A DNA stretch of 61,771 nucleotides, taken from an uncultured Flavobacteriaceae bacterium. GTDB lineage: Bacteria > Bacteroidota > Bacteroidia > Flavobacteriales > Flavobacteriaceae. The notes beneath the pieces were generated by a model. That model saw nothing but the letters and a program-made list of their open reading frames with translations. It was not told the origin of the DNA and did not search any database. Positions 1-61,771 of this stretch are shown here, piece after piece. Location: assembly GCA_905480425.1 (NCBI GenBank), contig CAJQQG010000060.1, forward strand, positions 1 to 61,771, written 5' to 3'. A program made the position numbers and the translations under genes. The stretch's first letter is position 1. Each line of letters starts with the position of its first letter.

Positions 1-171
1 AATAGAAACCTTATCAAATTTTTGAGTGTACTCTTTTATAGCTTTATCACCTTTCACTTTCACTTGCTCAAAGACTTCTGCTACAACTACTTCCAAGTCC
101 GAAGAGAAAGCATTAGGACGCTCTAAAAGATGTATCCATTCTTTAGATGATGGATTAATATATTGTTTCAT
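1..171 (-). CDS. hisD: Histidinol dehydrogenase, N-terminal part (partial)
   Basis: The first 57 codons of a leftward gene that runs off the window edge. The translation begins MKQYINPSSKEWIHLLERP and continues with a segment ending GDKAIKEYTQKFDKVSI, which fits the N-terminal helical part of HisD, the NAD-dependent enzyme that oxidises L-histidinol to L-histidine in the last two steps of histidine synthesis. Its ATG shares one base with the hisG stop codon (TAATG), so the two are translationally coupled and hisG-hisD is the start of a his operon. The identification rests on this short segment and on its position directly after hisG. The zinc and NAD sites lie outside the window. Confidence 0.88.
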   Translation of the reverse strand, partial: MKQYINPSSKEWIHLLERPNAFSSDLEVVVAEVFEQVKVKGDKAIKEYTQKFDKVSI

Positions 172-1022
172 TACAATACCATTTTTTCAATTGGACATAC
201 AAGAATATCTTCAGCACCTTCTGCCTTGAGAGAATCAATAACTTCCCAAAAATCGCCTGCATTTATTACAGAATGTAACGAACTCCATCCTTCTTCTGCA
301 AGTGGTAAAATTGTTGGACTTTTTAAAACAGGTAAAATAGCACTGATAGATGCAATTTTATCATTTGGCACATTCATTAAAATATATTTAGATTTTTTTG
401 CGCGTAGAACCGACTTTATTCTAAAGCAAAGTTTCTCAATTAACTCTTTTTTAACTTCATTTAAATTAGGTGCTTGAACTAAAACCGCTTCTGAAGTGGC
501 AATCTGAATAACCTCTTTTAAGTTGTTTTTAAACAGTGTACTTCCACTAGAAACAATATCACAAATGGCATCTGCTAAACCAATATTAGGAGCTATTTCA
601 ACAGATCCGTTAATAATATGTAATCCTGCATTAATCTTATTCTTAGATAAAAATGACTTTACTGTATTTGGATAAGATGTAGCAATTTGCTTACCCTCTA
701 AATCTTCTAGACCAGAAAATGATATTCTCTTTGGCACTGCAATACAAACACGACATTTTGAAAACCCTAATTTTTCAATAATAGATAAGTCTCCACCTTT
801 TTCAACTACTAAATTTTCGCCTAAAATAGCCAAATCGACAACACCATCGCGCATATACTGAGGAATGTCTCCATTTCTTAGAAAAAACACTTCCATAGGA
901 AAATTTCTAACTGTTGTTTTTAATTGATCTTTTCCATTATCGATCGAAATACCACAGTCTTTGAGCAACCTAAGAGAATCCTGGTTTAATCTTCCTGATT
1001 TTTGAATCGCTATTCTAATCAT
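171..1022 (-). CDS. hisG: ATP phosphoribosyltransferase, long form
   Basis: Catalyses the committed step of histidine synthesis, ATP plus PRPP to phosphoribosyl-ATP, in the cytoplasm. At 283 residues it is the long form: a periplasmic-binding-protein-like catalytic part (about 1-210) plus a C-terminal ACT-like regulatory domain (about 212-283), so it should be feedback-inhibited by histidine and not need HisZ. The PRPP-binding loop is visible as DAICDIVSSGSTL at 151-163. It is the first structural gene of the his operon and overlaps hisD by one base. It lies 40 bases downstream of a hairpin with a T tract and a His-codon leader peptide, so transcription attenuation by histidyl-tRNA charging is the likely control. 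Confidence 0.97.
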   Translation of the reverse strand: MIRIAIQKSGRLNQDSLRLLKDCGISIDNGKDQLKTTVRNFPMEVFFLRNGDIPQYMRDGVVDLAILGENLVVEKGGDLSIIEKLGFSKCRVCIAVPKRISFSGLEDLEGKQIATSYPNTVKSFLSKNKINAGLHIINGSVEIAPNIGLADAICDIVSSGSTLFKNNLKEVIQIATSEAVLVQAPNLNEVKKELIEKLCFRIKSVLRAKKSKYILMNVPNDKIASISAILPVLKSPTILPLAEEGWSSLHSVINAGDFWEVIDSLKAEGAEDILVCPIEKMVL

Positions 1023-1061
1023 TTTTTCATTTTATTGTTTAAACTCTGCGAATTTTAAAAT

Positions 1062-1092
1062 AAAAAAACCCGCTTGAAATTCAAACGGGTTT
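1062..1092 (-). terminator. Attenuator hairpin of the his operon
   Basis: Read on the minus strand: AAACCCGTTTGA, a three-base loop, then TCAAGCGGGTTT followed by an unbroken T tract. The 12-bp stem has one G-T pair. It lies between the His-rich leader peptide (stop at 1118) and hisG (start 1022). This is where the terminator of a classical amino-acid attenuator belongs. The alternative antiterminator pairing was not worked out. Confidence 0.85.
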
Positions 1093-1117
1093 CTATTACT
1101 CTATATACATAGCATCA

Positions 1118-1162
1118 TTAGGACTCGTTTGAGACTTCTAAATAATGATGATGTATGTTCAT
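1118..1162 (-). CDS. his operon leader peptide (3 consecutive His codons)
   Basis: A 14-codon reading frame, MNIHHHYLEVSNES then TAA, upstream of the his attenuator hairpin. Three consecutive CAT codons would stall the ribosome when charged histidyl-tRNA is scarce and so choose between terminator and antiterminator. An in-frame ATG at 1171 would extend the peptide to MKLMNIHHHYLEVSNES. A TAnnTTTG promoter box at 1177-1184 puts the transcript start close to 1171, so the inner ATG at 1162 is favoured. The His run, the following hairpin with T tract, and hisG next in line make this a strong call despite its size. Confidence 0.8.
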   Translation of the reverse strand: MNIHHHYLEVSNES

Positions 1163-1176
1163 TAATTTCATGGACA

Positions 1177-1184
1177 CAAATGTA
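1177..1184 (-). promoter_or_regulatory. Probable -7 promoter box of the his operon
   Basis: TACATTTG on the minus strand matches the Bacteroidota -7 consensus TAnnTTTG. It sits just before the leader peptide. No clear TTG was seen at the expected -33 distance. Confidence 0.5.
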
Positions 1185-1209
1185 TTGAAAATTATTTTAA
1201 TTTTCTAAC

Positions 1210-2028
1210 CTATTGATTTCCTAAAATAATTGGAAGACCTCCCTTACCACTTCCAATCACGATTACCTTAGAATTTGGAGATTCTGAAAGCTTGATAGTC
1301 GCTTCAATTCCTTTTTCTCTTAGAATTTTATCTGTTAATGAAGCACTCAAAATACGGTTAGCGGTTGCCTTACCTTCTGCATCAATTCTTTGACGCTCTG
1401 CCTCTTGTGTTGCTTTTTCAATACGGAATTCATATTCCAAAGCCTCTTGTTCTTGGTTTAACTTACGTTCAATCGCTTCACGAATGGCTATTGGTAAAGT
1501 CACATCACGAACTAAAACTGCATTTAATTGTACATATTGACCTTCAACTACTTTTTTAGTTTCTTCAAAAATTTCATTTTGAATAGCATCACGTTTTGTA
1601 GAATATAATTGTTCTGGTGTATATCGTCCAACAACACTTCTCGCTACAGCTCTAATTTGAGGAATAATAATGATATTTAGGTAATTGACTCCTTTTGTTT
1701 GGTGTAGTTTCCCTAATTCCGCAATAGTAGGCTGGTATAATACAGATATATCTAGACTAATTTCCAAGCCATTTGAAGAAAGTACTTGCATTTTACTTTC
1801 AAATACTTCTTGTTGCTTTACATTGTATATGTAAACTTTATTCCATGGCGCTATAATATGGAATCCTTCTCCTAATGGTGGCTCATCAGTAACAACTCCT
1901 CCACTAAAGGTTTTAAATAAAACACCAGCTTCTCCATAACCAATATTTATAGAAGATTTGGAGATAAAAATAAGTAGGACAACGACTAATAATATAATCG
2001 GTAATCCAATTTTAGGTAATTTTTGCAT
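1210..2028 (-). CDS. Prohibitin-like SPFH/band 7 membrane protein
   Basis: A 272-residue membrane-anchored scaffold protein. A single hydrophobic segment at about 8-24 is followed by an SPFH domain (about 28-200) and a charged, probably coiled-coil stretch rich in Glu, Arg and Ala (about 185-235). The pattern matches prohibitin-family proteins, which form large rings or microdomains in the membrane and often modulate the protease FtsH. It follows fabG by 14 bases on the same strand and is the last gene of the leftward envelope/lipid block, with the his leader just beyond it. A specific partner cannot be read from the sequence. HflC- or HflK-type is the alternative, but no partner gene is adjacent. 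Confidence 0.88.
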   Translation of the reverse strand: MQKLPKIGLPIILLVVVLLIFISKSSINIGYGEAGVLFKTFSGGVVTDEPPLGEGFHIIAPWNKVYIYNVKQQEVFESKMQVLSSNGLEISLDISVLYQPTIAELGKLHQTKGVNYLNIIIIPQIRAVARSVVGRYTPEQLYSTKRDAIQNEIFEETKKVVEGQYVQLNAVLVRDVTLPIAIREAIERKLNQEQEALEYEFRIEKATQEAERQRIDAEGKATANRILSASLTDKILREKGIEATIKLSESPNSKVIVIGSGKGGLPIILGNQ

Positions 2029-2042
2029 AATTTAAAATTTAA

Positions 2043-2789
2043 TTAAGTTAACATTCCTCCATCTACATGGAGCACTTGCCCAGTTATATAACTGGATAAA
2101 TCAGAAGCCAAAAACATACAGGCATTGGCAACATCTTCAGGCCGTCCTCCTCTTTTAAGAGGAATTCCATCGCGCCATCCTTGGACTATGTCCTCAGATA
2201 GCTTGTCTGTCATTTCAGTCTCAATAAAACCAGGGGCAATAACATTAGATCTAATGTTTCGTGATCCTAATTCTAAGGCAACTGATTTAGAAAAGCCTAT
2301 CATTCCCGCTTTTGAAGCGGCATAATTTGATTGACCAGCATTTCCTTTTACTCCAACCACAGAACTCATATGAATAAGTGATCCATGACGTTGTTTTAAA
2401 AAAGTGCGTTGAATAGCTTTTGTCATATTAAAGATAGATTTAAGATTAATTTCAATTACTTGATCAAAATCTTCTTCACTCATACGCATCAATAAATTAT
2501 CTTTTGTAATACCAGCATTATTCACTAGAATATCTAAGCTTCCAAAGTCAACTAAAACTTCTTCTACTAACTTTTGTGCATCGTTATAATTTGCAGCATT
2601 GCTTTTATATCCTTTTACTTTTACTTCTTCACTACTTAATTCAGCCACAAGATCATCTGCAGCCTCTTTGTTACTATTAAAAGTAAAGGCAACAGCACAA
2701 CCGTTTTCGACAAATATTTTAGCAATTCCACGACCAATACCACGACTTGCTCCTGTAATAATTGCAGTTTTACCAATTAATAATTTCAT
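2043..2789 (-). CDS. fabG: 3-oxoacyl-[acyl-carrier-protein] reductase
   Basis: A 248-residue short-chain dehydrogenase that reduces 3-ketoacyl-ACP with NADPH in type II fatty acid synthesis. The Rossmann glycine motif TGASRGIG is at 12-19, NNAG at 90-93, and the catalytic Ser143, Tyr156 and Lys160 are spaced as in E. coli FabG. The C-terminal GQVLHVDGG stretch is also typical of the family. It sits downstream of sucD in a leftward block otherwise devoted to lipid A, which shares its acyl-ACP supply. Related SDRs act on other substrates, but the FabG-specific loop around the active site supports this call. Confidence 0.95.
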   Translation of the reverse strand: MKLLIGKTAIITGASRGIGRGIAKIFVENGCAVAFTFNSNKEAADDLVAELSSEEVKVKGYKSNAANYNDAQKLVEEVLVDFGSLDILVNNAGITKDNLLMRMSEEDFDQVIEINLKSIFNMTKAIQRTFLKQRHGSLIHMSSVVGVKGNAGQSNYAASKAGMIGFSKSVALELGSRNIRSNVIAPGFIETEMTDKLSEDIVQGWRDGIPLKRGGRPEDVANACMFLASDLSSYITGQVLHVDGGMLT

Positions 2790-2822
2790 TTTTAACTTTT
2801 TTATTGATTTAGCTTTAAAAAA

Positions 2823-3695
2823 CTAGGCTAATACTTCAGCAACTTTTGCTCCAATTTGAGCAGGAGAATCTACCACATAAATCCCACATTCACGCATAAT
2901 CTCTTTTTTAGCTTCAGCAGTATCTTCACTTCCTCCAACAATGGCACCAGCATGCCCCATTGTTCTACCTTTTGGTGCGGTTTCTCCTGCTATAAATCCA
3001 ATAACAGGTTTCTTGTTTCCGGTTGATTTGATCCATTTGGCTGCATCTGCTTCTAATTGACCTCCTATTTCACCAATCATAACTATACAATCAGTTTCTG
3101 GATCGTTCATAAACAACTCAACAGCATCTTTAGTGGTTGTCCCTATAATTGGATCTCCACCTATACCAATGGCAGTAGAGATTCCTAATCCCTGTGCAAC
3201 TACCTGATCCGAAGCTTCATATGTTAATGTTCCAGATTTTGAAACAATGCCTACATTTCCTTTTTTAAATACAAATCCAGGCATAATTCCCACTTTTGCT
3301 TCTCCAGGAGTAATGACACCTGGACAGTTAGGTCCTATTAATGTAGCTCCTTGGTTTTTAACATAAGCATAGGCTTTTGTCATGTCATTTATAGGAATTC
3401 CTTCTGTAATAGCAATGATTACTTTAATTCCTGCTTCAGTAGCCTCCATAATTGCATCTGCAGCAAATGCTGGAGGAACAAATATGATCGATGTGTCAGC
3501 TTGAGCAACCTTTACAGCTTCTGCTACACTATTAAAAACAGGCTTATCTAAATGTATTTGTCCTCCTTTTCCTGGGGTTACTCCTCCCACAATATTAGTT
3601 CCATATTCAATCATCTGGGTAGAGTGAAAAGTACCTTCACTGCCCGTAAATCCTTGTACGATTATTTTTGAATTTGTATTTACAAGTACACTCAT
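2823..3695 (-). CDS. sucD: Succinyl-CoA synthetase (ligase), alpha subunit
   Basis: Alpha subunit (290 residues) of the TCA-cycle enzyme that converts succinyl-CoA to succinate with substrate-level phosphorylation. The CoA-binding Rossmann domain occupies about 1-130 and includes [10 protein letters not shown] and NCPG at 123-126. The phosphohistidine is His248 in GHAGAIVGG. The partner sucC is not next to it, which is common in flavobacteria, where sucD often travels with the lpx-efp cluster. It is separated from efp by 36 bases and from fabG by 33, so co-transcription is plausible. Confidence 0.97.
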
Positions 3696-3731
3696 TTTAT
3701 TTCTGGTTGTTACAATTAATTTATAATAATA

Positions 3732-4298
3732 TTATTCTTTTACTCGCTCTATATAGCTACTCTTTTCGGTATCAACCTTGATTTTATCACCTTCGTTAAT
3801 GAATAACGGAACGTTTATTGACGCTCCCGTCTCAACAGTTGCTGGTTTTGTAGCATTTGTAGCTGTATTTCCTTTAACTCCTGGTTCAGTATGAGTAATT
3901 TCCAAAACAACACTAGCAGGCATGTCAGCTGATAATGGCATTCCATCTTCAGAGTTTATTGAAATAGAAACCATCTCACCTTCTTTTAATAATTGTGGAG
4001 AATCTAAAATAGATTTCTCAATACTTATCTGGTTATAGTCATCTGTATTCATGAAATGATACTGAGTATCTTCATTATATAAAAATTGATATTTTTGTGT
4101 TTCGACGCGAATATCTTCAATTTTATTACCTGCAGAAAAAGTGTTGTCTAGAACTTTTCCAGAGGTAACACTTCTTAGCTTTGTTCTAACAAATGCTGGT
4201 CCCTTACCAGGTTTTACATGTAAAAACTCAATAATTTTATAAATATCATTGTTGTACTTAATACATAACCCTTTTCTAATATCTGATGTAGATGCCAT
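3732..4298 (-). CDS. efp: Elongation factor P
   Basis: A 188-residue translation factor that rescues ribosomes stalled at polyproline runs by entering between the P and E sites. The N-terminal KOW-like domain carries the conserved loop KPGKGPA at 29-35. Lys32 at its tip is the residue that is modified in many bacteria. No EpmA/EpmB-type or EarP modification gene is visible in this window, so its modification state is unknown. The gene lies between lpxA and sucD with short gaps (17 and 36 bases) and is probably part of the lpx operon, a conserved flavobacterial arrangement. Confidence 0.97.
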   Translation of the reverse strand: MASTSDIRKGLCIKYNNDIYKIIEFLHVKPGKGPAFVRTKLRSVTSGKVLDNTFSAGNKIEDIRVETQKYQFLYNEDTQYHFMNTDDYNQISIEKSILDSPQLLKEGEMVSISINSEDGMPLSADMPASVVLEITHTEPGVKGNTATNATKPATVETGASINVPLFINEGDKIKVDTEKSSYIERVKE

Positions 4299-4315
4299 AG
4301 TTATAAATTATATTT

Positions 4316-5092
4316 TTAATTGTATCCTTTCATTAATCCCCGTTTAGAATTCAATACAAATTGTAATATATCATCACGCTCTTTGGTGGCTTTGATTTCT
4401 GCTTCAATGATTGGTATTGCTTGAGAAATATTATTATTTTGTTGAAAGAGGATTCTATATATATTCTGGATTTCTTGCACTTTTTCACTGCTAAATCCAT
4501 TTCTATTTAAGCCAATAGAATTTACACCAATAAATGATAATGGTTCTTTTGCAGCTTTCACAAAAGGGGGTACATCCTTTCGAACTTTTGAGCCACCAGA
4601 AATAAATGCATAATCTCCAATTGAGCAAAATTGATGAATTGCTGTCAAACCTGATAAAACAACATAATTTCCAATTTTTATATGTCCTGCTAGAGTGCTA
4701 TTATTTGAAAGAATGCAGTAATCACCTATAATACAATCATGTGCAATATGAGAATAAGCCATTATAAGACAATTGTTTCCGATTTTTGTTTCTCCATTAC
4801 TAGACGTGCCTCGATTAATAGTAACACACTCACGAATGGTAGTCTTGTCTCCTATTATTGCTAATGAATCTTCACCATCAAATTTCAAATCCTGTGGAAC
4901 TGCACTAATGACAGCTCCTGGAAAAATTTTACATTGTTTCCCTATGCGCGCTCCCTCCATAATTGTTACATTAGGACCAATCCAAGTTCCCTCTCCTATA
5001 ACGACATTTTTATCAATGGTGCTAAAAGGATCTACAATTACATTTTTTGCTACTTGAGCCTCAGGGTGAATAAAAGAAAGGGGTTGAATCAT
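4316..5092 (-). CDS. lpxA: UDP-N-acetylglucosamine acyltransferase
   Basis: First enzyme of lipid A synthesis: transfers 3-hydroxyacyl from ACP to UDP-GlcNAc. The 258 residues consist of a left-handed beta-helix of hexapeptide repeats (about 5-190) and a helical C-terminus. The catalytic histidine is His118 in HIAHDC, aligning with His125 of E. coli LpxA. It starts 3 bases after the stop of lpxC-fabZ, so the genes are in one operon, and is followed by efp. Confidence 0.97.
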   Translation of the reverse strand: MIQPLSFIHPEAQVAKNVIVDPFSTIDKNVVIGEGTWIGPNVTIMEGARIGKQCKIFPGAVISAVPQDLKFDGEDSLAIIGDKTTIRECVTINRGTSSNGETKIGNNCLIMAYSHIAHDCIIGDYCILSNNSTLAGHIKIGNYVVLSGLTAIHQFCSIGDYAFISGGSKVRKDVPPFVKAAKEPLSFIGVNSIGLNRNGFSSEKVQEIQNIYRILFQQNNNISQAIPIIEAEIKATKERDDILQFVLNSKRGLMKGYN

Positions 5093-5095
5093 GAA

Positions 5096-6508
5096 TTATT
5101 CTTTTGTTGTATCTCGTTTTGAAATTTGCGCCATTAGATCACCTTCGCTAACAAGTTGATTATTAACAAAGGCTTGGCCTCTCATATTACAAATTCCACG
5201 TCTAATCGGAGTAATCAATTCTAATTTAAATATCAAAGTGTCTCCAGGATAAACAGGTCGTTTAAATTTAACATTATCTATTTTCATAAAAAATGTTAAA
5301 TAGTTTTCTGGATCTGGAACGGTGTTTAAAACTAAAACACCACCGGCCTGAGCCATTGCTTCAATTTGAAGAACTCCTGGCATTACAGGAGCTCCAGGGA
5401 AATGTCCTTGAAAAAAAGGCTCATTCATTGTCACGTTTTTCATTCCAACGACATGGCTTTCTGATAATTCTAATATTTTATCAACCAATAAAAATGGAGG
5501 TCGATGTGGTAACATATCCATGATTTGAACCACATTCATTAGAGGAGGTTGATTTAAATCTACAAGAGGTGCATTTGATTTACGATTAATTTTAATTAAA
5601 CCAGAAATGTGTTTGGCAAAATCAGTATTTATTTTGTGTCCTGGTTTAGTAGCTATAATCTGTCCTTTAAAAGGGATACCAATTAAGGCCAAATCTCCAA
5701 CAACATCTAATAACTTATGTCTTGCTGCTTCATTAGGATGATGAAGGGTTAAGTTATCTAAAATACCATTAGACTTTACAGTTATTTTTTCTTTTTGAAA
5801 TGCTTTTTTCAATCGATCCATATTACTTTCAGCAATTGGCTTATCAACATAGATAATAGCATTATTTAGATCACCGCCCTTTATAAGTCCATGTTCTAAC
5901 AACATTTCTAATTCATGTAAAAAACTAAAAGTTCTAGAAGAAGCTATTTCATCAGAAAAATTTTCAATTTTATCTAAAGTAGCATTTTGTGACCCTAAAA
6001 CTTTGGTGTTGAAATCAATCATAACTGTGTAAGAAGTTTCTTCTGAGGGTAATAACATGATTTCACTTCCTGTTTCTTCATCTGAAATTTTAATGATTTC
6101 TTCAACAACAAAAATTTCTTGTTTTTCATTTTGCTCTTCGAGACCTGCCGACTCTAATGCTTCAATGAAGTGTTTTGAAGAACCGTCCATAATAGGGATC
6201 TCAGTTCTATTAATTTCAATGAGGCAATTATTAACAGACATGCCTACTAAGGCTGCAAGTAAATGTTCACAGGTTTGGATTTCTACTCCATCTTTTTCTA
6301 AAGTGGTGCCTCTATCTGTTTTTGAAACGAAATTTGAAGTTGCCGGTATCTCAACTGGAGGATCTAAATCTGTTCTAAGGAAAACAAAACCTGAATTGGG
6401 GGGTGCTGGCTTTAAATTTAATTCAACTTTTTGACCTGAATGAAGGCCAATTCCATCTAACCTTACTGATTTTGCTAATGTTTTTTGTTGTGTTGAATGT
6501 TTTATCAT
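5096..6508 (-). CDS. lpxC/fabZ: Bifunctional UDP-3-O-acyl-GlcNAc deacetylase / 3-hydroxyacyl-ACP dehydratase
   Basis: A 470-residue fusion. Residues about 1-305 are LpxC, the zinc deacetylase committing the cell to lipid A; probable zinc ligands are His82 (in EHLLAALVG), His264 and Asp268 (in RHKLLDVVGDL). Residues about 325-470 are FabZ, a hot-dog-fold dehydratase of fatty acid elongation, with LPHRPPFLLVD at 333-343 and catalytic His369/Glu383 in GHFPGAPVMPGVLQIEA. The linker runs from about 306 to 324. The fusion is characteristic of Bacteroidota and ties two enzymes that compete for 3-hydroxyacyl-ACP. It is 4 bases from lpxD and 3 from lpxA, hence one operon. Confidence 0.97.
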   Translation of the reverse strand: MIKHSTQQKTLAKSVRLDGIGLHSGQKVELNLKPAPPNSGFVFLRTDLDPPVEIPATSNFVSKTDRGTTLEKDGVEIQTCEHLLAALVGMSVNNCLIEINRTEIPIMDGSSKHFIEALESAGLEEQNEKQEIFVVEEIIKISDEETGSEIMLLPSEETSYTVMIDFNTKVLGSQNATLDKIENFSDEIASSRTFSFLHELEMLLEHGLIKGGDLNNAIIYVDKPIAESNMDRLKKAFQKEKITVKSNGILDNLTLHHPNEAARHKLLDVVGDLALIGIPFKGQIIATKPGHKINTDFAKHISGLIKINRKSNAPLVDLNQPPLMNVVQIMDMLPHRPPFLLVDKILELSESHVVGMKNVTMNEPFFQGHFPGAPVMPGVLQIEAMAQAGGVLVLNTVPDPENYLTFFMKIDNVKFKRPVYPGDTLIFKLELITPIRRGICNMRGQAFVNNQLVSEGDLMAQISKRDTTKE

Positions 6509-6512
6509 GGTC

Positions 6513-7526
6513 TTATTTTTTTTCTAATTTTCGAAGACGTGCTTCTATACTAGGAAATTGTTTAAACAAAGAATATGATTTATAATAAGATTTAAAATTC
6601 ATAGTAGGGTTTCCTTGAACTACTTTTCCATTTGAAATGTTTTTCGTAACTCCTGATTTTCCTTGAATTTGAAGATCATTCCCTAGGGTTAGATGGCCAG
6701 CAATTCCTACTTGACCTCCAATAATACAACGAGCACCGATTTTAGTTGAGCCTGCCACTCCAGATTGAGCAGCAATAACAGTATGTTCTCCAATTTCAAC
6801 ATTGTGGGCGATTTGAACCATATTATCTAATTTTACTCCCTCATGTAGAATAGTTTCTCCTAAGGTAGCGCGATCAATAGTAGAGTTAGCTCCAATTTCA
6901 ATATTATTTTTTAGCACTACTTTTCCTAATTGTGGAATTTTTAAATATGCCCCTGAAGATTGAGGTGCAAATCCAAATCCATCAGAACCAATTACAACCC
7001 CACTTTGAATAATACAGGATGAACCAACTTCTGATTCATCGAGAATACTTACACGTGGATATACTTTTGTATTTTTCGCAATATAAACTTGATCACCAAT
7101 TACACAATTGGAACCAATTTGAACTCCTGACTCAATGGTGCTTTCGCCAATTACGGTATTTGCTCCAACAAAGATACCCTCACCTAATTTAGCCAAAGGA
7201 CTAATTACAGCAGAAGTATGGATTCCCGTTTTGATATTCTCTGTATTTTTTTCTTCATCTAAAAGAAGGTTTGTGAAAACAGCATATGGATCCTCAACTC
7301 TAATTAAAGTGCACTCAATTGGAGTTTCGGGTATAAATTCTTTCCGAACGATAACAGCAGAAGCCTTTGTGGTGTATATAAACTTAGTATATTTTTCGTT
7401 ACCTAAAAAAGTAATAGATCCTGATTTAGCAGTCTCAATTTTACCTAGTTGATTGATTGTAACTTCAGCATTACCCTCAATAGAACCTTTGAATTTTGTA
7501 GCTATCTCTTTCAGAGTTAAATTCAT
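6513..7526 (-). CDS. lpxD: UDP-3-O-(3-hydroxyacyl)glucosamine N-acyltransferase
   Basis: Third step of lipid A synthesis: N-acylation of the deacetylated sugar. The 337-residue protein has an N-terminal uridine-binding domain (about 1-100), a hexapeptide-repeat beta-helix (about 105-300), and a short helical tail. The active-site histidine lies in QIAHNVEIG. The gene follows the HD-domain hydrolase by 17 bases and precedes lpxC-fabZ by 4, so lpxD-lpxC/fabZ-lpxA-efp reads as one transcription unit. Confidence 0.97.
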   Translation of the reverse strand: MNLTLKEIATKFKGSIEGNAEVTINQLGKIETAKSGSITFLGNEKYTKFIYTTKASAVIVRKEFIPETPIECTLIRVEDPYAVFTNLLLDEEKNTENIKTGIHTSAVISPLAKLGEGIFVGANTVIGESTIESGVQIGSNCVIGDQVYIAKNTKVYPRVSILDESEVGSSCIIQSGVVIGSDGFGFAPQSSGAYLKIPQLGKVVLKNNIEIGANSTIDRATLGETILHEGVKLDNMVQIAHNVEIGEHTVIAAQSGVAGSTKIGARCIIGGQVGIAGHLTLGNDLQIQGKSGVTKNISNGKVVQGNPTMNFKSYYKSYSLFKQFPSIEARLRKLEKK

Positions 7527-7543
7527 TCGGCAAAAATAAGAAT

Positions 7544-8767
7544 TTATAAGGAACTAATCCTCTTAGGGTAGCATAAATAATATTTGTGAAACGGTGTCGA
7601 GAACTGTTTAAAATCAAGATAATTAATAAGTGATTCAAGAGGAACTATTTCACCTGATTTTTTTTTTAATAAAATTTTGGTGTGGTCAGCATTATACATT
7701 TGGTTAGATATATCCCCGGTAAAGACAAAATAATTGAGATCATTCGAAGACGTTGATGAAATCAATTTTTTCTTCAATTTTTTTATTTCAGAAACATTAA
7801 AAGGATTTTCCTGAATTTCAATTTTAGGCAATTCTCTCTGAATTATTTGGGTTGATAATTTTCTTAACACAATGTCTTCATGAGTCATCCAAGATTTAAG
7901 CAAGAATAAAATATCAGTATTATCAAGTTTTAAATAATGATCTAAAATATCGTTTTTTAATTTTGTTAATTTTGAAAAATTGAAAAAAGGAAATAAAATA
8001 TGAGAAGGATCTATTATATAATTACCAGATTCAATTAATGTTCTAAAACGAATTAATACTTTTACAAGAACTAATTCTGCCACTAAGCTTGTTTTATGAA
8101 GATATACTTGCCAGTACATCAATCGTCTTGCTAAGAGAAACTTTTCTAAAGAATGAATCCCTTTACTTTCAAAAACTAATTGATCATTCTCTACATTCAT
8201 TACTGATAAAATTCTATCTGTGTTTATATTTCCTTCAGTCACTCCAGTATAAAAACTATCTCTTTTCAAATAATCTAAACGATCAACATCTACTTGGCCT
8301 GAGACTAATTGGTGCATAAACCCTCTAGAGTATTTATTTGTGAATATCCTCAAGGCTAAATTCAATGCTCCTTTAAATTCTTCATTTAAAAGCTTAATAA
8401 TACGAATTGACAATTCTTCATGATTAACGCCAGAAAGAAGTATTTTTTCAGTAGCATGAGAAAAAGGACCATGTCCGATATCATGCAATAAAATAGCAAT
8501 TTGCATGGCCTCTTGTTCTTCTTTAGAAATTGAGATTCCTTTTTTAAGTAATACATTAATTGCTTTTTGCATGACATGCATTGCACCAATTGCATGTTCA
8601 AAACGAGTGTGGTGCGCTCCTGGGTAAACTAAACTAGAGAGTCCCATTTGGGATATGTGTCTTAGCCTTTGAAAATAAGGATGGTTAATTAGTTCTAAAA
8701 TCAAATCTGATTCTATGGCAATAAATCCATAAATTGGATCGTTAAATAAAGGGTGGTTGATTTGCAA
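7544..8767 (-). CDS. HD-domain phosphohydrolase (dGTPase/YdhJ-like)
   Basis: A 407-residue cytoplasmic metal-dependent hydrolase. His58 (in RFEHAIGAMH) and His95-Asp96 (in LLHDIGHGPFSHA) form the HD metal site, with a later VDVDRLDYL segment completing it. Relatives hydrolyse dNTPs or other nucleotides; the actual substrate is unknown here. The start is TTG: no ATG or GTG exists upstream in frame, and a TATATTTG promoter box (8788-8795) lies only about 20 bases before it, so the transcript leader is very short. It heads the lpx operon and is divergent from porX, 32 bases away, a conserved flavobacterial neighbourhood. Confidence 0.9.
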   Translation of the reverse strand: MQINHPLFNDPIYGFIAIESDLILELINHPYFQRLRHISQMGLSSLVYPGAHHTRFEHAIGAMHVMQKAINVLLKKGISISKEEQEAMQIAILLHDIGHGPFSHATEKILLSGVNHEELSIRIIKLLNEEFKGALNLALRIFTNKYSRGFMHQLVSGQVDVDRLDYLKRDSFYTGVTEGNINTDRILSVMNVENDQLVFESKGIHSLEKFLLARRLMYWQVYLHKTSLVAELVLVKVLIRFRTLIESGNYIIDPSHILFPFFNFSKLTKLKNDILDHYLKLDNTDILFLLKSWMTHEDIVLRKLSTQIIQRELPKIEIQENPFNVSEIKKLKKKLISSTSSNDLNYFVFTGDISNQMYNADHTKILLKKKSGEIVPLESLINYLDFKQFSTPFHKYYLCYPKRISSL

Positions 8768-8787
8768 GCGGCTATTAATTTTTTAAA

Positions 8788-8795
8788 CAAATATA
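8788..8795 (-). promoter_or_regulatory. -7 promoter box for the HD-hydrolase/lpx operon
   Basis: TATATTTG on the minus strand fits TAnnTTTG exactly. It lies 5 bases from the porX start codon (8800) on the other strand, so the two promoters must overlap. Confidence 0.55.
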
Positions 8796-8799
8796 ACAA

Positions 8800-10347
8800 A
8801 TGGATCGGATCAAAGTTTTATGGGTAGATGATGAGGTTGAAATGCTCAAGCCACATTTTTTGTTTTTAGAAGAGCGAGGCTATGATCTTACACCTTGTAC
8901 AAATGGCCAAGATGCATTAGATTTAATTATAGAAAAACTTTTTGATATTATATTATTGGATGAAAATATGCCTGGTTTAAATGGTCTAGAAACTTTAAAT
9001 GAAATTAAAAATATTCAACCAAGACTTCCTGTCATAATGATTACAAAAAATGAGGAAGAACGTATAATGGAAGAAGCTATTGGCTCTAAAATATCTGACT
9101 ATCTAATCAAGCCTGTTAATCCTCATCAGATTCTATTGTCATTAAAAAAAACATTAAATGTTAAGAATTTAGTTGCAGAAAAAACAACTCAAAACTATCA
9201 GCAAGAATTTATAAAAATATCAAATTCATTACTTGATTTAGAAACTCATGAGGATTGGATAGATTATTTTAAAAAATTGATGTTTTGGGAACTTGAGTTA
9301 GAATCATTAGAAGACAATAGTATGTTTGAGATTTTTGAAACTCAAATGAAAGAAGCTAACATACAATTTGCTAAATTCATCAGCTCAAATTATATAAAAT
9401 GGATGGAGGAATCAGAAGGACCTCCCCTATCTCATACAGTTTTTAAAAAATATGTTCTTCCAGAATTAAGACAGCATCAACCTACGCTTCTTATAATGAT
9501 TGACAATCTTCGTTATGATCAATGGAAAACAATACTACCAGAGTTGAATACTGATTTTAGTGTCGATAAAGAATATACCTATTTTAGTATTTTACCAACA
9601 ACTACTCAATATGCTCGAAATTCATTTTTCTCTGGTCTAACTCCTTTAGATATTGAAAAGAAGTATCCTCAGTGGTGGAAAAATGATTCAGATGAAGGCG
9701 GTAAAAATTTATTTGAAAAAGAACTTTTAAAGGAGCAATGCGATAAATTAGGTTTGAATCGTCCTATTAGTTATCACAAAATAACTAAACTAGAACAAAG
9801 TAATCAGCTGGTTAAAAACTTACAAAATCATTTTCATGAAGGGTTAACCGCAGTTGTATATAATTTTGTAGATATGATTTCACATGCAAAAACTGAAATG
9901 GAAGTCATTAAAGAACTGGCTCCTGACAATAAAGCATATAGATCTCTCACATTAAGTTGGTTTAAAAATAGTTCTTTAAAAAAATTACTTAAAAAAGCGT
10001 CAAAATTAGGTTTTAAAGTAATAATAACTACTGATCATGGAACTATAAATGTTGGTCACCCAAGTGTTGTAATAGGCAATAAAGAAACTAGTGTAAACCT
10101 GAGGTATAAAACAGGAAAAAGCATAACCTATGAAACCAAAGATGTAATAGAATGTATTGACCCAAAGTCCTTTCAACTTCCATCTACATCAATTAATAAT
10201 CGTTATATTTTTGCAAAAGAGGATCATTATTTTGTGTTCAAAAACAACTACAATAAATATGCGAATTATTTTAAAAACACCTTTCAGCATGGAGGAGTTT
10301 CATTGGAGGAAATGATCATTCCGTTTATTGTTTTAAATCCACGTTAA
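8800..10347 (+). CDS. porX: T9SS response regulator with PglZ/alkaline phosphatase-like domain
   Basis: PorX family: an atypical two-component regulator that controls type IX secretion genes. In 515 residues a receiver domain comes first (1-120; acidic Asp10/Asp11, phosphoacceptor Asp54, Thr82, Lys104), then a helical linker, then a PglZ domain of the alkaline phosphatase superfamily (about 200-515; MIDNLRYDQW, TTTQYARNSFF and TTDHGT around the metal site). There is no DNA-binding domain. In Porphyromonas the partner kinase is PorY and the PglZ part cleaves oligonucleotides; whether that holds here is inferred. It is followed by tsaE after 15 bases. PglZ in this setting is not a BREX defence gene. 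Confidence 0.95.
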   Translation: MDRIKVLWVDDEVEMLKPHFLFLEERGYDLTPCTNGQDALDLIIEKLFDIILLDENMPGLNGLETLNEIKNIQPRLPVIMITKNEEERIMEEAIGSKISDYLIKPVNPHQILLSLKKTLNVKNLVAEKTTQNYQQEFIKISNSLLDLETHEDWIDYFKKLMFWELELESLEDNSMFEIFETQMKEANIQFAKFISSNYIKWMEESEGPPLSHTVFKKYVLPELRQHQPTLLIMIDNLRYDQWKTILPELNTDFSVDKEYTYFSILPTTTQYARNSFFSGLTPLDIEKKYPQWWKNDSDEGGKNLFEKELLKEQCDKLGLNRPISYHKITKLEQSNQLVKNLQNHFHEGLTAVVYNFVDMISHAKTEMEVIKELAPDNKAYRSLTLSWFKNSSLKKLLKKASKLGFKVIITTDHGTINVGHPSVVIGNKETSVNLRYKTGKSITYETKDVIECIDPKSFQLPSTSINNRYIFAKEDHYFVFKNNYNKYANYFKNTFQHGGVSLEEMIIPFIVLNPR

Positions 10348-10362
10348 TACTATCTTTGGGAG

Positions 10363-10773
10363 ATGGATCTAATCTTTAAAAAAGACGAGCTTAACCTAGC
10401 AGTTAAATTAATTCTTAAAAAACGTTCTTGTGAAGTAATTCGAATTGATGGTCCTATGGGAGCTGGAAAAACAACCTTAATTTCAGCACTCTGCAAACAT
10501 TTGGGTATTGAAGGAAACATAAGTAGCCCTAGCTTTTCTTTAGTTAATAATTACAAAGGGGAAAATGGCCCTGTTTATCATTTTGATTTTTATCGCCTAG
10601 AAAATTCAAATGAAGCATTGGATTTTGGTGTAGAAGAATATTTTGAATCTGGTGCTATATGCTTTTTAGAATGGGCAGAAAAAATCGAACAACATCTTCC
10701 ATTAAAATATGACCATTTTAAATTGAAAGTTGTTGATTTTGAAACAAGAAAACTTACATTATTAAATATATGA
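10363..10773 (+). CDS. tsaE: tRNA threonylcarbamoyladenosine synthesis ATPase TsaE
   Basis: A 136-residue P-loop ATPase that works with TsaB and TsaD in forming t6A at position 37 of ANN-decoding tRNAs. Walker A is GPMGAGKT at 30-37; the family motif HFDFYRL is at 73-79 and FLEWAEK follows later. It lies 15 bases after porX and overlaps the next gene by 4 (ATGA), so translation of the three is probably coupled. In many flavobacteria an alanine dehydrogenase gene sits next to it; it is absent here. Confidence 0.95.
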   Translation: MDLIFKKDELNLAVKLILKKRSCEVIRIDGPMGAGKTTLISALCKHLGIEGNISSPSFSLVNNYKGENGPVYHFDFYRLENSNEALDFGVEEYFESGAICFLEWAEKIEQHLPLKYDHFKLKVVDFETRKLTLLNI

Positions 10774-11132
10774 AACTATTATACCGTATTGGATTTTACT
10801 TAATTGGATTTTCTGTTGGATTGATGTTCTTGACTTTTATTTTAGATAAAAAGAAAACCGAGTTTAATTACAGTCCTTCTGCACGTGTAAAGAGTAACTT
10901 ACTTAAGAAAAAAGTTCGAATTTCGTCAAAATTGTTAATTGAAAATCAAATACTTACCGACAGTCTGATTTATTTTTACATTAAAAACGGGAATATTAAC
11001 TTTTCAAAAAGTGAAACTAAAAAAGATTCTTGTAATATCTATTATATTGAAATCATGTCTGATAATAATGGATTTTTAACTTTAGCTAATTGCGAAAAAA
11101 CACTTAATATTCTTTCATTTAAAACACTCTAG
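10770..11132 (+). CDS. DUF4258-family small membrane-anchored protein
   Basis: A 120-residue protein of unknown function. A hydrophobic segment near the N-terminus (about 5-25) is followed by a soluble part containing NFSKSETKKDSCNIYYIE, the core of the DUF4258 family, and two cysteines (one in the core, one near residue 109). Its ATG overlaps the tsaE stop, and its 3' end overlaps the convergent proline dehydrogenase gene by 14 bases. The conserved porX-tsaE-DUF4258 order recurs in flavobacteria. No catalytic motif is visible and I cannot assign a role. Confidence 0.8.
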   Translation: MKLLYRIGFYLIGFSVGLMFLTFILDKKKTEFNYSPSARVKSNLLKKKVRISSKLLIENQILTDSLIYFYIKNGNINFSKSETKKDSCNIYYIEIMSDNNGFLTLANCEKTLNILSFKTL

Positions 11133-12294
11133 CTCTAACTCTTCTTCTTTTCAATTCTTTTTTAATCAAACTTAATTCTCTAGGGGTTTGACCTGTAATT
11201 GATGTGTTTTCTTCAGCACGTCTAACTAAATAAGGAATAACCTCATTCACAGGACCATATGGAACATATTTAACTACCTGATATCCACTAGAAGCTAGAT
11301 TAAAGGAAATATGATCTGCCATTCCATAAAGTTGTGAAAACCAAATATGAGGATGATTTTTTGAAATTTTATTTTGTGACATCCATTTGGTAACTCTTAA
11401 TATGCTTTGTTCATTATGCGAACCCAAGAATAGGCTTCCATTATTAAGTTTAGAAAGCATATAATAAAGACCATTGTTAAAATTTTGATCGGTTAATTCC
11501 TTTGATTCAAAAATTGGGGAGGGTTTTCCAAGTTTATATGCTTTTAAATTTTCCTTCTCTATGTAGGCACCTCTAACTAATTTTATACCAACCTTAAAAT
11601 TTCGTTTAGATGCTCTGCAATACAAATTCTTCATGTAAATCATTCGATCTTTTCGATACATCTGAAGAGTTGTATAAATTACAGGAGTCTTTTTATTATA
11701 TTTTTCCATTAATGATTCGGCAATTTCATCAATAGCTGGCTGAATCCAAGATTCTTCAGCATCGATGAGCATTTTTACTCCTATTTTTTTTGCTGCAGAA
11801 CAACAAGTATCAATTCTAAGTTCTATTCGCTTCCATTCATTTTTTTCTGAATCAGTCAACGCAATTCCTGAACTCTTTTTTTCAAATAAAATAATAGTAC
11901 CTAAACTAGTTGCCTTAAAAACACTAAAGGGAAGCGCTTTATTTTCTTTTGAAAATGAAAGTGTTTCTAGAGTATTATTTTTACTAATCTCCATACCCTT
12001 TTCTGTTTTTACTGCCTCTACTGCATAATGAAGATATGATAGAATCTTAAAGGACTTTAATGATTCTACGACTTTTAGTGATTCCTTTTTGTTCAAGCCT
12101 GCACAAAATTGAGAAAAAAAAGTAATTTTAAAAATATAAGAAACGGGAAGTTTCATTCTTAAAATAAGCCTAGTAATAGAACTACCTATAGAAACTAATT
12201 TTTCATTTGAAAACAATAGAAACAAATAGTATGCTTTTCGTAGATCTCTATCTGTTTTTAATTGATATGCTTTTTGAGTATTATCAAACTTCAT
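11119..12294 (-). CDS. Proline dehydrogenase
   Basis: FAD-dependent oxidation of L-proline to pyrroline-5-carboxylate, feeding electrons to the membrane quinone pool. The 391-residue protein is a monofunctional PutA-type TIM barrel. Visible family segments are KLVRGAYIEKE (substrate/FAD loop), GSHNEQS, YGMADHISF and YVPYGPVNEVIPYLVRRAEEN near the C-terminus, where the conserved arginines bind the proline carboxylate. The partner P5C dehydrogenase is not in this window. Pcm follows 11 bases earlier on the same strand, so the two may share a transcript. Confidence 0.92.
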   Translation of the reverse strand: MKFDNTQKAYQLKTDRDLRKAYYLFLLFSNEKLVSIGSSITRLILRMKLPVSYIFKITFFSQFCAGLNKKESLKVVESLKSFKILSYLHYAVEAVKTEKGMEISKNNTLETLSFSKENKALPFSVFKATSLGTIILFEKKSSGIALTDSEKNEWKRIELRIDTCCSAAKKIGVKMLIDAEESWIQPAIDEIAESLMEKYNKKTPVIYTTLQMYRKDRMIYMKNLYCRASKRNFKVGIKLVRGAYIEKENLKAYKLGKPSPIFESKELTDQNFNNGLYYMLSKLNNGSLFLGSHNEQSILRVTKWMSQNKISKNHPHIWFSQLYGMADHISFNLASSGYQVVKYVPYGPVNEVIPYLVRRAEENTSITGQTPRELSLIKKELKRRRVRARVF

Positions 12295-12304
12295 TAAAAA
12301 TAAA

Positions 12305-12946
12305 TTAAATTTTATTTTCTAGTAAGGGTACAAATTTAAATTGACCAAACTCTTCCTTATCAAAAACAAGAGTAGAAGTACGAGTAAAACGAGTCATTAT
12401 TTGCTTATTAGCTCCCAAAGGAATAATTAATTTACCACCTATGGTGAGTTGATTCATAAGAGATTTTGGCACTTCAGGAGCTCCTGCCGTAACAATAATT
12501 CTATCAAACGGTGCAACTTTAGGAAGTCCTTTATATCCATCTCCAAATATTTGTTTTTTAGGGCGTAATCCTAATAGTAAAAACAAACGTTGTGTTTGTT
12601 TAAATAAAGATTGTTGTCTTTCAATAGTATATACATTAGGGGAAAGACCAAGCAAAACAGCAGTTTGATATCCTGAACCTGTGCCTATTTCAAGTATTTT
12701 ATGAAAAGCTGAAACTTCTAAAAGTTCAGTTTGAAAAGCTACAGTATAGGGTTGAGATATTGTTTGATTTGCCAAAATAGGATAGGCTTTATCTTCATAG
12801 GCAAAATTGACAAGGCTAGGATCCATAAAAAAGTGCCTTGGGATTTTTGTCATAACGTCTAAAACAGTTTCATTCAAAATACCCTTAGCTTTAAGTGAAC
12901 TTATTAATTGACGTCTCAAGCCTTTTTGTTTTAAAGTATCCTGCAT
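12305..12946 (-). CDS. pcm: Protein-L-isoaspartate O-methyltransferase
   Basis: A 213-residue SAM-dependent enzyme that methylates isoaspartyl residues in aged proteins and so starts their repair. The SAM-binding motif is ILEIGTGSGYQTAVL; the family segments TISQPYTVAFQTELL and DRIIVTAGAPEVPKSL are also present. It is transcribed away from the Gfo/Idh/MocA gene and lies just upstream of proline dehydrogenase. Length and motifs match the family throughout. Confidence 0.95.
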   Translation of the reverse strand: MQDTLKQKGLRRQLISSLKAKGILNETVLDVMTKIPRHFFMDPSLVNFAYEDKAYPILANQTISQPYTVAFQTELLEVSAFHKILEIGTGSGYQTAVLLGLSPNVYTIERQQSLFKQTQRLFLLLGLRPKKQIFGDGYKGLPKVAPFDRIIVTAGAPEVPKSLMNQLTIGGKLIIPLGANKQIMTRFTRTSTLVFDKEEFGQFKFVPLLENKI

Positions 12947-12993
12947 TAATTACAAAAATAGCTTTGTTTTCTTAAAGTATAATAATTAGATTG

Positions 12994-13001
12994 TATTTTT
13001 G
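12994..13001 (+). promoter_or_regulatory. Probable -7 box for the Gfo/Idh/MocA gene
   Basis: TATTTTTG matches TAnnTTTG and lies 20 bases before the ATG at 13022. A TTG at 12964-12966 is further upstream than the usual -33 distance, so only the -7 element is supported. Confidence 0.4.
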
Positions 13002-13021
13002 ATGCTAATTAAATCAAATAA

Positions 13022-13984
13022 ATGCTTAAAATAGGTGTTCTTGGTGCTGGTCACTTAGGAAAAATTCATTTGAAAGTATTAGCTGCTTCCTCAGTCTATT
13101 CACTTATTGGCTTTTATGATCCTAATCCCGAAGTCAAAGCTGTACTTTTTAAAAGTCACGGATATAAAGCTTTTGAAAGTCCAGAAAAACTAATAGCAGC
13201 GTGTGATGTTATAGATATAGTAACTCCAACTTTGTTTCACTATGATATGGCAATGTTAGCATTAAATGCAAAAAAACATGTGTTTATTGAAAAACCAATT
13301 GCCACATCCGATAATGAAGCTAAGACTATTGTTGCTGTTGCAAACAAAAATGGAATTATAGGAATGGTAGGACATGTAGAACGATTTAATCCTGCCTTTA
13401 AAGCTGTTTCTAAATCAATTACAGGACCAAAGTTTATTGAAACACATAGACTCGCTGAATTTAATCCAAGAGGAACTGATGTTTCTGTAGTATTAGATTT
13501 AATGATTCACGATATAGATATTATATTAAGTGTTGTTAAGTCACCAATAAAAAATATTGAAGCTTCAGGTGTGGCTGTAATAAGTGAAACGCCTGACATT
13601 AGTAATGCTAGAATAGAATTTGAAAATGGATGTGTTGCTAATTTGACAGCCAGTAGAATTTCATTAAAGAAAATGAGAAAATCACGTTTTTTTCAAAAAA
13701 ACGCTTACATATCTGTAGATTTTTTAGATAAAAAAGTTGAAGTAGTGAAAATTAAGAATGCTCCAAAAGAATCCAATGATTTTTCACTACTACTTTCAAA
13801 TGCAGAGGGAAAAAAGAAACAAATATATTTTGAAAATCCCGAAATAATTGAAAGGAATGCAATACAAAATGAATTAGAGCATTTTGCAGAGGCAATTAAA
13901 ATGAAAAAAAATCCAAATATCTCTTTAAAGGATGGAGCAAAAGCTCTTGAGGTAGCCCACAAAATAATTTCATGTATTGGCTAA
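13022..13984 (+). CDS. Gfo/Idh/MocA-family NAD(P)-dependent oxidoreductase
   Basis: A 320-residue Rossmann-fold oxidoreductase. The dinucleotide-binding loop GVLGAGHLG is at 5-13, the family EKP motif at 90-92 (FIEKPIAT), and a GMVGHVERFNPAF segment leads into the second domain. The typical Lys and His active-site residues are in EKP and MIHDIDI. Members act on sugars, inositols, biliverdin or dihydrodiols, and the substrate cannot be told here; the neighbours (pcm, YggS) do not help. It appears to be a single gene with its own promoter. Confidence 0.88.
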   Translation: MLKIGVLGAGHLGKIHLKVLAASSVYSLIGFYDPNPEVKAVLFKSHGYKAFESPEKLIAACDVIDIVTPTLFHYDMAMLALNAKKHVFIEKPIATSDNEAKTIVAVANKNGIIGMVGHVERFNPAFKAVSKSITGPKFIETHRLAEFNPRGTDVSVVLDLMIHDIDIILSVVKSPIKNIEASGVAVISETPDISNARIEFENGCVANLTASRISLKKMRKSRFFQKNAYISVDFLDKKVEVVKIKNAPKESNDFSLLLSNAEGKKKQIYFENPEIIERNAIQNELEHFAEAIKMKKNPNISLKDGAKALEVAHKIISCIG

Positions 13985-14097
13985 TCGATAGTATGCCTTA
14001 CCAAAATATTCCTTTCTGCAAAACCAACTTACTTTTCGCCTAAAACGCAAATGGGATTGGTAATCTCTTCTTATGTCAATATTTAATCAAGAGTCTT

Positions 14098-14126
14098 TTG
14101 AGATGGATTTTGAAAACGTATATTTA
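14098..14126 (+). promoter_or_regulatory. Candidate promoter for the YggS-type gene
   Basis: TTG (14098-14100), an 18-base spacer and TATATTTA (14119-14126; one mismatch to TAnnTTTG). It ends 6 bases before ATG 14133. This argues that the upstream in-frame ATG at 14073 is not the start. Confidence 0.45.
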
Positions 14127-14132
14127 CACCCA

Positions 14133-14783
14133 ATGAATATCATTAAAAACATTACATCTATAAAAAAATCTCTTCCATCTAAAGTAGAACTTGTTGCAGT
14201 TTCAAAAACAAAACCTATAGAAGATCTAGAGACTGCATACATAGCTGGTCAACGTATATTCGGAGAAAATAAAATTCAAGAAATGGTTAGCAAGTGGGAA
14301 CAGCTCCCAAAAGATATCCATTGGCATATGATTGGTCATGTCCAAACGAACAAGGTTAAGTACATGGCTCCATTTGTAGATTTGATTCATGCTGTTGATA
14401 GTTTAAAATTACTTAAGGAAATTCAAAAACAAGCTTTAAAAAATAATCGTATCATTAGATGTTTACTCCAAATTAGAATTGCAAAAGAAGAAACTAAGTT
14501 TGGATTTCCTGCTGAAGAAATAGACTCATTGCTTGAAACTTCAAAGTCCCTTCCAAATATTGCTATTAATGGATTAATGGGAATGGCAAGTTTTACAGGA
14601 GACAAGCAGCAGGTTCGTTCAGAATTTATGTCGCTAGCGAAACTATTTAATAAAGTCACTGATTTACATAAAGGTTGTGAAATTCTTTCAATGGGAATGA
14701 GCGGTGACTATCAAATTGCAATTGAAGAAGGTTCTAACATGATTCGCGTAGGTAGTAAAATTTTTGGAGAACGAACTTATTAA
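14133..14783 (+). CDS. YggS/PLPBP-family PLP homeostasis protein
   Basis: A PLP-binding single-domain TIM-barrel protein that buffers pyridoxal phosphate and affects amino acid and keto acid balance; no enzyme activity is known for the family. The PLP lysine is in VAVSKTKP; FGENKIQEM, WHMIGHVQTNKVKY and LSMGMSGDYQIAIEEGSNMIRVG are family signatures. The 216-residue product from ATG 14133 has the usual family length. The frame stays open to an ATG at 14073, giving 236 residues, but the added N-terminus overlaps a candidate promoter and is not family-like. The next gene follows after 2 bases. Confidence 0.9.
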   Translation: MNIIKNITSIKKSLPSKVELVAVSKTKPIEDLETAYIAGQRIFGENKIQEMVSKWEQLPKDIHWHMIGHVQTNKVKYMAPFVDLIHAVDSLKLLKEIQKQALKNNRIIRCLLQIRIAKEETKFGFPAEEIDSLLETSKSLPNIAINGLMGMASFTGDKQQVRSEFMSLAKLFNKVTDLHKGCEILSMGMSGDYQIAIEEGSNMIRVGSKIFGERTY

Positions 14784-14785
14784 TT

Positions 14786-16150
14786 ATGTATGCCATACTT
14801 GATATTGAAACTACTGGGGGTAAATTCAATGAAGAAGGAATTACCGAAATTGCAATTTATAAATATGACGGACAAGAAATAAAAGATCAGTTTAGTAGTC
14901 TTATTAATCCTGAAAAAGAGATTCAGCCTTTTGTTCAAAAACTAACAGGTATTAATGCTAAAATGCTGCGTAATGCACCTAAGTTTTATAAAGTTGCCAA
15001 GCGAATTGTAGAAATAACTGAGAATTGTATTTTAGTAGCTCATAATGCCTCTTTTGATTACCGTATTCTTCAGACAGAATTTAGAAGACTAGGATTTTCT
15101 TTTGAAAGAAAGTCAATATGTACAGTTGAACTAGCGCAAAAACTTATGCCTGAACAACCCGCTTTCAGCTTAGGCAAATTAGTTAGAAATTTAGGGATTC
15201 CTTTTTCAGATCAACATAGAGCTCATGGAGATGCAAAAGTAACCTTGAAATTATTTGAACTTCTTTTAGAGAAAGATGTTAATAAAAAAATTTTAATGGA
15301 ACACATTAAAATAATCAATCCAAATAAGACACCCTCTAAATACATATCAATTATTGAAAAACTACCGTCTGAAATGGGTGTTTATTACCTTCATAATTCA
15401 AATAATGATATTATATATATTGGCAAGAGTAATAATATTAAAAAACGTGTTTTAAGTCATTTGACAGGTGATCACCCTAAAGCAATTTCAATCCAAAAAG
15501 AAATAGCTCAAATTACTTATTCGCTTACAGGAGGCGAATTAGTTACTCTACTAAAAGAACAAAATGAGATTAAAAATATTAGTCCGAAATTAAATCATGC
15601 TATGAAATATCGACTTTTTCCCGTGGGAATAGTCCTAGATAATTCCCATGACTATCCTATTTTTGTAATAGAACAAATTAAAAGTGACACAGCATATCTA
15701 AATGTTTTTAAAAATAAAAAAGCAGCCAAAATAGCCCTTCATAAATGGGCAGATGACTTCAGAATTTGCCTTCAAAAAACAAGCTTATCCTCGAACAAAA
15801 CATCCTGTTTTAATTATGAAATTAAAAAATGTGATGGAGCCTGTATTGGTAAGGAATCGATTGATAATTATAATTCTAAAATAGAATCAATAGTTGAATT
15901 ACATAAATACCCTCACAAAAGTTTCCTTCTTATTGAAAAAGGAAAAAAAGAGGCTGAACACTCTTTTGTTTATATCGAAAATTCTGTTTTCAAAGGTTAT
16001 GGATATTATGAACTAAACCATCAAATTAAAAGTAGGGATCAAATTCTATCAAGATTAATACCTATGGACAATAATCCTGATACTAAAAAATTAATTCATA
16101 GCTTTTTAAGACGTAAAAAATTTAAGAAGTTAATACCTTTATCTACATAA
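14786..16150 (+). CDS. DEDDh exonuclease fused to a GIY-YIG endonuclease domain
   Basis: A 454-residue nuclease fusion. Residues about 1-165 are a DnaQ-type 3'-5' exonuclease with Asp6, Glu8 (DIETTG), Asp91 (HNASFDYRI), His144 and Asp149 (HRAHGDA). Residues about 190-270 are a UvrC-like GIY-YIG domain (GVY at 198-200, YIG at 211-213). The remaining C-terminal region resembles the equivalent part of other exonuclease-UvrC fusions and contains several cysteines. The architecture suggests a DNA repair role like that of Cho/UvrC rather than replication proofreading. The start lies 2 bases after the YggS-type gene. Confidence 0.88.
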   Translation: MYAILDIETTGGKFNEEGITEIAIYKYDGQEIKDQFSSLINPEKEIQPFVQKLTGINAKMLRNAPKFYKVAKRIVEITENCILVAHNASFDYRILQTEFRRLGFSFERKSICTVELAQKLMPEQPAFSLGKLVRNLGIPFSDQHRAHGDAKVTLKLFELLLEKDVNKKILMEHIKIINPNKTPSKYISIIEKLPSEMGVYYLHNSNNDIIYIGKSNNIKKRVLSHLTGDHPKAISIQKEIAQITYSLTGGELVTLLKEQNEIKNISPKLNHAMKYRLFPVGIVLDNSHDYPIFVIEQIKSDTAYLNVFKNKKAAKIALHKWADDFRICLQKTSLSSNKTSCFNYEIKKCDGACIGKESIDNYNSKIESIVELHKYPHKSFLLIEKGKKEAEHSFVYIENSVFKGYGYYELNHQIKSRDQILSRLIPMDNNPDTKKLIHSFLRRKKFKKLIPLST

Positions 16151-16181
16151 ATATTTATTTAAATATTATATATCTAGAAGA

Positions 16182-16994
16182 ATGAAGAAATGGCAACATA
16201 AACTTCACGAAATTATTTACGAAGCTGATACCTTTGCAGGTAAACTATTTGATATATTATTATTAGCCTTAATTCTTTTAAGTGTAGTTTTAGTTTCCTT
16301 AGAAAGCATTCAATCTATAGATGAAATTTACCATAATTATATAAATATTGCAGAATGGGTAATTACTATTTTATTTACACTTGAGTACATTGCTCGTTTA
16401 TCATGTGTTACAAATTCTAGTAAATATATTTTCAGTTTTTTTGGATTAATTGATTTGTTTTCAACTCTCCCAAAATATTTATCAATATTATTTTTAGGAA
16501 CACATAGTATGGTAGCTTTAAAATCACTTCGATTACTTAGAGTATTTAGAATTTTGAAACTTACCCATTTTGTAGGTGAATCAAATACTCTTATTAAAGC
16601 ACTTAAGGCTAGTAAAACAAAAATTTTGGTTTTTGTTTACGGTGTACTAATATTATGTGTCATTTTTGGGACTATCATGTACTTAGTTGAAAGTCCTGAT
16701 AGTGGATTTACAAGCATTCCTAAAAGTGTTTATTGGTGTATTGTAACTCTTACTACTGTTGGCTATGGTGATATTGCCCCCATAACACCATTAGGACAAT
16801 TTATAGCCTCATTTATTATGATTATGGGATATGGAATCATTGCTGTGCCCACAGGTATAGTAACTGCTGAAATGACTAAAAAAATCAATGTAGATATTAA
16901 TACTCAAGCATGTCCTCATTGCCTTATAAGCGAACACAAAGAAGATGCTATATACTGCCATCAATGTGGAAAAAAATTAAACAATGTCAACTAA
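16182..16994 (+). CDS. Voltage-gated-type potassium channel with C-terminal zinc ribbon
   Basis: A 270-residue inner-membrane ion channel with six predicted membrane segments. The S4 helix carries regularly spaced positive residues (Arg117, Arg120, Arg123, Lys126). The pore filter is TVGYGD at 192-197, so it is K+ selective. S6 is about 205-230. The cytoplasmic tail has two CxxC pairs (Cys244/Cys247 and Cys259/Cys262) that look like a zinc ribbon. No RCK or cyclic-nucleotide domain is present. Its 3' end overlaps miaA by 11 bases, so the two are co-transcribed although their jobs are unrelated. Confidence 0.92.
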   Translation: MKKWQHKLHEIIYEADTFAGKLFDILLLALILLSVVLVSLESIQSIDEIYHNYINIAEWVITILFTLEYIARLSCVTNSSKYIFSFFGLIDLFSTLPKYLSILFLGTHSMVALKSLRLLRVFRILKLTHFVGESNTLIKALKASKTKILVFVYGVLILCVIFGTIMYLVESPDSGFTSIPKSVYWCIVTLTTVGYGDIAPITPLGQFIASFIMIMGYGIIAVPTGIVTAEMTKKINVDINTQACPHCLISEHKEDAIYCHQCGKKLNNVN

Positions 16995-17883
16995 AACTCT
17001 TATTTATATTGCAGGACCTACTGGTGTTGGAAAGACTAAATTAAGTCTTGAAATAGCAAAATTATTTGATACCGATATAATCTCATGCGATTCTAGACAG
17101 TTTTACAAAGAAATGAATATAGGTACAGCAGTTCCAACTAGCGAAGAACTCAATGAAGTTCAACACCATTTAATACAGCACAAATCCATTCACGACAAAT
17201 ATACCGTTGGAGACTTTGAAAAAGAAGCTATTCAAACATTAGACTTTCTTTTTAAAAAAAAAGATTTTGTGATTATGGTTGGAGGGTCTGGAATGTATGC
17301 GGATTCTTTAATGTTTGGATTGGATTCTTTCCCTAAAATATCCCCTGAGATTAGAGATCAAATCGAATTATTTTATAAATCTCATGGTCTAAAAGGACTT
17401 CAGGAGCTCTTATTAAAGAAAGATCCTAAATATTATACCCGTGTTGATATTAAAAATCCCACAAGACTCATTAGAGCCATAGAAGTCTGCATTGCTTCAG
17501 AAAAACCATATTCATCTTTCCTTGGAAAAGAAAAAAAACCAAGAAACTTTGTCTCAAAAATGGTTATTTTACATCGCCCAAGAAAGGATTTATATGAAAG
17601 AATTAACCACCGCGTTGATCAAATGATAGAAGTAGGACTAATAAAAGAAGCGCAAAAATTACTTCCAAACAAAGATCTTTCACCTTTAAAAACAGTTGGT
17701 TATAAAGAACTCTTTCCTTGTTTTGAAGGAAAAGAAGCTATTCAAGATGGTACTTCAAAAATAAAGAAAAACACTAGACGTTATGCAAAACGTCAAATAA
17801 CTTGGTTTAAAAAATATAATAATGCTTTGTCTTTTCCTGCAGATACAGAAGCTAAAGTAATTTATGAATTACTAACCACTTAG
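16984..17883 (+). CDS. miaA: tRNA dimethylallyltransferase
   Basis: Transfers dimethylallyl to N6 of A37 in tRNAs reading UNN codons. The 299-residue protein has the P-loop GPTGVGKT at 11-18 and DSRQ at 36-39 with the general-base Asp36. Further family segments are VGGSGMY and NPTRLIRAIEV, and LKTVGYKE with RQITWFKK towards the C-terminus. It overlaps the end of the channel gene by 11 bases and ends in a 184-base convergent gap facing purC. Confidence 0.97.
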   Translation: MSTKTLIYIAGPTGVGKTKLSLEIAKLFDTDIISCDSRQFYKEMNIGTAVPTSEELNEVQHHLIQHKSIHDKYTVGDFEKEAIQTLDFLFKKKDFVIMVGGSGMYADSLMFGLDSFPKISPEIRDQIELFYKSHGLKGLQELLLKKDPKYYTRVDIKNPTRLIRAIEVCIASEKPYSSFLGKEKKPRNFVSKMVILHRPRKDLYERINHRVDQMIEVGLIKEAQKLLPNKDLSPLKTVGYKELFPCFEGKEAIQDGTSKIKKNTRRYAKRQITWFKKYNNALSFPADTEAKVIYELLTT

Positions 17884-18015
17884 TTGAGTAAAGTTATTTG
17901 TTGATATTTAAAAAAAAATCTGTATTGACAAGTTTTTTATAACGCCTTTTTATGATTTTATTAAAGTTTTGAGCAAGAAAAAAGGAATATGAAATTTTAA
18001 CCTTCTGTCTAATTG

Positions 18016-18043
18016 AATAATTCAATATTTAATATGAATTATT
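18016..18043. repeat. AT-rich inverted repeat in the miaA/purC convergent gap
   Basis: AATAATTCA and TGAATTATT form a perfect 9-bp stem around a 10-base loop. It lies between two convergent gene ends (17883 and 18068). There is no T tract directly after it on either strand, so it is not a standard terminator. The rest of this 184-base gap shows no gene. Confidence 0.5.
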
Positions 18044-18067
18044 ATAGCAGGCACATAAAGCGAAAAA

Positions 18068-19015
18068 TTATTTTAAATATTCAGATACATTCTTTTGTAT
18101 TCGTTGTTGGATATTGTCTATTGATGCTTTTTTAAAAGAAAATCCTGTGATTTTTTCATATAACTCAATGTAACGTTCTGAAATAGAATTAATTAATGTA
18201 TCATCCATTTCTGGAACTTTCTGTCCTTCAAGTCCCTTAAACCCATTACTTATAAGCCATTGCCTAACAAATTCTTTAGATAATTGTTTTTGTGGTAGAC
18301 CTTCTTTTTGCCTTATTTCATAACCTTCTTCATAAAAGTAACGTGAGGAATCTGGAGTATGAATTTCATCTATTAAAAGAATTTGTCCAGTGCTACTTTT
18401 ACCAAATTCATATTTTGTATCTACTAAAATGAGACCTTGTTTTTTAGCAATTTTGCTGCCTCTTTCAAAAAGCTGTTTAGTGTATTTTTCTAAAAGATTA
18501 TAATCTGTTTCATTTACAATACCTTCAGAAATTATTTCTTCCCTAGAAATGTCTTCATCATGACCTTCTTCTGCTTTTGTTGAAGGTGTAATTATTGGAA
18601 TCTCAAAACGATCATTTTCAATCATTCCTTCTTGCATTCTAACACCACACAAAACTCTACCTCCTCTTTTATATGTTCGTGCAGCATGTCCTGATAAATA
18701 ACCTCTAATAACCATTTCAATTCTAAATGGTTTACAAGAAATTCCAATAGAAACGTTTGGATCAGGAGTTGCTTCTAACCAGTTTGGAACAATGTCTGAA
18801 GTTGCATTTAACATTTGAGTAGCAATCTGATTCAAAATTTGACCTTTATATGGAATTCCCTTTGGCATTACAACATCAAAGGCAGAAATTCTATCAGTAG
18901 CTACCATTAATAATAAATTATTTTGCATGTGATACACCTCTCGTACTTTTCCAGTATATTTTGAATTTAATCCTTCTATTTGAAGATTAATATCCATTAG
19001 TGTTTTTGAAATCAT
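18068..19015 (-). CDS. purC: Phosphoribosylaminoimidazole-succinocarboxamide synthase
   Basis: Purine synthesis step joining CAIR and aspartate with ATP to form SAICAR. The protein is 315 residues with the N-terminal YTGKVREVY motif (ATP site), [18 protein letters not shown] and the SAICAR signature [13 protein letters not shown]. The ATG at 19015 overlaps the phoH stop by one base (TGATG), so the two are translationally coupled. A TTG at 19018 is in frame but less likely to be used. Longer than the E. coli enzyme and closer to the eukaryotic-like class that is common in Bacteroidota. Confidence 0.96.
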
Positions 19016-19968
19016 CAATTTTCGTGTTCAATACTTTTATAAGCTTCAATTACTTTTTTAACTAATAGATGACGAATAACATCTTTGTCATCTAGGTGAA
19101 TAATTTTGATTCCTTTAGTATCTTTTAAAATTAAAAGAACTTCTTTAAGTCCAGAAATTATACGTCTTGGCAAATCTATTTGACCTGGGTCACCTGTTAT
19201 CATAAATTTAGCATTCTTACCCATTCGTGTTAAAAACATTTTCATTTGAGCATGAGTAGTATTTTGAGCCTCATCAAGAATTACAAATGCATTATCTAAA
19301 GTCCTTCCCCTCATAAAAGCCAAAGGCGCTATTTGAATAATTCCCTTTTCTAAATAACTTTTTAATTTTTCATTAGGAATCATATCCCTCAAAGCATCAT
19401 ATAGTGGTTGCATATATGGATCGAGCTTTTCATTTAGGTCTCCAGGAAGAAAACCTAAATTCTCTCCAGCCTCAACAGCTGGACGGGTTAATATTATACG
19501 CTTTACTTTTTTTTCTTTTAAAGCACTAACTGCAAGAGCAACGCCAGTATATGTTTTTCCAGTACCAGCTGGTCCAATGGCAAAAACCATATCGTTCCCA
19601 CGCATTGAATCCACAAGTTTTTTTTGATTAAAGGTTTTGGCCTTAATAATCTTTCCCCCCAAACCATGAAGAATAACAGATTCTGTTCCATTATTTAATT
19701 CATTTTTTTGATCATTGTTAGCCATAACGATACGTTCTATAATTTCGTCGTTTAGTTTATTAAACTTTATGAAATGTTGAATTAGCATTGATATCCGCAT
19801 TTCAAATTCTTTTAGAATAATGGGCTCCCCATAAACTTTTAATGAATTCCCTCTTGCAACAATTTTAATTTTTGGGAAATACGTTCGAAGTTTAGCAATA
19901 TTAGAATTTTGATCCCCAAAAAAATCTCTCGTATTTAGCTCAGTTAAATCAATTTTTATTTCATTCAA
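19015..19968 (-). CDS. PhoH-family ATPase
   Basis: A 317-residue cytoplasmic P-loop ATPase of the PhoH/PhoL type, linked in other bacteria to ribosome or RNA metabolism. A KH-like N-terminal part (about 1-95) precedes the ATPase core with Walker A GPAGTGKT at 132-139, the family motif [17 protein letters not shown] and Walker [10 protein letters not shown]. The start is TTG. The only nearby ATG is out of frame, and [18 protein letters not shown] matches the family N-terminus, so TTG is real. The gene is coupled to purC and divergent from the SAM hydrolase. Confidence 0.92.
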
Positions 19969-19987
19969 AGGCTACTAGTTTAAAATG

Positions 19988-20037
19988 AATTATTTTTGTT
20001 TATCAGGTTTTAGCCTGCGCATAAAAATAGAATAATT
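19988..20037. repeat. Imperfect 50-bp dyad between phoH and the SAM hydrolase gene
   Basis: Nested arms: AATTATT (19988-19994) with AATAATT (20031-20037), TTTAT (19999-20003) with ATAAA (20021-20025), and CAGG (20004-20007) with CCTG (20014-20017) around TTTTAG. It lies in a divergent 99-base gap where both promoters should be. It could be a regulator site or a folded 5' leader. Confidence 0.45.
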
Positions 20038-20067
20038 TTAATTAATTAAATATTTAATTTTCACTTT

Positions 20068-20898
20068 ATGACCTTCGTAACTTTAACGACAGATTTTGGA
20101 CATAAAGATTATTCTATTGCTGTAATAAAAGCTGCACTTTTAAGTCAAATCCCTGAGGTGAATATTATCGATATATCGCATCAAATTAGTCCATACAATC
20201 ATTCTGAAACTGCTTATATTTTAAAGAATTCATATGCAGCATTCCCAAAGGGAAGTATCCATATTATTGGGGTTGAATCAGAATTTACACCAGAAAACAT
20301 TCACTTAGCAATGGAATTTGATGGACATTTTTTTATTGGTGCAGATAATGGAATTTTTTCGTTGATTAAAGAAGAATTAAAATCGACAAAAATTGTAGCT
20401 ATCAACATTCATAAATCAGTAATTACATCTTTTCCTGTTCTAGATGTATTCATTAATGTAGCAGCTCACATATCTAGAGATGGAGAACTCGAAGTAATAG
20501 GATCTCCTGTCAATGAAATGTGTGAATTAACGAACATTAAACCTGTGATCAATCCTGAGGAAAATAAAATATTAGGAAGTGTCATTTATATCGATAATTA
20601 TGGAAATGTGGTTACAAATATTACTGAAAAACTTTTTAAAAAAATTGGAAAAACTAGAAATTTTATGATTTCAGCACGTACACTTAAATTTCGTAAAATA
20701 CATAATAGCTACGGAGGCTCAATTGATTTTAGTTTACCCAAAGAAAAAAGAGAGGAAGATGGAAAAAAAGTAGCCTTGTTTAATTCTGCAGGACATTTAG
20801 AGCTAGCGGTATATAAGAGTAACCCATCTACTGTTGGGAGTGCTAGCTCTCTTTTTGGTCTGAACTACCGAGATCCCATAACTATAGAATTTGATTAA
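20068..20898 (+). CDS. S-adenosylmethionine hydrolase (DUF62 family)
   Basis: A 276-residue member of the SAM hydroxide adenosyltransferase/halogenase family, which splits SAM into adenosine and methionine using water (or, rarely, halide). Family segments: TLTTDFGHKDYSIA at the N-terminus, DISHQI, FIGADNGIFSLI in the N-domain, and IYIDNYGNVVTNI with FNSAGHLELAV in the C-domain. The common hydrolase form is much more likely than a halogenase. The stop codon is 1 base before the ATG of gldFG. This SAM hydrolase-gldF-gldG order is conserved in gliding flavobacteria, though the reason is unknown. Confidence 0.9.
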   Translation: MTFVTLTTDFGHKDYSIAVIKAALLSQIPEVNIIDISHQISPYNHSETAYILKNSYAAFPKGSIHIIGVESEFTPENIHLAMEFDGHFFIGADNGIFSLIKEELKSTKIVAINIHKSVITSFPVLDVFINVAAHISRDGELEVIGSPVNEMCELTNIKPVINPEENKILGSVIYIDNYGNVVTNITEKLFKKIGKTRNFMISARTLKFRKIHNSYGGSIDFSLPKEKREEDGKKVALFNSAGHLELAVYKSNPSTVGSASSLFGLNYRDPITIEFD

Positions 20899-20899
20899 T

Positions 20900-23287
20900 A
20901 TGTTAAATATAGCTCGAAGAGAATTGCATTTTTTTTTCAGTAATCCAATAGGTTATTTAGCAATAGGGGTTTATTTATTAATAAGCACTTTATTGCTTTG
21001 GTTTTTTGATACTCCTTATAATATACTCAATATTGGCTTTGGGAGTTTATCAACCTTTTTTGAGCTTTCGCCTTGGCTTTTTTTATTACTTATTCCAGCT
21101 CTTAGTATGCGTAGTTTTTCTGAAGAGCGTACTACTGGAACTTTTGAGTTATTAATGACAAAGCCATTAAATGCCATTGATATTTATTGTGGAAAACTTC
21201 TTGGAATTACAGCTGTATTTTCCATTGCATTACTTCCTACTATTTCAAATATTTTTGCAATTTACAATCTATTAACTCCAGATTCATACATAGACTGGGG
21301 AAGTATAGTTGGTTCTTACATCGGTTTAATTGGAGTAGGCTTTCTTTTTTTAGCATTAAGCTTATGCAGTTCTCTTTTAATTAAAAATCAAATTGCATCC
21401 TTTCTTGTATCAGTTTTAGCCTGTTTCACACAATTTTATTTATGGTCATTTCTAGCTGATTTAAGTGAGTATAATTGGGTTTATAAAGTCCTATCAAACA
21501 TTGGAATCCAATCCCATTATTTAAGTATAAGTAGAGGCGTATTAACACTTAAAGCTATTGTTTATTTTATAGGTCTTTTTGTAAGTATTTCTTGTCTTAG
21601 TATTTTATTAATTAAAAATAATGAAACTCCTAAAAGAGCTTTCAAGACCCCATTACTCATGATTTTTTTCACAATATTATTAACCAATTTAAGTAGTGTA
21701 TCTAATATACAAATTGACCTTACACAAGATCAGCGTTATAGCCTAGCGGAGTCGACAATCAATAAACTTAACAACCTTGAACAACCATTGCGAATAGACG
21801 TTTTTTTAGAGGGTGAATTACCCGGACCCTATATTAGTTTCAGAAATGAAGTAGATGCTGTTATGGCTCAATTTAAAAATCAGTCTAATCAAATTATTGT
21901 TAATTATAACAACCCTTTTGACTTTGGGACTACGGAGCAAATAATTCAGGAAATGCATGAATATGGCATGAGCCCTGAAACTGTTATTGAAAATAAAGAT
22001 GGAAAACGAAATGAGAGTATTGTTTTTCCTTGGATTATTGTTAATAGTGGTGAACGATCAGAACGAATTTCACTAATTCAGAATCAATTGGGTGATAAAC
22101 AAAAAATTAAATTAACACGTTCATTACAACAATTAGAATATCAAATAATGGATGGTATTCATAAAATAACGCTGAAAAGTAAACCAACTATTGCTGTTCT
22201 CACCTCACATCAAACATCAGAAAATATAAAAATAGCTGATCTTTTAAAAAGTCTTCGTCCTTATTATAATTTAGCTTCGTTTAATCTTAAAGAAGAAGGT
22301 TTAACCGATCAAAAAAGTTTAGAAAACTTAAATCAATTTGATCTTTTATTGGTATCAAATCCTAAAGAAGAATTTACGAGAAATGAAAAATACATTTTAG
22401 ACCAATTTAGTCTAAACGGAGGGAGTCAATTTTGGATGATAGAAGGCTTAAATATTGATATTGAAAGTCTTTTCAATTCAAAAGGAAAAACTCAAGGTTT
22501 TCCTAGAAATTTAAATTTAGATGATTACTTCTTTAACTATGGGATTAAGATTCAAAAAAAAATCCTTCAAGATCTTTATAATGCGCCTATAGTTTTGGCA
22601 AGTGGTTCAAACGAAAATACTCAATATATACCATACCCCTGGCCATACTATCCTGTTTCTAAACCAGAAAACAGTTCTCAAATTGGAAAAGATATTGGAC
22701 CCATAATTACAAAATTTGTAAGTCCAATTGACACCCTCAGTAATAATTTATTAAAAAAACCAATTTTAAAATCATCAAAATTCACTAAATCAACAAGTGC
22801 ATCTAAATTAATTTCATTGGAACTTGCGGGTCAGAAAAATGACCCTTCTAGTTTTGATGAGTCTGATAAAATTCTTGGCTTAACTGTAGAGGGGAAAACC
22901 ACATCATTATTTAAAAATAGAATTAAACCAATAAACCTTAAAAATTCAAAAGAGAATGGCCCTGTGAAAATGATAATTTTTGGTGATGGAAATCTTGCAG
23001 AAAACCAGACTGACAAGGGAGTTCCTCTAAGCTTAGGTTATGATAAATGGACTAATAATTTTTATTCTAATAAAAGTTTAATTATGAATTCAATTCATTA
23101 TTTAACTGATAACAATGTCAGATTATCTTTACGTAAAAAAATATGGCAAGTTCCCTTTTTAGACGAACAAAAAATAATTCGAAATATAGCCATTTGGAAA
23201 ATAAGCTTATTATTATTTCCGCTTTTATTGGGTATAGGAATTGGGTGGATTAACCTAAGAATTAGAAGTAAATATTTATTGGTATAA
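20900..23287 (+). CDS. gldFG: Fused gliding-motility ABC transporter proteins GldF and GldG
   Basis: One continuous 795-residue frame carrying two proteins that are usually separate. Residues about 1-240 are GldF, an ABC-2-type permease with six membrane segments and the cytoplasmic MRSFSEERTTGTFELL loop. From about 250 a hydrophobic segment and the GldG start IDLTQDQRYSLAE follow; the periplasmic GldG part runs to about 765 and ends in a membrane helix. With the ATPase GldA they form a transporter linked to gliding in Flavobacterium johnsoniae. A TTG at 20891 is in frame, but ATG 20900, one base after the SAM hydrolase stop, is better. gldA is not in the window. Confidence 0.92.
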   Translation: MLNIARRELHFFFSNPIGYLAIGVYLLISTLLLWFFDTPYNILNIGFGSLSTFFELSPWLFLLLIPALSMRSFSEERTTGTFELLMTKPLNAIDIYCGKLLGITAVFSIALLPTISNIFAIYNLLTPDSYIDWGSIVGSYIGLIGVGFLFLALSLCSSLLIKNQIASFLVSVLACFTQFYLWSFLADLSEYNWVYKVLSNIGIQSHYLSISRGVLTLKAIVYFIGLFVSISCLSILLIKNNETPKRAFKTPLLMIFFTILLTNLSSVSNIQIDLTQDQRYSLAESTINKLNNLEQPLRIDVFLEGELPGPYISFRNEVDAVMAQFKNQSNQIIVNYNNPFDFGTTEQIIQEMHEYGMSPETVIENKDGKRNESIVFPWIIVNSGERSERISLIQNQLGDKQKIKLTRSLQQLEYQIMDGIHKITLKSKPTIAVLTSHQTSENIKIADLLKSLRPYYNLASFNLKEEGLTDQKSLENLNQFDLLLVSNPKEEFTRNEKYILDQFSLNGGSQFWMIEGLNIDIESLFNSKGKTQGFPRNLNLDDYFFNYGIKIQKKILQDLYNAPIVLASGSNENTQYIPYPWPYYPVSKPENSSQIGKDIGPIITKFVSPIDTLSNNLLKKPILKSSKFTKSTSASKLISLELAGQKNDPSSFDESDKILGLTVEGKTTSLFKNRIKPINLKNSKENGPVKMIIFGDGNLAENQTDKGVPLSLGYDKWTNNFYSNKSLIMNSIHYLTDNNVRLSLRKKIWQVPFLDEQKIIRNIAIWKISLLLFPLLLGIGIGWINLRIRSKYLLV

Positions 23288-23326
23288 CTGTTAATAAGTT
23301 TCTTTTAGGATTCAGACCAATTCAAA

Positions 23327-23334
23327 TATCTTTG
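23327..23334 (+). promoter_or_regulatory. -7 promoter box for dnaN
   Basis: TATCTTTG fits TAnnTTTG and lies 14 bases before the ATG, giving a leader of only a few bases. No clear TTG at -33. Confidence 0.5.
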
Positions 23335-23348
23335 TTCAAATATTTAAT

Positions 23349-24467
23349 ATGAAATTTATTGTTTCTAGTGCTTCCCTTCTTAAAGAACTTCAAATGTTAG
23401 GAGGAGTAATTAATAGTACCAATACCCTTCCTATTTTGGATAATTTTCTATTTAAAATTAATGGAAATAAATTGACTTTAACTGCATCTGATCTTGAAAC
23501 TACTTTTTCAACCTCTATTACAGTAGAGTCTGAAAGTAATAGTTTAATAGCTCTTCCTGCAAGATTATTACTAGATATATTAAAAACTTTTCCAGAACAA
23601 CCTTTAACGTTTGTTAAGACCGAAAAAAGCACAGTTGAAATAAGTGCAAATAATGGTAAATATGCTTTAGCTTTTGTTGAGGGAGAGGAATTCCCTAAAT
23701 CATCTGAGGTAAGTGATGCAAAAACAACCGTATTGAATAGTAAAATTCTTCATACTGCAATAAATAATACCTTGTTTGCAAGTGGAAATGATGATTTACG
23801 TCCTGTTATGAGTGGTGTCTTTTTTCAGTTCTCCACTGAATCCTTAACCTTTGTAGCTACTGATGCTCATAAACTCGTTAAATACACACGTACTGATGTT
23901 ACATCTAATGATACTTCAGAGTTTATAATGCCTAAAAAACCTTTACAGTTATTAAAAGGAATTTTACTGGGCTCTGAAGATGAAATAGTTATTGAATACA
24001 ATGAAACCAATGCACAATTCAGTTTTGGAGAATCAACGCTTACTTGTCGATTAATTGATGGTAAATATCCTAATTATGAAGCTGTAATTCCAAAAGAAAA
24101 TCCCAATCAAATGCAGCTTGGTCGTATTGATTTTTTAAATTCGGTTAGAAGGGTAAGCATTTTTTCTAACAAAACAACTCATCAAATTCGTTTAAAAATT
24201 GCAGGAGCTGCATTACAAATTTCCGCTGAAGATTTTGATTATAGTAATAGTGCTGAAGAACGTCTAGATTGTGATTATCAAGGTGAAGATATTCAAATTG
24301 GATTTAATTCTCGTTTCCTTATTGAAATGCTCAATAATATGGAATCTGATAATATTAAACTTTCCATGTCACTTCCAAATAGGGCAGGCATTATATCTCC
24401 ATTGGATCATACAGAAGAAGGAGAGAATATTACCATGCTTGTAATGCCAGTTATGCTTAATGATTAA
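23349..24467 (+). CDS. dnaN: DNA polymerase III beta sliding clamp
   Basis: A 372-residue clamp protein that dimerises around DNA and tethers the replicative polymerase. Three repeated clamp folds of about 120 residues are recognisable: LPILDNFLFKING in the first, LRPVMSGVFFQF with VATDAHKLVKYTR in the second, and LIDGKYPNYEAVIP leading into the third. The C-terminus VMPVMLND contributes to the protein-binding cleft. It has its own promoter and stands apart from dnaA, as is usual in flavobacteria; here it follows gldFG. Confidence 0.97.
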   Translation: MKFIVSSASLLKELQMLGGVINSTNTLPILDNFLFKINGNKLTLTASDLETTFSTSITVESESNSLIALPARLLLDILKTFPEQPLTFVKTEKSTVEISANNGKYALAFVEGEEFPKSSEVSDAKTTVLNSKILHTAINNTLFASGNDDLRPVMSGVFFQFSTESLTFVATDAHKLVKYTRTDVTSNDTSEFIMPKKPLQLLKGILLGSEDEIVIEYNETNAQFSFGESTLTCRLIDGKYPNYEAVIPKENPNQMQLGRIDFLNSVRRVSIFSNKTTHQIRLKIAGAALQISAEDFDYSNSAEERLDCDYQGEDIQIGFNSRFLIEMLNNMESDNIKLSMSLPNRAGIISPLDHTEEGENITMLVMPVMLND

Positions 24468-24486
24468 TTATTATATAAACACTTTG

Positions 24487-25746
24487 CTATTTTACTAAAC
24501 CCCTCATTATTACTTCAGATAATCGCTTATAGGTTCCGTTTTCTAGTTTTTCTCTAATTCCAGAAAACGCTTTTAATGTAATCTTGATGTCTTCCAATGT
24601 GTGTGTTGCCGTTGGAATAAGTCGTAATAAAATTAACCCCTTAGGGATTACTGGATAAACAACAATAGAACAAAATATTCCAAAATTTTCACGAAGATCT
24701 TTTACTAATGCCATAGCTTCAGGGATACTTCCCTTTAAATAAACTGGTGTAACGCAACTTTGAGTAGTACCAATATCAAAACCACTTTCTTTTAACCCAT
24801 TTTGTAAAGCGTCGACATTCTCCCATAACTTAATTTTAAATTCAGGACGAGTTCGCAACATATCTAGTCGCTTTAATGCTCCTTTTACTAATTGCATTTG
24901 CAGAGATTTAGCAAACATTTGAGAGCGCATATTATATTTTAAATAATCAACAATTTCTTTCTCAGCAGCAACAAATGCACCAGTTGAAGCCATTGATTTA
25001 GCAAACGTAGCAAAATAAACATCAATTTGATCCTGAACACCTTGCTCATTTCCAGCACCTTTTCCACTTTCACCAAGGGTACCGAAACCATGTGCATCAT
25101 CTACTAAGAAACGAAAGTTATATTTCTTTTTTAAGGCAACAATTTCCTTTAATCGGCCTTGCTCCCCTCGCATTCCAAAAACACCTTCAGAAATAACTAA
25201 GATACCTCCTCCAGTTTGATCTGCTAACTTCGTAGCACGTTGTAAATTTTTTTCAAGACTAATAACATCATTATGTTTATAGGTAAATCGTTTCCCAATA
25301 TGAAGACGAACACCATCAACAATACACGCATGAGCATCTACATCATAAACAATCACATCATCTTTTCCGACTAAAGTATCTATAGTAGACAAGATTCCTT
25401 GGTATCCAAAATTTAATAAATAAGCAGCTTCTTTATCTACAAATTTAGCTAACTCATTTTCTAATTGCTCATGTAAATCTGTATGACCTGACATCATTCG
25501 GGCACCCATTGGATAAGCTGATCCATATTCTGCAGCTGCTTCTGCATCTACCTTCCTAACTTCAGGCTGATTTGCTAATCCTAAATAATCATTAACACTC
25601 CAGGTAATTACCTCTTTCCCTTTAAATTTCATTCTATTGGAAATAGGTCCTTCTAACTTTGGGAACACAAAATAACCTTCTGCTTGAGAAGCCCATTTTC
25701 CAAGTGGTCCCTTGTTTTCGTATATTCTATTGAATAAATCTCTCAT
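24487..25746 (-). CDS. Alpha-oxoamine synthase, probable cysteate fatty acyltransferase (sulfonolipid synthesis)
   Basis: A 419-residue PLP enzyme of the 8-amino-7-oxononanoate synthase/serine palmitoyltransferase family. The PLP lysine is Lys250 ([11 protein letters not shown]), with Asp217-Ala-His219 ([10 protein letters not shown]) and the stacking His139. It joins an acyl thioester to an amino acid with loss of CO2. In F. johnsoniae and Capnocytophaga a homologue makes 3-oxocapnine from cysteate and an acyl donor. The partner gene just upstream, a cysteine-synthase-like enzyme overlapping it by 4 bases, could make cysteate, which supports that role. Serine palmitoyltransferase is the main alternative. 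I infer the substrate from context only. Confidence 0.82.
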
Positions 25747-26798
25747 TTTATAGTTGTAAGATCGTTTATATATTGAATGTTATTTTGTGATTCATTAACG
25801 GAATCAAAAAATCCTTGTGCTGCCATCCATTCTTCATTATATATTTTGCTCATATAACGTGAACCATGATCCGGAAAAATGACTACAACTTTACTATCCT
25901 CATCAAAATATTTTTCTTCTACTAATTGGTGAATCGCCTGCATCGCAGCACCGGATGTATAGCCAACAAACATCCCCTCAGAACGGGTAATGTTTCTAGC
26001 TGCATGAGCACTTGATTCATCTGTAACTTTTACAAACAAATCAATTACATCAAAATGAGTGGAAGAAGGAATTAAACTTTTTCCCAATCCCTCTATCCGA
26101 TATGGATATATTTCATTAGGGTCTAATTCTTGTGTTTCATGATACTTTTTCAAAACAGAACCATAGGCATCGACTCCAATAACTTTAATATTCGGATTTT
26201 TTTCTTTTAAAAACTTAGCACAACCTGAAATAGTTCCCCCCGTTCCACTACTTGCGACAAGGTGAGTTATTTTTCCATTTGTTTGCTCCCAAATTTCTGG
26301 ACCCGTAAAACGATAATGTGCCTCAACATTAAGTTCATTAAAATATTGATTGATATAAACTGAATTTTTGATTTCACTATGTAATTTTTTAGCTACTTCA
26401 TAATAAGATCTTGGATCATCAACTGGAACATTAGCAGGGCAAATATGAACTTTAGCTCCCATTGAGCTCAACATGTTAATCTTATCTTTTGAAGATTTTG
26501 AACTAACTGCTAGAACGCAATTATATCCTTTAATCATAGATACCATCGCTAAGCTAAAGCCTGTATTTCCTGAAGTAGTTTCAATAATAGTAGCTCCTGG
26601 CTTTAAAATACCTTTGCGTTCTGCTTCTTCAATAATATATTTAGCTATTCTGTCTTTATTTGAATGACCCGGATTAAAAGCCTCAAACTTTGCATAAAAA
26701 GATCCTTTATAATCTTTTACAGCTTTATTTAATCGAATCAAAGGTGTGTTTCCAATCAACTCTAATATGTTTTGATAAGTATTCACATGTCCATTCAT
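25743..26798 (-). CDS. Cysteine-synthase-family PLP enzyme, possible cysteate synthase
   Basis: A 351-residue beta-replacement enzyme of the OAS sulfhydrylase/cystathionine beta-synthase fold. The PLP lysine is Lys48 in [18 protein letters not shown] and the phosphate loop [10 protein letters not shown] are present. There is no CBS regulatory domain, only a short acidic tail. Its stop overlaps the start of the acyltransferase gene (ATGA), so the two are co-translated. Sulfite as nucleophile would give cysteate, the head group of sulfonolipids; plain cysteine or cystathionine synthesis remains possible. The ATG at 26798 is preferred to an in-frame TTG at 26828, because [20 protein letters not shown] matches the family start. 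Confidence 0.82.
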
Positions 26799-26844
26799 AC
26801 TTTGTGTTTTAAAACAAAATTTTTGCAAATTTAATCAAAAATTA

Positions 26845-28989
26845 TTAGTTAACTTTCCCTTCTAACTGTAACATGAAAGTGTATTCTTTTGCTACATCTT
26901 TTAAGACATCAAATCTACCTGAAGCACCACTGTGGCCAGCCTCCATGTTAGTGTCTAAGAATAAAACAGTATTATCGGTTTTAAATGTTCTTAATTTGGC
27001 TACCCATTTTGCTGGCTCCCAATATTGCACTTGAGAATCATGAAATCCTGCAGTGACTAATAGATTTGGGTAGGCTTGTGCTTTAATATTGTCGTAAGGT
27101 GAATAAGACTTCATGTAATCGTAATATTCTTTGTTATTAGGATTTCCCCATTCATCATATTCTCCTGTAGTCAATGGTATGCTATCATCCAACATAGTAG
27201 TTAATACATCTACAAAAGGAACTGCTGCTATTACACTTTTATATAATTCTGGAGCTTCATTTACAATGACTCCCATTAAGAGTCCCCCTGCTGAACCTCC
27301 AACTGCATGAAGATGAGAAGCGCTAGTATAGTTTTCTTTAATTAAATATTTTGAGCAGTCTATAAAATCATTAAAAGTATTTTTCTTTTTAAATAATTTT
27401 CCATCCTCATACCATTGACGACCTAAATACTCACCGCCTCTAACATGTGCAATTCCGAAAATAAAGCCTCTGTTTAATAAGCTTAAGCGACTACTTGAAA
27501 AACTAGGGTCAACAGTTGAACCATAGGAACCATAGGAATATAAGAGAAATGGTGTTTGAGAACTGGGTTCAGTATCTTTATGATGCACTATAGAAATTGG
27601 AACTTCTAAACCATCTCGTGATGTTGACCATATGCGTTTTTCCAAATAATTATTTGGATCAAAATTTTGATCCATAATTTTACTTTGCTTAAGTAATGTT
27701 GAAGTTTTTTTAACCATATCATACTCAAAGAGACTACTTGGTGTAGTCAGTGATGTATAGCCATATCGTAATTTTATTGAATCAAAATTTGGATTATATC
27801 CACTATATAAATTATATGTTTCTCCTTTTATTGGTAAATAATAATCTTCTGTTCCATCCCATCGCATAATTCGTATTTGCGTTAAACCTCTGGTTCGTTC
27901 AGTTACAACCCAATATTCTTTAAAAATCTCAATGTCTTCTAGCAATACATCGTCACGATGTGCTAAAATTGTTTCCCATTGATCTATAGTAGTTTTTGAA
28001 GTAAGTGTTTTAGATAACTCAAAATTTAAAGCCTTGTTTTTATTGCTTAAAATGTAAAAGTGATCTTTAAAATGATCAATGCTATATTCAAGTCCACGTA
28101 TTCTTGTCTGAATAACTTGGAATGGACTAAGTGGCAAATCTGACTTTATAAATTGGATTTCAGTTGTAAGTGTGCTATATGACGAAATATATATGTATTC
28201 GGTTGATTTAGATTCGCTTACATACACTGAAAAAGTTTCATCTTTTTCATTAAAAACTAATACATTATCATTTTCAGGTTGCTTAATGTTATGTCTTAAA
28301 ATACTTTCAGAACGAAGTGTTTCTGGATTTTTATAAACATAAAAAAAATGTTCATTATCCGATGACCAAGCTGATCCACCTGTAGTGTTTTCTATTTTAG
28401 TTGGAAGAATTTGGCCACTATTTAAGTCCTTAACATAAATTGTGTATTTTCTTCGTGACTCTAAATCAACTCCATATACTACTTTTGAATTGTCAGGACT
28501 TACATTTAATCCTACTAAACGAAAATAATCATATTCTTTTGCCATTTTATTACAGTCAAAAATAATTTCTTCTTTAGCATCTAAAGACTTTTTTTTACGC
28601 GTATAGATGGGATATTGTTGTCCCTTTATAAAACGTATGATGTACCAGTAATCATTATAAAAATAAGGTACAGATTCGTCATCTTCTTTCATACGAGACT
28701 TTAACTCTTCAAATAAATTTTTTTCAAATGACTGTGAACTAGTTGTCATTTTTTTTAAATAATTATTTTCACGCTCAAGATAATCAACTACTTCAGGGTT
28801 ATCACGTTCTTTAAACCAGAAATAATCATCAATTCTCAAATCATTATGTTCTTTTAATTGAAAAGGGATTTTATCTGCAACAGGAGGTAATATATTTTTT
28901 TCAAAATTCATAGATGATTTTTTTTTACATGCCGTAAATGTGGTTACAAAAATCAAACTTGTAATTAATATATAGCTACGCATATCCAT
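26845..28989 (-). CDS. S9-family prolyl oligopeptidase/oligopeptidase B, lipoprotein
   Basis: A 714-residue serine peptidase. An N-terminal signal with lipobox (TTFTAC, Cys21, followed by lysines) makes it a periplasmic or outer-membrane lipoprotein. A beta-propeller (about 80-440) covers the C-terminal alpha/beta-hydrolase domain, with nucleophile serine in GGSAGGLLMG, the catalytic Asp in the VTAGFHDSQV region and His in EAGHSGASG. Oligopeptidase B-like members cut short peptides after basic residues, prolyl oligopeptidases after proline; the choice is open. A second ATG two codons in (28983) is equally possible. The start overlaps the end of the threonine aldolase gene by 14 bases. Confidence 0.9.
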   Translation of the reverse strand: MDMRSYILITSLIFVTTFTACKKKSSMNFEKNILPPVADKIPFQLKEHNDLRIDDYFWFKERDNPEVVDYLERENNYLKKMTTSSQSFEKNLFEELKSRMKEDDESVPYFYNDYWYIIRFIKGQQYPIYTRKKKSLDAKEEIIFDCNKMAKEYDYFRLVGLNVSPDNSKVVYGVDLESRRKYTIYVKDLNSGQILPTKIENTTGGSAWSSDNEHFFYVYKNPETLRSESILRHNIKQPENDNVLVFNEKDETFSVYVSESKSTEYIYISSYSTLTTEIQFIKSDLPLSPFQVIQTRIRGLEYSIDHFKDHFYILSNKNKALNFELSKTLTSKTTIDQWETILAHRDDVLLEDIEIFKEYWVVTERTRGLTQIRIMRWDGTEDYYLPIKGETYNLYSGYNPNFDSIKLRYGYTSLTTPSSLFEYDMVKKTSTLLKQSKIMDQNFDPNNYLEKRIWSTSRDGLEVPISIVHHKDTEPSSQTPFLLYSYGSYGSTVDPSFSSSRLSLLNRGFIFGIAHVRGGEYLGRQWYEDGKLFKKKNTFNDFIDCSKYLIKENYTSASHLHAVGGSAGGLLMGVIVNEAPELYKSVIAAVPFVDVLTTMLDDSIPLTTGEYDEWGNPNNKEYYDYMKSYSPYDNIKAQAYPNLLVTAGFHDSQVQYWEPAKWVAKLRTFKTDNTVLFLDTNMEAGHSGASGRFDVLKDVAKEYTFMLQLEGKVN

Positions 28990-30007
28990 TCATTTTTATT
29001 AAAGTTGTTAACACATAATCATGATGATTTTGTGTATAATCTCTATGAGTAACCATTCTTAATTTTCCTTTTCCCAAAGAAATTATATCAATTCCATTTT
29101 TATTTAAATCTTTTATAAATTCAGACTCTGAAATACCTTCAATTAGGGAGAATATTAAAATATTAGTTGTAATTGGTTCTACATTTTGAACATAGTTTCT
29201 CATTTGTAAAACATCACCTAACTCTTTGGCTTTTCTGTGGTCTTCTTTAAGATCATTTAGTTGATGATTAATGGCATAGATTCCTGCTGCTGCCAAATAT
29301 CCAACTTGACGCATACCACCTCCAAATATTTTTCTGTAACGAATTGCTTCTTTAATATGTCGCTTTGATCCCAATAACAATGATCCAACTGGACATCCTA
29401 AGCCTTTGCTCAAACAAACTGAAATCGTATCAAAAACCCTCCCAAAGTCAATTGGTGTTTCCTTTGTAACTTCTAAAGCATTCCAAAGTCTAGCTCCGTC
29501 TAAATGAAATGCTAAATTATGTAGGTCACATAACTCTTTAATAGCAATAATTTCATCAAAATCATATACAGCTCCTCCCCCTTTATTAGTAGTGTTTTCA
29601 AGACATACCAAGGTGGATTTTGGGCTGTGATAAAAGTCTGGAGGATTTATTACTTCTTTAATTTGAGCAGCAGTAATACGACCCCGATTTCCAGGAATTA
29701 ATCGACATGAAACTCCCGAATTAAAGCTTACCCCGCCTCCTTCATAGTTATAAACATGAGCATAATGATCACATATTAATTGATCCCCAGGTTGTGTATG
29801 AATTTTTATTGCTGTTTGATTGGTCATAGTCCCGGAAGGAAAAAACAAAGCATCCTCCATCCCAAAAAGAGTAGCTACTTTGTTTTCTAATTTGTTTACA
29901 GAAGGGTCTTCCTTAAAAACATCATCACCAACTTCTGCTGCAATCATAGCTTCAAGCATTTCCTTAGAAGGTTTTGTAACAGTATCACTTATTAAGTTGA
30001 CTTTCAT
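28976..30007 (-). CDS. Threonine aldolase-family (GntG-type) PLP enzyme
   Basis: A 343-residue fold-type I PLP enzyme. Segments such as LISDTVTKPSKEMLEAM, FFPSGTMTNQTAI, LHLDGARLWNA-like FHLDGARLWNA and the PLP-lysine motif SVCLSKGLGCPVGS place it with low-specificity L-threonine aldolases, which split threonine or allo-threonine to glycine and acetaldehyde. It is 33 bases from the upstream metalloprotease gene and overlaps the downstream peptidase by 14, so the three could be co-transcribed. The exact beta-hydroxy amino acid used is not known. Confidence 0.9.
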   Translation of the reverse strand: MKVNLISDTVTKPSKEMLEAMIAAEVGDDVFKEDPSVNKLENKVATLFGMEDALFFPSGTMTNQTAIKIHTQPGDQLICDHYAHVYNYEGGGVSFNSGVSCRLIPGNRGRITAAQIKEVINPPDFYHSPKSTLVCLENTTNKGGGAVYDFDEIIAIKELCDLHNLAFHLDGARLWNALEVTKETPIDFGRVFDTISVCLSKGLGCPVGSLLLGSKRHIKEAIRYRKIFGGGMRQVGYLAAAGIYAINHQLNDLKEDHRKAKELGDVLQMRNYVQNVEPITTNILIFSLIEGISESEFIKDLNKNGIDIISLGKGKLRMVTHRDYTQNHHDYVLTTLIKMNGYA

Positions 30008-30039
30008 TAGTTAAGATTAAATTTAAAAGATATTCAGTA

Positions 30040-32475
30040 TTAATAATCACATGAAAAAGAACCAATAGGTGAACCATCAGGAAGTCTTTTCGATGAGATT
30101 AGATTAAAACTAGAGGGATTATCAAAGTAATTTTGAATTTCCATTCGATAAAAATTTGAAAAATTTGCTTCTGACTGTCCGGCTAACCATCGATCCAATG
30201 CTTCCAATTGCTCATATACAGTTGCTTTTGTAATACTACTTGCCAAAGAGTTTTGCCCCAAGTGCATTAAATGTTTTAAAATAGAGCCCTTAACGATCTC
30301 ATTAAGTTGGTTTTCATGAGTATTACGGAGTGTCTTTTTGAAATGATTGTTAATCAATATATTCAATGTTTCTTTTAAGGATAGTTGATTCTTGTCAAAA
30401 CCAAATTGCATTACCAATCTATTTGCACGTTCTGGATGTAATAACATTCCAATAAGAGCATCACCCAAACTTGATGCAATTCCTAAATAGTCAAAAGTTA
30501 CACCCGTTTGTGATAAAAAGTTTTCACGAGTTCGAGGATTTGAAAAAGATCTTGGATGAAGTAATTTATTCAGATGTGATGGGATTTTTAATGCTTTAGG
30601 ATTTAAGGTATTTAAATACTCTAACAATGCATTACGTTGTTGTGTTGGACTAACAACTTTAACAGAGAAAGGAATTGGTCCCTTTATAGCATAATTATAA
30701 TCAACACCACCAATCATTTTCACAACAGCTTCAACTTGATAACGATGTAAAAGATACATTGGTACAAATAGATCTTCAAGATCACTATAAGGAGCACCAT
30801 CTTTAATGTGATTTAAAGATAATTGATTTAATGCTTTGGATCTAATTTGCATTAAAGCATTTAATTCATCTGTTGCGGAAGACCCATTATCCCACAAATG
30901 TGCTTTTGGATGTGCTCCACCTATTGGTCGTGCATCACTATCACTTATGAAAAGATGACCTTCTTTAAGAGAGTTTTCTAGCAGTAAATTTAATTCTTTT
31001 GATTCATCTATATCATCAGGAAAATCACTGTAAGCATATCCCACACTTACTTTATCCCAACTTCCTATTCCTGTTTCATATGCTTTTGAATAATTTATTT
31101 TATCATTTTCTAAGGTTAAATATGGATGTGGGTAATCCATTACAGAAGTACGTGATTTTGCACTTGCTGCAAAATTATGAGCAAAACCTAACGTATGTCC
31201 TATTTCGTGTGCAGATAATTGTCGAATTCTATCCAATGCTAATTCGAGAGCTGCATTTTCTTTATTATTAGTTGGATCAAATGGTGCCTCCGTGAGACCT
31301 AAGGCAATCATAAAATCTTGTCTTATCCTTAAACTTCCTAAACTTACATGGCCTTTTATTATTTCTCCAGTCCTAGGATCTGAAACGCTAGATCCATAAC
31401 TCCAGCCTCTAGTTGAACGATGCACCCATTGAATCACATTGTAACGAACATCCAATGGATCTGCATCATCTGGTAATATTTTTACCTGAAAAGCATCTTT
31501 ATATCCTATGCTTTCAAAGGCCTGATTCCACCATCCTCCACCTTCTATAAGAGCAGAACGAACTGGTTCTGGTGTTCCATTATCTAAATAGTAAATAATT
31601 GGCTCAATGGCTTCACTAATTTCTGCAGAAGGATCTTTCTTTTCCAAACGATGACGATAGATGTATCGCTTTTCGGTAGATTCATTTACAGGTGAAGAAT
31701 AGTCGTAAAAAGAAAAAGCATTAACACCTGATCGTGGATCGAATTTCCGTGTTTCATAATCAGAATCTGGTAACGCGACAAATGAGTGATGCTGATTCAC
31801 AGTAATTGCATTTGGAGTAGGTGTAACAGAACGTAACGAATTTCCAGGATCACTCCCAGTAAAGGTTAATAACATATCAAATTCAATGTTTAAAGGAAAT
31901 GCTTTAGTTCTATCTAAATATACTGCAGATCTATCTTTATCAATCTTAAAAGTTCCTTGCCTACGTAGCTTTAGTCTCTTACTAACACCATGAGCATCTT
32001 CTAATAAGAAAGGTGTTAAATTAATTATGTAGGATCCATTAATTCTTTCTTCAATTGGAAAACTATAAAGAACAGACTTTGCAAATGCCTCCTTAATAGA
32101 CCGTTTTTCTTGAGGATTATCTGAGGTAGATCGATATTTTAAATTAGGTTGAACCAGAAATAATTTATTCCCAGTTTTTGTAAAATAAACAATACGCTTA
32201 TTTCCCAATTGGCCACGATCCAATCCAATATCATTACTTCCAATTCCTTGACTTAAACTATTTACGTAAAGAAACTCTTGATCTAATTTATCTACTGATA
32301 AAAATAGTTGATCTTTTTGAGAATGATAATTAAAATTAAAAAAACCATTATACAGCTCTGTATTATCAAGTAGAGATGTATTAGTAAAATCTTTATTTTT
32401 ATTTACTTTTTTTTGAGCATTGAGTCCAAAAGAAAATATAAATAATACCACCATTGCAAGCTTAACTCTTGTCAT
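30040..32475 (-). CDS. Secreted zinc metalloprotease (DUF5117/DUF4953 type)
   Basis: An 811-residue exported protein with a signal peptide ending near FGLNAQ (about residue 20). The N-terminal DUF5118/DUF5117-like region (about 30-280) leads to a gluzincin/metzincin-like domain with HEIGHTLGFAHN: His423, Glu424, His427 and His433 form an HExxHxxGxxH zinc site. The C-terminal third is helical and completes the DUF4953 part. This architecture is common and poorly characterised in Bacteroidota; substrates are unknown. It has no T9SS-type C-terminal sorting domain, so a periplasmic location is more likely than release. Confidence 0.9.
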   Translation of the reverse strand: MTRVKLAMVVLFIFSFGLNAQKKVNKNKDFTNTSLLDNTELYNGFFNFNYHSQKDQLFLSVDKLDQEFLYVNSLSQGIGSNDIGLDRGQLGNKRIVYFTKTGNKLFLVQPNLKYRSTSDNPQEKRSIKEAFAKSVLYSFPIEERINGSYIINLTPFLLEDAHGVSKRLKLRRQGTFKIDKDRSAVYLDRTKAFPLNIEFDMLLTFTGSDPGNSLRSVTPTPNAITVNQHHSFVALPDSDYETRKFDPRSGVNAFSFYDYSSPVNESTEKRYIYRHRLEKKDPSAEISEAIEPIIYYLDNGTPEPVRSALIEGGGWWNQAFESIGYKDAFQVKILPDDADPLDVRYNVIQWVHRSTRGWSYGSSVSDPRTGEIIKGHVSLGSLRIRQDFMIALGLTEAPFDPTNNKENAALELALDRIRQLSAHEIGHTLGFAHNFAASAKSRTSVMDYPHPYLTLENDKINYSKAYETGIGSWDKVSVGYAYSDFPDDIDESKELNLLLENSLKEGHLFISDSDARPIGGAHPKAHLWDNGSSATDELNALMQIRSKALNQLSLNHIKDGAPYSDLEDLFVPMYLLHRYQVEAVVKMIGGVDYNYAIKGPIPFSVKVVSPTQQRNALLEYLNTLNPKALKIPSHLNKLLHPRSFSNPRTRENFLSQTGVTFDYLGIASSLGDALIGMLLHPERANRLVMQFGFDKNQLSLKETLNILINNHFKKTLRNTHENQLNEIVKGSILKHLMHLGQNSLASSITKATVYEQLEALDRWLAGQSEANFSNFYRMEIQNYFDNPSSFNLISSKRLPDGSPIGSFSCDY

Positions 32476-32575
32476 ATAAATATATTTAATGAATTTAAAA
32501 CTACTAAAAACAAATTAAAGAGAAGGATATCCCGTTTTTTTTTATCAACCAAAAAACATAATTAGAAATAATTAC

Positions 32576-34441
32576 TTAGCCTTCCATTTTTATAGAATAA
32601 TCTAACCATTGATTAGTTTTTTCCTCTAAAGTATTTTCCAACTCTTTTAATGCAATAGAAAGCTCTTTTATTTCTTCAGCACTGATTTTTTCATTTGCAA
32701 AACGATTTTGAAGAGACAACTTTTTAAGTTCTATTTTTTTTATATTATTTTCTAATTTTTTGAAAGATTGCTGGTCTTCATATGAAAATAAAGTCTTAGT
32801 TGATTCTTTTAATTTCCAATCTTTTTTTGTTTTTTTTTCTTCAATTAATTGGGTTGAATGAGCTTCTCCTTCATAGGCGCGATAATCAGAATAATTTCCT
32901 GGAAAATCTTCAATTATACCTTGTCCTTTTAGAATAAAAAGATGATCAACAATTTTATCCATAAAATAACGGTCATGGGATACTACCAATAAACAACCTG
33001 GAAAATCTAAAAGAAAATTCTCCAAAACATTGAGTGTAACAATATCTAAATCATTTGTAGGTTCATCAAGAATTAAAAAATTAGGATTCTGAATAAGAAT
33101 AGTACATAAATATAAGCGCTTACGCTCACCTCCACTGAGTTTTTCAACAAAGTCATACTGTTTTTTACGATCAAATAAAAAACGTTCTAATAGTTGCTGA
33201 GCAGATATTTTCTTGCCTTTTTTTAATGGAATAAACTCTCCGAATTCTTGAATAACTTCAATGACCTTTTGTCTTTCTTTAACTTTTATACCACTTTGAG
33301 TATAATAACCAAATTTCAATGTTTCACCACGAATGATTTTCCCTGAATCAGGTATAATCGCATCGGTAAGTAAATTTAAAAAAGTAGATTTACCAGTTCC
33401 GTTTTTACCTATAATACCAATACGATCATTTCTTTGAAAATTATAATTAAATTGATCTAAAATAACATTGCCTTTGAAGGCTTTCGAAACTTTATGCATT
33501 TCAATCATTTTAGAACCTAGACGTTCCATATTGATTTCTAATTGAACTTCATGATCATTTCTCCGTTGTTTAGTTTTTTCTTTTATAACTTTAAAATCAT
33601 CAATTCTAGATTTTGATTTGGTAGTTCGTGCTTTTGGTTGTCTTCGCATCCATTCCAATTCATTTGCAAAATGACGTTTAGTTTTATGAGCTGTAGTTTC
33701 CTCTTGAGAAATTCTTAAGGCTCGTTTTTCTAGATAATAAGAATAACTTCCTTTATAAGTATATAATTCTCCTTCGTCCAATTCAATAATTTCATTACAC
33801 ACTCGTTCCAAAAAATAACGGTCATGGGTAACCATAAGTAGGGTCGTTTTTTCTTTTATAAAGTAAGCTTCTAGCCACTCAATCATTTCCATATCCAAAT
33901 GATTAGTGGGTTCATCTAAAATTAAAAGGTCAGGCTTTTCAAGAAGAGATGTGCAAAGAGCAAGACGTTTTTTTTGCCCCCCTGAAAGAGTAGAAACTTT
34001 CATTTTTAAATCTCCTAATTTAAGTTTACTAAGCATCTGCTTATATTGAGTTTCAAAATCCCAAGCTACATGTTGGTCCATTGCCTCAAAAGCAATTTGA
34101 TATCCTTCAGAATCTTCTGGATTTAACAGCGCTTTTTCATACACAGCTATCACTTGAAGAATTTTGTTGTCTGAACCCAATATAGTCTCCTCCACTGTTA
34201 AATTAGGATTTAATTTTGGGTCTTGAGCTAGGTATGAAATATGAGTTCCTTTCCTAAAATTAACCTCTCCCGTATCTGAGGTGTCTTGTTGAGCAATGAT
34301 TTTTAATAAAGTCGTTTTACCGCTTCCATTTTTAGCTATGAAGGCGATTTTTTGTCCTTTACTAATTCCAAAGGAAATAGGTTCAAAAATAATACGTTCT
34401 CCATATGATTTTGAAACGCCTTCTACTGAAAGTAGATTCAT
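32576..34441 (-). CDS. ABC-F family ATPase (Uup-like)
   Basis: A 621-residue cytoplasmic protein with two ABC ATPase domains and no membrane part. The first Walker A is in AKNGSGKTTL and the first signature STLSGGQKKRLAL; the second pair is GKNGTGKSTF and EKLSGGERKRLYL. Both are followed by LILDEPTNHLD/LILDEPTNDLD. The inter-domain linker (about 235-300) is basic, as in ribosome-binding ABC-F factors, and a C-terminal coiled coil (about 555-615) resembles that of Uup. A role in translation or in resolving DNA branches is known for relatives. It is divergent from prfB. Confidence 0.92.
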   Translation of the reverse strand: MNLLSVEGVSKSYGERIIFEPISFGISKGQKIAFIAKNGSGKTTLLKIIAQQDTSDTGEVNFRKGTHISYLAQDPKLNPNLTVEETILGSDNKILQVIAVYEKALLNPEDSEGYQIAFEAMDQHVAWDFETQYKQMLSKLKLGDLKMKVSTLSGGQKKRLALCTSLLEKPDLLILDEPTNHLDMEMIEWLEAYFIKEKTTLLMVTHDRYFLERVCNEIIELDEGELYTYKGSYSYYLEKRALRISQEETTAHKTKRHFANELEWMRRQPKARTTKSKSRIDDFKVIKEKTKQRRNDHEVQLEINMERLGSKMIEMHKVSKAFKGNVILDQFNYNFQRNDRIGIIGKNGTGKSTFLNLLTDAIIPDSGKIIRGETLKFGYYTQSGIKVKERQKVIEVIQEFGEFIPLKKGKKISAQQLLERFLFDRKKQYDFVEKLSGGERKRLYLCTILIQNPNFLILDEPTNDLDIVTLNVLENFLLDFPGCLLVVSHDRYFMDKIVDHLFILKGQGIIEDFPGNYSDYRAYEGEAHSTQLIEEKKTKKDWKLKESTKTLFSYEDQQSFKKLENNIKKIELKKLSLQNRFANEKISAEEIKELSIALKELENTLEEKTNQWLDYSIKMEG

Positions 34442-34483
34442 ATATAATTTACTTTAATTTTTCATAAAAGTACGGATTAAGAT

Positions 34484-34513
34484 TTGGGGAATTGAAAATG
34501 TATATTAGATTTG
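34484..34513 (+). promoter_or_regulatory. Promoter of prfB (TTG-N19-TAnnTTTG)
   Basis: TTG (34484-34486), a 19-base spacer, then TAGATTTG (34506-34513). Both elements and the spacing fit the Bacteroidota primary sigma factor consensus. It predicts an unusually long leader here, about 65 bases before ATG 34587. Confidence 0.6.
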
Positions 34514-34586
34514 ATTTATTAAATAAAGAGTTAATTTAAACTAGTAAATAACAGATTTACTTATTTTTATAATTTAAATTAAACAT

Positions 34587-35688
34587 ATGATTTCAAACGA
34601 GCAATACAAACATATAATGGAACGCCTGATTGCCTTAAGGCAATATCTTTGACATTGATGCCAAAGATATTGAAATTAAAAACCAAGAAGAAAAAACTTT
34701 AGCTCCAGATTTTTGGAGTAATGCCTTAAAAGCGGAACTTCATATGAAAGGTTTAAGGAATCTCAAAAAATGGGTGACAGATTACAATAAAATTATTCAA
34801 GAATCTGAAGACCTTGAAGTACTCATGGAATTTGTTAAATCAGGAGAAGTTACTGGTAAGGAAGTTGAAGCTCAATATTATCATATCGAACAACTTTTAG
34901 AAGCAATTGAATTCAGAAACATGCTTTCCGATGAAGGAGATGATTTAAGTGCAGTACTTCAAATTACTGCTGGTGCAGGTGGGACTGAAAGTTGTGACTG
35001 GGCCGCCATGCTTATGCGTATGTATTTAATGTGGTCTGAAAAACAAGGATATAAAGTTAAAGAACTTAATCACCAAGCTGGTGAAGTTACTGGAATAAAA
35101 ACTGTGACTATAGAAATAGAAGGATCCTACGCTTTTGGATGGCTTAAAGGAGAAAACGGAGTGCACCGATTAGTTCGTATATCACCTTTTGATACAAATT
35201 CTAAACGCCACACATCATTTGCGTCCGTTTATGTTTATCCGCTTGTAGATGATAGTATTGAAATTATGATTAACCCTTCAGAGTATAGTTGGGAAACAAT
35301 GCGTTCTAGTGGTGCAGGAGGACAAAATGTTAATAAAGTAGAAACAGCCGTTCGTTTAAGACATCAACCAACAGGAATTGTTATTGAGAATTCTGAAACT
35401 CGTTCTCAATTAGAAAATAAAAATAAAGCAATGCAATTATTGCGCTCACAATTATATGAATTAGAGCTTCAGAAAAAATTAGCCGCAAGAGATGAAATTG
35501 AAGCCTCTAAGAAAAAAATTGAATGGGGATCTCAAATTAGAAATTATGTAATGCACCCCTATAAATTAGTAAAAGATGTTAGAACACAACATGAAGTTAC
35601 AGATGTTGATGCAATAATGAACGGGCAGATAGATCCGTTTTTAAAAGCTTATTTAATGAGTATGGGACAAAAAGATTTAGCCAAATAA
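34587..35688 (+). CDS. prfB: Peptide chain release factor 2, with programmed +1 frameshift
   Basis: Reads UGA and UAA stop codons and triggers release. The gene starts at ATG 34587. After 21 codons it meets an in-frame TGA (34650-34652), then continues in the +1 frame from GAC at 34651. Joined, the product is 366 residues, the normal RF2 length. The first frame encodes MISNEQYKHIMERLIALRQYL and the second continues DIDAKDIEIKNQEEKT. Release features are intact: SPF recognition tripeptide in RISPFDTNSKRH and GGQ in SSGAGGQNVNK. The frameshift is autoregulatory: low RF2 favours slippage at CTT TGA. It should not be annotated from the internal ATG 34744 or as a pseudogene. Confidence 0.95.
34637..34653 (+). 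promoter_or_regulatory. prfB: prfB +1 recoding site with weakened Shine-Dalgarno element
   Basis: AAGGCAATATCTTTGAC: slippery CTT, stop TGA and a following C are as in other bacteria. The usual AGGGGG three bases before CTT is reduced here to AAGG six bases before it. Confidence 0.85.
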
Positions 35689-35698
35689 TAGAGATAAA

Positions 35699-36313
35699 AT
35701 GAATATTAAAACTATAATATTTGATTTAGGAGGTGTTCTAATCGATTGGAATCCAGAATATTTATACCTAGATATTTTTGAAGGAGATCGCGTTAAAATG
35801 AATGCCTTTTTTGAACAAGTTTGCACTATGGATTGGAACGAAAACCAAGACGCAGGTTACCCGTTATCTAAAGCTACAGAGGACAGAATCGCATTATTTC
35901 CTGAATATGAAACATTAATAAAAATATATTATGGGCGATGGGAAGAAATGTTAGGAGAAGCTATTACAGGCTCTGTTCAAATTTTAAAAAAATTAATTAA
36001 TGATCCTAAGTTTAGAGTAGTCGCATTAACTAATTGGAGCGCTGAAACCTTTCCAGTTGCGCTTAAACGTTTTGATTTTTTACATTGGTTTGAAGGAATT
36101 GTAGTTTCTGGAACTGAAAAAACTAGAAAACCTTATCCAGAAATATATCAAATCACTTTAGATAGATTTAATATAGCTCCGTCTGAAACATTATTCATTG
36201 ATGATAATTTAAGAAACATTAAGGGTGCAGAAGCAATTGGTATAAATGGAATTCATTTTTCAACACCTGAAAAGCTTATAATAGATCTTAATAATTTTAA
36301 AATTAAATTATAA
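35699..36313 (+). CDS. HAD-family phosphatase (HAD-IA type)
   Basis: A 204-residue haloacid dehalogenase-like hydrolase with a small helical cap. Motif I is FDLGGVLIDWN with the nucleophile Asp9 and Asp... in the order DxG typical of sugar-phosphate phosphatases of the YihX type (residue after it is Gly, not Asp). Motif II is VALTNWSAE, motif III the Lys in TRKPYPEIY, motif IV FIDDNLRNI. YihX-like enzymes act on glucose-1-phosphate or similar substrates, but the substrate here is unknown. It begins 10 bases after prfB and is followed by a GNAT gene after 8. Confidence 0.88.
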   Translation: MNIKTIIFDLGGVLIDWNPEYLYLDIFEGDRVKMNAFFEQVCTMDWNENQDAGYPLSKATEDRIALFPEYETLIKIYYGRWEEMLGEAITGSVQILKKLINDPKFRVVALTNWSAETFPVALKRFDFLHWFEGIVVSGTEKTRKPYPEIYQITLDRFNIAPSETLFIDDNLRNIKGAEAIGINGIHFSTPEKLIIDLNNFKIKL

Positions 36314-36321
36314 GAAAAATA

Positions 36322-36840
36322 ATGTCTGTGACTTTAGATTTTATTAGTATTGAATCACTATCTAAATTAGTGAAGTTATCTGTTCAAACTTTTGAAGAAA
36401 CTTTTGGCCATAAAAACACTAAAGAAAATATGGCTTGGTATTTTAAAACAAAAATGAATTCTGAACAGCTAAAAAAAGAGTTGCTGCATCCAAATTCTGA
36501 TTTTTATTGGATTCTTTTTCGAAAAAAAATAATTGGGTATTTAAAATTAAATTTTAATGACGCACAAACTGAGGTTGTTAATCTCGGAGAATCTTTTGAA
36601 ATTGAGCGTATTTATATTTTAAGCAACTTTCAACAAAAAGGGTTCGGAAAAGATGTACTTTCAAAAGTAATATCATTAGGCAAAAACAAGGGATTCTCTT
36701 ATTTATGGCTTGGGGTATGGGAACAAAACGAAAATGCAATCGCATTTTATACCAAAAAAGGATTTGAGATTTTTAATAGGCATGTTTTTCAGTTGGGAAA
36801 TGACCCACAAACTGATTTATTAATGGGACTTAAAATCTAA
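36322..36840 (+). CDS. GNAT-family N-acetyltransferase
   Basis: A 172-residue acetyltransferase. The acetyl-CoA loop is in SNFQQKGFGKDVLSK (Q-x-x-G-x-G/A form), preceded by IERIYI and followed by YLWLGVWEQNENAIAFYTKKGF, a classic GNAT motif B. Members of this group acetylate polyamines, antibiotics or protein N-termini; the FEIFNRHVFQLG ending resembles the spermidine/PaiA-like branch, but that is a weak guess. It is on the prfB transcript and its 3' end overlaps the convergent dnaB gene by 4 bases. Confidence 0.88.
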   Translation: MSVTLDFISIESLSKLVKLSVQTFEETFGHKNTKENMAWYFKTKMNSEQLKKELLHPNSDFYWILFRKKIIGYLKLNFNDAQTEVVNLGESFEIERIYILSNFQQKGFGKDVLSKVISLGKNKGFSYLWLGVWEQNENAIAFYTKKGFEIFNRHVFQLGNDPQTDLLMGLKI

Positions 36841-38351
36841 AATGGAGAATCATCTTTTAAATCATCAAATACATCATCTGGATTGGGAAGACTTGAAGTT
36901 GATATAGCATTTGGATTCATTTTTGATTGAAATTCAAAAGGAGAATCAAAACTGTCTAAATCTTCAAATTTACCTAAATGACCAATAAATTTTAATCGAA
37001 TATTATCAAGACCTCCATTACGGTGTTTAGCAACAATAAGTTCAGCTTGACCTTCAGAAGGTGATCGTTCATCATCATCCCATTCATCAATATTATAGTA
37101 TTCAGGACGGTAAATAAAGGAAACAATATCAGCATCTTGTTCAATAGCTCCAGATTCTCTTAAATCAGAAAGCATAGGGCGTTTAGTCCCTCCTCTTGTT
37201 TCTACTGCACGTGATAGCTGTGAAAGTGCAATCACAGGGATATTTAATTCTTTTGCTAATGCTTTTAAATTTCTTGAAATAGTTGAAATTTCTTGTTCTC
37301 TATTACCTGATTTAGTACTTGTTCCAGCGGTCATTAGCTGAAGATAATCGACTACAATTAATTTAATTCCATGTAGTGAAGATAATCTCCTTGCCTTTGC
37401 CCGTAAATCAAAAATAGAAAGTGAAGGGGTATCATCAATAAAAAGTGGAGCCTTTTCAAGATCGGTTACTTTAACGTTAAGTTGTTGCCATTCATGATCA
37501 GCTAATTTTCCAGTTCTTAATTTTTCAGAGGATAAGCCTGTTTCTGCTGAAATTAAACGAGTAATTAGCTGTACAGATGACATTTCAAGAGAAAAGAAAG
37601 CAACGGGTATTTGTTTAGTTACGGCTATGTTTCGGGCCATTGATAGTGTCAAAGCTGTTTTACCCATACCTGGTCGTGATGCAATAATAATTAAATCACT
37701 GGGCTGCCATCCAGAAGTAAGCTTATCTAACTTTTCAAAACCAGTACTCACACCACTTAATCCATCACGCTTAGAAATTTCCTCAATGCGCTTTTTAGCT
37801 TCTATTACAAGGCTTTGAGCTGATTCTGATGACTTTTTAATGTTCCCTTGTGTAATGTCATATAATTTAGATTCTGCTTCATCTAAGAGGTCAAAAACAT
37901 CAGTCGATTCTTTGTAAGAGCTTTCAATAATTTCATTTGAAATTTTTATCAAACTTCTTTGAATAAATTTCTGAAGAATAATTCTAGCGTGAAATTCAAT
38001 GTGTGCTGAAGAAGCAACTCGCTGCGAAAGTTGCACTAAATAAAATTCACCTCCAACAGTCTCTAATTTACCTTTTTTACGAAGTTCTGAAGAAACTGTA
38101 AGTAAGTCTACTGGTTGTGAATCTTGAAAAAGTTGAAAAATCGCTTCAAAAATTTTTTGATGAGCTGTCTTATAAAAAGCATCAGGTTGAAGAATATCAA
38201 TTACTTCATCTACTCCTTTTTTGTCAATTAACATAGCACCCAAGACAGCCTCTTCCAATTCTAAAGCTTGTGGAGGAATTCTACCCTGTTGAAGATTTAT
38301 TACAGCTGGATTTGGTGTTTTATTATATTCAAGAGCCTGCTTTTTTTCCAT
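36837..38351 (-). CDS. dnaB: Replicative DNA helicase
   Basis: A 504-residue hexameric 5'-3' helicase at the replication fork. The N-terminal domain (about 25-130; PQALELEEAVLGAMLID, helicase-primase contact) is joined to a RecA-like ATPase domain with Walker A in SRPGMGKTAL, Walker B in LIVVDYLQLM and the arginine-finger region RPMLSDLRESGAIEQDAD. There is no intein, and length fits the family. The C-terminal acidic tail (DDVFDDLKDDSPF) resembles SSB-type tails but is also found in other flavobacterial DnaB. It stands alone between convergent GNAT and accA. Confidence 0.97.
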   Translation of the reverse strand: MEKKQALEYNKTPNPAVINLQQGRIPPQALELEEAVLGAMLIDKKGVDEVIDILQPDAFYKTAHQKIFEAIFQLFQDSQPVDLLTVSSELRKKGKLETVGGEFYLVQLSQRVASSAHIEFHARIILQKFIQRSLIKISNEIIESSYKESTDVFDLLDEAESKLYDITQGNIKKSSESAQSLVIEAKKRIEEISKRDGLSGVSTGFEKLDKLTSGWQPSDLIIIASRPGMGKTALTLSMARNIAVTKQIPVAFFSLEMSSVQLITRLISAETGLSSEKLRTGKLADHEWQQLNVKVTDLEKAPLFIDDTPSLSIFDLRAKARRLSSLHGIKLIVVDYLQLMTAGTSTKSGNREQEISTISRNLKALAKELNIPVIALSQLSRAVETRGGTKRPMLSDLRESGAIEQDADIVSFIYRPEYYNIDEWDDDERSPSEGQAELIVAKHRNGGLDNIRLKFIGHLGKFEDLDSFDSPFEFQSKMNPNAISTSSLPNPDDVFDDLKDDSPF

Positions 38352-38452
38352 GACACTAAACTACATCCTTTTCTAATTTCATGATAAAACAAACTATAAA
38401 GAATTTAATGTTTATAAGTTTAAAAAAATGTTAATAAGCTGATGGAATTAAT

Positions 38453-39400
38453 CTAAAAATTTCCCATTTCAAGAAACTTATTCCTTCTTTTATTAATTCT
38501 TTCTTTTGAAGAATCTTTCTCTATTTTTTTAAATGCTGTCAATAACTCCTTACGGACCGTTTTGAATGTCATTTCACGGTCAAAATGTGCACCACCTAAG
38601 GGCTCTTTTATTATTTTATCAATTAATTTATTTTTAAGCATATCTTTAGAAGTAAGTTTTAAGGCTTCCGCAGCTTGTTCTTTATGTTCCCAACTTCGCC
38701 ATAAAATAGAGGAACAAGACTCAGGAGAAATAACAGAATACCAAGTGTTTTCAAGCATAAATACTTTGTCACCTACACCAATACCTAAAGCACCTCCAGA
38801 GGCTCCTTCACCAATAATAACAACAATTATAGGAACATTAAGCGACATCATTTCAAAAATATTACGAGCAATAGCTTCCCCTTGGCCTCGTTCTTCTGCT
38901 TCTAAACCCGGAAAAGCTCCAGGTGTATCAATAAAAGTGATAATTGGAATACCAAATTTATCTGCAGACTTCATCAAACGTAATGCCTTACGATAGCCTT
39001 CAGGATTTGCCATTCCAAAGTTTCTATACTGTCGTGTTTTAGTATTGTATCCCTTTTGAGTTCCTATAAACATAAAAGATTGATCATCAATCTTCCCTAA
39101 ACCTCCAACCATTGCCTTGTCATCTAAAACATTTCTATCTCCATGAAGCTCTAAAAATGAATCTCCACAAAGTGCTCTTATATAATCTAAAGTAAAAGGT
39201 CTTGAAGGATGACGTGAAAGTTGAACCCTTTGCCATGCTGAAAGATTAGTGTAAATTTCTTCTTTAGTATTTTTTAATTTCTTTTCAATCTGATTACACG
39301 TTTCAGCAACATCAATATTACTCTCTTTTCCAATTAATTTACATTTATTAAGTTGATCATGTAACTCTTTAATTGGTAATTCAAAATCTAAATATTCCAT
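38453..39400 (-). CDS. accA: Acetyl-CoA carboxylase carboxyltransferase subunit alpha
   Basis: With AccD transfers CO2 from carboxybiotin to acetyl-CoA, making malonyl-CoA for fatty acids. The 315-residue protein has the helical N-terminal extension (about 1-60) and a crotonase-like core with [13 protein letters not shown]-like [30 protein letters not shown] and [15 protein letters not shown], which line the acyl-CoA pocket and the oxyanion hole. accD is not in the window. A TACATTTG promoter box precedes it at 39417-39424, so it is probably transcribed alone. Confidence 0.97.
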
Positions 39401-39416
39401 AAAAAATTGTCTTTGA

Positions 39417-39424
39417 CAAATGTA
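39417..39424 (-). promoter_or_regulatory. -7 promoter box for accA
   Basis: TACATTTG on the minus strand fits TAnnTTTG. It lies 17 bases before the accA ATG. The -33 TTG is not evident. Confidence 0.5.
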
Positions 39425-39452
39425 AAAATTCTTTATAATTCAGGTTTGTTTT

Positions 39453-40334
39453 TTAAGATTCTTTCTTGTGTTTATATAAACCGTTCATCAAAATTGATCC
39501 TAAAACTATAAAAAAACCAAGGTAAAACATAGGACTCATGTATTCTTCCTCATTCCATATAGTAAGAGATAATAATATCCCATAAATAGGCTCTAAATTA
39601 ATAATCATCATAATGGTAAAAGAAGACAAATGTTTCATGACTTTGATTGAAATATTGAACGCATAAGAAGTACAGATAAAAGCTAAAATAAAAATCCATG
39701 CAAAATCCCAATCTTCTAATTTAAAATCATTTAGACTATAATTACCAAAAAAAAGTACATAGAATATTACTACTAATGCACCTATCAGTAATTCGTAAAA
39801 CGAAAGTGTTATTGGATGAGCTTTTTTTACCATTTGATTATTTAAAATTGTAAAAAGGGCTGAAAGAAATGCAGAGAATAAAGCAATTAAGATACCTTGA
39901 ATTTCTTCAAATTCAGCATTAAATATTAGCCCTACTCCAAGGGCTGTAAATCCACCAAAAAAAATCTCATAAATTAAAACTTTTCTTTTAACTAAAAGCG
40001 GTTCCAACATTGCTGTTATGAATGCTCCCGTGGCCATCATACTTAACGTTAAAGAAACCCCTGCAATTTTAATTGCATAAAAAAAAGTAGCCCAATGAAT
40101 TGCAATAATGACACCACCAATAAATACAGAGCTCCACATAGAAGTTTCAAGGATAAAGTATTTAGGATTATATAAAATAAAAAAAATGGCTAAACCTAAA
40201 GCAGCTAAACCCATACGATAGATTACTAAGGGAATTGCATCAAGAGAAATCAAAGCTCCTAACACAGAGGAAAATCCAAAAATAACTACCACAAAGTGAT
40301 AAAGCAGAAGGCTTTTTGATCTATCGTTTTGCAT
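39453..40334 (-). CDS. EamA/DMT-family transporter
   Basis: A 293-residue inner-membrane protein with about ten hydrophobic segments in two EamA repeats (about 10-140 and 155-285). Typical features are the short loops and the GAFITAMLEPLL and NLEPIYGILLSL segments, one in each repeat. Family members export amino acids, nucleotide sugars or other metabolites; the cargo is unknown. The start codon overlaps the 3' end of the LptF/G permease gene by 14 bases, so it belongs to the tgt-lptFG transcript. Confidence 0.88.
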   Translation of the reverse strand: MQNDRSKSLLLYHFVVVIFGFSSVLGALISLDAIPLVIYRMGLAALGLAIFFILYNPKYFILETSMWSSVFIGGVIIAIHWATFFYAIKIAGVSLTLSMMATGAFITAMLEPLLVKRKVLIYEIFFGGFTALGVGLIFNAEFEEIQGILIALFSAFLSALFTILNNQMVKKAHPITLSFYELLIGALVVIFYVLFFGNYSLNDFKLEDWDFAWIFILAFICTSYAFNISIKVMKHLSSFTIMMIINLEPIYGILLSLTIWNEEEYMSPMFYLGFFIVLGSILMNGLYKHKKES

Positions 40335-41394
40335 GTCGTAAAAGAAAGAATGCTAATAAGCCAAATAAAAATAAAGGCAACCAAGCAGCAATAAATGGCG
40401 GAAAAGTAGATTTACTTACTAAAACACCGAAAATTTTATCAAAGAAAATAAATAGGAAACCTAAACTAATCCCAAAAGCTAAGTTTACGCCCATTCCTCC
40501 TCTTCTTTTAAATGAAGAAACAGCAACAGCTATAATCGTTAATATAAAAGCTGAAATAGGAATGCTCCATCGCTTATGGCGAACTAATAAATGACTGTTT
40601 ATTAGTTTAGAACCCCGTTCTCGTTCCTCATCAATAAATTGATTTAGTTCAGAAAAATTAAGCGTTTCAGCCATATAATTTACAGGAGCTAAATCATCAA
40701 TTTCAAAGTCAAATACAGTGTCTTTTCTTGCATTAGCCTCATAGCGTTCACTATCACCAAAAAAAAATCGTTTGTTGTAATTCGATAAACGGAAAATACT
40801 GTCTTTTTCAATCCAGCGAATTCTATTTGCTTTAATTTTAAATTCTAGTTTATTCCCTTCAAAGTGTTCCAATGTAAAATTTGTTGCCCTCTTTCTTATT
40901 GGATCATAACTGCTGATATAAATAAACTCATTTTCATTAATTTGTTGAAAAACCTTTGATGTATTCCTCGCTTTTTTAGTCATAAGGTATTTATATCTAA
41001 AATCATTAAATCCAAGATTTGATTTTGGAACAATAAACATACCTGCAAAAAAAGCAAATACTGCAATAAACGTTGCAGCTAGTAAAAATGGTTTTAAAAA
41101 TCTGAAAAATGAAATTCCTGAACTTAAAATTGCAATTACCTCAGTATTATTTGCCAGTTTTGAAGTAAACCAGATTACGGATAGAAAAAGAAAAATTGGA
41201 AATAAAAGATTCGCAAAATACCATGTGAAATCAACATAGTATTCTAATATGATCATAAATGGAATTTCTTTCTCTTTGAATTTATCAATCTTTTCAGCAA
41301 CATCTACCATTATTCCTATAGGAATAAAAAGTAATATCATCACTGAAAAAGTGCCTATATAGCGCTTAATAATGTATAAATCAATAAGTTTCAT
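40321..41394 (-). CDS. LptF/LptG-family LPS export permease
   Basis: A 357-residue permease of the LptB2FG ABC transporter that extracts LPS from the inner membrane. Hydrophobic helices are near 12-35, 55-75 and 97-118, then a periplasmic beta-jellyroll (about 130-265) and three C-terminal helices (about 270-352). The conserved start LIDLYIIKRYIGTF matches the LptG branch (YjgQ) more than LptF, but the two are hard to tell apart from one sequence. It starts 1 base after the tgt stop codon, so both are on one transcript. Confidence 0.92.
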   Translation of the reverse strand: MKLIDLYIIKRYIGTFSVMILLFIPIGIMVDVAEKIDKFKEKEIPFMIILEYYVDFTWYFANLLFPIFLFLSVIWFTSKLANNTEVIAILSSGISFFRFLKPFLLAATFIAVFAFFAGMFIVPKSNLGFNDFRYKYLMTKKARNTSKVFQQINENEFIYISSYDPIRKRATNFTLEHFEGNKLEFKIKANRIRWIEKDSIFRLSNYNKRFFFGDSERYEANARKDTVFDFEIDDLAPVNYMAETLNFSELNQFIDEERERGSKLINSHLLVRHKRWSIPISAFILTIIAVAVSSFKRRGGMGVNLAFGISLGFLFIFFDKIFGVLVSKSTFPPFIAAWLPLFLFGLLAFFLLRHAKR

Positions 41395-41395
41395 T

Positions 41396-42526
41396 CTACA
41401 ACCGTGGTTCCATTTGTCGTACCATTTTACTTTTCCAGGTACTAAAAGTTCCTGCTAAGATATGTTTTCTGGCCTCACGAACCAACCAGAGATAAAAGCT
41501 CAAATTATGAAGGGTTGCAATTTGCTTCCCAAGCATTTCATTGACAGTAAACAAATGACGTAAATAAGCTTTACTATAGTCTAAGTCAGCAAAACAATAA
41601 CTTGAAGTATCAATAGGTGAAAAATCATTTTCCCATTTTTTATTTTTAATATTAATTGTCCCTTCAGCTGTGAAAAGCATACCATTTCTGGCATTTCTTG
41701 ATGGTAAAACACAATCAAACATGTCAATACCCAATGCAATATTCTCAAGTAAATTAATTGGAGTTCCTACGCCCATTAAATATCGTGGTTTATCTTTAGG
41801 AAGTACTTGACATACGATATCGGTCATGGCATACATTTCCTCTGCTGGTTCACCAACGGAAAGACCACCAATTGCATTAGCAGGTAAATCTTGTTCAGCA
41901 ATAAATTCAGCTGATATTTTGCGTAAATCCTTATACGTACTTCCCTGAATAATTGGAAGCAAAGTTTGCTCATAATTATATGTCATGGGCAATTTTTTAT
42001 TAGTTTCTATACAACGAATTAACCATCGATGGGTTCGTTCCATAGAGTTTTTCGCATAATTATAATCACATGGGTATGGTGTGCATTCATCAAAAGCCAT
42101 TATAATATCTGCACCAATAGAACGCTGAATTTCTATGGCTCGTTCTGGAGTAAAAAAATGATATGAACCATCTATATGTGACTTAAATTTTACGCCTTCT
42201 TCTTTTATTTTTCTATTGGCTGATAATGAGTATACTTGGTATCCACCAGAATCAGTTAAAATGGGTTTTTCCCATCCCATAAATTTATGAAGACCACCTG
42301 CTTGCTCTAAAATTCCTGTTCCAGGACGTAAAAATAAATGATAGGTGTTTCCTAAAATTATGTCTGGTTTAATATCGTTTTTTAATTCTCTTTGGTGAAC
42401 TCCTTTTACGGTTGCTGATGTACCAACCGGCATAAAAATTGGTGTTTCAATTGTACCGTGGTCAGTATTGAGAGATCCTGCACGTGCTTGTGAGTTAGGA
42501 TCGTTTGCGAAAAGTGTAAAATCCAT
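41396..42526 (-). CDS. tgt: Queuine/preQ1 tRNA-guanine transglycosylase, with incomplete zinc site
   Basis: Exchanges guanine 34 for preQ1 in tRNAs with GUN anticodons, in the queuosine pathway. The 376-residue TIM-barrel protein keeps the general acid/base Asp92 (DSGGYQVYS), the nucleophile Asp271 in MFDCVLPSRNARNG and the GGLSVGEP loop. The usual zinc set is Cys-x-Cys-x2-Cys plus His. Here the three cysteine positions are Ser309, Cys311 and Asp314, with His340 intact, so zinc binding as in Zymomonas TGT is doubtful. Bacteroidota TGTs are generally diverged at this site. It is followed after 1 base by an LPS-export permease gene. Confidence 0.95.
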   Translation of the reverse strand: MDFTLFANDPNSQARAGSLNTDHGTIETPIFMPVGTSATVKGVHQRELKNDIKPDIILGNTYHLFLRPGTGILEQAGGLHKFMGWEKPILTDSGGYQVYSLSANRKIKEEGVKFKSHIDGSYHFFTPERAIEIQRSIGADIIMAFDECTPYPCDYNYAKNSMERTHRWLIRCIETNKKLPMTYNYEQTLLPIIQGSTYKDLRKISAEFIAEQDLPANAIGGLSVGEPAEEMYAMTDIVCQVLPKDKPRYLMGVGTPINLLENIALGIDMFDCVLPSRNARNGMLFTAEGTINIKNKKWENDFSPIDTSSYCFADLDYSKAYLRHLFTVNEMLGKQIATLHNLSFYLWLVREARKHILAGTFSTWKSKMVRQMEPRL

Positions 42527-42532
42527 TGATTA

Positions 42533-42540
42533 CAAAGATA
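42533..42540 (-). promoter_or_regulatory. -7 promoter box for tgt
   Basis: TATCTTTG on the minus strand fits TAnnTTTG. It lies 7 bases before the tgt ATG, so the transcript would be nearly leaderless. No TTG at -33. Confidence 0.5.
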
Positions 42541-42666
42541 GTATTCTACTAGACAATTAATGAATCTTAAACATTGTTAATTACTTTGAAAAAACTTTCC
42601 GAAAATATCTGTTATGCTTTTTTTATAGTGTTGTTAAAGGATTACTTTTACATTAAATAAAATTTT

Positions 42667-43512
42667 ATGTCAGATATTAAAATACTTCACAACATAAGTA
42701 CTCAAGTTCGACGTGACATTCTTCGAATGGTTCATAAAGTCAACTCGGGTCATCCGGGAGGTTCTTTAGGATGCGTAGAATTTTTTGTTTCGCTCTATTT
42801 CAGTGTAATGAAAACAAAAATTCCATTTTCTATGAATGGAAAGAATGAGGATGTTTTTTTTCTTTCAAATGGTCATATTTCTCCAGTATTTTATAGTGTT
42901 TTAGCACGTAAAGGGTATTTTCCTTTAGAAGAACTAAATACCTTCAGGTTAATAAATTCTCGATTACAAGGACATCCAACTACTCATGAGGGCCTTCCTG
43001 GAATAAGAGTTGCTTCTGGATCACTTGGTCAGGGACTTTCTGTTGCAATTGGTTCAGCTTTGACAAAAAAATTAAATAATGATCCTAAAACTGTCTTTGT
43101 GCTCTTAGGAGATGGAGAACTTCAAGAAGGTCAAAATTGGGAAGCCTTAATGTATGCAGCAGGTAAAGGAGTTGATAATATTATTGCAACAATAGATTTA
43201 AATGGAAAACAAATTGATGGAAGCACGAATGAAGTGTTACCAATGGGTGATATTGATCAAAAACTCAAAGCCTTTGGATGGGAAGTTTTAGCTGTAAAAG
43301 AAGGAAATAATATTGAAAAAATAATTGAAGCATTAAAATTAGCCAAAGATAAATTAGGACAAAAAAAGCCTATCGCTATACTTTTACATACAGAAATGGG
43401 TAATGGTGTTGATTTTATGATGCATACCCACGCTTGGCATGGTAAAGCACCTAATGATGAACAATTAAAAGATGCATTAGCACAAAACAAAGAAACTTTA
43501 GGGGATTACTAA
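42667..43512 (+). CDS. Transketolase, N-terminal (TPP-binding) subunit
   Basis: A 281-residue subunit carrying the thiamine-diphosphate pyrophosphate-binding half of transketolase. Signatures are SGHPGGSLG, GSLGQGLSVAIG and the GDGELQEGQNWEA motif that holds Mg2+ and diphosphate. With the next gene it forms a split enzyme moving two-carbon units between sugar phosphates in the pentose phosphate pathway. The split form is common in Bacteroidota and archaea. The two genes are 14 bases apart. Confidence 0.95.
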   Translation: MSDIKILHNISTQVRRDILRMVHKVNSGHPGGSLGCVEFFVSLYFSVMKTKIPFSMNGKNEDVFFLSNGHISPVFYSVLARKGYFPLEELNTFRLINSRLQGHPTTHEGLPGIRVASGSLGQGLSVAIGSALTKKLNNDPKTVFVLLGDGELQEGQNWEALMYAAGKGVDNIIATIDLNGKQIDGSTNEVLPMGDIDQKLKAFGWEVLAVKEGNNIEKIIEALKLAKDKLGQKKPIAILLHTEMGNGVDFMMHTHAWHGKAPNDEQLKDALAQNKETLGDY

Positions 43513-43526
43513 CACATACGAATACT

Positions 43527-44480
43527 ATGAAACAATATACCAATCAAGGAAGTAATGATACCCGTTCAGGCTTTGGAGACGGATTAACTGAATTAGGAAG
43601 AACTAACCCAAATGTTGTAGCCCTATGTGCTGACTTAATTGGCTCTTTAAAAATGCAAAACTTTATAGACGAAAATCCAGAACGCTTTTTTCAAATTGGA
43701 ATAGCAGAAGCTAATATGATAGGAATTGCGGCAGGGCTTACCATCGGTGGGAAAATACCGTTTACTGGTACTTTTGCTAATTTTTCTACTGGACGTGTGT
43801 ATGATCAAATTCGACAATCTATAGCGTATTCAGGGAAAAATGTCAAAATATGTGCTTCACATGCGGGAGTAACTCTTGGAGAGGACGGCGCAACCCACCA
43901 AATACTAGAGGACATCGGAATGATGAAAATGCTGCCTGGTATGACTGTTATAAATCCTTGTGATTATAACCAAACAAAAGCAGCTACTTTAGCTATTGCT
44001 GATTTTAATGGTCCTGTTTATTTACGTTTTGGTCGTCCAAAAGTTCCTAATTTCACAACACCTGAAATTGGATTCGAAGTTGGAAAAGGAATTTTATTAA
44101 ATCCAGGCACTGATGTTACTATTATTGCTACTGGACATTTAGTTTGGGAAGCTTTAAAAGCTAGTGAAGAATTAGAAAGAAAAGCTATATACGCTGAGGT
44201 AATAAACATTCATACCATAAAACCATTGGACGAGGATATTATTCTTAAATCTGTTCAAAAAACAGGGTGTTTAGTATGTGCAGAAGAACATAACTACCTT
44301 GGTGGTATGGGTGAAAGTATCGCAGGTCTTTTATCTTTAAAAAGCCCTTGCCCAATTGAGTTTGTAGCTACTCAAGACACTTTTGGTGAATCTGGAACCC
44401 CAGCACAACTAATGAGCAAGTACGGTTTAGATAAAAAAGCAATTATGGCTAAGGTTGCTAGTGTACTAAAACGAAAATAA
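43527..44480 (+). CDS. Transketolase, C-terminal subunit
   Basis: A 317-residue subunit with the pyrimidine-binding domain and the C-terminal domain of transketolase. The catalytic Glu is in FFQIGIAEANMIGIAAG; FANFSTGRVYDQIRQS and SHAGVTLGEDGATHQ supply further active-site residues. The C-terminal half (about 190-317) is the transketolase C domain. It works as a heteromer with the product of the preceding gene. Related 1-deoxyxylulose-5-phosphate synthases are single-chain and larger, so that reading is unlikely. Confidence 0.95.
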   Translation: MKQYTNQGSNDTRSGFGDGLTELGRTNPNVVALCADLIGSLKMQNFIDENPERFFQIGIAEANMIGIAAGLTIGGKIPFTGTFANFSTGRVYDQIRQSIAYSGKNVKICASHAGVTLGEDGATHQILEDIGMMKMLPGMTVINPCDYNQTKAATLAIADFNGPVYLRFGRPKVPNFTTPEIGFEVGKGILLNPGTDVTIIATGHLVWEALKASEELERKAIYAEVINIHTIKPLDEDIILKSVQKTGCLVCAEEHNYLGGMGESIAGLLSLKSPCPIEFVATQDTFGESGTPAQLMSKYGLDKKAIMAKVASVLKRK

Positions 44481-44556
44481 TTCCAGAATAAAGAATGTGA
44501 GATTTTATGTGTTTTGATTAAATATTAAAACTAAAGAATAATAAGAATCTTATCTG

Positions 44557-45339
44557 TTAGTCTGTATCCAAATAATCGTTTAATCCGTCCCCATCGGTGT
44601 CATCAGCTATACCATCTCCGTCAACATCAAACTCTTGGAAAGTTGGGATTCCATCGCCATCATGGTCAGATTCATTAAAAGTATAGAGCTTAATTTTGAA
44701 GATTAATGGAGAATAGGCAGGAATTGAACCTGCTGGACTACTAAAATATCCAAGTCCTGAAGGAATAAACATGGCTCCTTGTCCAAATGATTCGAAATCT
44801 ACAGTATTATCGTTATTAACTTGATAAGTACCACTTTTAAAAGCAGGCATGGCTTCTCTAAAACCACGAACAACTTGGGTTAAGTCAAACCAAACTGGGT
44901 TTGTAGACTGATCAAAAACATTCCCATTTAATAACGAACCTTCATATGATAAATAGGTGGAATCAACTGAGGAAGGACTTTGGCCTATCCCCTCTCTAGC
45001 TACTAAGTAATATAAATCATGGATTACAAAAGAACCATTTGATATTTTCACGCGAATACTATTTTTCTTAACCTGACCAATTAAGGGGATTTTAGAACTA
45101 TTTTCACCTGCAATGGTATCAATTTTGAGAAAATTATAACCCCCAGTGATGGATTCATTAAAAGATAAATCCTCAAAATCTTCATAATTATAAAAATGAG
45201 TAGACAAATAATCTTCTAAGATTTGATCATCTGTAGCAGCCTGTTCCGCAATATCACGTGGTAATTCAACCTGATCTTCTTTTTTACAAGAAATAATTAC
45301 AATTGAAAATAGTAAAATAAATGTTATTTTTTTTATCAA
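44557..45339 (-). CDS. FKBP-type lipoprotein with thrombospondin type-3-like Asp repeats
   Basis: A 260-residue lipoprotein. The signal sequence ends in the lipobox IISC (Cys18), followed by Lys-Lys. The middle (about 95-215) fits an FKBP-type peptidyl-prolyl isomerase (GSLLNGNVFDQS, VVRGFREAMPAFKSG, MFIPSGLGYFS), with some usual aromatic active-site residues not obvious. The C-terminal 36 residues are calcium-binding Asp repeats (DHDGDGIPTFQEFDVDGDG and more). GldI is a related FKBP lipoprotein needed for gliding, but this may be a paralogue. The start is TTG; no ATG or GTG is nearby. Confidence 0.85.
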   Translation of the reverse strand: MIKKITFILLFSIVIISCKKEDQVELPRDIAEQAATDDQILEDYLSTHFYNYEDFEDLSFNESITGGYNFLKIDTIAGENSSKIPLIGQVKKNSIRVKISNGSFVIHDLYYLVAREGIGQSPSSVDSTYLSYEGSLLNGNVFDQSTNPVWFDLTQVVRGFREAMPAFKSGTYQVNNDNTVDFESFGQGAMFIPSGLGYFSSPAGSIPAYSPLIFKIKLYTFNESDHDGDGIPTFQEFDVDGDGIADDTDGDGLNDYLDTD

Positions 45340-45358
45340 GATTAGTTTATTTTAGGGA

Positions 45359-45387
45359 TTGCAAGATACAATTTTACTTTATTTTTG
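45359..45387 (+). promoter_or_regulatory. Promoter of the S4-domain gene (TTG-N18-TAnnTTTG)
   Basis: TTG (45359-45361), 18 bases, TATTTTTG (45380-45387). It overlaps an in-frame TTG at 45385, showing that translation starts at ATG 45415. Confidence 0.6.
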
Positions 45388-45414
45388 TTTAAATCTCTTA
45401 ACGAAGTTTTAAGT

Positions 45415-45792
45415 ATGAGAATTGATCAGTATTTATGGTGTGTTCGCTTATATAAATCTAGAAATATATCTAATTCGGTATGCAAAAAAGGGATGATCAA
45501 ATTAAATGGACAAAAAGTAAAGCCTTCGAGAGAGATATTACCTTTAGATTACATTGAAATTAGAAAAGAACAAATATGGCGGAAATTCAAAATTTTAGAT
45601 ATTCCGAAAACTAGAATCGGAGCAAAATTAGTGCCCCTTTATATTTTTGAAAAAACAGATCCATCTGTTTTTGAGATTAAAGAATTACAACAATTATCTG
45701 GTATTAAACCCAGAGATGAAGGAACTGGAAGACCAACTAAAAAAGACAGGAGAGAGATTGATGATTTATTTATAGAGCAATCAGAAAAATAA
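45415..45792 (+). CDS. S4-domain RNA-binding protein (HslR-like)
   Basis: A 125-residue protein with an S4 domain (about 1-65; MRIDQYLWCVRLYKSRN then KKGMIKLNGQKVKPS) and a basic C-terminal tail. HslR/Hsp15 relatives bind stalled 50S-nascent-chain complexes. Flavobacterial members share this size and the lysine/arginine-rich ending KPRDEGTGRPTKKDRRE. An upstream TTG at 45385 keeps the frame open but lies inside the promoter. The next gene is 24 bases downstream. Confidence 0.88.
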   Translation: MRIDQYLWCVRLYKSRNISNSVCKKGMIKLNGQKVKPSREILPLDYIEIRKEQIWRKFKILDIPKTRIGAKLVPLYIFEKTDPSVFEIKELQQLSGIKPRDEGTGRPTKKDRREIDDLFIEQSEK

Positions 45793-45816
45793 GATTTATA
45801 AGTAACAAAATATAAT

Positions 45817-46320
45817 ATGGCTTTAAAAAAAAATAAAATAAAATCAGCAACAGATATTCATTCTAGTATTATTCGTATTGCTTACCAAATATATGAAACT
45901 AACATTAATGAAACTACATTAGTGCTTGTTGGTATTGAAAAAAAAGGAGCCTATTTATCAAAACTAATTGGATTAGAACTCTGTAAAATAAGCACTATAA
46001 AATTAATTTATGTAAGTTTAGAATTAAACAAAAAAAAACCACTAAACACTATCGAAAGTTCATTGCCAATATCTCAAATGGAAAATCATTCCATTGTAGT
46101 TGTTGATGATGTCCTAAACACTGGGAGTACATTAATTTATGCGGTAAATTATTTTTTACAAATTTCTGTAAAACAAATTAAAACCGTGGTATTGGTAAAT
46201 AGAAACCATAAAAAATATCCTATTAAAGCTGATTTTAAAGGTCTTTCCTTGTCCACTTCATTAAACGATCATGTTACAGTTGTTTTTGAGGGCGATGAAA
46301 GCGGAATATACTTAAGCTAA
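45817..46320 (+). CDS. Phosphoribosyltransferase-family protein (PyrR-like)
   Basis: A 167-residue type I PRTase. The PRPP loop VVVDDVLNTGSTL is complete and matches PyrR/uracil or hypoxanthine PRTases. It is shorter and more diverged than true PyrR, and the start (KSATDIHSSIIRIAYQIYE) is similar to other small flavobacterial PRTases placed next to aroK. The nucleobase used is unknown. Its 3' end overlaps the convergent aroK gene by 9 bases. Confidence 0.85.
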   Translation: MALKKNKIKSATDIHSSIIRIAYQIYETNINETTLVLVGIEKKGAYLSKLIGLELCKISTIKLIYVSLELNKKKPLNTIESSLPISQMENHSIVVVDDVLNTGSTLIYAVNYFLQISVKQIKTVVLVNRNHKKYPIKADFKGLSLSTSLNDHVTVVFEGDESGIYLS

Positions 46321-46842
46321 TTCTGCTTTAATTAATGCGGACACTTCACTAATTGTTCTTTGATCAGTTTTAATTGAAACATTTGCCTGATTATAAAAAT
46401 AACTTCGTTCAAACATATGCTTTCCTACAAAGTCTTGAAAATTTTTTAAAGATTTAAGATGTTTTAATAATGGGCGGCTGGATTGTGCCTCAAATAATCT
46501 TTTACTAAGTTCTAAAATAGATGTGTTTAAATAAATAGTTTTAGCATTTTGTACAGCATTAAGATATCGCATGGTGTCATAATAACATGGTGTCCCCCCT
46601 CCTATGGAAAGAATTAGAGATGAATTAGTATTCAGAACTTCTTCTAAATAATGACGTTCCATTTTTCTAAAATAAATCTCACCTTTAGTTTTAAAGATTG
46701 AATTAACTGATTTTTGTAATTGTTTTTCAATGTAATGATCTAAGTCACAATGCTTAACATTAATTTCTTTATTTAGTTGAGAAGCCACAGCACTCTTACC
46801 ACTTCCCATGTACCCCAATAATATGATTTTTTTTATTTTCAT
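46312..46842 (-). CDS. aroK: Shikimate kinase
   Basis: Phosphorylates shikimate at the 3-hydroxyl in the chorismate pathway. The 176-residue P-loop kinase has Walker A in GYMGSGKSAV (10-19), the substrate-binding DLDHYIE and RKMER segments, and GGGTPCY (Walker B-like glycine loop). The lid region is near SSRPLLK. It has its own promoter box at 46860-46867 and ends convergent with the phosphoribosyltransferase gene. Confidence 0.95.
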   Translation of the reverse strand: MKIKKIILLGYMGSGKSAVASQLNKEINVKHCDLDHYIEKQLQKSVNSIFKTKGEIYFRKMERHYLEEVLNTNSSLILSIGGGTPCYYDTMRYLNAVQNAKTIYLNTSILELSKRLFEAQSSRPLLKHLKSLKNFQDFVGKHMFERSYFYNQANVSIKTDQRTISEVSALIKAELA

Positions 46843-46859
46843 GATTTACAATACTCATG

Positions 46860-46867
46860 CAAATTTA
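46860..46867 (-). promoter_or_regulatory. -7 promoter box for aroK
   Basis: TAAATTTG on the minus strand fits TAnnTTTG and lies 18 bases before the aroK ATG. No TTG at -33 was found. Confidence 0.45.
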
Positions 46868-46901
46868 TATGAAATCAAGGGGATAAATTCATATTTGATA
46901 T

Positions 46902-46909
46902 TATATTTG
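46902..46909 (+). promoter_or_regulatory. -7 promoter box for the tRNA cluster
   Basis: TATATTTG fits TAnnTTTG. It lies 12 bases before the first tRNA, so the 5' precursor tail would be only about 5 bases. Confidence 0.5.
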
Positions 46910-46920
46910 CAGCCTCAAAA

Positions 46921-46993
46921 GATTCGGTAGCTCAGTTGGTAGAGCATCTCCCTTTTAAGGAGAGGGTCCTGGGTTCGAGCCCCAGCCGAATCA
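46921..46993 (+). tRNA. tRNA-Lys (TTT)
   Basis: A 73-base cloverleaf. Acceptor stem GATTCGG pairs with CCGAATC; the anticodon loop CTTTTAA places TTT at the reading position; the T loop GTTCGAGCC is standard. The discriminator is A, and CCA is not encoded. It is the first of three tRNAs in a row. Confidence 0.97.
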
Positions 46994-46999
46994 CTAACT

Positions 47000-47072
47000 G
47001 ACTTGGTAGCTCAGCTGGTAGAGCATCTCCCTTTTAAGGAGAGGGTCCTGGGTTCGAACCCCAGCCAAGTCA
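47000..47072 (+). tRNA. tRNA-Lys (TTT), second copy
   Basis: Almost identical to the copy just upstream in D, anticodon and T arms, with the same TTT anticodon. The acceptor stem differs (GACTTGG/CCAAGTC), with both strands changed so that pairing is kept. There are also single changes in the D and T loops. CCA is not encoded. Confidence 0.97.
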
Positions 47073-47081
47073 CTTAATCTA

Positions 47082-47165
47082 GCGCACGTGGCGGAATTGG
47101 TAGACGCGCCAGCTTGAGGGGCTGGTGGGAGCAATCCCGTGGAAGTTCGAGTCTTCTCGTGCGCA
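47082..47165 (+). tRNA. tRNA-Leu (GAG)
   Basis: An 84-base class II tRNA. Acceptor GCGCACG pairs with CGTGCGC; the anticodon loop CTTGAGG has GAG, reading CUC and CUU. A long variable arm (TGGGAGCAATCCCGT region) is present, as expected for leucine. CCA is not encoded. Its end is only 11 bases before a promoter box of the MerR gene. Confidence 0.96.
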
Positions 47166-47175
47166 CTTTTTTCCC

Positions 47176-47183
47176 TACATTTG
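47176..47183 (+). promoter_or_regulatory. -7 promoter box for the MerR/carotenoid genes
   Basis: TACATTTG fits TAnnTTTG. It lies 28 bases before the MerR ATG. The -33 region would fall inside the tRNA-Leu 3' end and shows no TTG. Confidence 0.45.
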
Positions 47184-47211
47184 TTTAAGCTTTTAAATGA
47201 ATTTATAGACA

Positions 47212-48135
47212 ATGAACAGCATAAAAAGCAGTTTTAGCATAAAAAATCTTGAAAATTTCTCAGGTATTAAAGCACACACTTTAAGAATATGGGAAAAAAG
47301 ATATAATTTACTTGAGCCTGAAAGAACAGAGACTAACATAAGACGCTACAGTCTTGATAATCTCAAAAAACTTTTAAATGTTACCTTACTTTATAACCAC
47401 GGTTTTAAAATTTCAAAAATTTCTAGCTTAAGCAACGAAGAAATATCCGATTCAGTTAGTAGTATTGCTTTAAAATCAAATTCAGAACAAATAGCTATTA
47501 ACACTTTTAAATTAGCTATGATTAATTTTGATTGTGAATTGTTTAATAAAAATTATGATGAAATTCTTTCACATCAAAACTTTGAATATATCTTCATGGA
47601 TGTATTTATGCCGCTAATGAAAGAGCTTGGTATTTTGTGGCAAACTGGAGCTATTTCTCCTACCCATGAGCATTTTATCACTAATTTAATTAAACAAAAA
47701 ATTCATATTCAAACGGAAAGAGTTCAACGAAATATTAATAAAAATACAGAATATCCTATTTTTGTTTTATTTCTTCCTGAAAATGAAATTCATGAACTTG
47801 GAATTCTTTATTTAAATTATTTAACATTATCGAAAGGATTCAGAACAATTTTATTAGGTCAATCGATACAAATCTCAAGTTTAGAAAACCTGTATACTTA
47901 TGGAAATTCTTTTAATTTTATGACATACTTAACGGTAGAGCCAAATAAAAAAGAAATTATGCCTTATTTAAAAAGTTTTAATGAAAAATTACTTTTAAAT
48001 ACCAATTCAAAATTAATTGTTTTTGGACCACAACAAATAGAAATAGATTTAAATAACTTACCCAATAAAATTGAATTATACCGATCTGTTGAAACGTTTA
48101 TAAATAATTATTTTGAAGAAAAAATGTATGCTTAA
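47212..48135 (+). CDS. MerR-family regulator with CarH-like B12-binding domain
   Basis: A 307-residue DNA-binding regulator. The N-terminal winged helix (about 7-75; FSIKNLENFSGIKAHTLRIWEKRY) is MerR-type. Residues about 95-175 form the helical cap: Trp143, Glu153 and His154 reproduce the W-x9-E-H motif that contacts the adenosyl group in CarH. Residues about 182-300 are the cobalamin fold; His194 in NEIHELG fits the lower ligand of the E/DxHxxG motif. CarH represses carotenoid genes in the dark and lets go when light breaks its adenosyl-B12 bond. The next genes are crtB and crtZ, so a light switch for carotenoids is the natural inference. Confidence 0.9.
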   Translation: MNSIKSSFSIKNLENFSGIKAHTLRIWEKRYNLLEPERTETNIRRYSLDNLKKLLNVTLLYNHGFKISKISSLSNEEISDSVSSIALKSNSEQIAINTFKLAMINFDCELFNKNYDEILSHQNFEYIFMDVFMPLMKELGILWQTGAISPTHEHFITNLIKQKIHIQTERVQRNINKNTEYPIFVLFLPENEIHELGILYLNYLTLSKGFRTILLGQSIQISSLENLYTYGNSFNFMTYLTVEPNKKEIMPYLKSFNEKLLLNTNSKLIVFGPQQIEIDLNNLPNKIELYRSVETFINNYFEEKMYA

Positions 48136-48188
48136 ACTTCAAGTAATTTAAATTGTCAGAGATTATTTAAATCAATTATGTGAATTTT

Positions 48189-49028
48189 ATGAAAAAATTA
48201 TTTGATACTGTAAGTCAAGATTGTAGCCGATTAGTCACCAATGCATATAGCACATCTTTTTCATTAGCTACGAAAATGCTTGATGCGTCAATTAGAAATC
48301 ACATTTATAATATCTATGGATTTGTTCGATTTGCAGATGAAATTGTTGACAGTTTTCATAATCATAATAAAAAATATTTATTAGACAATTTTGAAGCTGA
48401 TCTATTCACTAGCATTAAAGATAAAATAAGTCTGAATCCAATATTAAACTCTTTTCAACTTACAGTAAACACATTTAAAATCGATCATGATCTCATAAAG
48501 GCATTTATGAAAAGTATGAGGTTGGACCTAGAGAAGAGCACTTATAAAACACAAGCTGAATATGAAGAATATATCTATGGTTCTGCTGATGTTGTTGGAC
48601 TTATGTGTTTAAAGGTTTTTGTTAAAGGAGATGAAAAAAAATTTAATAACCTTAAAAAACCAGCTATGGCACTGGGTTCAGCTTTTCAAAAAGTTAACTT
48701 TTTACGTGACTTAAAAGATGATTTTCAGGAATTAGAACGAAATTATTTCCCTAATGTAGATTTTAATAATTTCAATGAAAGTTCGAAACTGTTAATCATT
48801 AATGAAATTGAAACTGACTTTGAAACATCCCTTACTGGAATTTTAAAACTACCCAAAGAAGCTCGTTTTGGAGTTTATACAGCCTATAAATATTATTATA
48901 AATTGTTAGATATATTGAAAAAAACACCATCAATAAATATTCAAAACACAAGAATTCGAGTTGCTAATTATCAAAAAATGATCGTTTTTGTTCGTTGTTA
49001 TTTAAGATATAAATTAAACTTAACTTAA
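48189..49028 (+). CDS. crtB: Phytoene synthase
   Basis: Condenses two geranylgeranyl diphosphates to phytoene, the first carotenoid. The 279-residue protein has the two Asp-rich motifs: FADEIVD (Asp50 to Asp54) and NFLRDLKDDF. The squalene synthase family is related, but position next to crtZ supports CrtB. The ATG at 48189 is preferred to a GTG at 48180, since MKKLFDTVSQDCS matches family starts; an ATG at 48178 is followed at once by TGA. It is 53 bases after the MerR gene and 10 before crtZ. No phytoene desaturase (crtI) lies nearby. Confidence 0.93.
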   Translation: MKKLFDTVSQDCSRLVTNAYSTSFSLATKMLDASIRNHIYNIYGFVRFADEIVDSFHNHNKKYLLDNFEADLFTSIKDKISLNPILNSFQLTVNTFKIDHDLIKAFMKSMRLDLEKSTYKTQAEYEEYIYGSADVVGLMCLKVFVKGDEKKFNNLKKPAMALGSAFQKVNFLRDLKDDFQELERNYFPNVDFNNFNESSKLLIINEIETDFETSLTGILKLPKEARFGVYTAYKYYYKLLDILKKTPSINIQNTRIRVANYQKMIVFVRCYLRYKLNLT

Positions 49029-49038
49029 TCTATTGCTC

Positions 49039-49482
49039 ATGATATTACTTTGGATAGTCGTTCTTTTTACTACTTTTTGTTTTATGGAATTTATGGCTTG
49101 GTTTTCTCATAAATACATCATGCATGGCTTTCTGTGGTCACTTCATAAAGATCACCATATTAAGAATCACAAGTCATGGTTTGAACGAAATGATTTATTT
49201 TTTATTTTTTATGCACTTGTTAGCTCTGGTTTTGTTGTGCTATGGGGAGAAGCCGGGTTTTGGCCAGGATTACCGATAGCTATTGGGATTTTTCTCTATG
49301 GTCTTTCTTATTTTGTAGTACATGATATTTTTATTCATCAACGTTTTAAGCTTTTTAGAAATATTGAAAATAAATATGCAAAAGGAATTAGAAGAGCACA
49401 CAAAATTCACCATAAAAACATCAATAAAGGTGAAGGCGAATGCTTTGGAATGCTTTGGGTACCAATTAAGTATTTTAAATAA
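49039..49482 (+). CDS. crtZ: Beta-carotene hydroxylase
   Basis: A 147-residue membrane di-iron hydroxylase that adds 3-hydroxyls to beta-ionone rings, giving zeaxanthin. Four histidine clusters are visible: HKYIMHG, HKDHH, HDIFIHQR and RRAHKIHHKN, typical of the fatty acid hydroxylase/CrtZ family, with hydrophobic segments between them. An in-frame TTG at 49033 precedes the ATG at 49039. It ends directly against the convergent surA-like gene without any gap. Zeaxanthin is the common flavobacterial yellow pigment, so function in this pathway is likely. Confidence 0.93.
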   Translation: MILLWIVVLFTTFCFMEFMAWFSHKYIMHGFLWSLHKDHHIKNHKSWFERNDLFFIFYALVSSGFVVLWGEAGFWPGLPIAIGIFLYGLSYFVVHDIFIHQRFKLFRNIENKYAKGIRRAHKIHHKNINKGEGECFGMLWVPIKYFK

Positions 49483-50847
49483 TTAATTTTTTATCCACTT
49501 ATTTTTAAATTCACAAAGTTTGCTCTCTCTATTAACATTAACATAAGTACTTTCAATTTTGTCAATCATCCAATCCTGAATTATATTTAATTGTTTTTGT
49601 TTTAGAGCTAATGATTTAATTCGAGAATAATCTTTAGAATAGTCGGCTATATGTTCATCAAATCGATTGCTTACTTTTAATATTTTATACTTTTTCAATC
49701 CAGAACGGTCTTCCTCCATAATAGGAGAGGAAATTGATTGGTCTTTTAAATTTCTGATTTGACTATATAAGGTGGGATCAAGATTAGTTAATTCAAAACG
49801 TGTATCCCCTGTTTGAGGATTAATCAAAACACCTCCATTATATTTTGTTTCCTTTTCACCGGAAAATTGAAGGGCAGCATCTTTAAAGGTTAATTCATCT
49901 TCTATAATGCGCTTTTTAATTAAATCTAATTTATTTTTAGCTTCAAGTAATTGTAAGGGCTCAATTTTTGGTGTTAAAAGAATATGACGGACATCTACCT
50001 CTTGACCGCGTATTTTGTCAACTTTCAATATATGCCAACCGAAATCAGATTTGAAAGGCTCTGAAATTTCACCTTCTTCTAAACTAAATGCTTCATCTCG
50101 AAATTCTTTTACCATTTGAGGGCGTTTACGATGAAGCGTGTACTTACCACCTGTTGAACGTGAACCTGGATCTTGAGAATATAAAATAGCTTTGGAAGCA
50201 AAACTAGAACCACGTTCTAAAATATCCTCTCTAAAAGTCTCAAGTTGATTAATAATACGTTTTTTTTCATTTTCACTTACTTCTGGTTCAATAACAATTT
50301 GGGAGATTTCAAGTTCCGTTCCAAAAGTAGGCAACTCATTAGGGGGAATAGACTCAAAAAAAAATCTTACTTCTTCAGGAGTAACTTCTACATCTTCAAT
50401 GATTTGACTCTGCATCATAGACGATAGTTTTTGAGTTTTATTTATTTCAAAAATTTCTTGTCTAAAAATAGCCTCGTCTTCCTTATTGTAAAATTCTAAT
50501 ACCTTTTCTATAGATCCTAATTGACGTGTAAAATTGTCAATAATTTGATCTACAGTACTATAAATTTCTTCTACACTGACTTCTAAACTATCTTGAATTG
50601 CATGGTGCGCATATAATTTATCTTCCATCAATTTACCTAATAATTGACACCTAGAAATACCCTTAGTATTGACACCCTGTGACTCCATTTCCACTAAAGT
50701 TTTATCAATGTCAGAATCTAAAATAACATAATCACCTATTACTGCTGAAACACCATCAATTTTAATTCGGCTAGATTTATCTAAATCTTGAGCTGAGAGA
50801 ATGGTAATAAAACACCCAAATAGATATAAAAAACTAATAAACTTCAT
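49483..50847 (-). CDS. surA: SurA-type periplasmic chaperone/peptidyl-prolyl isomerase
   Basis: A 454-residue periplasmic protein that chaperones outer membrane proteins. The signal peptide ends at ILSAQ (about residue 19). The SurA N-terminal domain (about 22-155) is followed by two parvulin domains (about 170-275 and 280-390): TELEISQIVIEP starts the first and EVDVRHILLTPKIE the second, with GSRSTGGKYTLHRK and GWHILKVDKIRG in the first. The ATG at 50847 gives a proper signal peptide and overlaps the upstream gene by 14 bases. In-frame TTG (50889) and ATG (50868) codons add non-signal residues. Confidence 0.92.
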   Translation of the reverse strand: MKFISFLYLFGCFITILSAQDLDKSSRIKIDGVSAVIGDYVILDSDIDKTLVEMESQGVNTKGISRCQLLGKLMEDKLYAHHAIQDSLEVSVEEIYSTVDQIIDNFTRQLGSIEKVLEFYNKEDEAIFRQEIFEINKTQKLSSMMQSQIIEDVEVTPEEVRFFFESIPPNELPTFGTELEISQIVIEPEVSENEKKRIINQLETFREDILERGSSFASKAILYSQDPGSRSTGGKYTLHRKRPQMVKEFRDEAFSLEEGEISEPFKSDFGWHILKVDKIRGQEVDVRHILLTPKIEPLQLLEAKNKLDLIKKRIIEDELTFKDAALQFSGEKETKYNGGVLINPQTGDTRFELTNLDPTLYSQIRNLKDQSISSPIMEEDRSGLKKYKILKVSNRFDEHIADYSKDYSRIKSLALKQKQLNIIQDWMIDKIESTYVNVNRESKLCEFKNKWIKN

Positions 50848-51775
50848 AGAACTTTGACTTAATTGCATCTTGTAAAATATCTTTTTCAAATTTTTTGTTA
50901 AATTTTAATTTACGCTTGTTTAATATTATATTTTTGATGGTAGGATAAATAAAATCTCGAGGTGGAATATCTCCCTTTTTAAGATAATTATTTATATAAA
51001 ACAAATATACCCCCATTGTATCTTGAATTTCAAAGAATTGTGATTTTTTTATATATCGTTCTAAATTAGTTGCATTTAAAAATTTAATTTTAGAAAGTAG
51101 ATCGATTTTATTAAGCCAAACACTATCCGAAAAAATATGATCTCTGAATTGAAATGAAAGAGAATCAAGAAAGTGCTTATCCTCATTATTGAAACGTTGA
51201 AAACTTCTTCGTATTTTATTTTCATCAACATTGTCATGCGGAAACTCAATATAACGAACTTGGTAAAGTGGAGCATTAAGTTTAAAAATACTTTTATTTA
51301 AAAACATAAAAGAATCTATTTCCTTAATAGAAATAAGAGTGTCTAAAGATTCATTTACAATTGATTGCTTATAGGTTATAGAAAATAATTCTGCTTCATA
51401 TTGTTTAACAAGTTTCTGTAACATTTTGATTTTATCATTATCTAAATTAAGAGCAGCTTGTTGCAAAATAATTTGTTTACTTGCCCAATCATCAATAAAA
51501 TTTCTGACTTTTAAAATACTATCTTCCTTGTTTTTAAAATTCAAAATATTTTTCTCTATATCTTCACGGTAGAGATAGATTGATCCTACACGTGCAAATG
51601 CTTTTTCATTATTAAGCGAAATAGTTTCACATGAAACAAAAAACAAAGGTGTTAAAAGGTATATGAGTCTTCGGATCAGTCTAGATTTAACGTATAAAAA
51701 AAATATTATTGCTTTGTTATTAACAATTAGAGATTTAATTCTTAATAAAGTTTGTAAAATATTGATTTTGAGCAT
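50834..51775 (-). CDS. Degenerate SurA/PrsA-like lipoprotein
   Basis: A 313-residue protein resembling the short peptidyl-prolyl isomerase-like lipoprotein that accompanies SurA in flavobacteria. A lipobox-like FFVSC (Cys49) lies after a hydrophobic stretch. About 60-175 resembles a SurA N-terminal domain (VGSIYLYREDIEKNILNF); the following parvulin-like part lacks an obvious catalytic motif. The only ATG (51775) places 48 residues before the cysteine, long for a lipoprotein signal, so the true start may be a non-ATG codon further in. It overlaps surA by 14 bases and is co-transcribed with it. Confidence 0.8.
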   Translation of the reverse strand: MLKINILQTLLRIKSLIVNNKAIIFFLYVKSRLIRRLIYLLTPLFFVSCETISLNNEKAFARVGSIYLYREDIEKNILNFKNKEDSILKVRNFIDDWASKQIILQQAALNLDNDKIKMLQKLVKQYEAELFSITYKQSIVNESLDTLISIKEIDSFMFLNKSIFKLNAPLYQVRYIEFPHDNVDENKIRRSFQRFNNEDKHFLDSLSFQFRDHIFSDSVWLNKIDLLSKIKFLNATNLERYIKKSQFFEIQDTMGVYLFYINNYLKKGDIPPRDFIYPTIKNIILNKRKLKFNKKFEKDILQDAIKSKFYEVY

Positions 51776-51817
51776 ATTAAAATGTTAAAAAAATTTTAAT
51801 TTTACGTATAATAATTG

Positions 51818-51825
51818 TAAATTTG
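51818..51825 (+). promoter_or_regulatory. -7 promoter box for the small secreted protein gene
   Basis: TAAATTTG fits TAnnTTTG. It lies 17 bases before the TTG start at 51843 and supports that start. Confidence 0.45.
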
Positions 51826-51842
51826 GTATAAATTTAAAAACA

Positions 51843-52169
51843 TTGATTAAAAAACTACTTGTTTTTTTTATTTTACTTTATTCAGATGCATTATTTTCTA
51901 TTCCGTCTATAGAATCTGATTATCATAGAATTGAAATGTCTCAAGAGAAAGCCGTTGTTGTTTTTCGTGATGGCAACTTATACTTCAGAGGCTTCACTGG
52001 ACAAGGTAGCTTTCAGATTTATTCAATCATAGGAAATAAGATTTCAGAAATGAATGTGCAAAATTTCTCGCAATTCCAATTTAATACTTCCTTTAAAACG
52101 GGCAATATGTATATTATTCGTGTTGTCATTAAAGGAAAGGCAAGAACATTTAAAATAATAGCTTCATAA
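51843..52169 (+). CDS. Small secreted protein resembling a lone T9SS sorting domain
   Basis: A 108-residue protein starting at TTG; the in-frame region shows no ATG and a promoter box lies 17 bases upstream. The first 20 residues are a signal peptide (IKKLLVFFILLYSDALFS). The remainder is beta-rich, and its second half (SFQIYSIIGNKISEMNV, then FKTGNMYIIRVVIKGKARTFKII) has the rhythm of type IX secretion C-terminal domains: IYS.IG..., then GMY.v.v......KI. No cargo domain is attached. I do not recognise the gene; whether it is a T9SS substrate or a free domain is unknown. It is convergent with guaB, with only 2 bases between. Confidence 0.75.
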   Translation: MIKKLLVFFILLYSDALFSIPSIESDYHRIEMSQEKAVVVFRDGNLYFRGFTGQGSFQIYSIIGNKISEMNVQNFSQFQFNTSFKTGNMYIIRVVIKGKARTFKIIAS

Positions 52170-52171
52170 AT

Positions 52172-53638
52172 TTAAGGGCTATAATTTGGAGACTCTTTAG
52201 TTACACTTATATTATGCGGATGGCTTTCACGCATTCCTGCGGAAGTAATAGTCACGAATTGACCAGTTTCTTTTAGTGTTTTAATATCCCTTGAACCACA
52301 ATAACCCATTCCTGCTCTTAAACCTCCGATAAACTGGTGAATGCATTCTTCTAGATCACCCTTATAAGGTACTCTACCTACAATACCCTCAGGAACTAGT
52401 TTTTTTAAGTCATCTTCAACATCTTGAAAATAACGATCCTTACTTCCCATTTTCATCGCTTCAACAGAGCCCATTCCTCTATAAATTTTGTATTTTCTAC
52501 CTTCAAATATAACGGTTTCTCCCGGTGATTCTTTCGTTCCAGCTAGTAGTGACCCTAACATAACTGAATCAGCTCCAGCAGCGATAGCTTTGGGAATATC
52601 ACCTGTATATCTAATTCCACCATCTGCAATTATTGGAATCCCTGTTCCCTTAAGTGCTTTCCGCACCTCAATGATAGCAGATAGTTGAGGATACCCAACT
52701 CCCGCAATAACACGAGTTGTGCAAATTGATCCTGGACCAATACCTACCTTAACAGCATCTGCACCAATGTCTGCTAAATATTTAGCTGCTTTACCTGTAG
52801 CTATATTACCAACTACAACATCAAGTAAATTAAATTTTTCTTTTACTTTTTTAACAACATCCGCAACTCCTCTTGTGTGTCCGTGAGCTGTGTCAATTAC
52901 AATGGCGTCAACTCCAGCTTCATTTAGTGCTTCAACACGATCTAAGACATCAGGGGTAACACCCACTGCAGCAGCAACCCTTAGTCGACCAAATTTATCT
53001 TTATTAGAATTAGGTTTTGTAGTGTGTTTTGTGATATCACGAAATGTAATTAAACCAACCAGTATATTGTCACTAGATACTACAGGAAGTTTTTCGATTT
53101 TATGTTCTTGCAATATTAATTCTGCATCTTTTAAAGAAGTTCCTTCTTTTGCGGTTATTAAATTTTGTGATGTCATCACTTCTTTAATAGGTCGCATATT
53201 GTTTTTTTCAAAGCGTAAGTCACGATTTGTAACAATTCCTAACAATTTATTATCATCATCAACAACAGGAATACCTCCAATTTTGTAACGTTGCATATTA
53301 ATATTAGCATCCGATACAATTGCAGTAATAGGAAGTGTTACAGGATCTATAATCATTCCAGATTCTGATCGCTTTACAGCTCTAACTTTAGCTGCCTGCT
53401 CTTGTATTGTCATGTTTTTGTGCAAGACTCCAATACCCCCCTCACTAGCCATAGCTATTGCCATTCTACTCTCAGTAACAGTATCCATAGCGGCAGATAT
53501 AATAGGGATATTCAAAGGAATATTTCTGCTGAATTTTGATTTGATAGATACTTCACGAGGTAATGTGTCTGAATAGCTAGGAACTAATAAAACATCATCA
53601 TAGGTGAGGCCTTGTCCGATAAATTTAATGAAAGTCAT
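52172..53638 (-). CDS. guaB: IMP dehydrogenase
   Basis: Oxidises IMP to XMP with NAD+, the committed step of GTP synthesis. The 488-residue TIM barrel starts with [14 protein letters not shown], has two CBS domains inserted (about 92-200), and the catalytic cysteine in [15 protein letters not shown]. The IMP-binding [14 protein letters not shown] and flap segment ([10 protein letters not shown], then [11 protein letters not shown]) are complete. The ATG at 53638 is preferred to a TTG two codons upstream. A TATATTTG box precedes it at 53667-53674. Confidence 0.97.
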
Positions 53639-53666
53639 AAGCAACTAATCTTAAATTAATTGCAAA

Positions 53667-53674
53667 CAAATATA
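53667..53674 (-). promoter_or_regulatory. -7 promoter box for guaB
   Basis: TATATTTG on the minus strand fits TAnnTTTG and lies 29 bases before the guaB ATG. No clear -33 element. Confidence 0.5.
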
Positions 53675-53734
53675 GGGATTAAATATCCTTTGTCATTAAT
53701 CTATCTGAATTTAATTAAAAAAAGAGAGGATATA

Positions 53735-54604
53735 TTATTGGGTTAAAATTTTCTGAGAAAAATTATAAGAACTCTCAAACGAAAATAAATCTAAATTTTT
53801 TGGGAGTAATTTACGTGAAGTAAAAAAAGAAATTAATTTCTCTGAAGGCATATTCCCCACCAATTTATCTTGTGCCATGGGACATCCTCCCATTCCTTTT
53901 ATAGTTCCATCAAAGCGTAAACATCCTGCAGAAAACGCTGCATTTACTTTTTCATACCAAAAATCAGGATGGGTATGAAAATGTGCTCCAAATGTAATGG
54001 CTGGATAACAAGGTATAATGGTTGAATATAATTTAATTATATCAGAGGGAATAGCCGTTCCTATAGTATCTGATATGGAAATTATTGAAATTCCCATTAC
54101 TACCATTTTAGAAACCCATTCTGCAATAATATCAGCGTTCCAAGGATCTCCATATGGATTTCCAAAACCCATAGATAAATAAACAACTATTTCCTTATTA
54201 TGATTTGAAGCAATATCAGATATTCTTTTCAAGATTATGAGAGACTCTGAAATCGTTTTTCCTGTGTTACGAACTTGAAAATTCTCAGAAATGGAAAAGG
54301 GATAGCCTAAATATGATATTTCCTCATGCTTTATTGCCTCTAACGCTCCTCGCTCATTAGCAACAATTGTCAATAATTTTGTAGGAGTATTTGAAATATC
54401 TAAGCTTTTAATGACTTTAGCAGTGTCTGACATTTGGGGTATTGCCTTTGGAGAAACAAAGCTGCCGCAATCTAACGTGTGAAATCCAACCTTAAGTAGG
54501 CTTTGATAATATGCGATTTTGTCAGATGTGTTAACCCATCTTGAAAACCCTTGTAGAGCATCTCTAGGGCATTCAACTAATGTAATGGATTGATGAGCAG
54601 TCAT
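53735..54604 (-). CDS. mvaB: Hydroxymethylglutaryl-CoA lyase
   Basis: Splits HMG-CoA to acetoacetate and acetyl-CoA in leucine breakdown. The 289-residue TIM barrel carries VECPRDALQG (catalytic Arg and metal Asp), the metal-binding GAHFHTHPD and the cysteine loop GMGGCPMAQDK with the conserved active-site Cys. The cysteine loop distinguishes it from isopropylmalate synthases. No other leucine-degradation gene is adjacent; a LysE exporter precedes it by 9 bases on the same strand. Confidence 0.93.
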   Translation of the reverse strand: MTAHQSITLVECPRDALQGFSRWVNTSDKIAYYQSLLKVGFHTLDCGSFVSPKAIPQMSDTAKVIKSLDISNTPTKLLTIVANERGALEAIKHEEISYLGYPFSISENFQVRNTGKTISESLIILKRISDIASNHNKEIVVYLSMGFGNPYGDPWNADIIAEWVSKMVVMGISIISISDTIGTAIPSDIIKLYSTIIPCYPAITFGAHFHTHPDFWYEKVNAAFSAGCLRFDGTIKGMGGCPMAQDKLVGNMPSEKLISFFTSRKLLPKNLDLFSFESSYNFSQKILTQ

Positions 54605-54613
54605 ATTGAAGTT

Positions 54614-55225
54614 CTAGGGATAGAGTAAGATTAACGCAATGATAAATAAAATAAGTGATTGAATTTTGTCCCATTTTAAAAAACGATTGCTTAATTTAAA
54701 TTTCTCACCTAATTGGGCAGCTAAAATAGAACAGCTTATAAAAACAAATAATGCTTGAACAAAAAATATACTTCCTAATATCAAAAACTGAAGTGTATAA
54801 GTCCATTCATGATGGAATAAAAATCCTGGAAAAAAACTTAAAAAAAACAAACTCACTTTTGGATTACTTAAATTCATAATAAATCCTGTTAAGAATAAAT
54901 TTTTATGCTTAGAAGGTTTAAGTGAATTATTTTGGTTTTTGATAGAATTTATCCAAATTTGAACTGCTAAATAAATCAAATAGGTAGCTCCTGAAATTTC
55001 AATAACTCGAATAGCATTAGGCTGATGTTTCAATATAGCACCAAGACCCAATACGACTGCCAGGGTATGGATGATAATTCCTGAGGTTAATCCTAAACTT
55101 AATTCCACTCCCTTTTTCCATCCCTTTTGTAAACTAATGCTAATTACAAAAAGTATATCAGGTCCAGGAAATAATGTTAACGAAATAGACGCAAAAAAAA
55201 ACAGTAAAAGGGTATTTAACTCCAA
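54614..55225 (-). CDS. LysE-family amino acid exporter
   Basis: A 203-residue inner-membrane protein with about six hydrophobic segments. The N-terminus ELNTLLLFFFASISLTLFPGPDILFV and the short loop GWKKGVELSLGLTSG are typical of the LysE/RhtB family, which exports amino acids such as lysine, threonine or homoserine. The start is TTG at 55225, giving the usual length of about 205. The frame extends to an ATG at 55354, but that region overlaps the divergent DUF3050 gene and has no family similarity. The substrate is unknown. Confidence 0.87.
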   Translation of the reverse strand: MELNTLLLFFFASISLTLFPGPDILFVISISLQKGWKKGVELSLGLTSGIIIHTLAVVLGLGAILKHQPNAIRVIEISGATYLIYLAVQIWINSIKNQNNSLKPSKHKNLFLTGFIMNLSNPKVSLFFLSFFPGFLFHHEWTYTLQFLILGSIFFVQALFVFISCSILAAQLGEKFKLSNRFLKWDKIQSLILFIIALILLYP

Positions 55226-55281
55226 TAGAAAAAACTTATAAATTAATATATTTGTCCCCGAATATAATATTTTTGAAAAAG

Positions 55282-56061
55282 ATGATAGTTGATATTGAGC
55301 GCAAACTAATTCCTTTGAGGAAAAAACTACAGGAACACAAGATATATAAATCAATAAAAAGCATTGAAGATATTCGCCTCTTTATGGAGCAACATGTTTT
55401 TGCGGTTTGGGATTTTATGTCACTCTTAAAGCAATTGCAAAACCAATTAAGCTGTACCCAAGTTCCATGGCGTCCTTCAGGAAATCCAGAAGCCGCACGT
55501 CTAATAAATGAAATTGTTTGGGGAGAAGAATCTGATCTCAACCGCAAGGGAATTGCTATGAGTCATTTTGAAATGTATTTAGAGTCAATGAAGTCATTAG
55601 GTGCAAATACAAAAGCCATTAAAGAGCTTCAACATCGATTAAAAAAAGGACAAACTATAGATCAAGCTCTAGAAGAGACTAATTTACCCCTACATATTTT
55701 ATCATTTTTAAGGTTTACTTTTGAAGTTGTAAACACTAGAAAAAATCATATTATAGCAGCTGTTTTTACCTTTGGAAGGGAAGATTTAATTCCAGATATG
55801 TTTATTGAAATAATTAAAAATCTGACGGTTCCTAAAGGAGAAGATTTAAGTGATTTAATATATTATTTCGAAAGACATATTGAGGTAGATGCAGATGAAC
55901 ACGGCCCCATGGCCCTAAAGATGGTAACAAACCTTTGTGAAGGTAATATAGATAAAATCACTGAAGCACTTGCCTACTCTAAAAGAGCACTTGAATTAAG
56001 AATTGGTTTATGGGACGGAATTTTAAAAGAAATAGAAAAGCCATTACTTGCTAAACCCTAG
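55282..56061 (+). CDS. DUF3050 protein, heme-oxygenase-like fold
   Basis: A 259-residue, mostly helical protein of the DUF3050 family, which is predicted to adopt the heme oxygenase-like fold. Several helices carry possible metal ligands: FMEQHVFAVWDF (Glu36, His38), MSHFEMYLE (His95), FEVV (Glu148), and RHIEVDADEHGPM (His199, Asp203, Asp205, Glu206, His207). The last cluster is reminiscent of heme-oxygenase-like di-iron oxidases, but no function has been shown for the family. The ATG at 55282 is preferred to upstream TTG codons at 55252 and 55273. It is divergent from the LysE gene. Confidence 0.82.
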   Translation: MIVDIERKLIPLRKKLQEHKIYKSIKSIEDIRLFMEQHVFAVWDFMSLLKQLQNQLSCTQVPWRPSGNPEAARLINEIVWGEESDLNRKGIAMSHFEMYLESMKSLGANTKAIKELQHRLKKGQTIDQALEETNLPLHILSFLRFTFEVVNTRKNHIIAAVFTFGREDLIPDMFIEIIKNLTVPKGEDLSDLIYYFERHIEVDADEHGPMALKMVTNLCEGNIDKITEALAYSKRALELRIGLWDGILKEIEKPLLAKP

Positions 56062-56098
56062 AAACATTTGATATATTTACAATATTAAATAATATCTC

Positions 56099-57082
56099 AT
56101 GAAATACCAGTTATTCCTTCTGTTTTTTATAACTCAATCTGGCTTTTGTCAATTAGAAAAAAATGTTTCAGAATATGCTAAATCCATATCTTCAAAAGAG
56201 CTTAAAGAACTTTTATATGTTTATGCTTCTGATTATTTTGAAGGACGTGAAACTGGTAAACGAGGGCAACATAAAGCAGTAGATTTTATTCGTCAATTTT
56301 ATATTAAGCATAACGTTACTCCCGCGAAAGGAACTGAATATTACTTCCAATCCATGACACTAAATATCAAAGGAGAGGATGTGAAAACTGAAAATGTTGT
56401 AGCTATTATTGAAGGAAGTAAATATCCAGATGAATATATTATACTTTCTTCACATCTAGATCACATTGGTATAGAAAATGGAATCATTAATAACGGTGCA
56501 GATGATGACGGTTCTGGAACTGTGGCCATGCTTGAAATAGCAGAAGCATTTCAAAAAGCCGTAACAGAAGGTTTAGGTCCTAAGAGGTCTATTATCTTTT
56601 TACATGTCACAGGTGAAGAAAAAGGGTTATTAGGTTCAGAATACTATTCAAAAAATCCTTTATATCCATTAGCGAAAACAATGACCGATTTAAATATCGA
56701 CATGATTGGGCGATTAGATCCAAAAAGAATAGATAAAGACCCTAATTATATTTATTTGATTGGCTCAGACAGAATTAGCCAAGAACTTCATGAAATATCG
56801 GAAGCAATTAATGAAAAATACACACAAATTAAATTAGATTACACTTTTAATGATGAAAATGATCCCAATCGTTTTTATGAAAGGAGTGATCATTATAACT
56901 TTGCTAAAAAAAATATTCCAGTTATTTTTTATTTTAATGGTACCCACGAAGATTATCATCAGCCAACTGACACACCCGACAAAATCAATTATGAAATGCT
57001 TGAAAAAAGAACTCATCTTATTTTTTATACTGCCTGGGAATTAGCCAATAGAGAAGAACGAATTAAACTGAAATTAAACTGA
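56099..57082 (+). CDS. M28-family zinc aminopeptidase, exported
   Basis: A 327-residue peptidase with a signal peptide (about 1-18, ending GFCQ). The M28 metal-binding residues are evident: SSHLDHIG, NGADDDGSGTVAMLE (bridging Asp), TGEEKGLLGSEYY (catalytic Glu and metal Glu), DLNIDMIG and the final His in YHQPTDTPDKIN. Members are aminopeptidases acting in periplasm or outside the cell. The last codons lie in an 11-base tandem duplication (57061-57082); without it the C-terminus would read RIKLKTNLIT rather than RIKLKLN. A beta-barrel gene follows after about 16 bases. Confidence 0.92.
   Translation: MKYQLFLLFFITQSGFCQLEKNVSEYAKSISSKELKELLYVYASDYFEGRETGKRGQHKAVDFIRQFYIKHNVTPAKGTEYYFQSMTLNIKGEDVKTENVVAIIEGSKYPDEYIILSSHLDHIGIENGIINNGADDDGSGTVAMLEIAEAFQKAVTEGLGPKRSIIFLHVTGEEKGLLGSEYYSKNPLYPLAKTMTDLNIDMIGRLDPKRIDKDPNYIYLIGSDRISQELHEISEAINEKYTQIKLDYTFNDENDPNRFYERSDHYNFAKKNIPVIFYFNGTHEDYHQPTDTPDKINYEMLEKRTHLIFYTAWELANREERIKLKLN
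57061..57082. repeat. 11-base tandem duplication at the end of the M28 gene
   Basis: AATTAAACTGA occurs twice in direct succession. The second copy provides the stop codon of the M28 peptidase. It lies just before the start-less beta-barrel gene. Confidence 0.9.
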
Positions 57083-57098
57083 AAACAAATTTAATAAC

Positions 57099-57743
57099 AT
57101 AATAATCTCAAGATATATAACCTTATTTTTTTTATTATTTTTTTCGATATCATTAAGTGCACAATCTGATATAGAAGAAGAAAGTTTTAATGATTCGGAT
57201 TCATTAAAAATTAAAAGAATTTCAATTGGTATTAAATTAGGAATTCCTAATATCGCTGGGATGTCTTCGGAAATTGTTCTACCAATATTAAACAATCATT
57301 TTACACCCTATATAGATTACTCCAGTTCTAATTTACCTTCTGGAGATACAAAAACTAGCTTTTCGTTTATTGAGTATGGTATAAAATATTATTTTGGTGA
57401 AAAAGGACATGGTCTTTTTGCTAGTTTAGGACAAAGTAAATTAGATGCTAATTTTACATTTAAGGAACTCTTTTTTAGTGATAACACTATGTCTACTTTC
57501 GGGTCAGCTAAAGTCCCTCTTGGATTAAACACTACCAATCTAAAATTAGGTATAAAAACAGGAGATGCTTTTTTCTTCCGCTTTGAGATAGGATATGGAA
57601 TTGGAGATATTCCAAGTGAATTGAAATTCAATGTAAATACTAATGGAATAAATAAATCCTTTACAGAAGAAAGACCTGCAATCCCTGGTCTAAGTTCTGG
57701 AGGAATACTTTTAGCAAATTTTGGTTTTGGTTTTGCTTTTTAA
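57099..57743 (+). CDS. Outer-membrane beta-barrel-like protein without a canonical start codon
   Basis: The frame is open from 57078 to the stop at 57743. Residues coded before the first ATG (57261) form a clear signal peptide, ISRYITLFFLLFFSISLSAQ, then an acidic segment and ISIGIKLGIPNIAG. The whole product of about 214 residues looks like a small barrel, with alternating strands and an aromatic C-terminal end (ANFGFGFAF). But no ATG, GTG or TTG precedes the signal: only ATA (57099, 57102) and ATC (57105). Either an AUA/AUC start is used, or the start codon was lost and this is a recent pseudogene; starting at 57261 would remove the signal peptide. The real start is uncertain. Confidence 0.65.
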   Translation: MIISRYITLFFLLFFSISLSAQSDIEEESFNDSDSLKIKRISIGIKLGIPNIAGMSSEIVLPILNNHFTPYIDYSSSNLPSGDTKTSFSFIEYGIKYYFGEKGHGLFASLGQSKLDANFTFKELFFSDNTMSTFGSAKVPLGLNTTNLKLGIKTGDAFFFRFEIGYGIGDIPSELKFNVNTNGINKSFTEERPAIPGLSSGGILLANFGFGFAF

Positions 57744-57764
57744 ATTTAATTAGATAATTAAATT
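57743..57764. repeat. Perfect 10-bp inverted repeat upstream of the TonB receptor gene
   Basis: AATTTAATTA-GA-TAATTAAATT, just after the barrel gene stop and 45 bases before the -7 box at 57809. All A/T. It could be a weak terminator or an operator. Confidence 0.5.
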
Positions 57765-57808
57765 AATGTTAAATCAATTACGGAAATCATTCAACTAATT
57801 TTTAAAAC

Positions 57809-57816
57809 TATATTTG
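57809..57816 (+). promoter_or_regulatory. -7 promoter box for the TonB receptor gene
   Basis: TATATTTG fits TAnnTTTG and lies 11 bases before the ATG 57828. Confidence 0.5.
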
Positions 57817-57827
57817 CCCTATTTTTT

Positions 57828-60227
57828 ATGCAAACCATTAAATTGAATTATTATATCAAACTGTATATTTTTTTTGTTTTAATTTTTTTATTATTTGGTT
57901 CATTTTTAATAGGTCAAGAAAGAGTAACATTAAGCGGCTATATTACTGACAGCGAAAGTAATGAAACTCTTTTTGGAGTTAATGTTATCTTTCCAAAACT
58001 ACAATTTGGTACTACAACTAATGAATATGGTTTTTATTCCATTTCAGTACCCAAAGGTATTCATGAAATTAGAATATCCTATTTAGGTTTTAATGGAATT
58101 CAACAAGAAATAAATATTGAACAACAACTTACCCAAAACTTCAAGTTAGCGCCTGCATTCGAATTACTTGATGAAGTAATTGTTGAGGTTGATGTTGAAA
58201 AACTAAACATTAGAAGTCCTCAAATGAGCGTAAATAAGCTTGCAATAAATACTATACAAAGTATTCCTGCCGCATTAGGAGAGGTTGACATCATCAAATC
58301 TATCACCCTACTCCCTGGAGTAACTAGTGGTGGTGAAGGGGCTTCTGGTTTTAATGTTAGAGGAGGAGCAGCTGATCAAAATTTGATTTTATTAGATGAA
58401 GCCATAATCTTTAATTCATCTCACCTTTTTGGTTTTTTCTCTGTCTTTAATCCAGATGCAATCAAAGACATTAGACTTTACAAAGGAGGAATTCCTGCCA
58501 ACTATGGTGGCCGTGTAGCTTCTGTACTTAATATTTATCAAAAAGATGGGAACAGTAATAAGGTTAAGGCTCAAGGTGGTCTTGGGTTAATATCAAGTAG
58601 GTTGTTAGTCGAAGGTCCTCTAAAAAAAGAAAAAGGCTCCTTTTTAATCGCAGGGAGAAGCAGCTATGCACACCTCTTTTTACCCCTAATTGATAGTATC
58701 GATAATAGTATTGCCTATTTCTATGACTTAAACACCAAATTGAGTTACAAGATTAATGAAAACAACAATATATATCTCTCTGGTTATTTTGGGAGAGATG
58801 TCTTTGATATTTCAAATCTTTTTGATGTTCGCTTTGGTAATTCAGTTGCTAATTTTAGATGGAACCATCTATTTACTAAAAGGTTATTTTCAAACCTTTC
58901 GTTAATTTATTCTAATTATGATTATACCTTAGACTTTGGACTTGCCAATTTTGATTGGAATTTGGGTATCAATAATTTTAACTTAAAATATGACTTTAAA
59001 TATTATCTAAGTGATAAATTAACTTTGGAATATGGTCTAAATAGCATTTATTACAAATTTGATCCAGGCTTAATTAGTCCTACCAGTGAGACTAGTGGCA
59101 TAACAAAAAATAAATTAACGAATAAATTTGCTTTTGAAAATGCTCTATATGGAAGTGTTAAATTTCAATTAAATCCAAAAATAAATGTTCAAGTAGGAAC
59201 GCGCTTTAGTAGTTTTTTAAGGTTGGGGCAAGAACTTAATTTATATCAAAACGATACGCCTTTACTTTATAATAGTTATTTAAAAATTTATGAAACTGCA
59301 AATCCAATCGGAATTACTAACTATGACAAAAGAGAAGTCATTAAGCCATTTTATAATCTTGAACCAAGAGTGGCCGTTTCCTTTCAGCTGAGTCAAGACC
59401 AATCTATTAAAACGAGTTATAATCGGATGGCACAATACCTGCATTTGATTTCAAACACTAACTCCCCTACTCCAATTGATGTATGGGCTCCTAGTGGAAC
59501 TTTTATTAAACCACAGCTTTTAAATCAAATCGCTTTAGGATATTTTAAAACCTTTAAAAACAACCGCTATAATTTGGAAATCGAAGGTTTTTACAAAGAC
59601 ATTCAAAACCGTTTAGATTATATTGATGGAGCTGGATTAATTGCCAACAACGCAATTGAACAAGTGCTTTTAAATGGAGAAGCTAGAGCAAAAGGGATAG
59701 AGGTCTTGTTTAAAAAAAATGAAGGAAAATTAACGGGATGGATTGCTTATACTCTTTCAAAATCTGAACAAAGAACTCCAGGAAGAACGTCTATAGAGAC
59801 TGGAATTAATAATGGTAATTGGTATTATACACCCTATGATAAAACGCATGATTTGTCAATAACTACAAATTATCAAATTAATAAAAAATGGGATATAAAC
59901 GTCAATTTCATTTACCAAACTGGTCAGCCTGTTACCTACCCAAATGCTCAGTATCAATTTTTAGATTTTTCAATTGCGAATTATGCCCCAAGAAACAGTA
60001 GTAGATTAGATGATTACCATCGTTTTGATCTTTCAGCAGTATATTCTCCACAAAAAGAAAATAGAGCTTACAATGGGCAATGGGTTTTTGGAATATACAA
60101 TCTGTATAACCGACAAAATGCTGCATCCGTAAGTTTTCAAAAAAATAATGAAACAGGGCTTAATGAAGCTATAAGGTTATCCATTTTCGGAATTATACCT
60201 TCTATAACCTATAACTTCAAATTTTAA
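57828..60227 (+). CDS. TonB-dependent receptor with carboxypeptidase-like N-terminal domain
   Basis: A 799-residue outer-membrane receptor. The signal peptide covers about 1-30. A CarboxypepD_reg-like domain (about 32-110; VTLSGYITDSESNETLFGVNV) precedes the plug (about 125-230; LLPGVTSGGEGASGFNVRGG and DQNLILLDEA) and the 22-strand barrel (about 250-799), which ends in the C-terminal aromatic NFKF. There is no SusC-type TonB box domain and no SusD partner, so the cargo is not necessarily a glycan. The paired DUF4249 lipoprotein follows after 3 bases, a common flavobacterial pair of unknown ligand. Confidence 0.93.
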   Translation: MQTIKLNYYIKLYIFFVLIFLLFGSFLIGQERVTLSGYITDSESNETLFGVNVIFPKLQFGTTTNEYGFYSISVPKGIHEIRISYLGFNGIQQEINIEQQLTQNFKLAPAFELLDEVIVEVDVEKLNIRSPQMSVNKLAINTIQSIPAALGEVDIIKSITLLPGVTSGGEGASGFNVRGGAADQNLILLDEAIIFNSSHLFGFFSVFNPDAIKDIRLYKGGIPANYGGRVASVLNIYQKDGNSNKVKAQGGLGLISSRLLVEGPLKKEKGSFLIAGRSSYAHLFLPLIDSIDNSIAYFYDLNTKLSYKINENNNIYLSGYFGRDVFDISNLFDVRFGNSVANFRWNHLFTKRLFSNLSLIYSNYDYTLDFGLANFDWNLGINNFNLKYDFKYYLSDKLTLEYGLNSIYYKFDPGLISPTSETSGITKNKLTNKFAFENALYGSVKFQLNPKINVQVGTRFSSFLRLGQELNLYQNDTPLLYNSYLKIYETANPIGITNYDKREVIKPFYNLEPRVAVSFQLSQDQSIKTSYNRMAQYLHLISNTNSPTPIDVWAPSGTFIKPQLLNQIALGYFKTFKNNRYNLEIEGFYKDIQNRLDYIDGAGLIANNAIEQVLLNGEARAKGIEVLFKKNEGKLTGWIAYTLSKSEQRTPGRTSIETGINNGNWYYTPYDKTHDLSITTNYQINKKWDINVNFIYQTGQPVTYPNAQYQFLDFSIANYAPRNSSRLDDYHRFDLSAVYSPQKENRAYNGQWVFGIYNLYNRQNAASVSFQKNNETGLNEAIRLSIFGIIPSITYNFKF

Positions 60228-60230
60228 TTT

Positions 60231-61046
60231 ATGAGAAATAGCTTTTATTTAATAATTTGTGTTTTTCTGTTTTCAAAATGTGAAGATCCCATTGAAGTAA
60301 ATGTATTTGACTCAGAGCCCCTCCTAGTTGTTGAGGCTCAAATAAACTGGATTAAAGAAACTCAAAAAACAGAACAAGAAGTTATTTTATCTCTTAGCTC
60401 TTCTTATTTTTCAAATACTTACGAACCTGCTTTAGGTGCTGAAGTTAATATATTAGATTCAAACGAAAATACTTATATTTTTTCTGAGGATTTAGAAGCC
60501 CCAGGTCATTATTTTCCATTAGACACTATTCCTTATCTTCTTAACCAAGAGCTTAAGCTAAACATTACCTATAAAGGCCAAGAATTTATTGGTACTGAAT
60601 CACTAATTTCTGTTTCAACTATTGATAGTATCTCTCAAAAACCAATATTCTTTTTTGGGGAAGAAAGAATACAGCTCGATGCTTTTTGTATTGATCCAAA
60701 AAATGAAAAAAATTATACATTCTTTGAATTTTCAGGAGAATCAATAGAAATTACTGAATTCAATGTTTATAGAGATGATTTTAATGACGGTTTTATTTAT
60801 AATGGTTTCTTATTCGGGAGCGATTTTGAAATAAGTGATGAAATACGTTTTCGCCAGTATGGATTATCAAAAAGAGGTTATAATTACTGGAACTTATTAA
60901 TTAATCAAAACACTCAAGGGAGTCCTTTTGCCACAGTGCCTGTTAACCTAAGTGGAAATATAATAAACCTTACAAATCCAAACGCTAATCCTTTGGGATA
61001 TTTTAGAGCTTCTGAAGTTTCTGAAGTAATATATTTAGTTAAATAA
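60231..61046 (+). CDS. DUF4249 lipoprotein, partner of the TonB receptor
   Basis: A 271-residue exported protein. The signal sequence is followed by Cys17 (LFSKC), a lipobox with an unusual Lys before the cysteine. The rest is a beta-rich DUF4249 domain, starting EDPIEVNVF and LLVVEAQINW. Members are found next to TonB-dependent receptors in Bacteroidota and are thought to act with them at the cell surface, like SusD with SusC; the ligand is unknown. It begins 3 bases after the receptor gene, on the same transcript. Confidence 0.88.
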   Translation: MRNSFYLIICVFLFSKCEDPIEVNVFDSEPLLVVEAQINWIKETQKTEQEVILSLSSSYFSNTYEPALGAEVNILDSNENTYIFSEDLEAPGHYFPLDTIPYLLNQELKLNITYKGQEFIGTESLISVSTIDSISQKPIFFFGEERIQLDAFCIDPKNEKNYTFFEFSGESIEITEFNVYRDDFNDGFIYNGFLFGSDFEISDEIRFRQYGLSKRGYNYWNLLINQNTQGSPFATVPVNLSGNIINLTNPNANPLGYFRASEVSEVIYLVK

Positions 61047-61147
61047 TTGAACTATAAATCAGCTGTGTTTTTAATGTTTATTGTAAAGAAAAATAGTCTG
61101 ATTTACCAGTTAATTATAAAAATTAGTTTTTTTTAAAAATCTATTTT

Positions 61148-61591
61148 TTAGATATCTTTCAATGCTGTTTTTTTGAAAATCTCATAAGTTTTTATATCAT
61201 CTACAAAAGTTTGACTAGGAGATTTATCAAAATTTTCCTTAAACCAATCAAGAGCTATATTATTATATTCTATATCAAGGTGTTTTTTAGACCAAATAGA
61301 CAAATCATAAATAAGTGGATATAAATCAATTCCTGCTGATGTTAAAAAATACTTTTTAACTTTTTTGTCTTCAGGAACTCTATAAAACTCAATTAAATTA
61401 AAACTTAATAATTTTTTTAGACGGTTAGTTAGAATATTTGATGAGATTTTTTCGGGAGAAATCATAAACTCAGAAAATGTTGTGCGTTGAAGAAACAAAT
61501 CTCGAATTATCAAAAGAGACCATGCATCTCCAATAATGTCAAGTGAAGAACTTATGGGGCATCCTGATCTGTTATGTATATTTTTAATCAT
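61148..61591 (-). CDS. HxlR-family winged-helix transcriptional regulator
   Basis: A 147-residue regulator. The N-terminal cysteine in SGCPISSSLDIIGDAWSLLIIRD followed by the winged helix (ISPEKISSNILTNRLKKL, then VKKYFLTSAGIDLYPLI) matches the HxlR family, whose members often respond to redox or aldehydes by that cysteine. The C-terminal extension (about 115-147) is longer than usual. The next gene leftward on this strand is absent; upstream is a RidA-like gene on the same strand, so the two may be related by control, but the target is unknown. Confidence 0.9.
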   Translation of the reverse strand: MIKNIHNRSGCPISSSLDIIGDAWSLLIIRDLFLQRTTFSEFMISPEKISSNILTNRLKKLLSFNLIEFYRVPEDKKVKKYFLTSAGIDLYPLIYDLSIWSKKHLDIEYNNIALDWFKENFDKSPSQTFVDDIKTYEIFKKTALKDI

Positions 61592-61657
61592 ATTAATAAT
61601 TTAATTTTAATTATATTTAAATTACGTTATAAAAAACCATAATCATTAAAATGATTT

Positions 61658-61771
61658 CTAGTATTTATTTTTTAAAGTCGCCATGCACTCAATCTCAATC
61701 TTTGCATTCAAGGCTAATCCACTCCCTGCAAAAGCACTTCTAGAGGGCAATTTTTCTTCTTTAAAGAAAGT
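61658..61771 (-). CDS. RidA-family protein, C-terminal end (partial)
   Basis: The last 37 codons of a leftward gene that continues beyond the window. The sequence KLPSRSAFAGSGLALNAKIE then IECMATLK matches the C-terminal part of RidA/YjgF proteins, including the Arg that binds substrate carboxylates (PSRSAF). RidA hydrolyses reactive enamines/imines from PLP enzymes; more distant family members have other roles. The gene precedes the HxlR regulator on the same strand with a 66-base gap. Confidence 0.82.
   Translation of the reverse strand, partial: TFFKEEKLPSRSAFAGSGLALNAKIEIECMATLKNKY

Follow-up and report, generated by a model that had tools for sequence, protein, structure and literature searches.

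A CarH-like regulator and a recurrent inverted repeat suggest joint control of carotenoid and photolyase genes in Flavobacteriaceae

Results

The window analyzed here, a 61,771-nucleotide stretch of DNA from an uncultured Flavobacteriaceae bacterium, carries a CarH-like MerR/B12-type regulator of 307 amino acids (positions 47212 to 48135, forward strand) followed by the pigment genes crtB and crtZ. The regulator probably represses carH-crtB-crtZ and photolyase genes in the dark and is released by light; its cobalamin binding and light response are inferred. DNA sites shared among these promoters suggest that it controls both the pigment genes and the genes for repair of DNA in sunlight.

A CarH-like regulator precedes crtB and crtZ

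The promoter region of the regulator is bounded upstream by tRNA-Leu (gag) (47082 to 47166, forward strand; ARAGORN), the last of three tRNA genes. The product of 47212 to 48135 matches the Pfam profiles MerR_1 (E = 3.9e-12) and B12-binding_2, the cap domain PF02607 (E = 3.6e-11). An earlier note on this DNA had described a MerR protein with the CarH signature Trp143, Glu153-His154, and His194, and indeed all of these residues lie where it placed them and, together with Glu192, are invariant across a 36-sequence alignment. W143, E153, and H154 form the Wx9EH motif in the helical cap, and E192-I-H194-E-L-G197 agrees with the lower-axial histidine motif D/ExHx2G. An RxWERRY-like recognition helix, R25-I-W-E-K-R-Y31, is also invariant in the alignment. 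Wx9EH and ExHxxG/S were found in 75 of 75 regulator reading frames from 80 named loci, the other five loci being left out of the counts since the search pattern missed their regulator. Position 144 is Gln, where the CarH of Thermus thermophilus (TtCarH) has a histidine (His132) after the tryptophan.

Pfam PF02310 was silent on the regulator, and only 5 of its 36 relatives matched this profile, weakly (best E, 0.013). Of the remaining classic B12 motif (SxT/V and GG), the second glycine is lost; in an alignment placed by eye, Thr occupies the Ser place and G-P the likely GG place. The NCBIfam CarH equivalog NF052513 matched with 58.2 bits (E = 7.5e-16), below its 400-bit cutoff. The top solved match to an AF2 model of the regulator (pLDDT 86, pTM 0.79) was full-length TtCarH (5c8e_A; Z 18.9, 272 residues, rmsd 11.1), with the domains placed differently in the two. 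Superposition on the TtCarH cobalamin domains matched 196 residues at 2.2 Å, including both halves of the domain. A two-part cobalamin-binding fold, consisting of the cap and a Rossmann half, is thus predicted by the model.

The order of crtB and then crtZ after the regulator, and the lack of crtI in the interval, were likewise as the earlier note had reported. crtB (48189 to 49028, forward strand; alternative start GTG at 48180) encodes a phytoene synthase (SQS_PSY, E = 8.4e-43, Pfam). The crtZ-like gene for a beta-carotene hydroxylase (49039 to 49482, forward strand) is named by neither Pfam nor NCBIfam, as its product matched no profile in either; it was assigned by its likeness to Pantoea plasmid genes, its position, which is the same in relatives, and four His motifs read by eye, which we take to be the CrtZ pattern. 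Among the best 12 of 109 records, identity to the Pantoea genes was 42 to 43% over 96 to 97% of the length, and these genes are labeled sterol desaturase family. A crtI-family search of the genome gave six matches, none of them on the contig of the window (C60), with crtI proper on another contig (G000:C25:20283-21749). The regulator was found in 132 genomes of a 149-genome set with roughly one member per genus, and the cultured genera that carry it include Winogradskyella, Zobellia, and Algibacter.

An inverted repeat recurs near carH and photolyase-type clusters

Comparison of relatives yielded a new candidate operator, the inverted repeat TGTTTAAC-N14-GTTAAACA, copies of which were found ahead of carH, in the carH-crtI intergenic region, and in front of photolyase-type clusters. 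A copy of TTTGTTTAAC with at most one mismatch preceded carH in 40 of 46 genomes; in shuffled sequences the mean was 2.3 and the maximum 7. The exact core GTTTAAC-N14-GTTAAAC occurred at 87 sites in 59 of the 149 genomes; the reversed control pattern gave 23 sites in 19 genomes. Exact sites were found in 59 of the 132 genomes with the regulator versus 0 of the 17 without it (p = 1.2e-4, a value that, like those given below, overstates independence because the genomes are related), and the other 73 regulator-bearing genomes had none. Thirty site loci were examined: 14 were carH-crtI intergenic regions, 12 lay before genes of a photolyase-type cluster, 2 preceded a fasciclin-like gene, and 2 were unclassified.

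Across the 75 named loci, 61 sites with no more than 3 mismatches in 16 positions fell within the 32.5 kb near carH, versus 4 in the remaining 584 kb. The named loci and the genome set are not independent samples, since 9 of the 80 loci share sequence with the genomes; removal of those loci left 54 sites near carH versus 3 elsewhere. Near carH, no site with up to 3 mismatches was found in 26 of the 75 loci. The flanking letters outside the first pattern were T and A in 96%. TnnACA stood at +24 as an inverted pair in 96% of 109 candidate sites, all of them collected as palindromes. An arrangement in tandem 11-bp direct repeats (nnnnTnnACAn) was rejected, its frequency at 11-bp phases being 0 to 1.8% in the same palindrome-derived set. 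The inverted-repeat form of the candidate operator, which sets it apart from published CarH operators, is a point absent from the earlier note.

Predicted targets in the genome and its clade

The candidate operator of the window, TGTTTAAGCTTTTAAATGAATTTATAGACA (TGTnnA-N18-TnnACA; 47182 to 47211, no strand assigned), overlaps a putative flavobacterial -7 promoter element, TACATTTG (47176 to 47183, forward strand), and ends at the start codon of carH. The element was recognized from the sequence and from TAnnTTTG in relatives, presumably the flavobacterial -7 consensus, which stands directly at the half-site in 40 of 46 relatives, this genome included. A sigma-70 promoter scan found 14 promoters versus 16.5 expected, no excess over chance.

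When 114 kb of the genome was scanned with a matrix trained without its own sites, the two best positions were the promoter of a photolyase cluster (22.7 bits) and the carH promoter (7.3 bits). The latter, with 7.35 bits, ranked second among 113,658 positions scanned, with a lead of 1.1 bits over the best unrelated one (6.2 bits). It is the only TGTTTA-N18-TnnACA in the window; taken alone it is weak, because 0.34 such sites were expected and at least one occurred in 24 of 100 shuffles. In several close relatives the carH site is decayed or gone, with scores of -11.4 (L002), -13.8 (L032 and L220), -4.5 (L218), -12.7 (L225), and -13.9 bits (L226). The photolyase cluster, which the earlier note missed, is on another contig, with its site some 30 bp ahead of the cluster's first gene, and is the strongest predicted target. 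Photolyase clusters of the same clade start with an SRPBCC-like gene and keep the site.

Two control regions had been proposed previously: 47166 to 47211, which does hold the candidate operator, and 48136 to 48188, which holds none. The gap between carH and crtB was discarded as a control point for crtB, the best score in 48080 to 48200 being -10.1 bits, with no site before crtB. The residues of the protein, its predicted fold, its operon, the promoter site, and the cofactor supply support a CarH-like regulator of crtB and crtZ that probably responds to AdoCbl and light. The added proposal of an action on a distant crtI found no support: the region upstream of the detached crtI scored -2.7 bits, with no site, and 0 of 13 clade rows with a detached crtI had an operator within 150 bp (best upstream score, 1.2). 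No site was found at the crtA operon of this genome, and 1 of 13 clade crtA rows had an operator within 150 bp (G156; 19.0 bits). Neither the adenosyltransferase gene nor the PF02310 locus of one relative (G120) had a site with up to 2 mismatches (L118 to L121).

Cobalamin adenosyltransferase tends to accompany the regulator in mutase-less genomes

The genome encodes a cobalamin adenosyltransferase. Searches of it detected neither a methylmalonyl-CoA mutase nor a PF02310 protein, and no class II ribonucleotide reductase (RNR) scored above the cutoff, which makes the regulator the best candidate for its AdoCbl user. Among 30 mutase-less genomes, the adenosyltransferase was present in 16 of 18 with the regulator versus 4 of 12 without it (p = 0.004); at the genus level, the counts were 8 of 9 versus 2 of 7 (p = 0.035). 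None of the 30 had a class II RNR above the cutoff. Two of them, G057 and G240, carry the regulator with its motif residues kept and have no PF01923 or PF02572 match, and in four (G153, G195, G325, and G214) the adenosyltransferase was found and the regulator was not.

Seven further genomes were searched. G007 has the regulator and a mutase and neither adenosyltransferase family; G020, G216, and G338 have weak or partial mutase matches, no adenosyltransferase, and no regulator match better than 1e-5; and G281 has a partial mutase and neither of the two. A partial mutase, the adenosyltransferase, and a class II RNR occur in both G100 and G124, of which only G124 has the regulator. A BtuR-type adenosyltransferase as the explanation for G057, G240, and G007 was dismissed, with 0 of the 37 genomes above the cutoff. 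The RNR profile matched 34 of the 37, and the 32 matches below the cutoff (at most 343 bits; cutoff, 400) were taken as putative class I. Class II RNR was likewise rejected as the reason for retention of the adenosyltransferase, being above the cutoff only in G124 and G100, both outside the mutase-less set.

Discussion

Among the CarH/LitR photoreceptor repressors, the regulator probably represents a flavobacterial variant, controlled by AdoCbl and light on an inverted repeat. In the dark, the helical cap (W143, E153, and H154) and the Rossmann part (H194) would hold AdoCbl between them, and the loaded dimer, or a higher oligomer, would bind the repeat overlapping the promoter and repress the photolyase/cryptochrome cluster as well as the operon of the regulator itself, carH-crtB-crtZ. 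On illumination the Co-C bond would break, the protein would leave the DNA, and the entry and end steps of pigment synthesis would be induced along with the photolyases. In this lineage, crtI and crtA-crtI2-cruF appear to have moved away from carH without a recognizable operator, so that pigment control may run through crtB and crtZ only.

The same sites could be repressed by a B12-independent relative, like Myxococcus xanthus CarA or the class II LitR of Pseudomonas, with light acting through another signal or a partner protein and the B12 residues kept as structural remnants. The failure of PF02310 to recognize the protein, the lost GG, and the two regulator-bearing genomes without a detected adenosyltransferase would fit such a relative, as would the control of phrB, cryB, and other light-inducible genes by class II LitR repressors and the LOV partner shown for PmlR2, both described in the accessible part of PMC9758184. 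However, the available text of PMC9304148 describes CarA as missing the Trp of Wx9EH, whereas Trp143 is present here and the motif occurs in all 75 reading frames; class II proteins have the helical half only, whereas a Rossmann half is predicted here; and the adenosyltransferase tracks the regulator across mutase-less genomes. We regard B12 independence as unlikely.

Still less probable is that the repeat serves a different regulator of pigment and photolyase genes, e.g., the TetR-like protein of photolyase clusters, with the CarH-like protein binding other sites or its own promoter alone. In many photolyase clusters the first gene does encode a TetR_C_23 protein (one example was scanned), often with the site just upstream of the TetR-like gene, but many sites adjoin carH, 17 of 17 genomes without the CarH-like regulator are also without the site, TAAACA as a half-site agrees with the CarH unit TnnACA, and the SRPBCC-like clusters of this clade keep the site. 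A reading that partly overlaps ours, and that we find doubtful, takes the photolyase cluster as the sole target in this species, the carH site as a relic, and crtB and crtZ as constitutive. The large difference between the two site scores and the decay of the carH site in sister genomes point that way, whereas the TGTnnA-N18-TnnACA core is intact at the carH promoter and is placed as in relatives.

Building on the light-released AdoCbl repressor that we favor, we tentatively suggest that Flavobacteriaceae may possess a CarH class of their own, a symmetric dimer on a palindrome governing one sunlight regulon of carotenoid and photolyase genes, and that streamlined marine members like this one may keep cobalamin adenosyltransferase only to charge this sensor, with AdoCbl as a light signal rather than an enzyme cofactor. 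If so, CarH-type domains would act on an inverted repeat, the light response of these bacteria should depend on their B12 supply, and joint control of pigment and DNA repair would explain how they prepare for sunlight. With the regulator in 132 of 149 genomes and the exact operator in 59, the pigment and photolyase questions are testable in cultured genera.

A literature search that covered few subscription journals turned up no work on CarH in flavobacteria or on its operator there. Light-induced pigmentation of Chryseobacterium lacus, its mechanism left open, is described in the accessible text of PMC7064467, whose authors speculate on a CarA/LitR-like role for a hypothetical gene next to crtB. 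PMC5932025 reports an enrichment of photolyase genes among Flavobacteriia that bear proteorhodopsin and names no regulator for them in its available part. The crt cluster of Nonlabens spongiae also has a MerR gene first, with crtI, crtB, and crtZ, although the accessible portion of PMC11855829 contains no regulatory work and does not mention CarH.

The Pseudomonas class II LitR proteins PmlR2 and PplR are similar in being repressors tied to light-inducible photolyase, cryptochrome, and adjacent short-chain dehydrogenase genes (PMC9758184, available part), but they lack the Rossmann half, PmlR2 receives light through a LOV protein, and their operator is TGTACA-N12-TGTACA. The AdoCbl-dependent dimer CarH_Cfu of Cystobacter indicates that dark-state dimers are workable, yet it needs tandem direct repeats (PMC9304148, available text), the arrangement of published CarH operators in the accessible parts of PMC8156234 and PMC9304148. 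TtCarH (PDB 5c8d/5c8e) differs from the present regulator in sequence (17% identity in the structural alignment), in having His132 rather than Gln after the Trp, in retaining GG, and in the operator, which here is a candidate inverted TnnACA pair without 11-bp tandem repeats. It nevertheless shares the MerR domain, the Wx9EH helical cap, and the Rossmann domain with an axial His, and its gene adjoins those for phytoene synthase and a photolyase (L053).

Regulator gene and protein

The source genome, from an uncultured Flavobacteriaceae bacterium, is 85% complete and comprises 1.85 Mb in 79 contigs, with the window corresponding to contig C60. The closest named loci belong to uncultured Flavobacteriaceae (e.g., a North Sea MAG), with some labelled Candidatus Arcticimaribacter further down. 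A flavobacterial-type carH locus (L290) was found on a contig labelled Rhizobium sp. MAG, which suggests an error in binning or labelling.

According to Pfam, the carH-like ORF (47212-48135) encodes a MerR domain and a B12-binding_2 cap. Its start codon lies 45 bp from the end of a run of three tRNA genes; crtB starts 53 bp past the ORF and is followed after 10 bp by the crtZ-like gene. The tRNA run includes a nearly identical tandem pair of tRNA-Lys (ttt) genes (46921-47073) directly before tRNA-Leu and the regulator. Elsewhere in the window, an ORF at 34744-35688 resembles release factor 2 by eye, with its N-terminal part seemingly missing; this truncated look is perhaps the usual programmed frameshift.

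The residues that the earlier note had singled out as a CarH signature, Trp143, Glu153-His154 (Wx9EH) and His194 (ExHxxG), were indeed present and invariant in a 36-row alignment of regulator relatives, and the motifs occurred in all 75 of the regulator ORFs that could be extracted from 80 named loci. A profile search with this alignment identified Thermus thermophilus CarH/LitR (3whp, 5c8d; E ~1e-14) as the best sequence relatives among solved structures. PF02310, the B12-binding family, had no match in the regulator and a weak one in 5 of the 36 relatives. An AF2 model built on the alignment (pLDDT 86.3, pTM 0.79) aligned with full-length CarH 5c8e_A over 272 residues (Z 18.9; rmsd 11.1, the domains being differently placed); against the cobalamin domains of CarH on their own, 196 residues aligned at 2.2 Å. 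Foldseek was concordant (5c8e, E 2.8e-12). Because of these alignments, both halves of the cobalamin domain are predicted despite the silent PF02310.

Gene order in related loci

In 29 loci, which were chosen rather than sampled at random and did not include the window, crtI was directly 3' of carH in 18, and the order carH-crtB-crtZ was found in 11, all from the clade of the source genome (genera g1, g151, g19, g85, g59 and g156). The absence of crtI noted earlier holds for the interval but not for the genome, which retains crtI at G000:C25:20283-21749. Divergent from it, with two other genes between, is an operon that we take to be crtA-crtI2-cruF (G000:C25:15709-18516); the labels crtA and crtI2 were assigned from position and similarity, and DUF3291 is the sole Pfam family that the crtA-like product matches, and that weakly.

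A candidate operator

The pattern TTTGTTTAAC was found with at most one mismatch upstream of carH in 40 of 46 genomes, the source genome included, whereas shuffled sequences averaged 2.3 and never exceeded 7. A partner half-site at +21 was present, again within one mismatch, in 5 to 8 of those genomes. The letters flanking the first pattern at 65 sites with up to one mismatch were 96% T and 96% A, giving the extended site TGTTTAAC-N14-GTTAAACA. Among 149 genomes, the exact palindrome GTTTAAC-N14-GTTAAAC occurred at 87 sites in 59 genomes, and a reversed control pattern at 23 sites in 19. The palindrome was found in 59 of 132 regulator-bearing genomes and in none of the 17 counted as lacking it, where the search gave either no match or one with E above 1e-6 (p 1.2e-4).

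In the set of 75 named loci, 61 sites (up to three mismatches in 16 letters) fell near carH, defined as two zones of about 200 bp (32.5 kb in all), compared to 4 in the other 584 kb. Nine of these loci share sequence with the other genomes and are not independent of them; without them, 54 sites were near carH and 3 elsewhere, with 43 of 66 loci having a site near carH. At many named loci, the second half-site is the gene start itself (ATGAACA).

Thirty site loci were examined: 14 were carH-crtI intergenic regions, 12 lay before genes of the conserved photolyase-type cluster, 2 lay before a fasciclin-like gene and 2 were unclassified. The first gene behind the 12 cluster sites was TetR-like in 6, a 142-codon gene in 5 and SRPBCC-like in 1. 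Photolyase or DPRP genes were close by at 9 of the 12; in G143 (L131, L170) and G002 (L145, L173) the rest of the cluster was present without such genes in the stretch, and for G145 (L144) the stretch covered was shorter. In three genera (G109, G041, G103), the palindrome lies before a gene that points away from an mnmA-like neighbour, the latter recognized by its start (L161 6113-6140, L167 6246-6273, L171 6462-6489). The product downstream of the L161 palindrome has fasciclin domains. The gene behind these palindromes is a possible extra target of the regulator.

Candidate sites in the source genome

A site matrix was trained on 109 sites, excluding those of the source genome, and applied to 113,658 positions of that genome (the window, L104, L118 and L196), which are part of the whole. 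The highest score, 22.7 bits, belonged to a photolyase-cluster promoter (G000:C8:20681-20710), followed by the carH promoter (window 47182-47211) with 7.35 bits; the best unrelated position scored 6.2 bits. The photolyase-cluster site is a strong candidate and the putative carH-promoter site a weak one, resting on position and conservation. The suggestion that the regulator also acts on a distant crtI gained no support, since the upstream regions of detached crtI genes (13 rows) all scored at or below 1.2 bits. Upstream of the G124 crtI, inside a carH cluster, the score was 27.7 bits, and a site was found before crtA in 1 of 13 rows (G156, 19.0 bits).

The photolyase cluster of the source genome consists of an SRPBCC-like gene (Pfam match below cut-off), a 249-codon ORF, two DNA photolyases, a DPRP protein, a 504-codon ORF and a DUF2805 gene. 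Judging from the starts of their L160 counterparts, the 249- and 504-codon ORFs seem to encode a short-chain dehydrogenase and one more photolyase. A site with up to two mismatches precedes the cluster in 13 genomes (G000, G277, G383, G151, G018, G337, G084, G364, G040, G214, G058, G156 and G120); in one of them, G214 (91% complete), the regulator was not found. At the DPRP loci of G057, G240 and G228, the 150 bp ahead of each listed ORF contained no site (in G228, the piece of contig may stop short of it), and the same was true of the regulator-less G003, G158, G153 and G204. G204 has a two-mismatch site, but before an unrelated 98-codon ORF, and G356 has one before a flavin-reductase-like ORF.

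Cofactor supply

No match to methylmalonyl-CoA mutase (PF01642) was found in 30 of 395 genomes, 20 listed outright and 10 deduced by elimination, with the total in agreement. Eighteen of the 30 have the regulator (E below 1e-50) and 20 an adenosyltransferase (PF01923): both are present in 16, the regulator only in 2 (G057, G240), the adenosyltransferase only in 4 (G153, G195, G325, G214) and neither in 8. This association was significant (p 0.004; 0.035 at the genus level). BtuR-type adenosyltransferases were absent at cut-off from the 37 genomes searched. The class II RNR profile matched in 34 of 37 genomes, exceeding the cut-off only in G124 and G100, both outside the 30; the matches below it, including that of the source genome (323.6 bits), were taken for putative class I enzymes.

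In the source genome, PF01923 is found on contig C12, and neither PF02310 nor PF01642 is matched; at 85% completeness, such an absence is not proof. In G120, from the same genus and 98% complete, PF01923 is present and PF01642 unmatched; its single PF02310 match is in a 910-codon frame of MetH size. The small genomes G057 and G240 (L061, L062) have retained the regulator, motif residues included, but neither of the two adenosyltransferase families looked for was found in them; uptake of AdoCbl and ongoing loss of the system are possible explanations. G153, G195 and G325 have an adenosyltransferase without the regulator, the mutase, or a class II RNR above cut-off.

Proposed mode of action and relation to known CarH proteins

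The residues, predicted fold, sites and site/regulator co-occurrence come from computation; from there, we infer binding of the regulator to the candidate sites and roles for AdoCbl and light. The best reading is an AdoCbl-dependent dark repressor freed by light. In the dark, the AdoCbl-loaded regulator would repress carH-crtB-crtZ and the photolyase cluster; in the light, it would be released from both. Several observations argue against this reading: the loss of the GG pair, the exceptions in cofactor provision, the weakness of the genome's own carH site and its decay in several relatives, and the absence of the exact site from 73 of 132 regulator-bearing genomes. The compared genomes are, moreover, related to one another.

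The regulator departs from the classic B12 motif in having Thr for Ser and G-P for the expected GG (placed by eye). The residue following Trp is Gln, unlike in T. thermophilus CarH, so the bis-His state described for the light-exposed Thermus protein (PMC8156234) cannot form in the same way. Our literature search turned up no work on the operator of a flavobacterial CarH. Each half of the candidate operator contains TnnACA, which the DNA-binding domains of known CarH proteins contact (PMC8156234, PMC9304148); here, however, the two units are inverted relative to each other, at a distance of 24 bp. Enrichment of TnnACA at an 11-bp phase was absent among 109 sites; thus, the flavobacterial sites do not show the tandem repeats of published CarH operators. 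Strict motif and operator criteria set the regulator apart from canonical CarH; the most fitting description is a flavobacterial variant that works like CarH.
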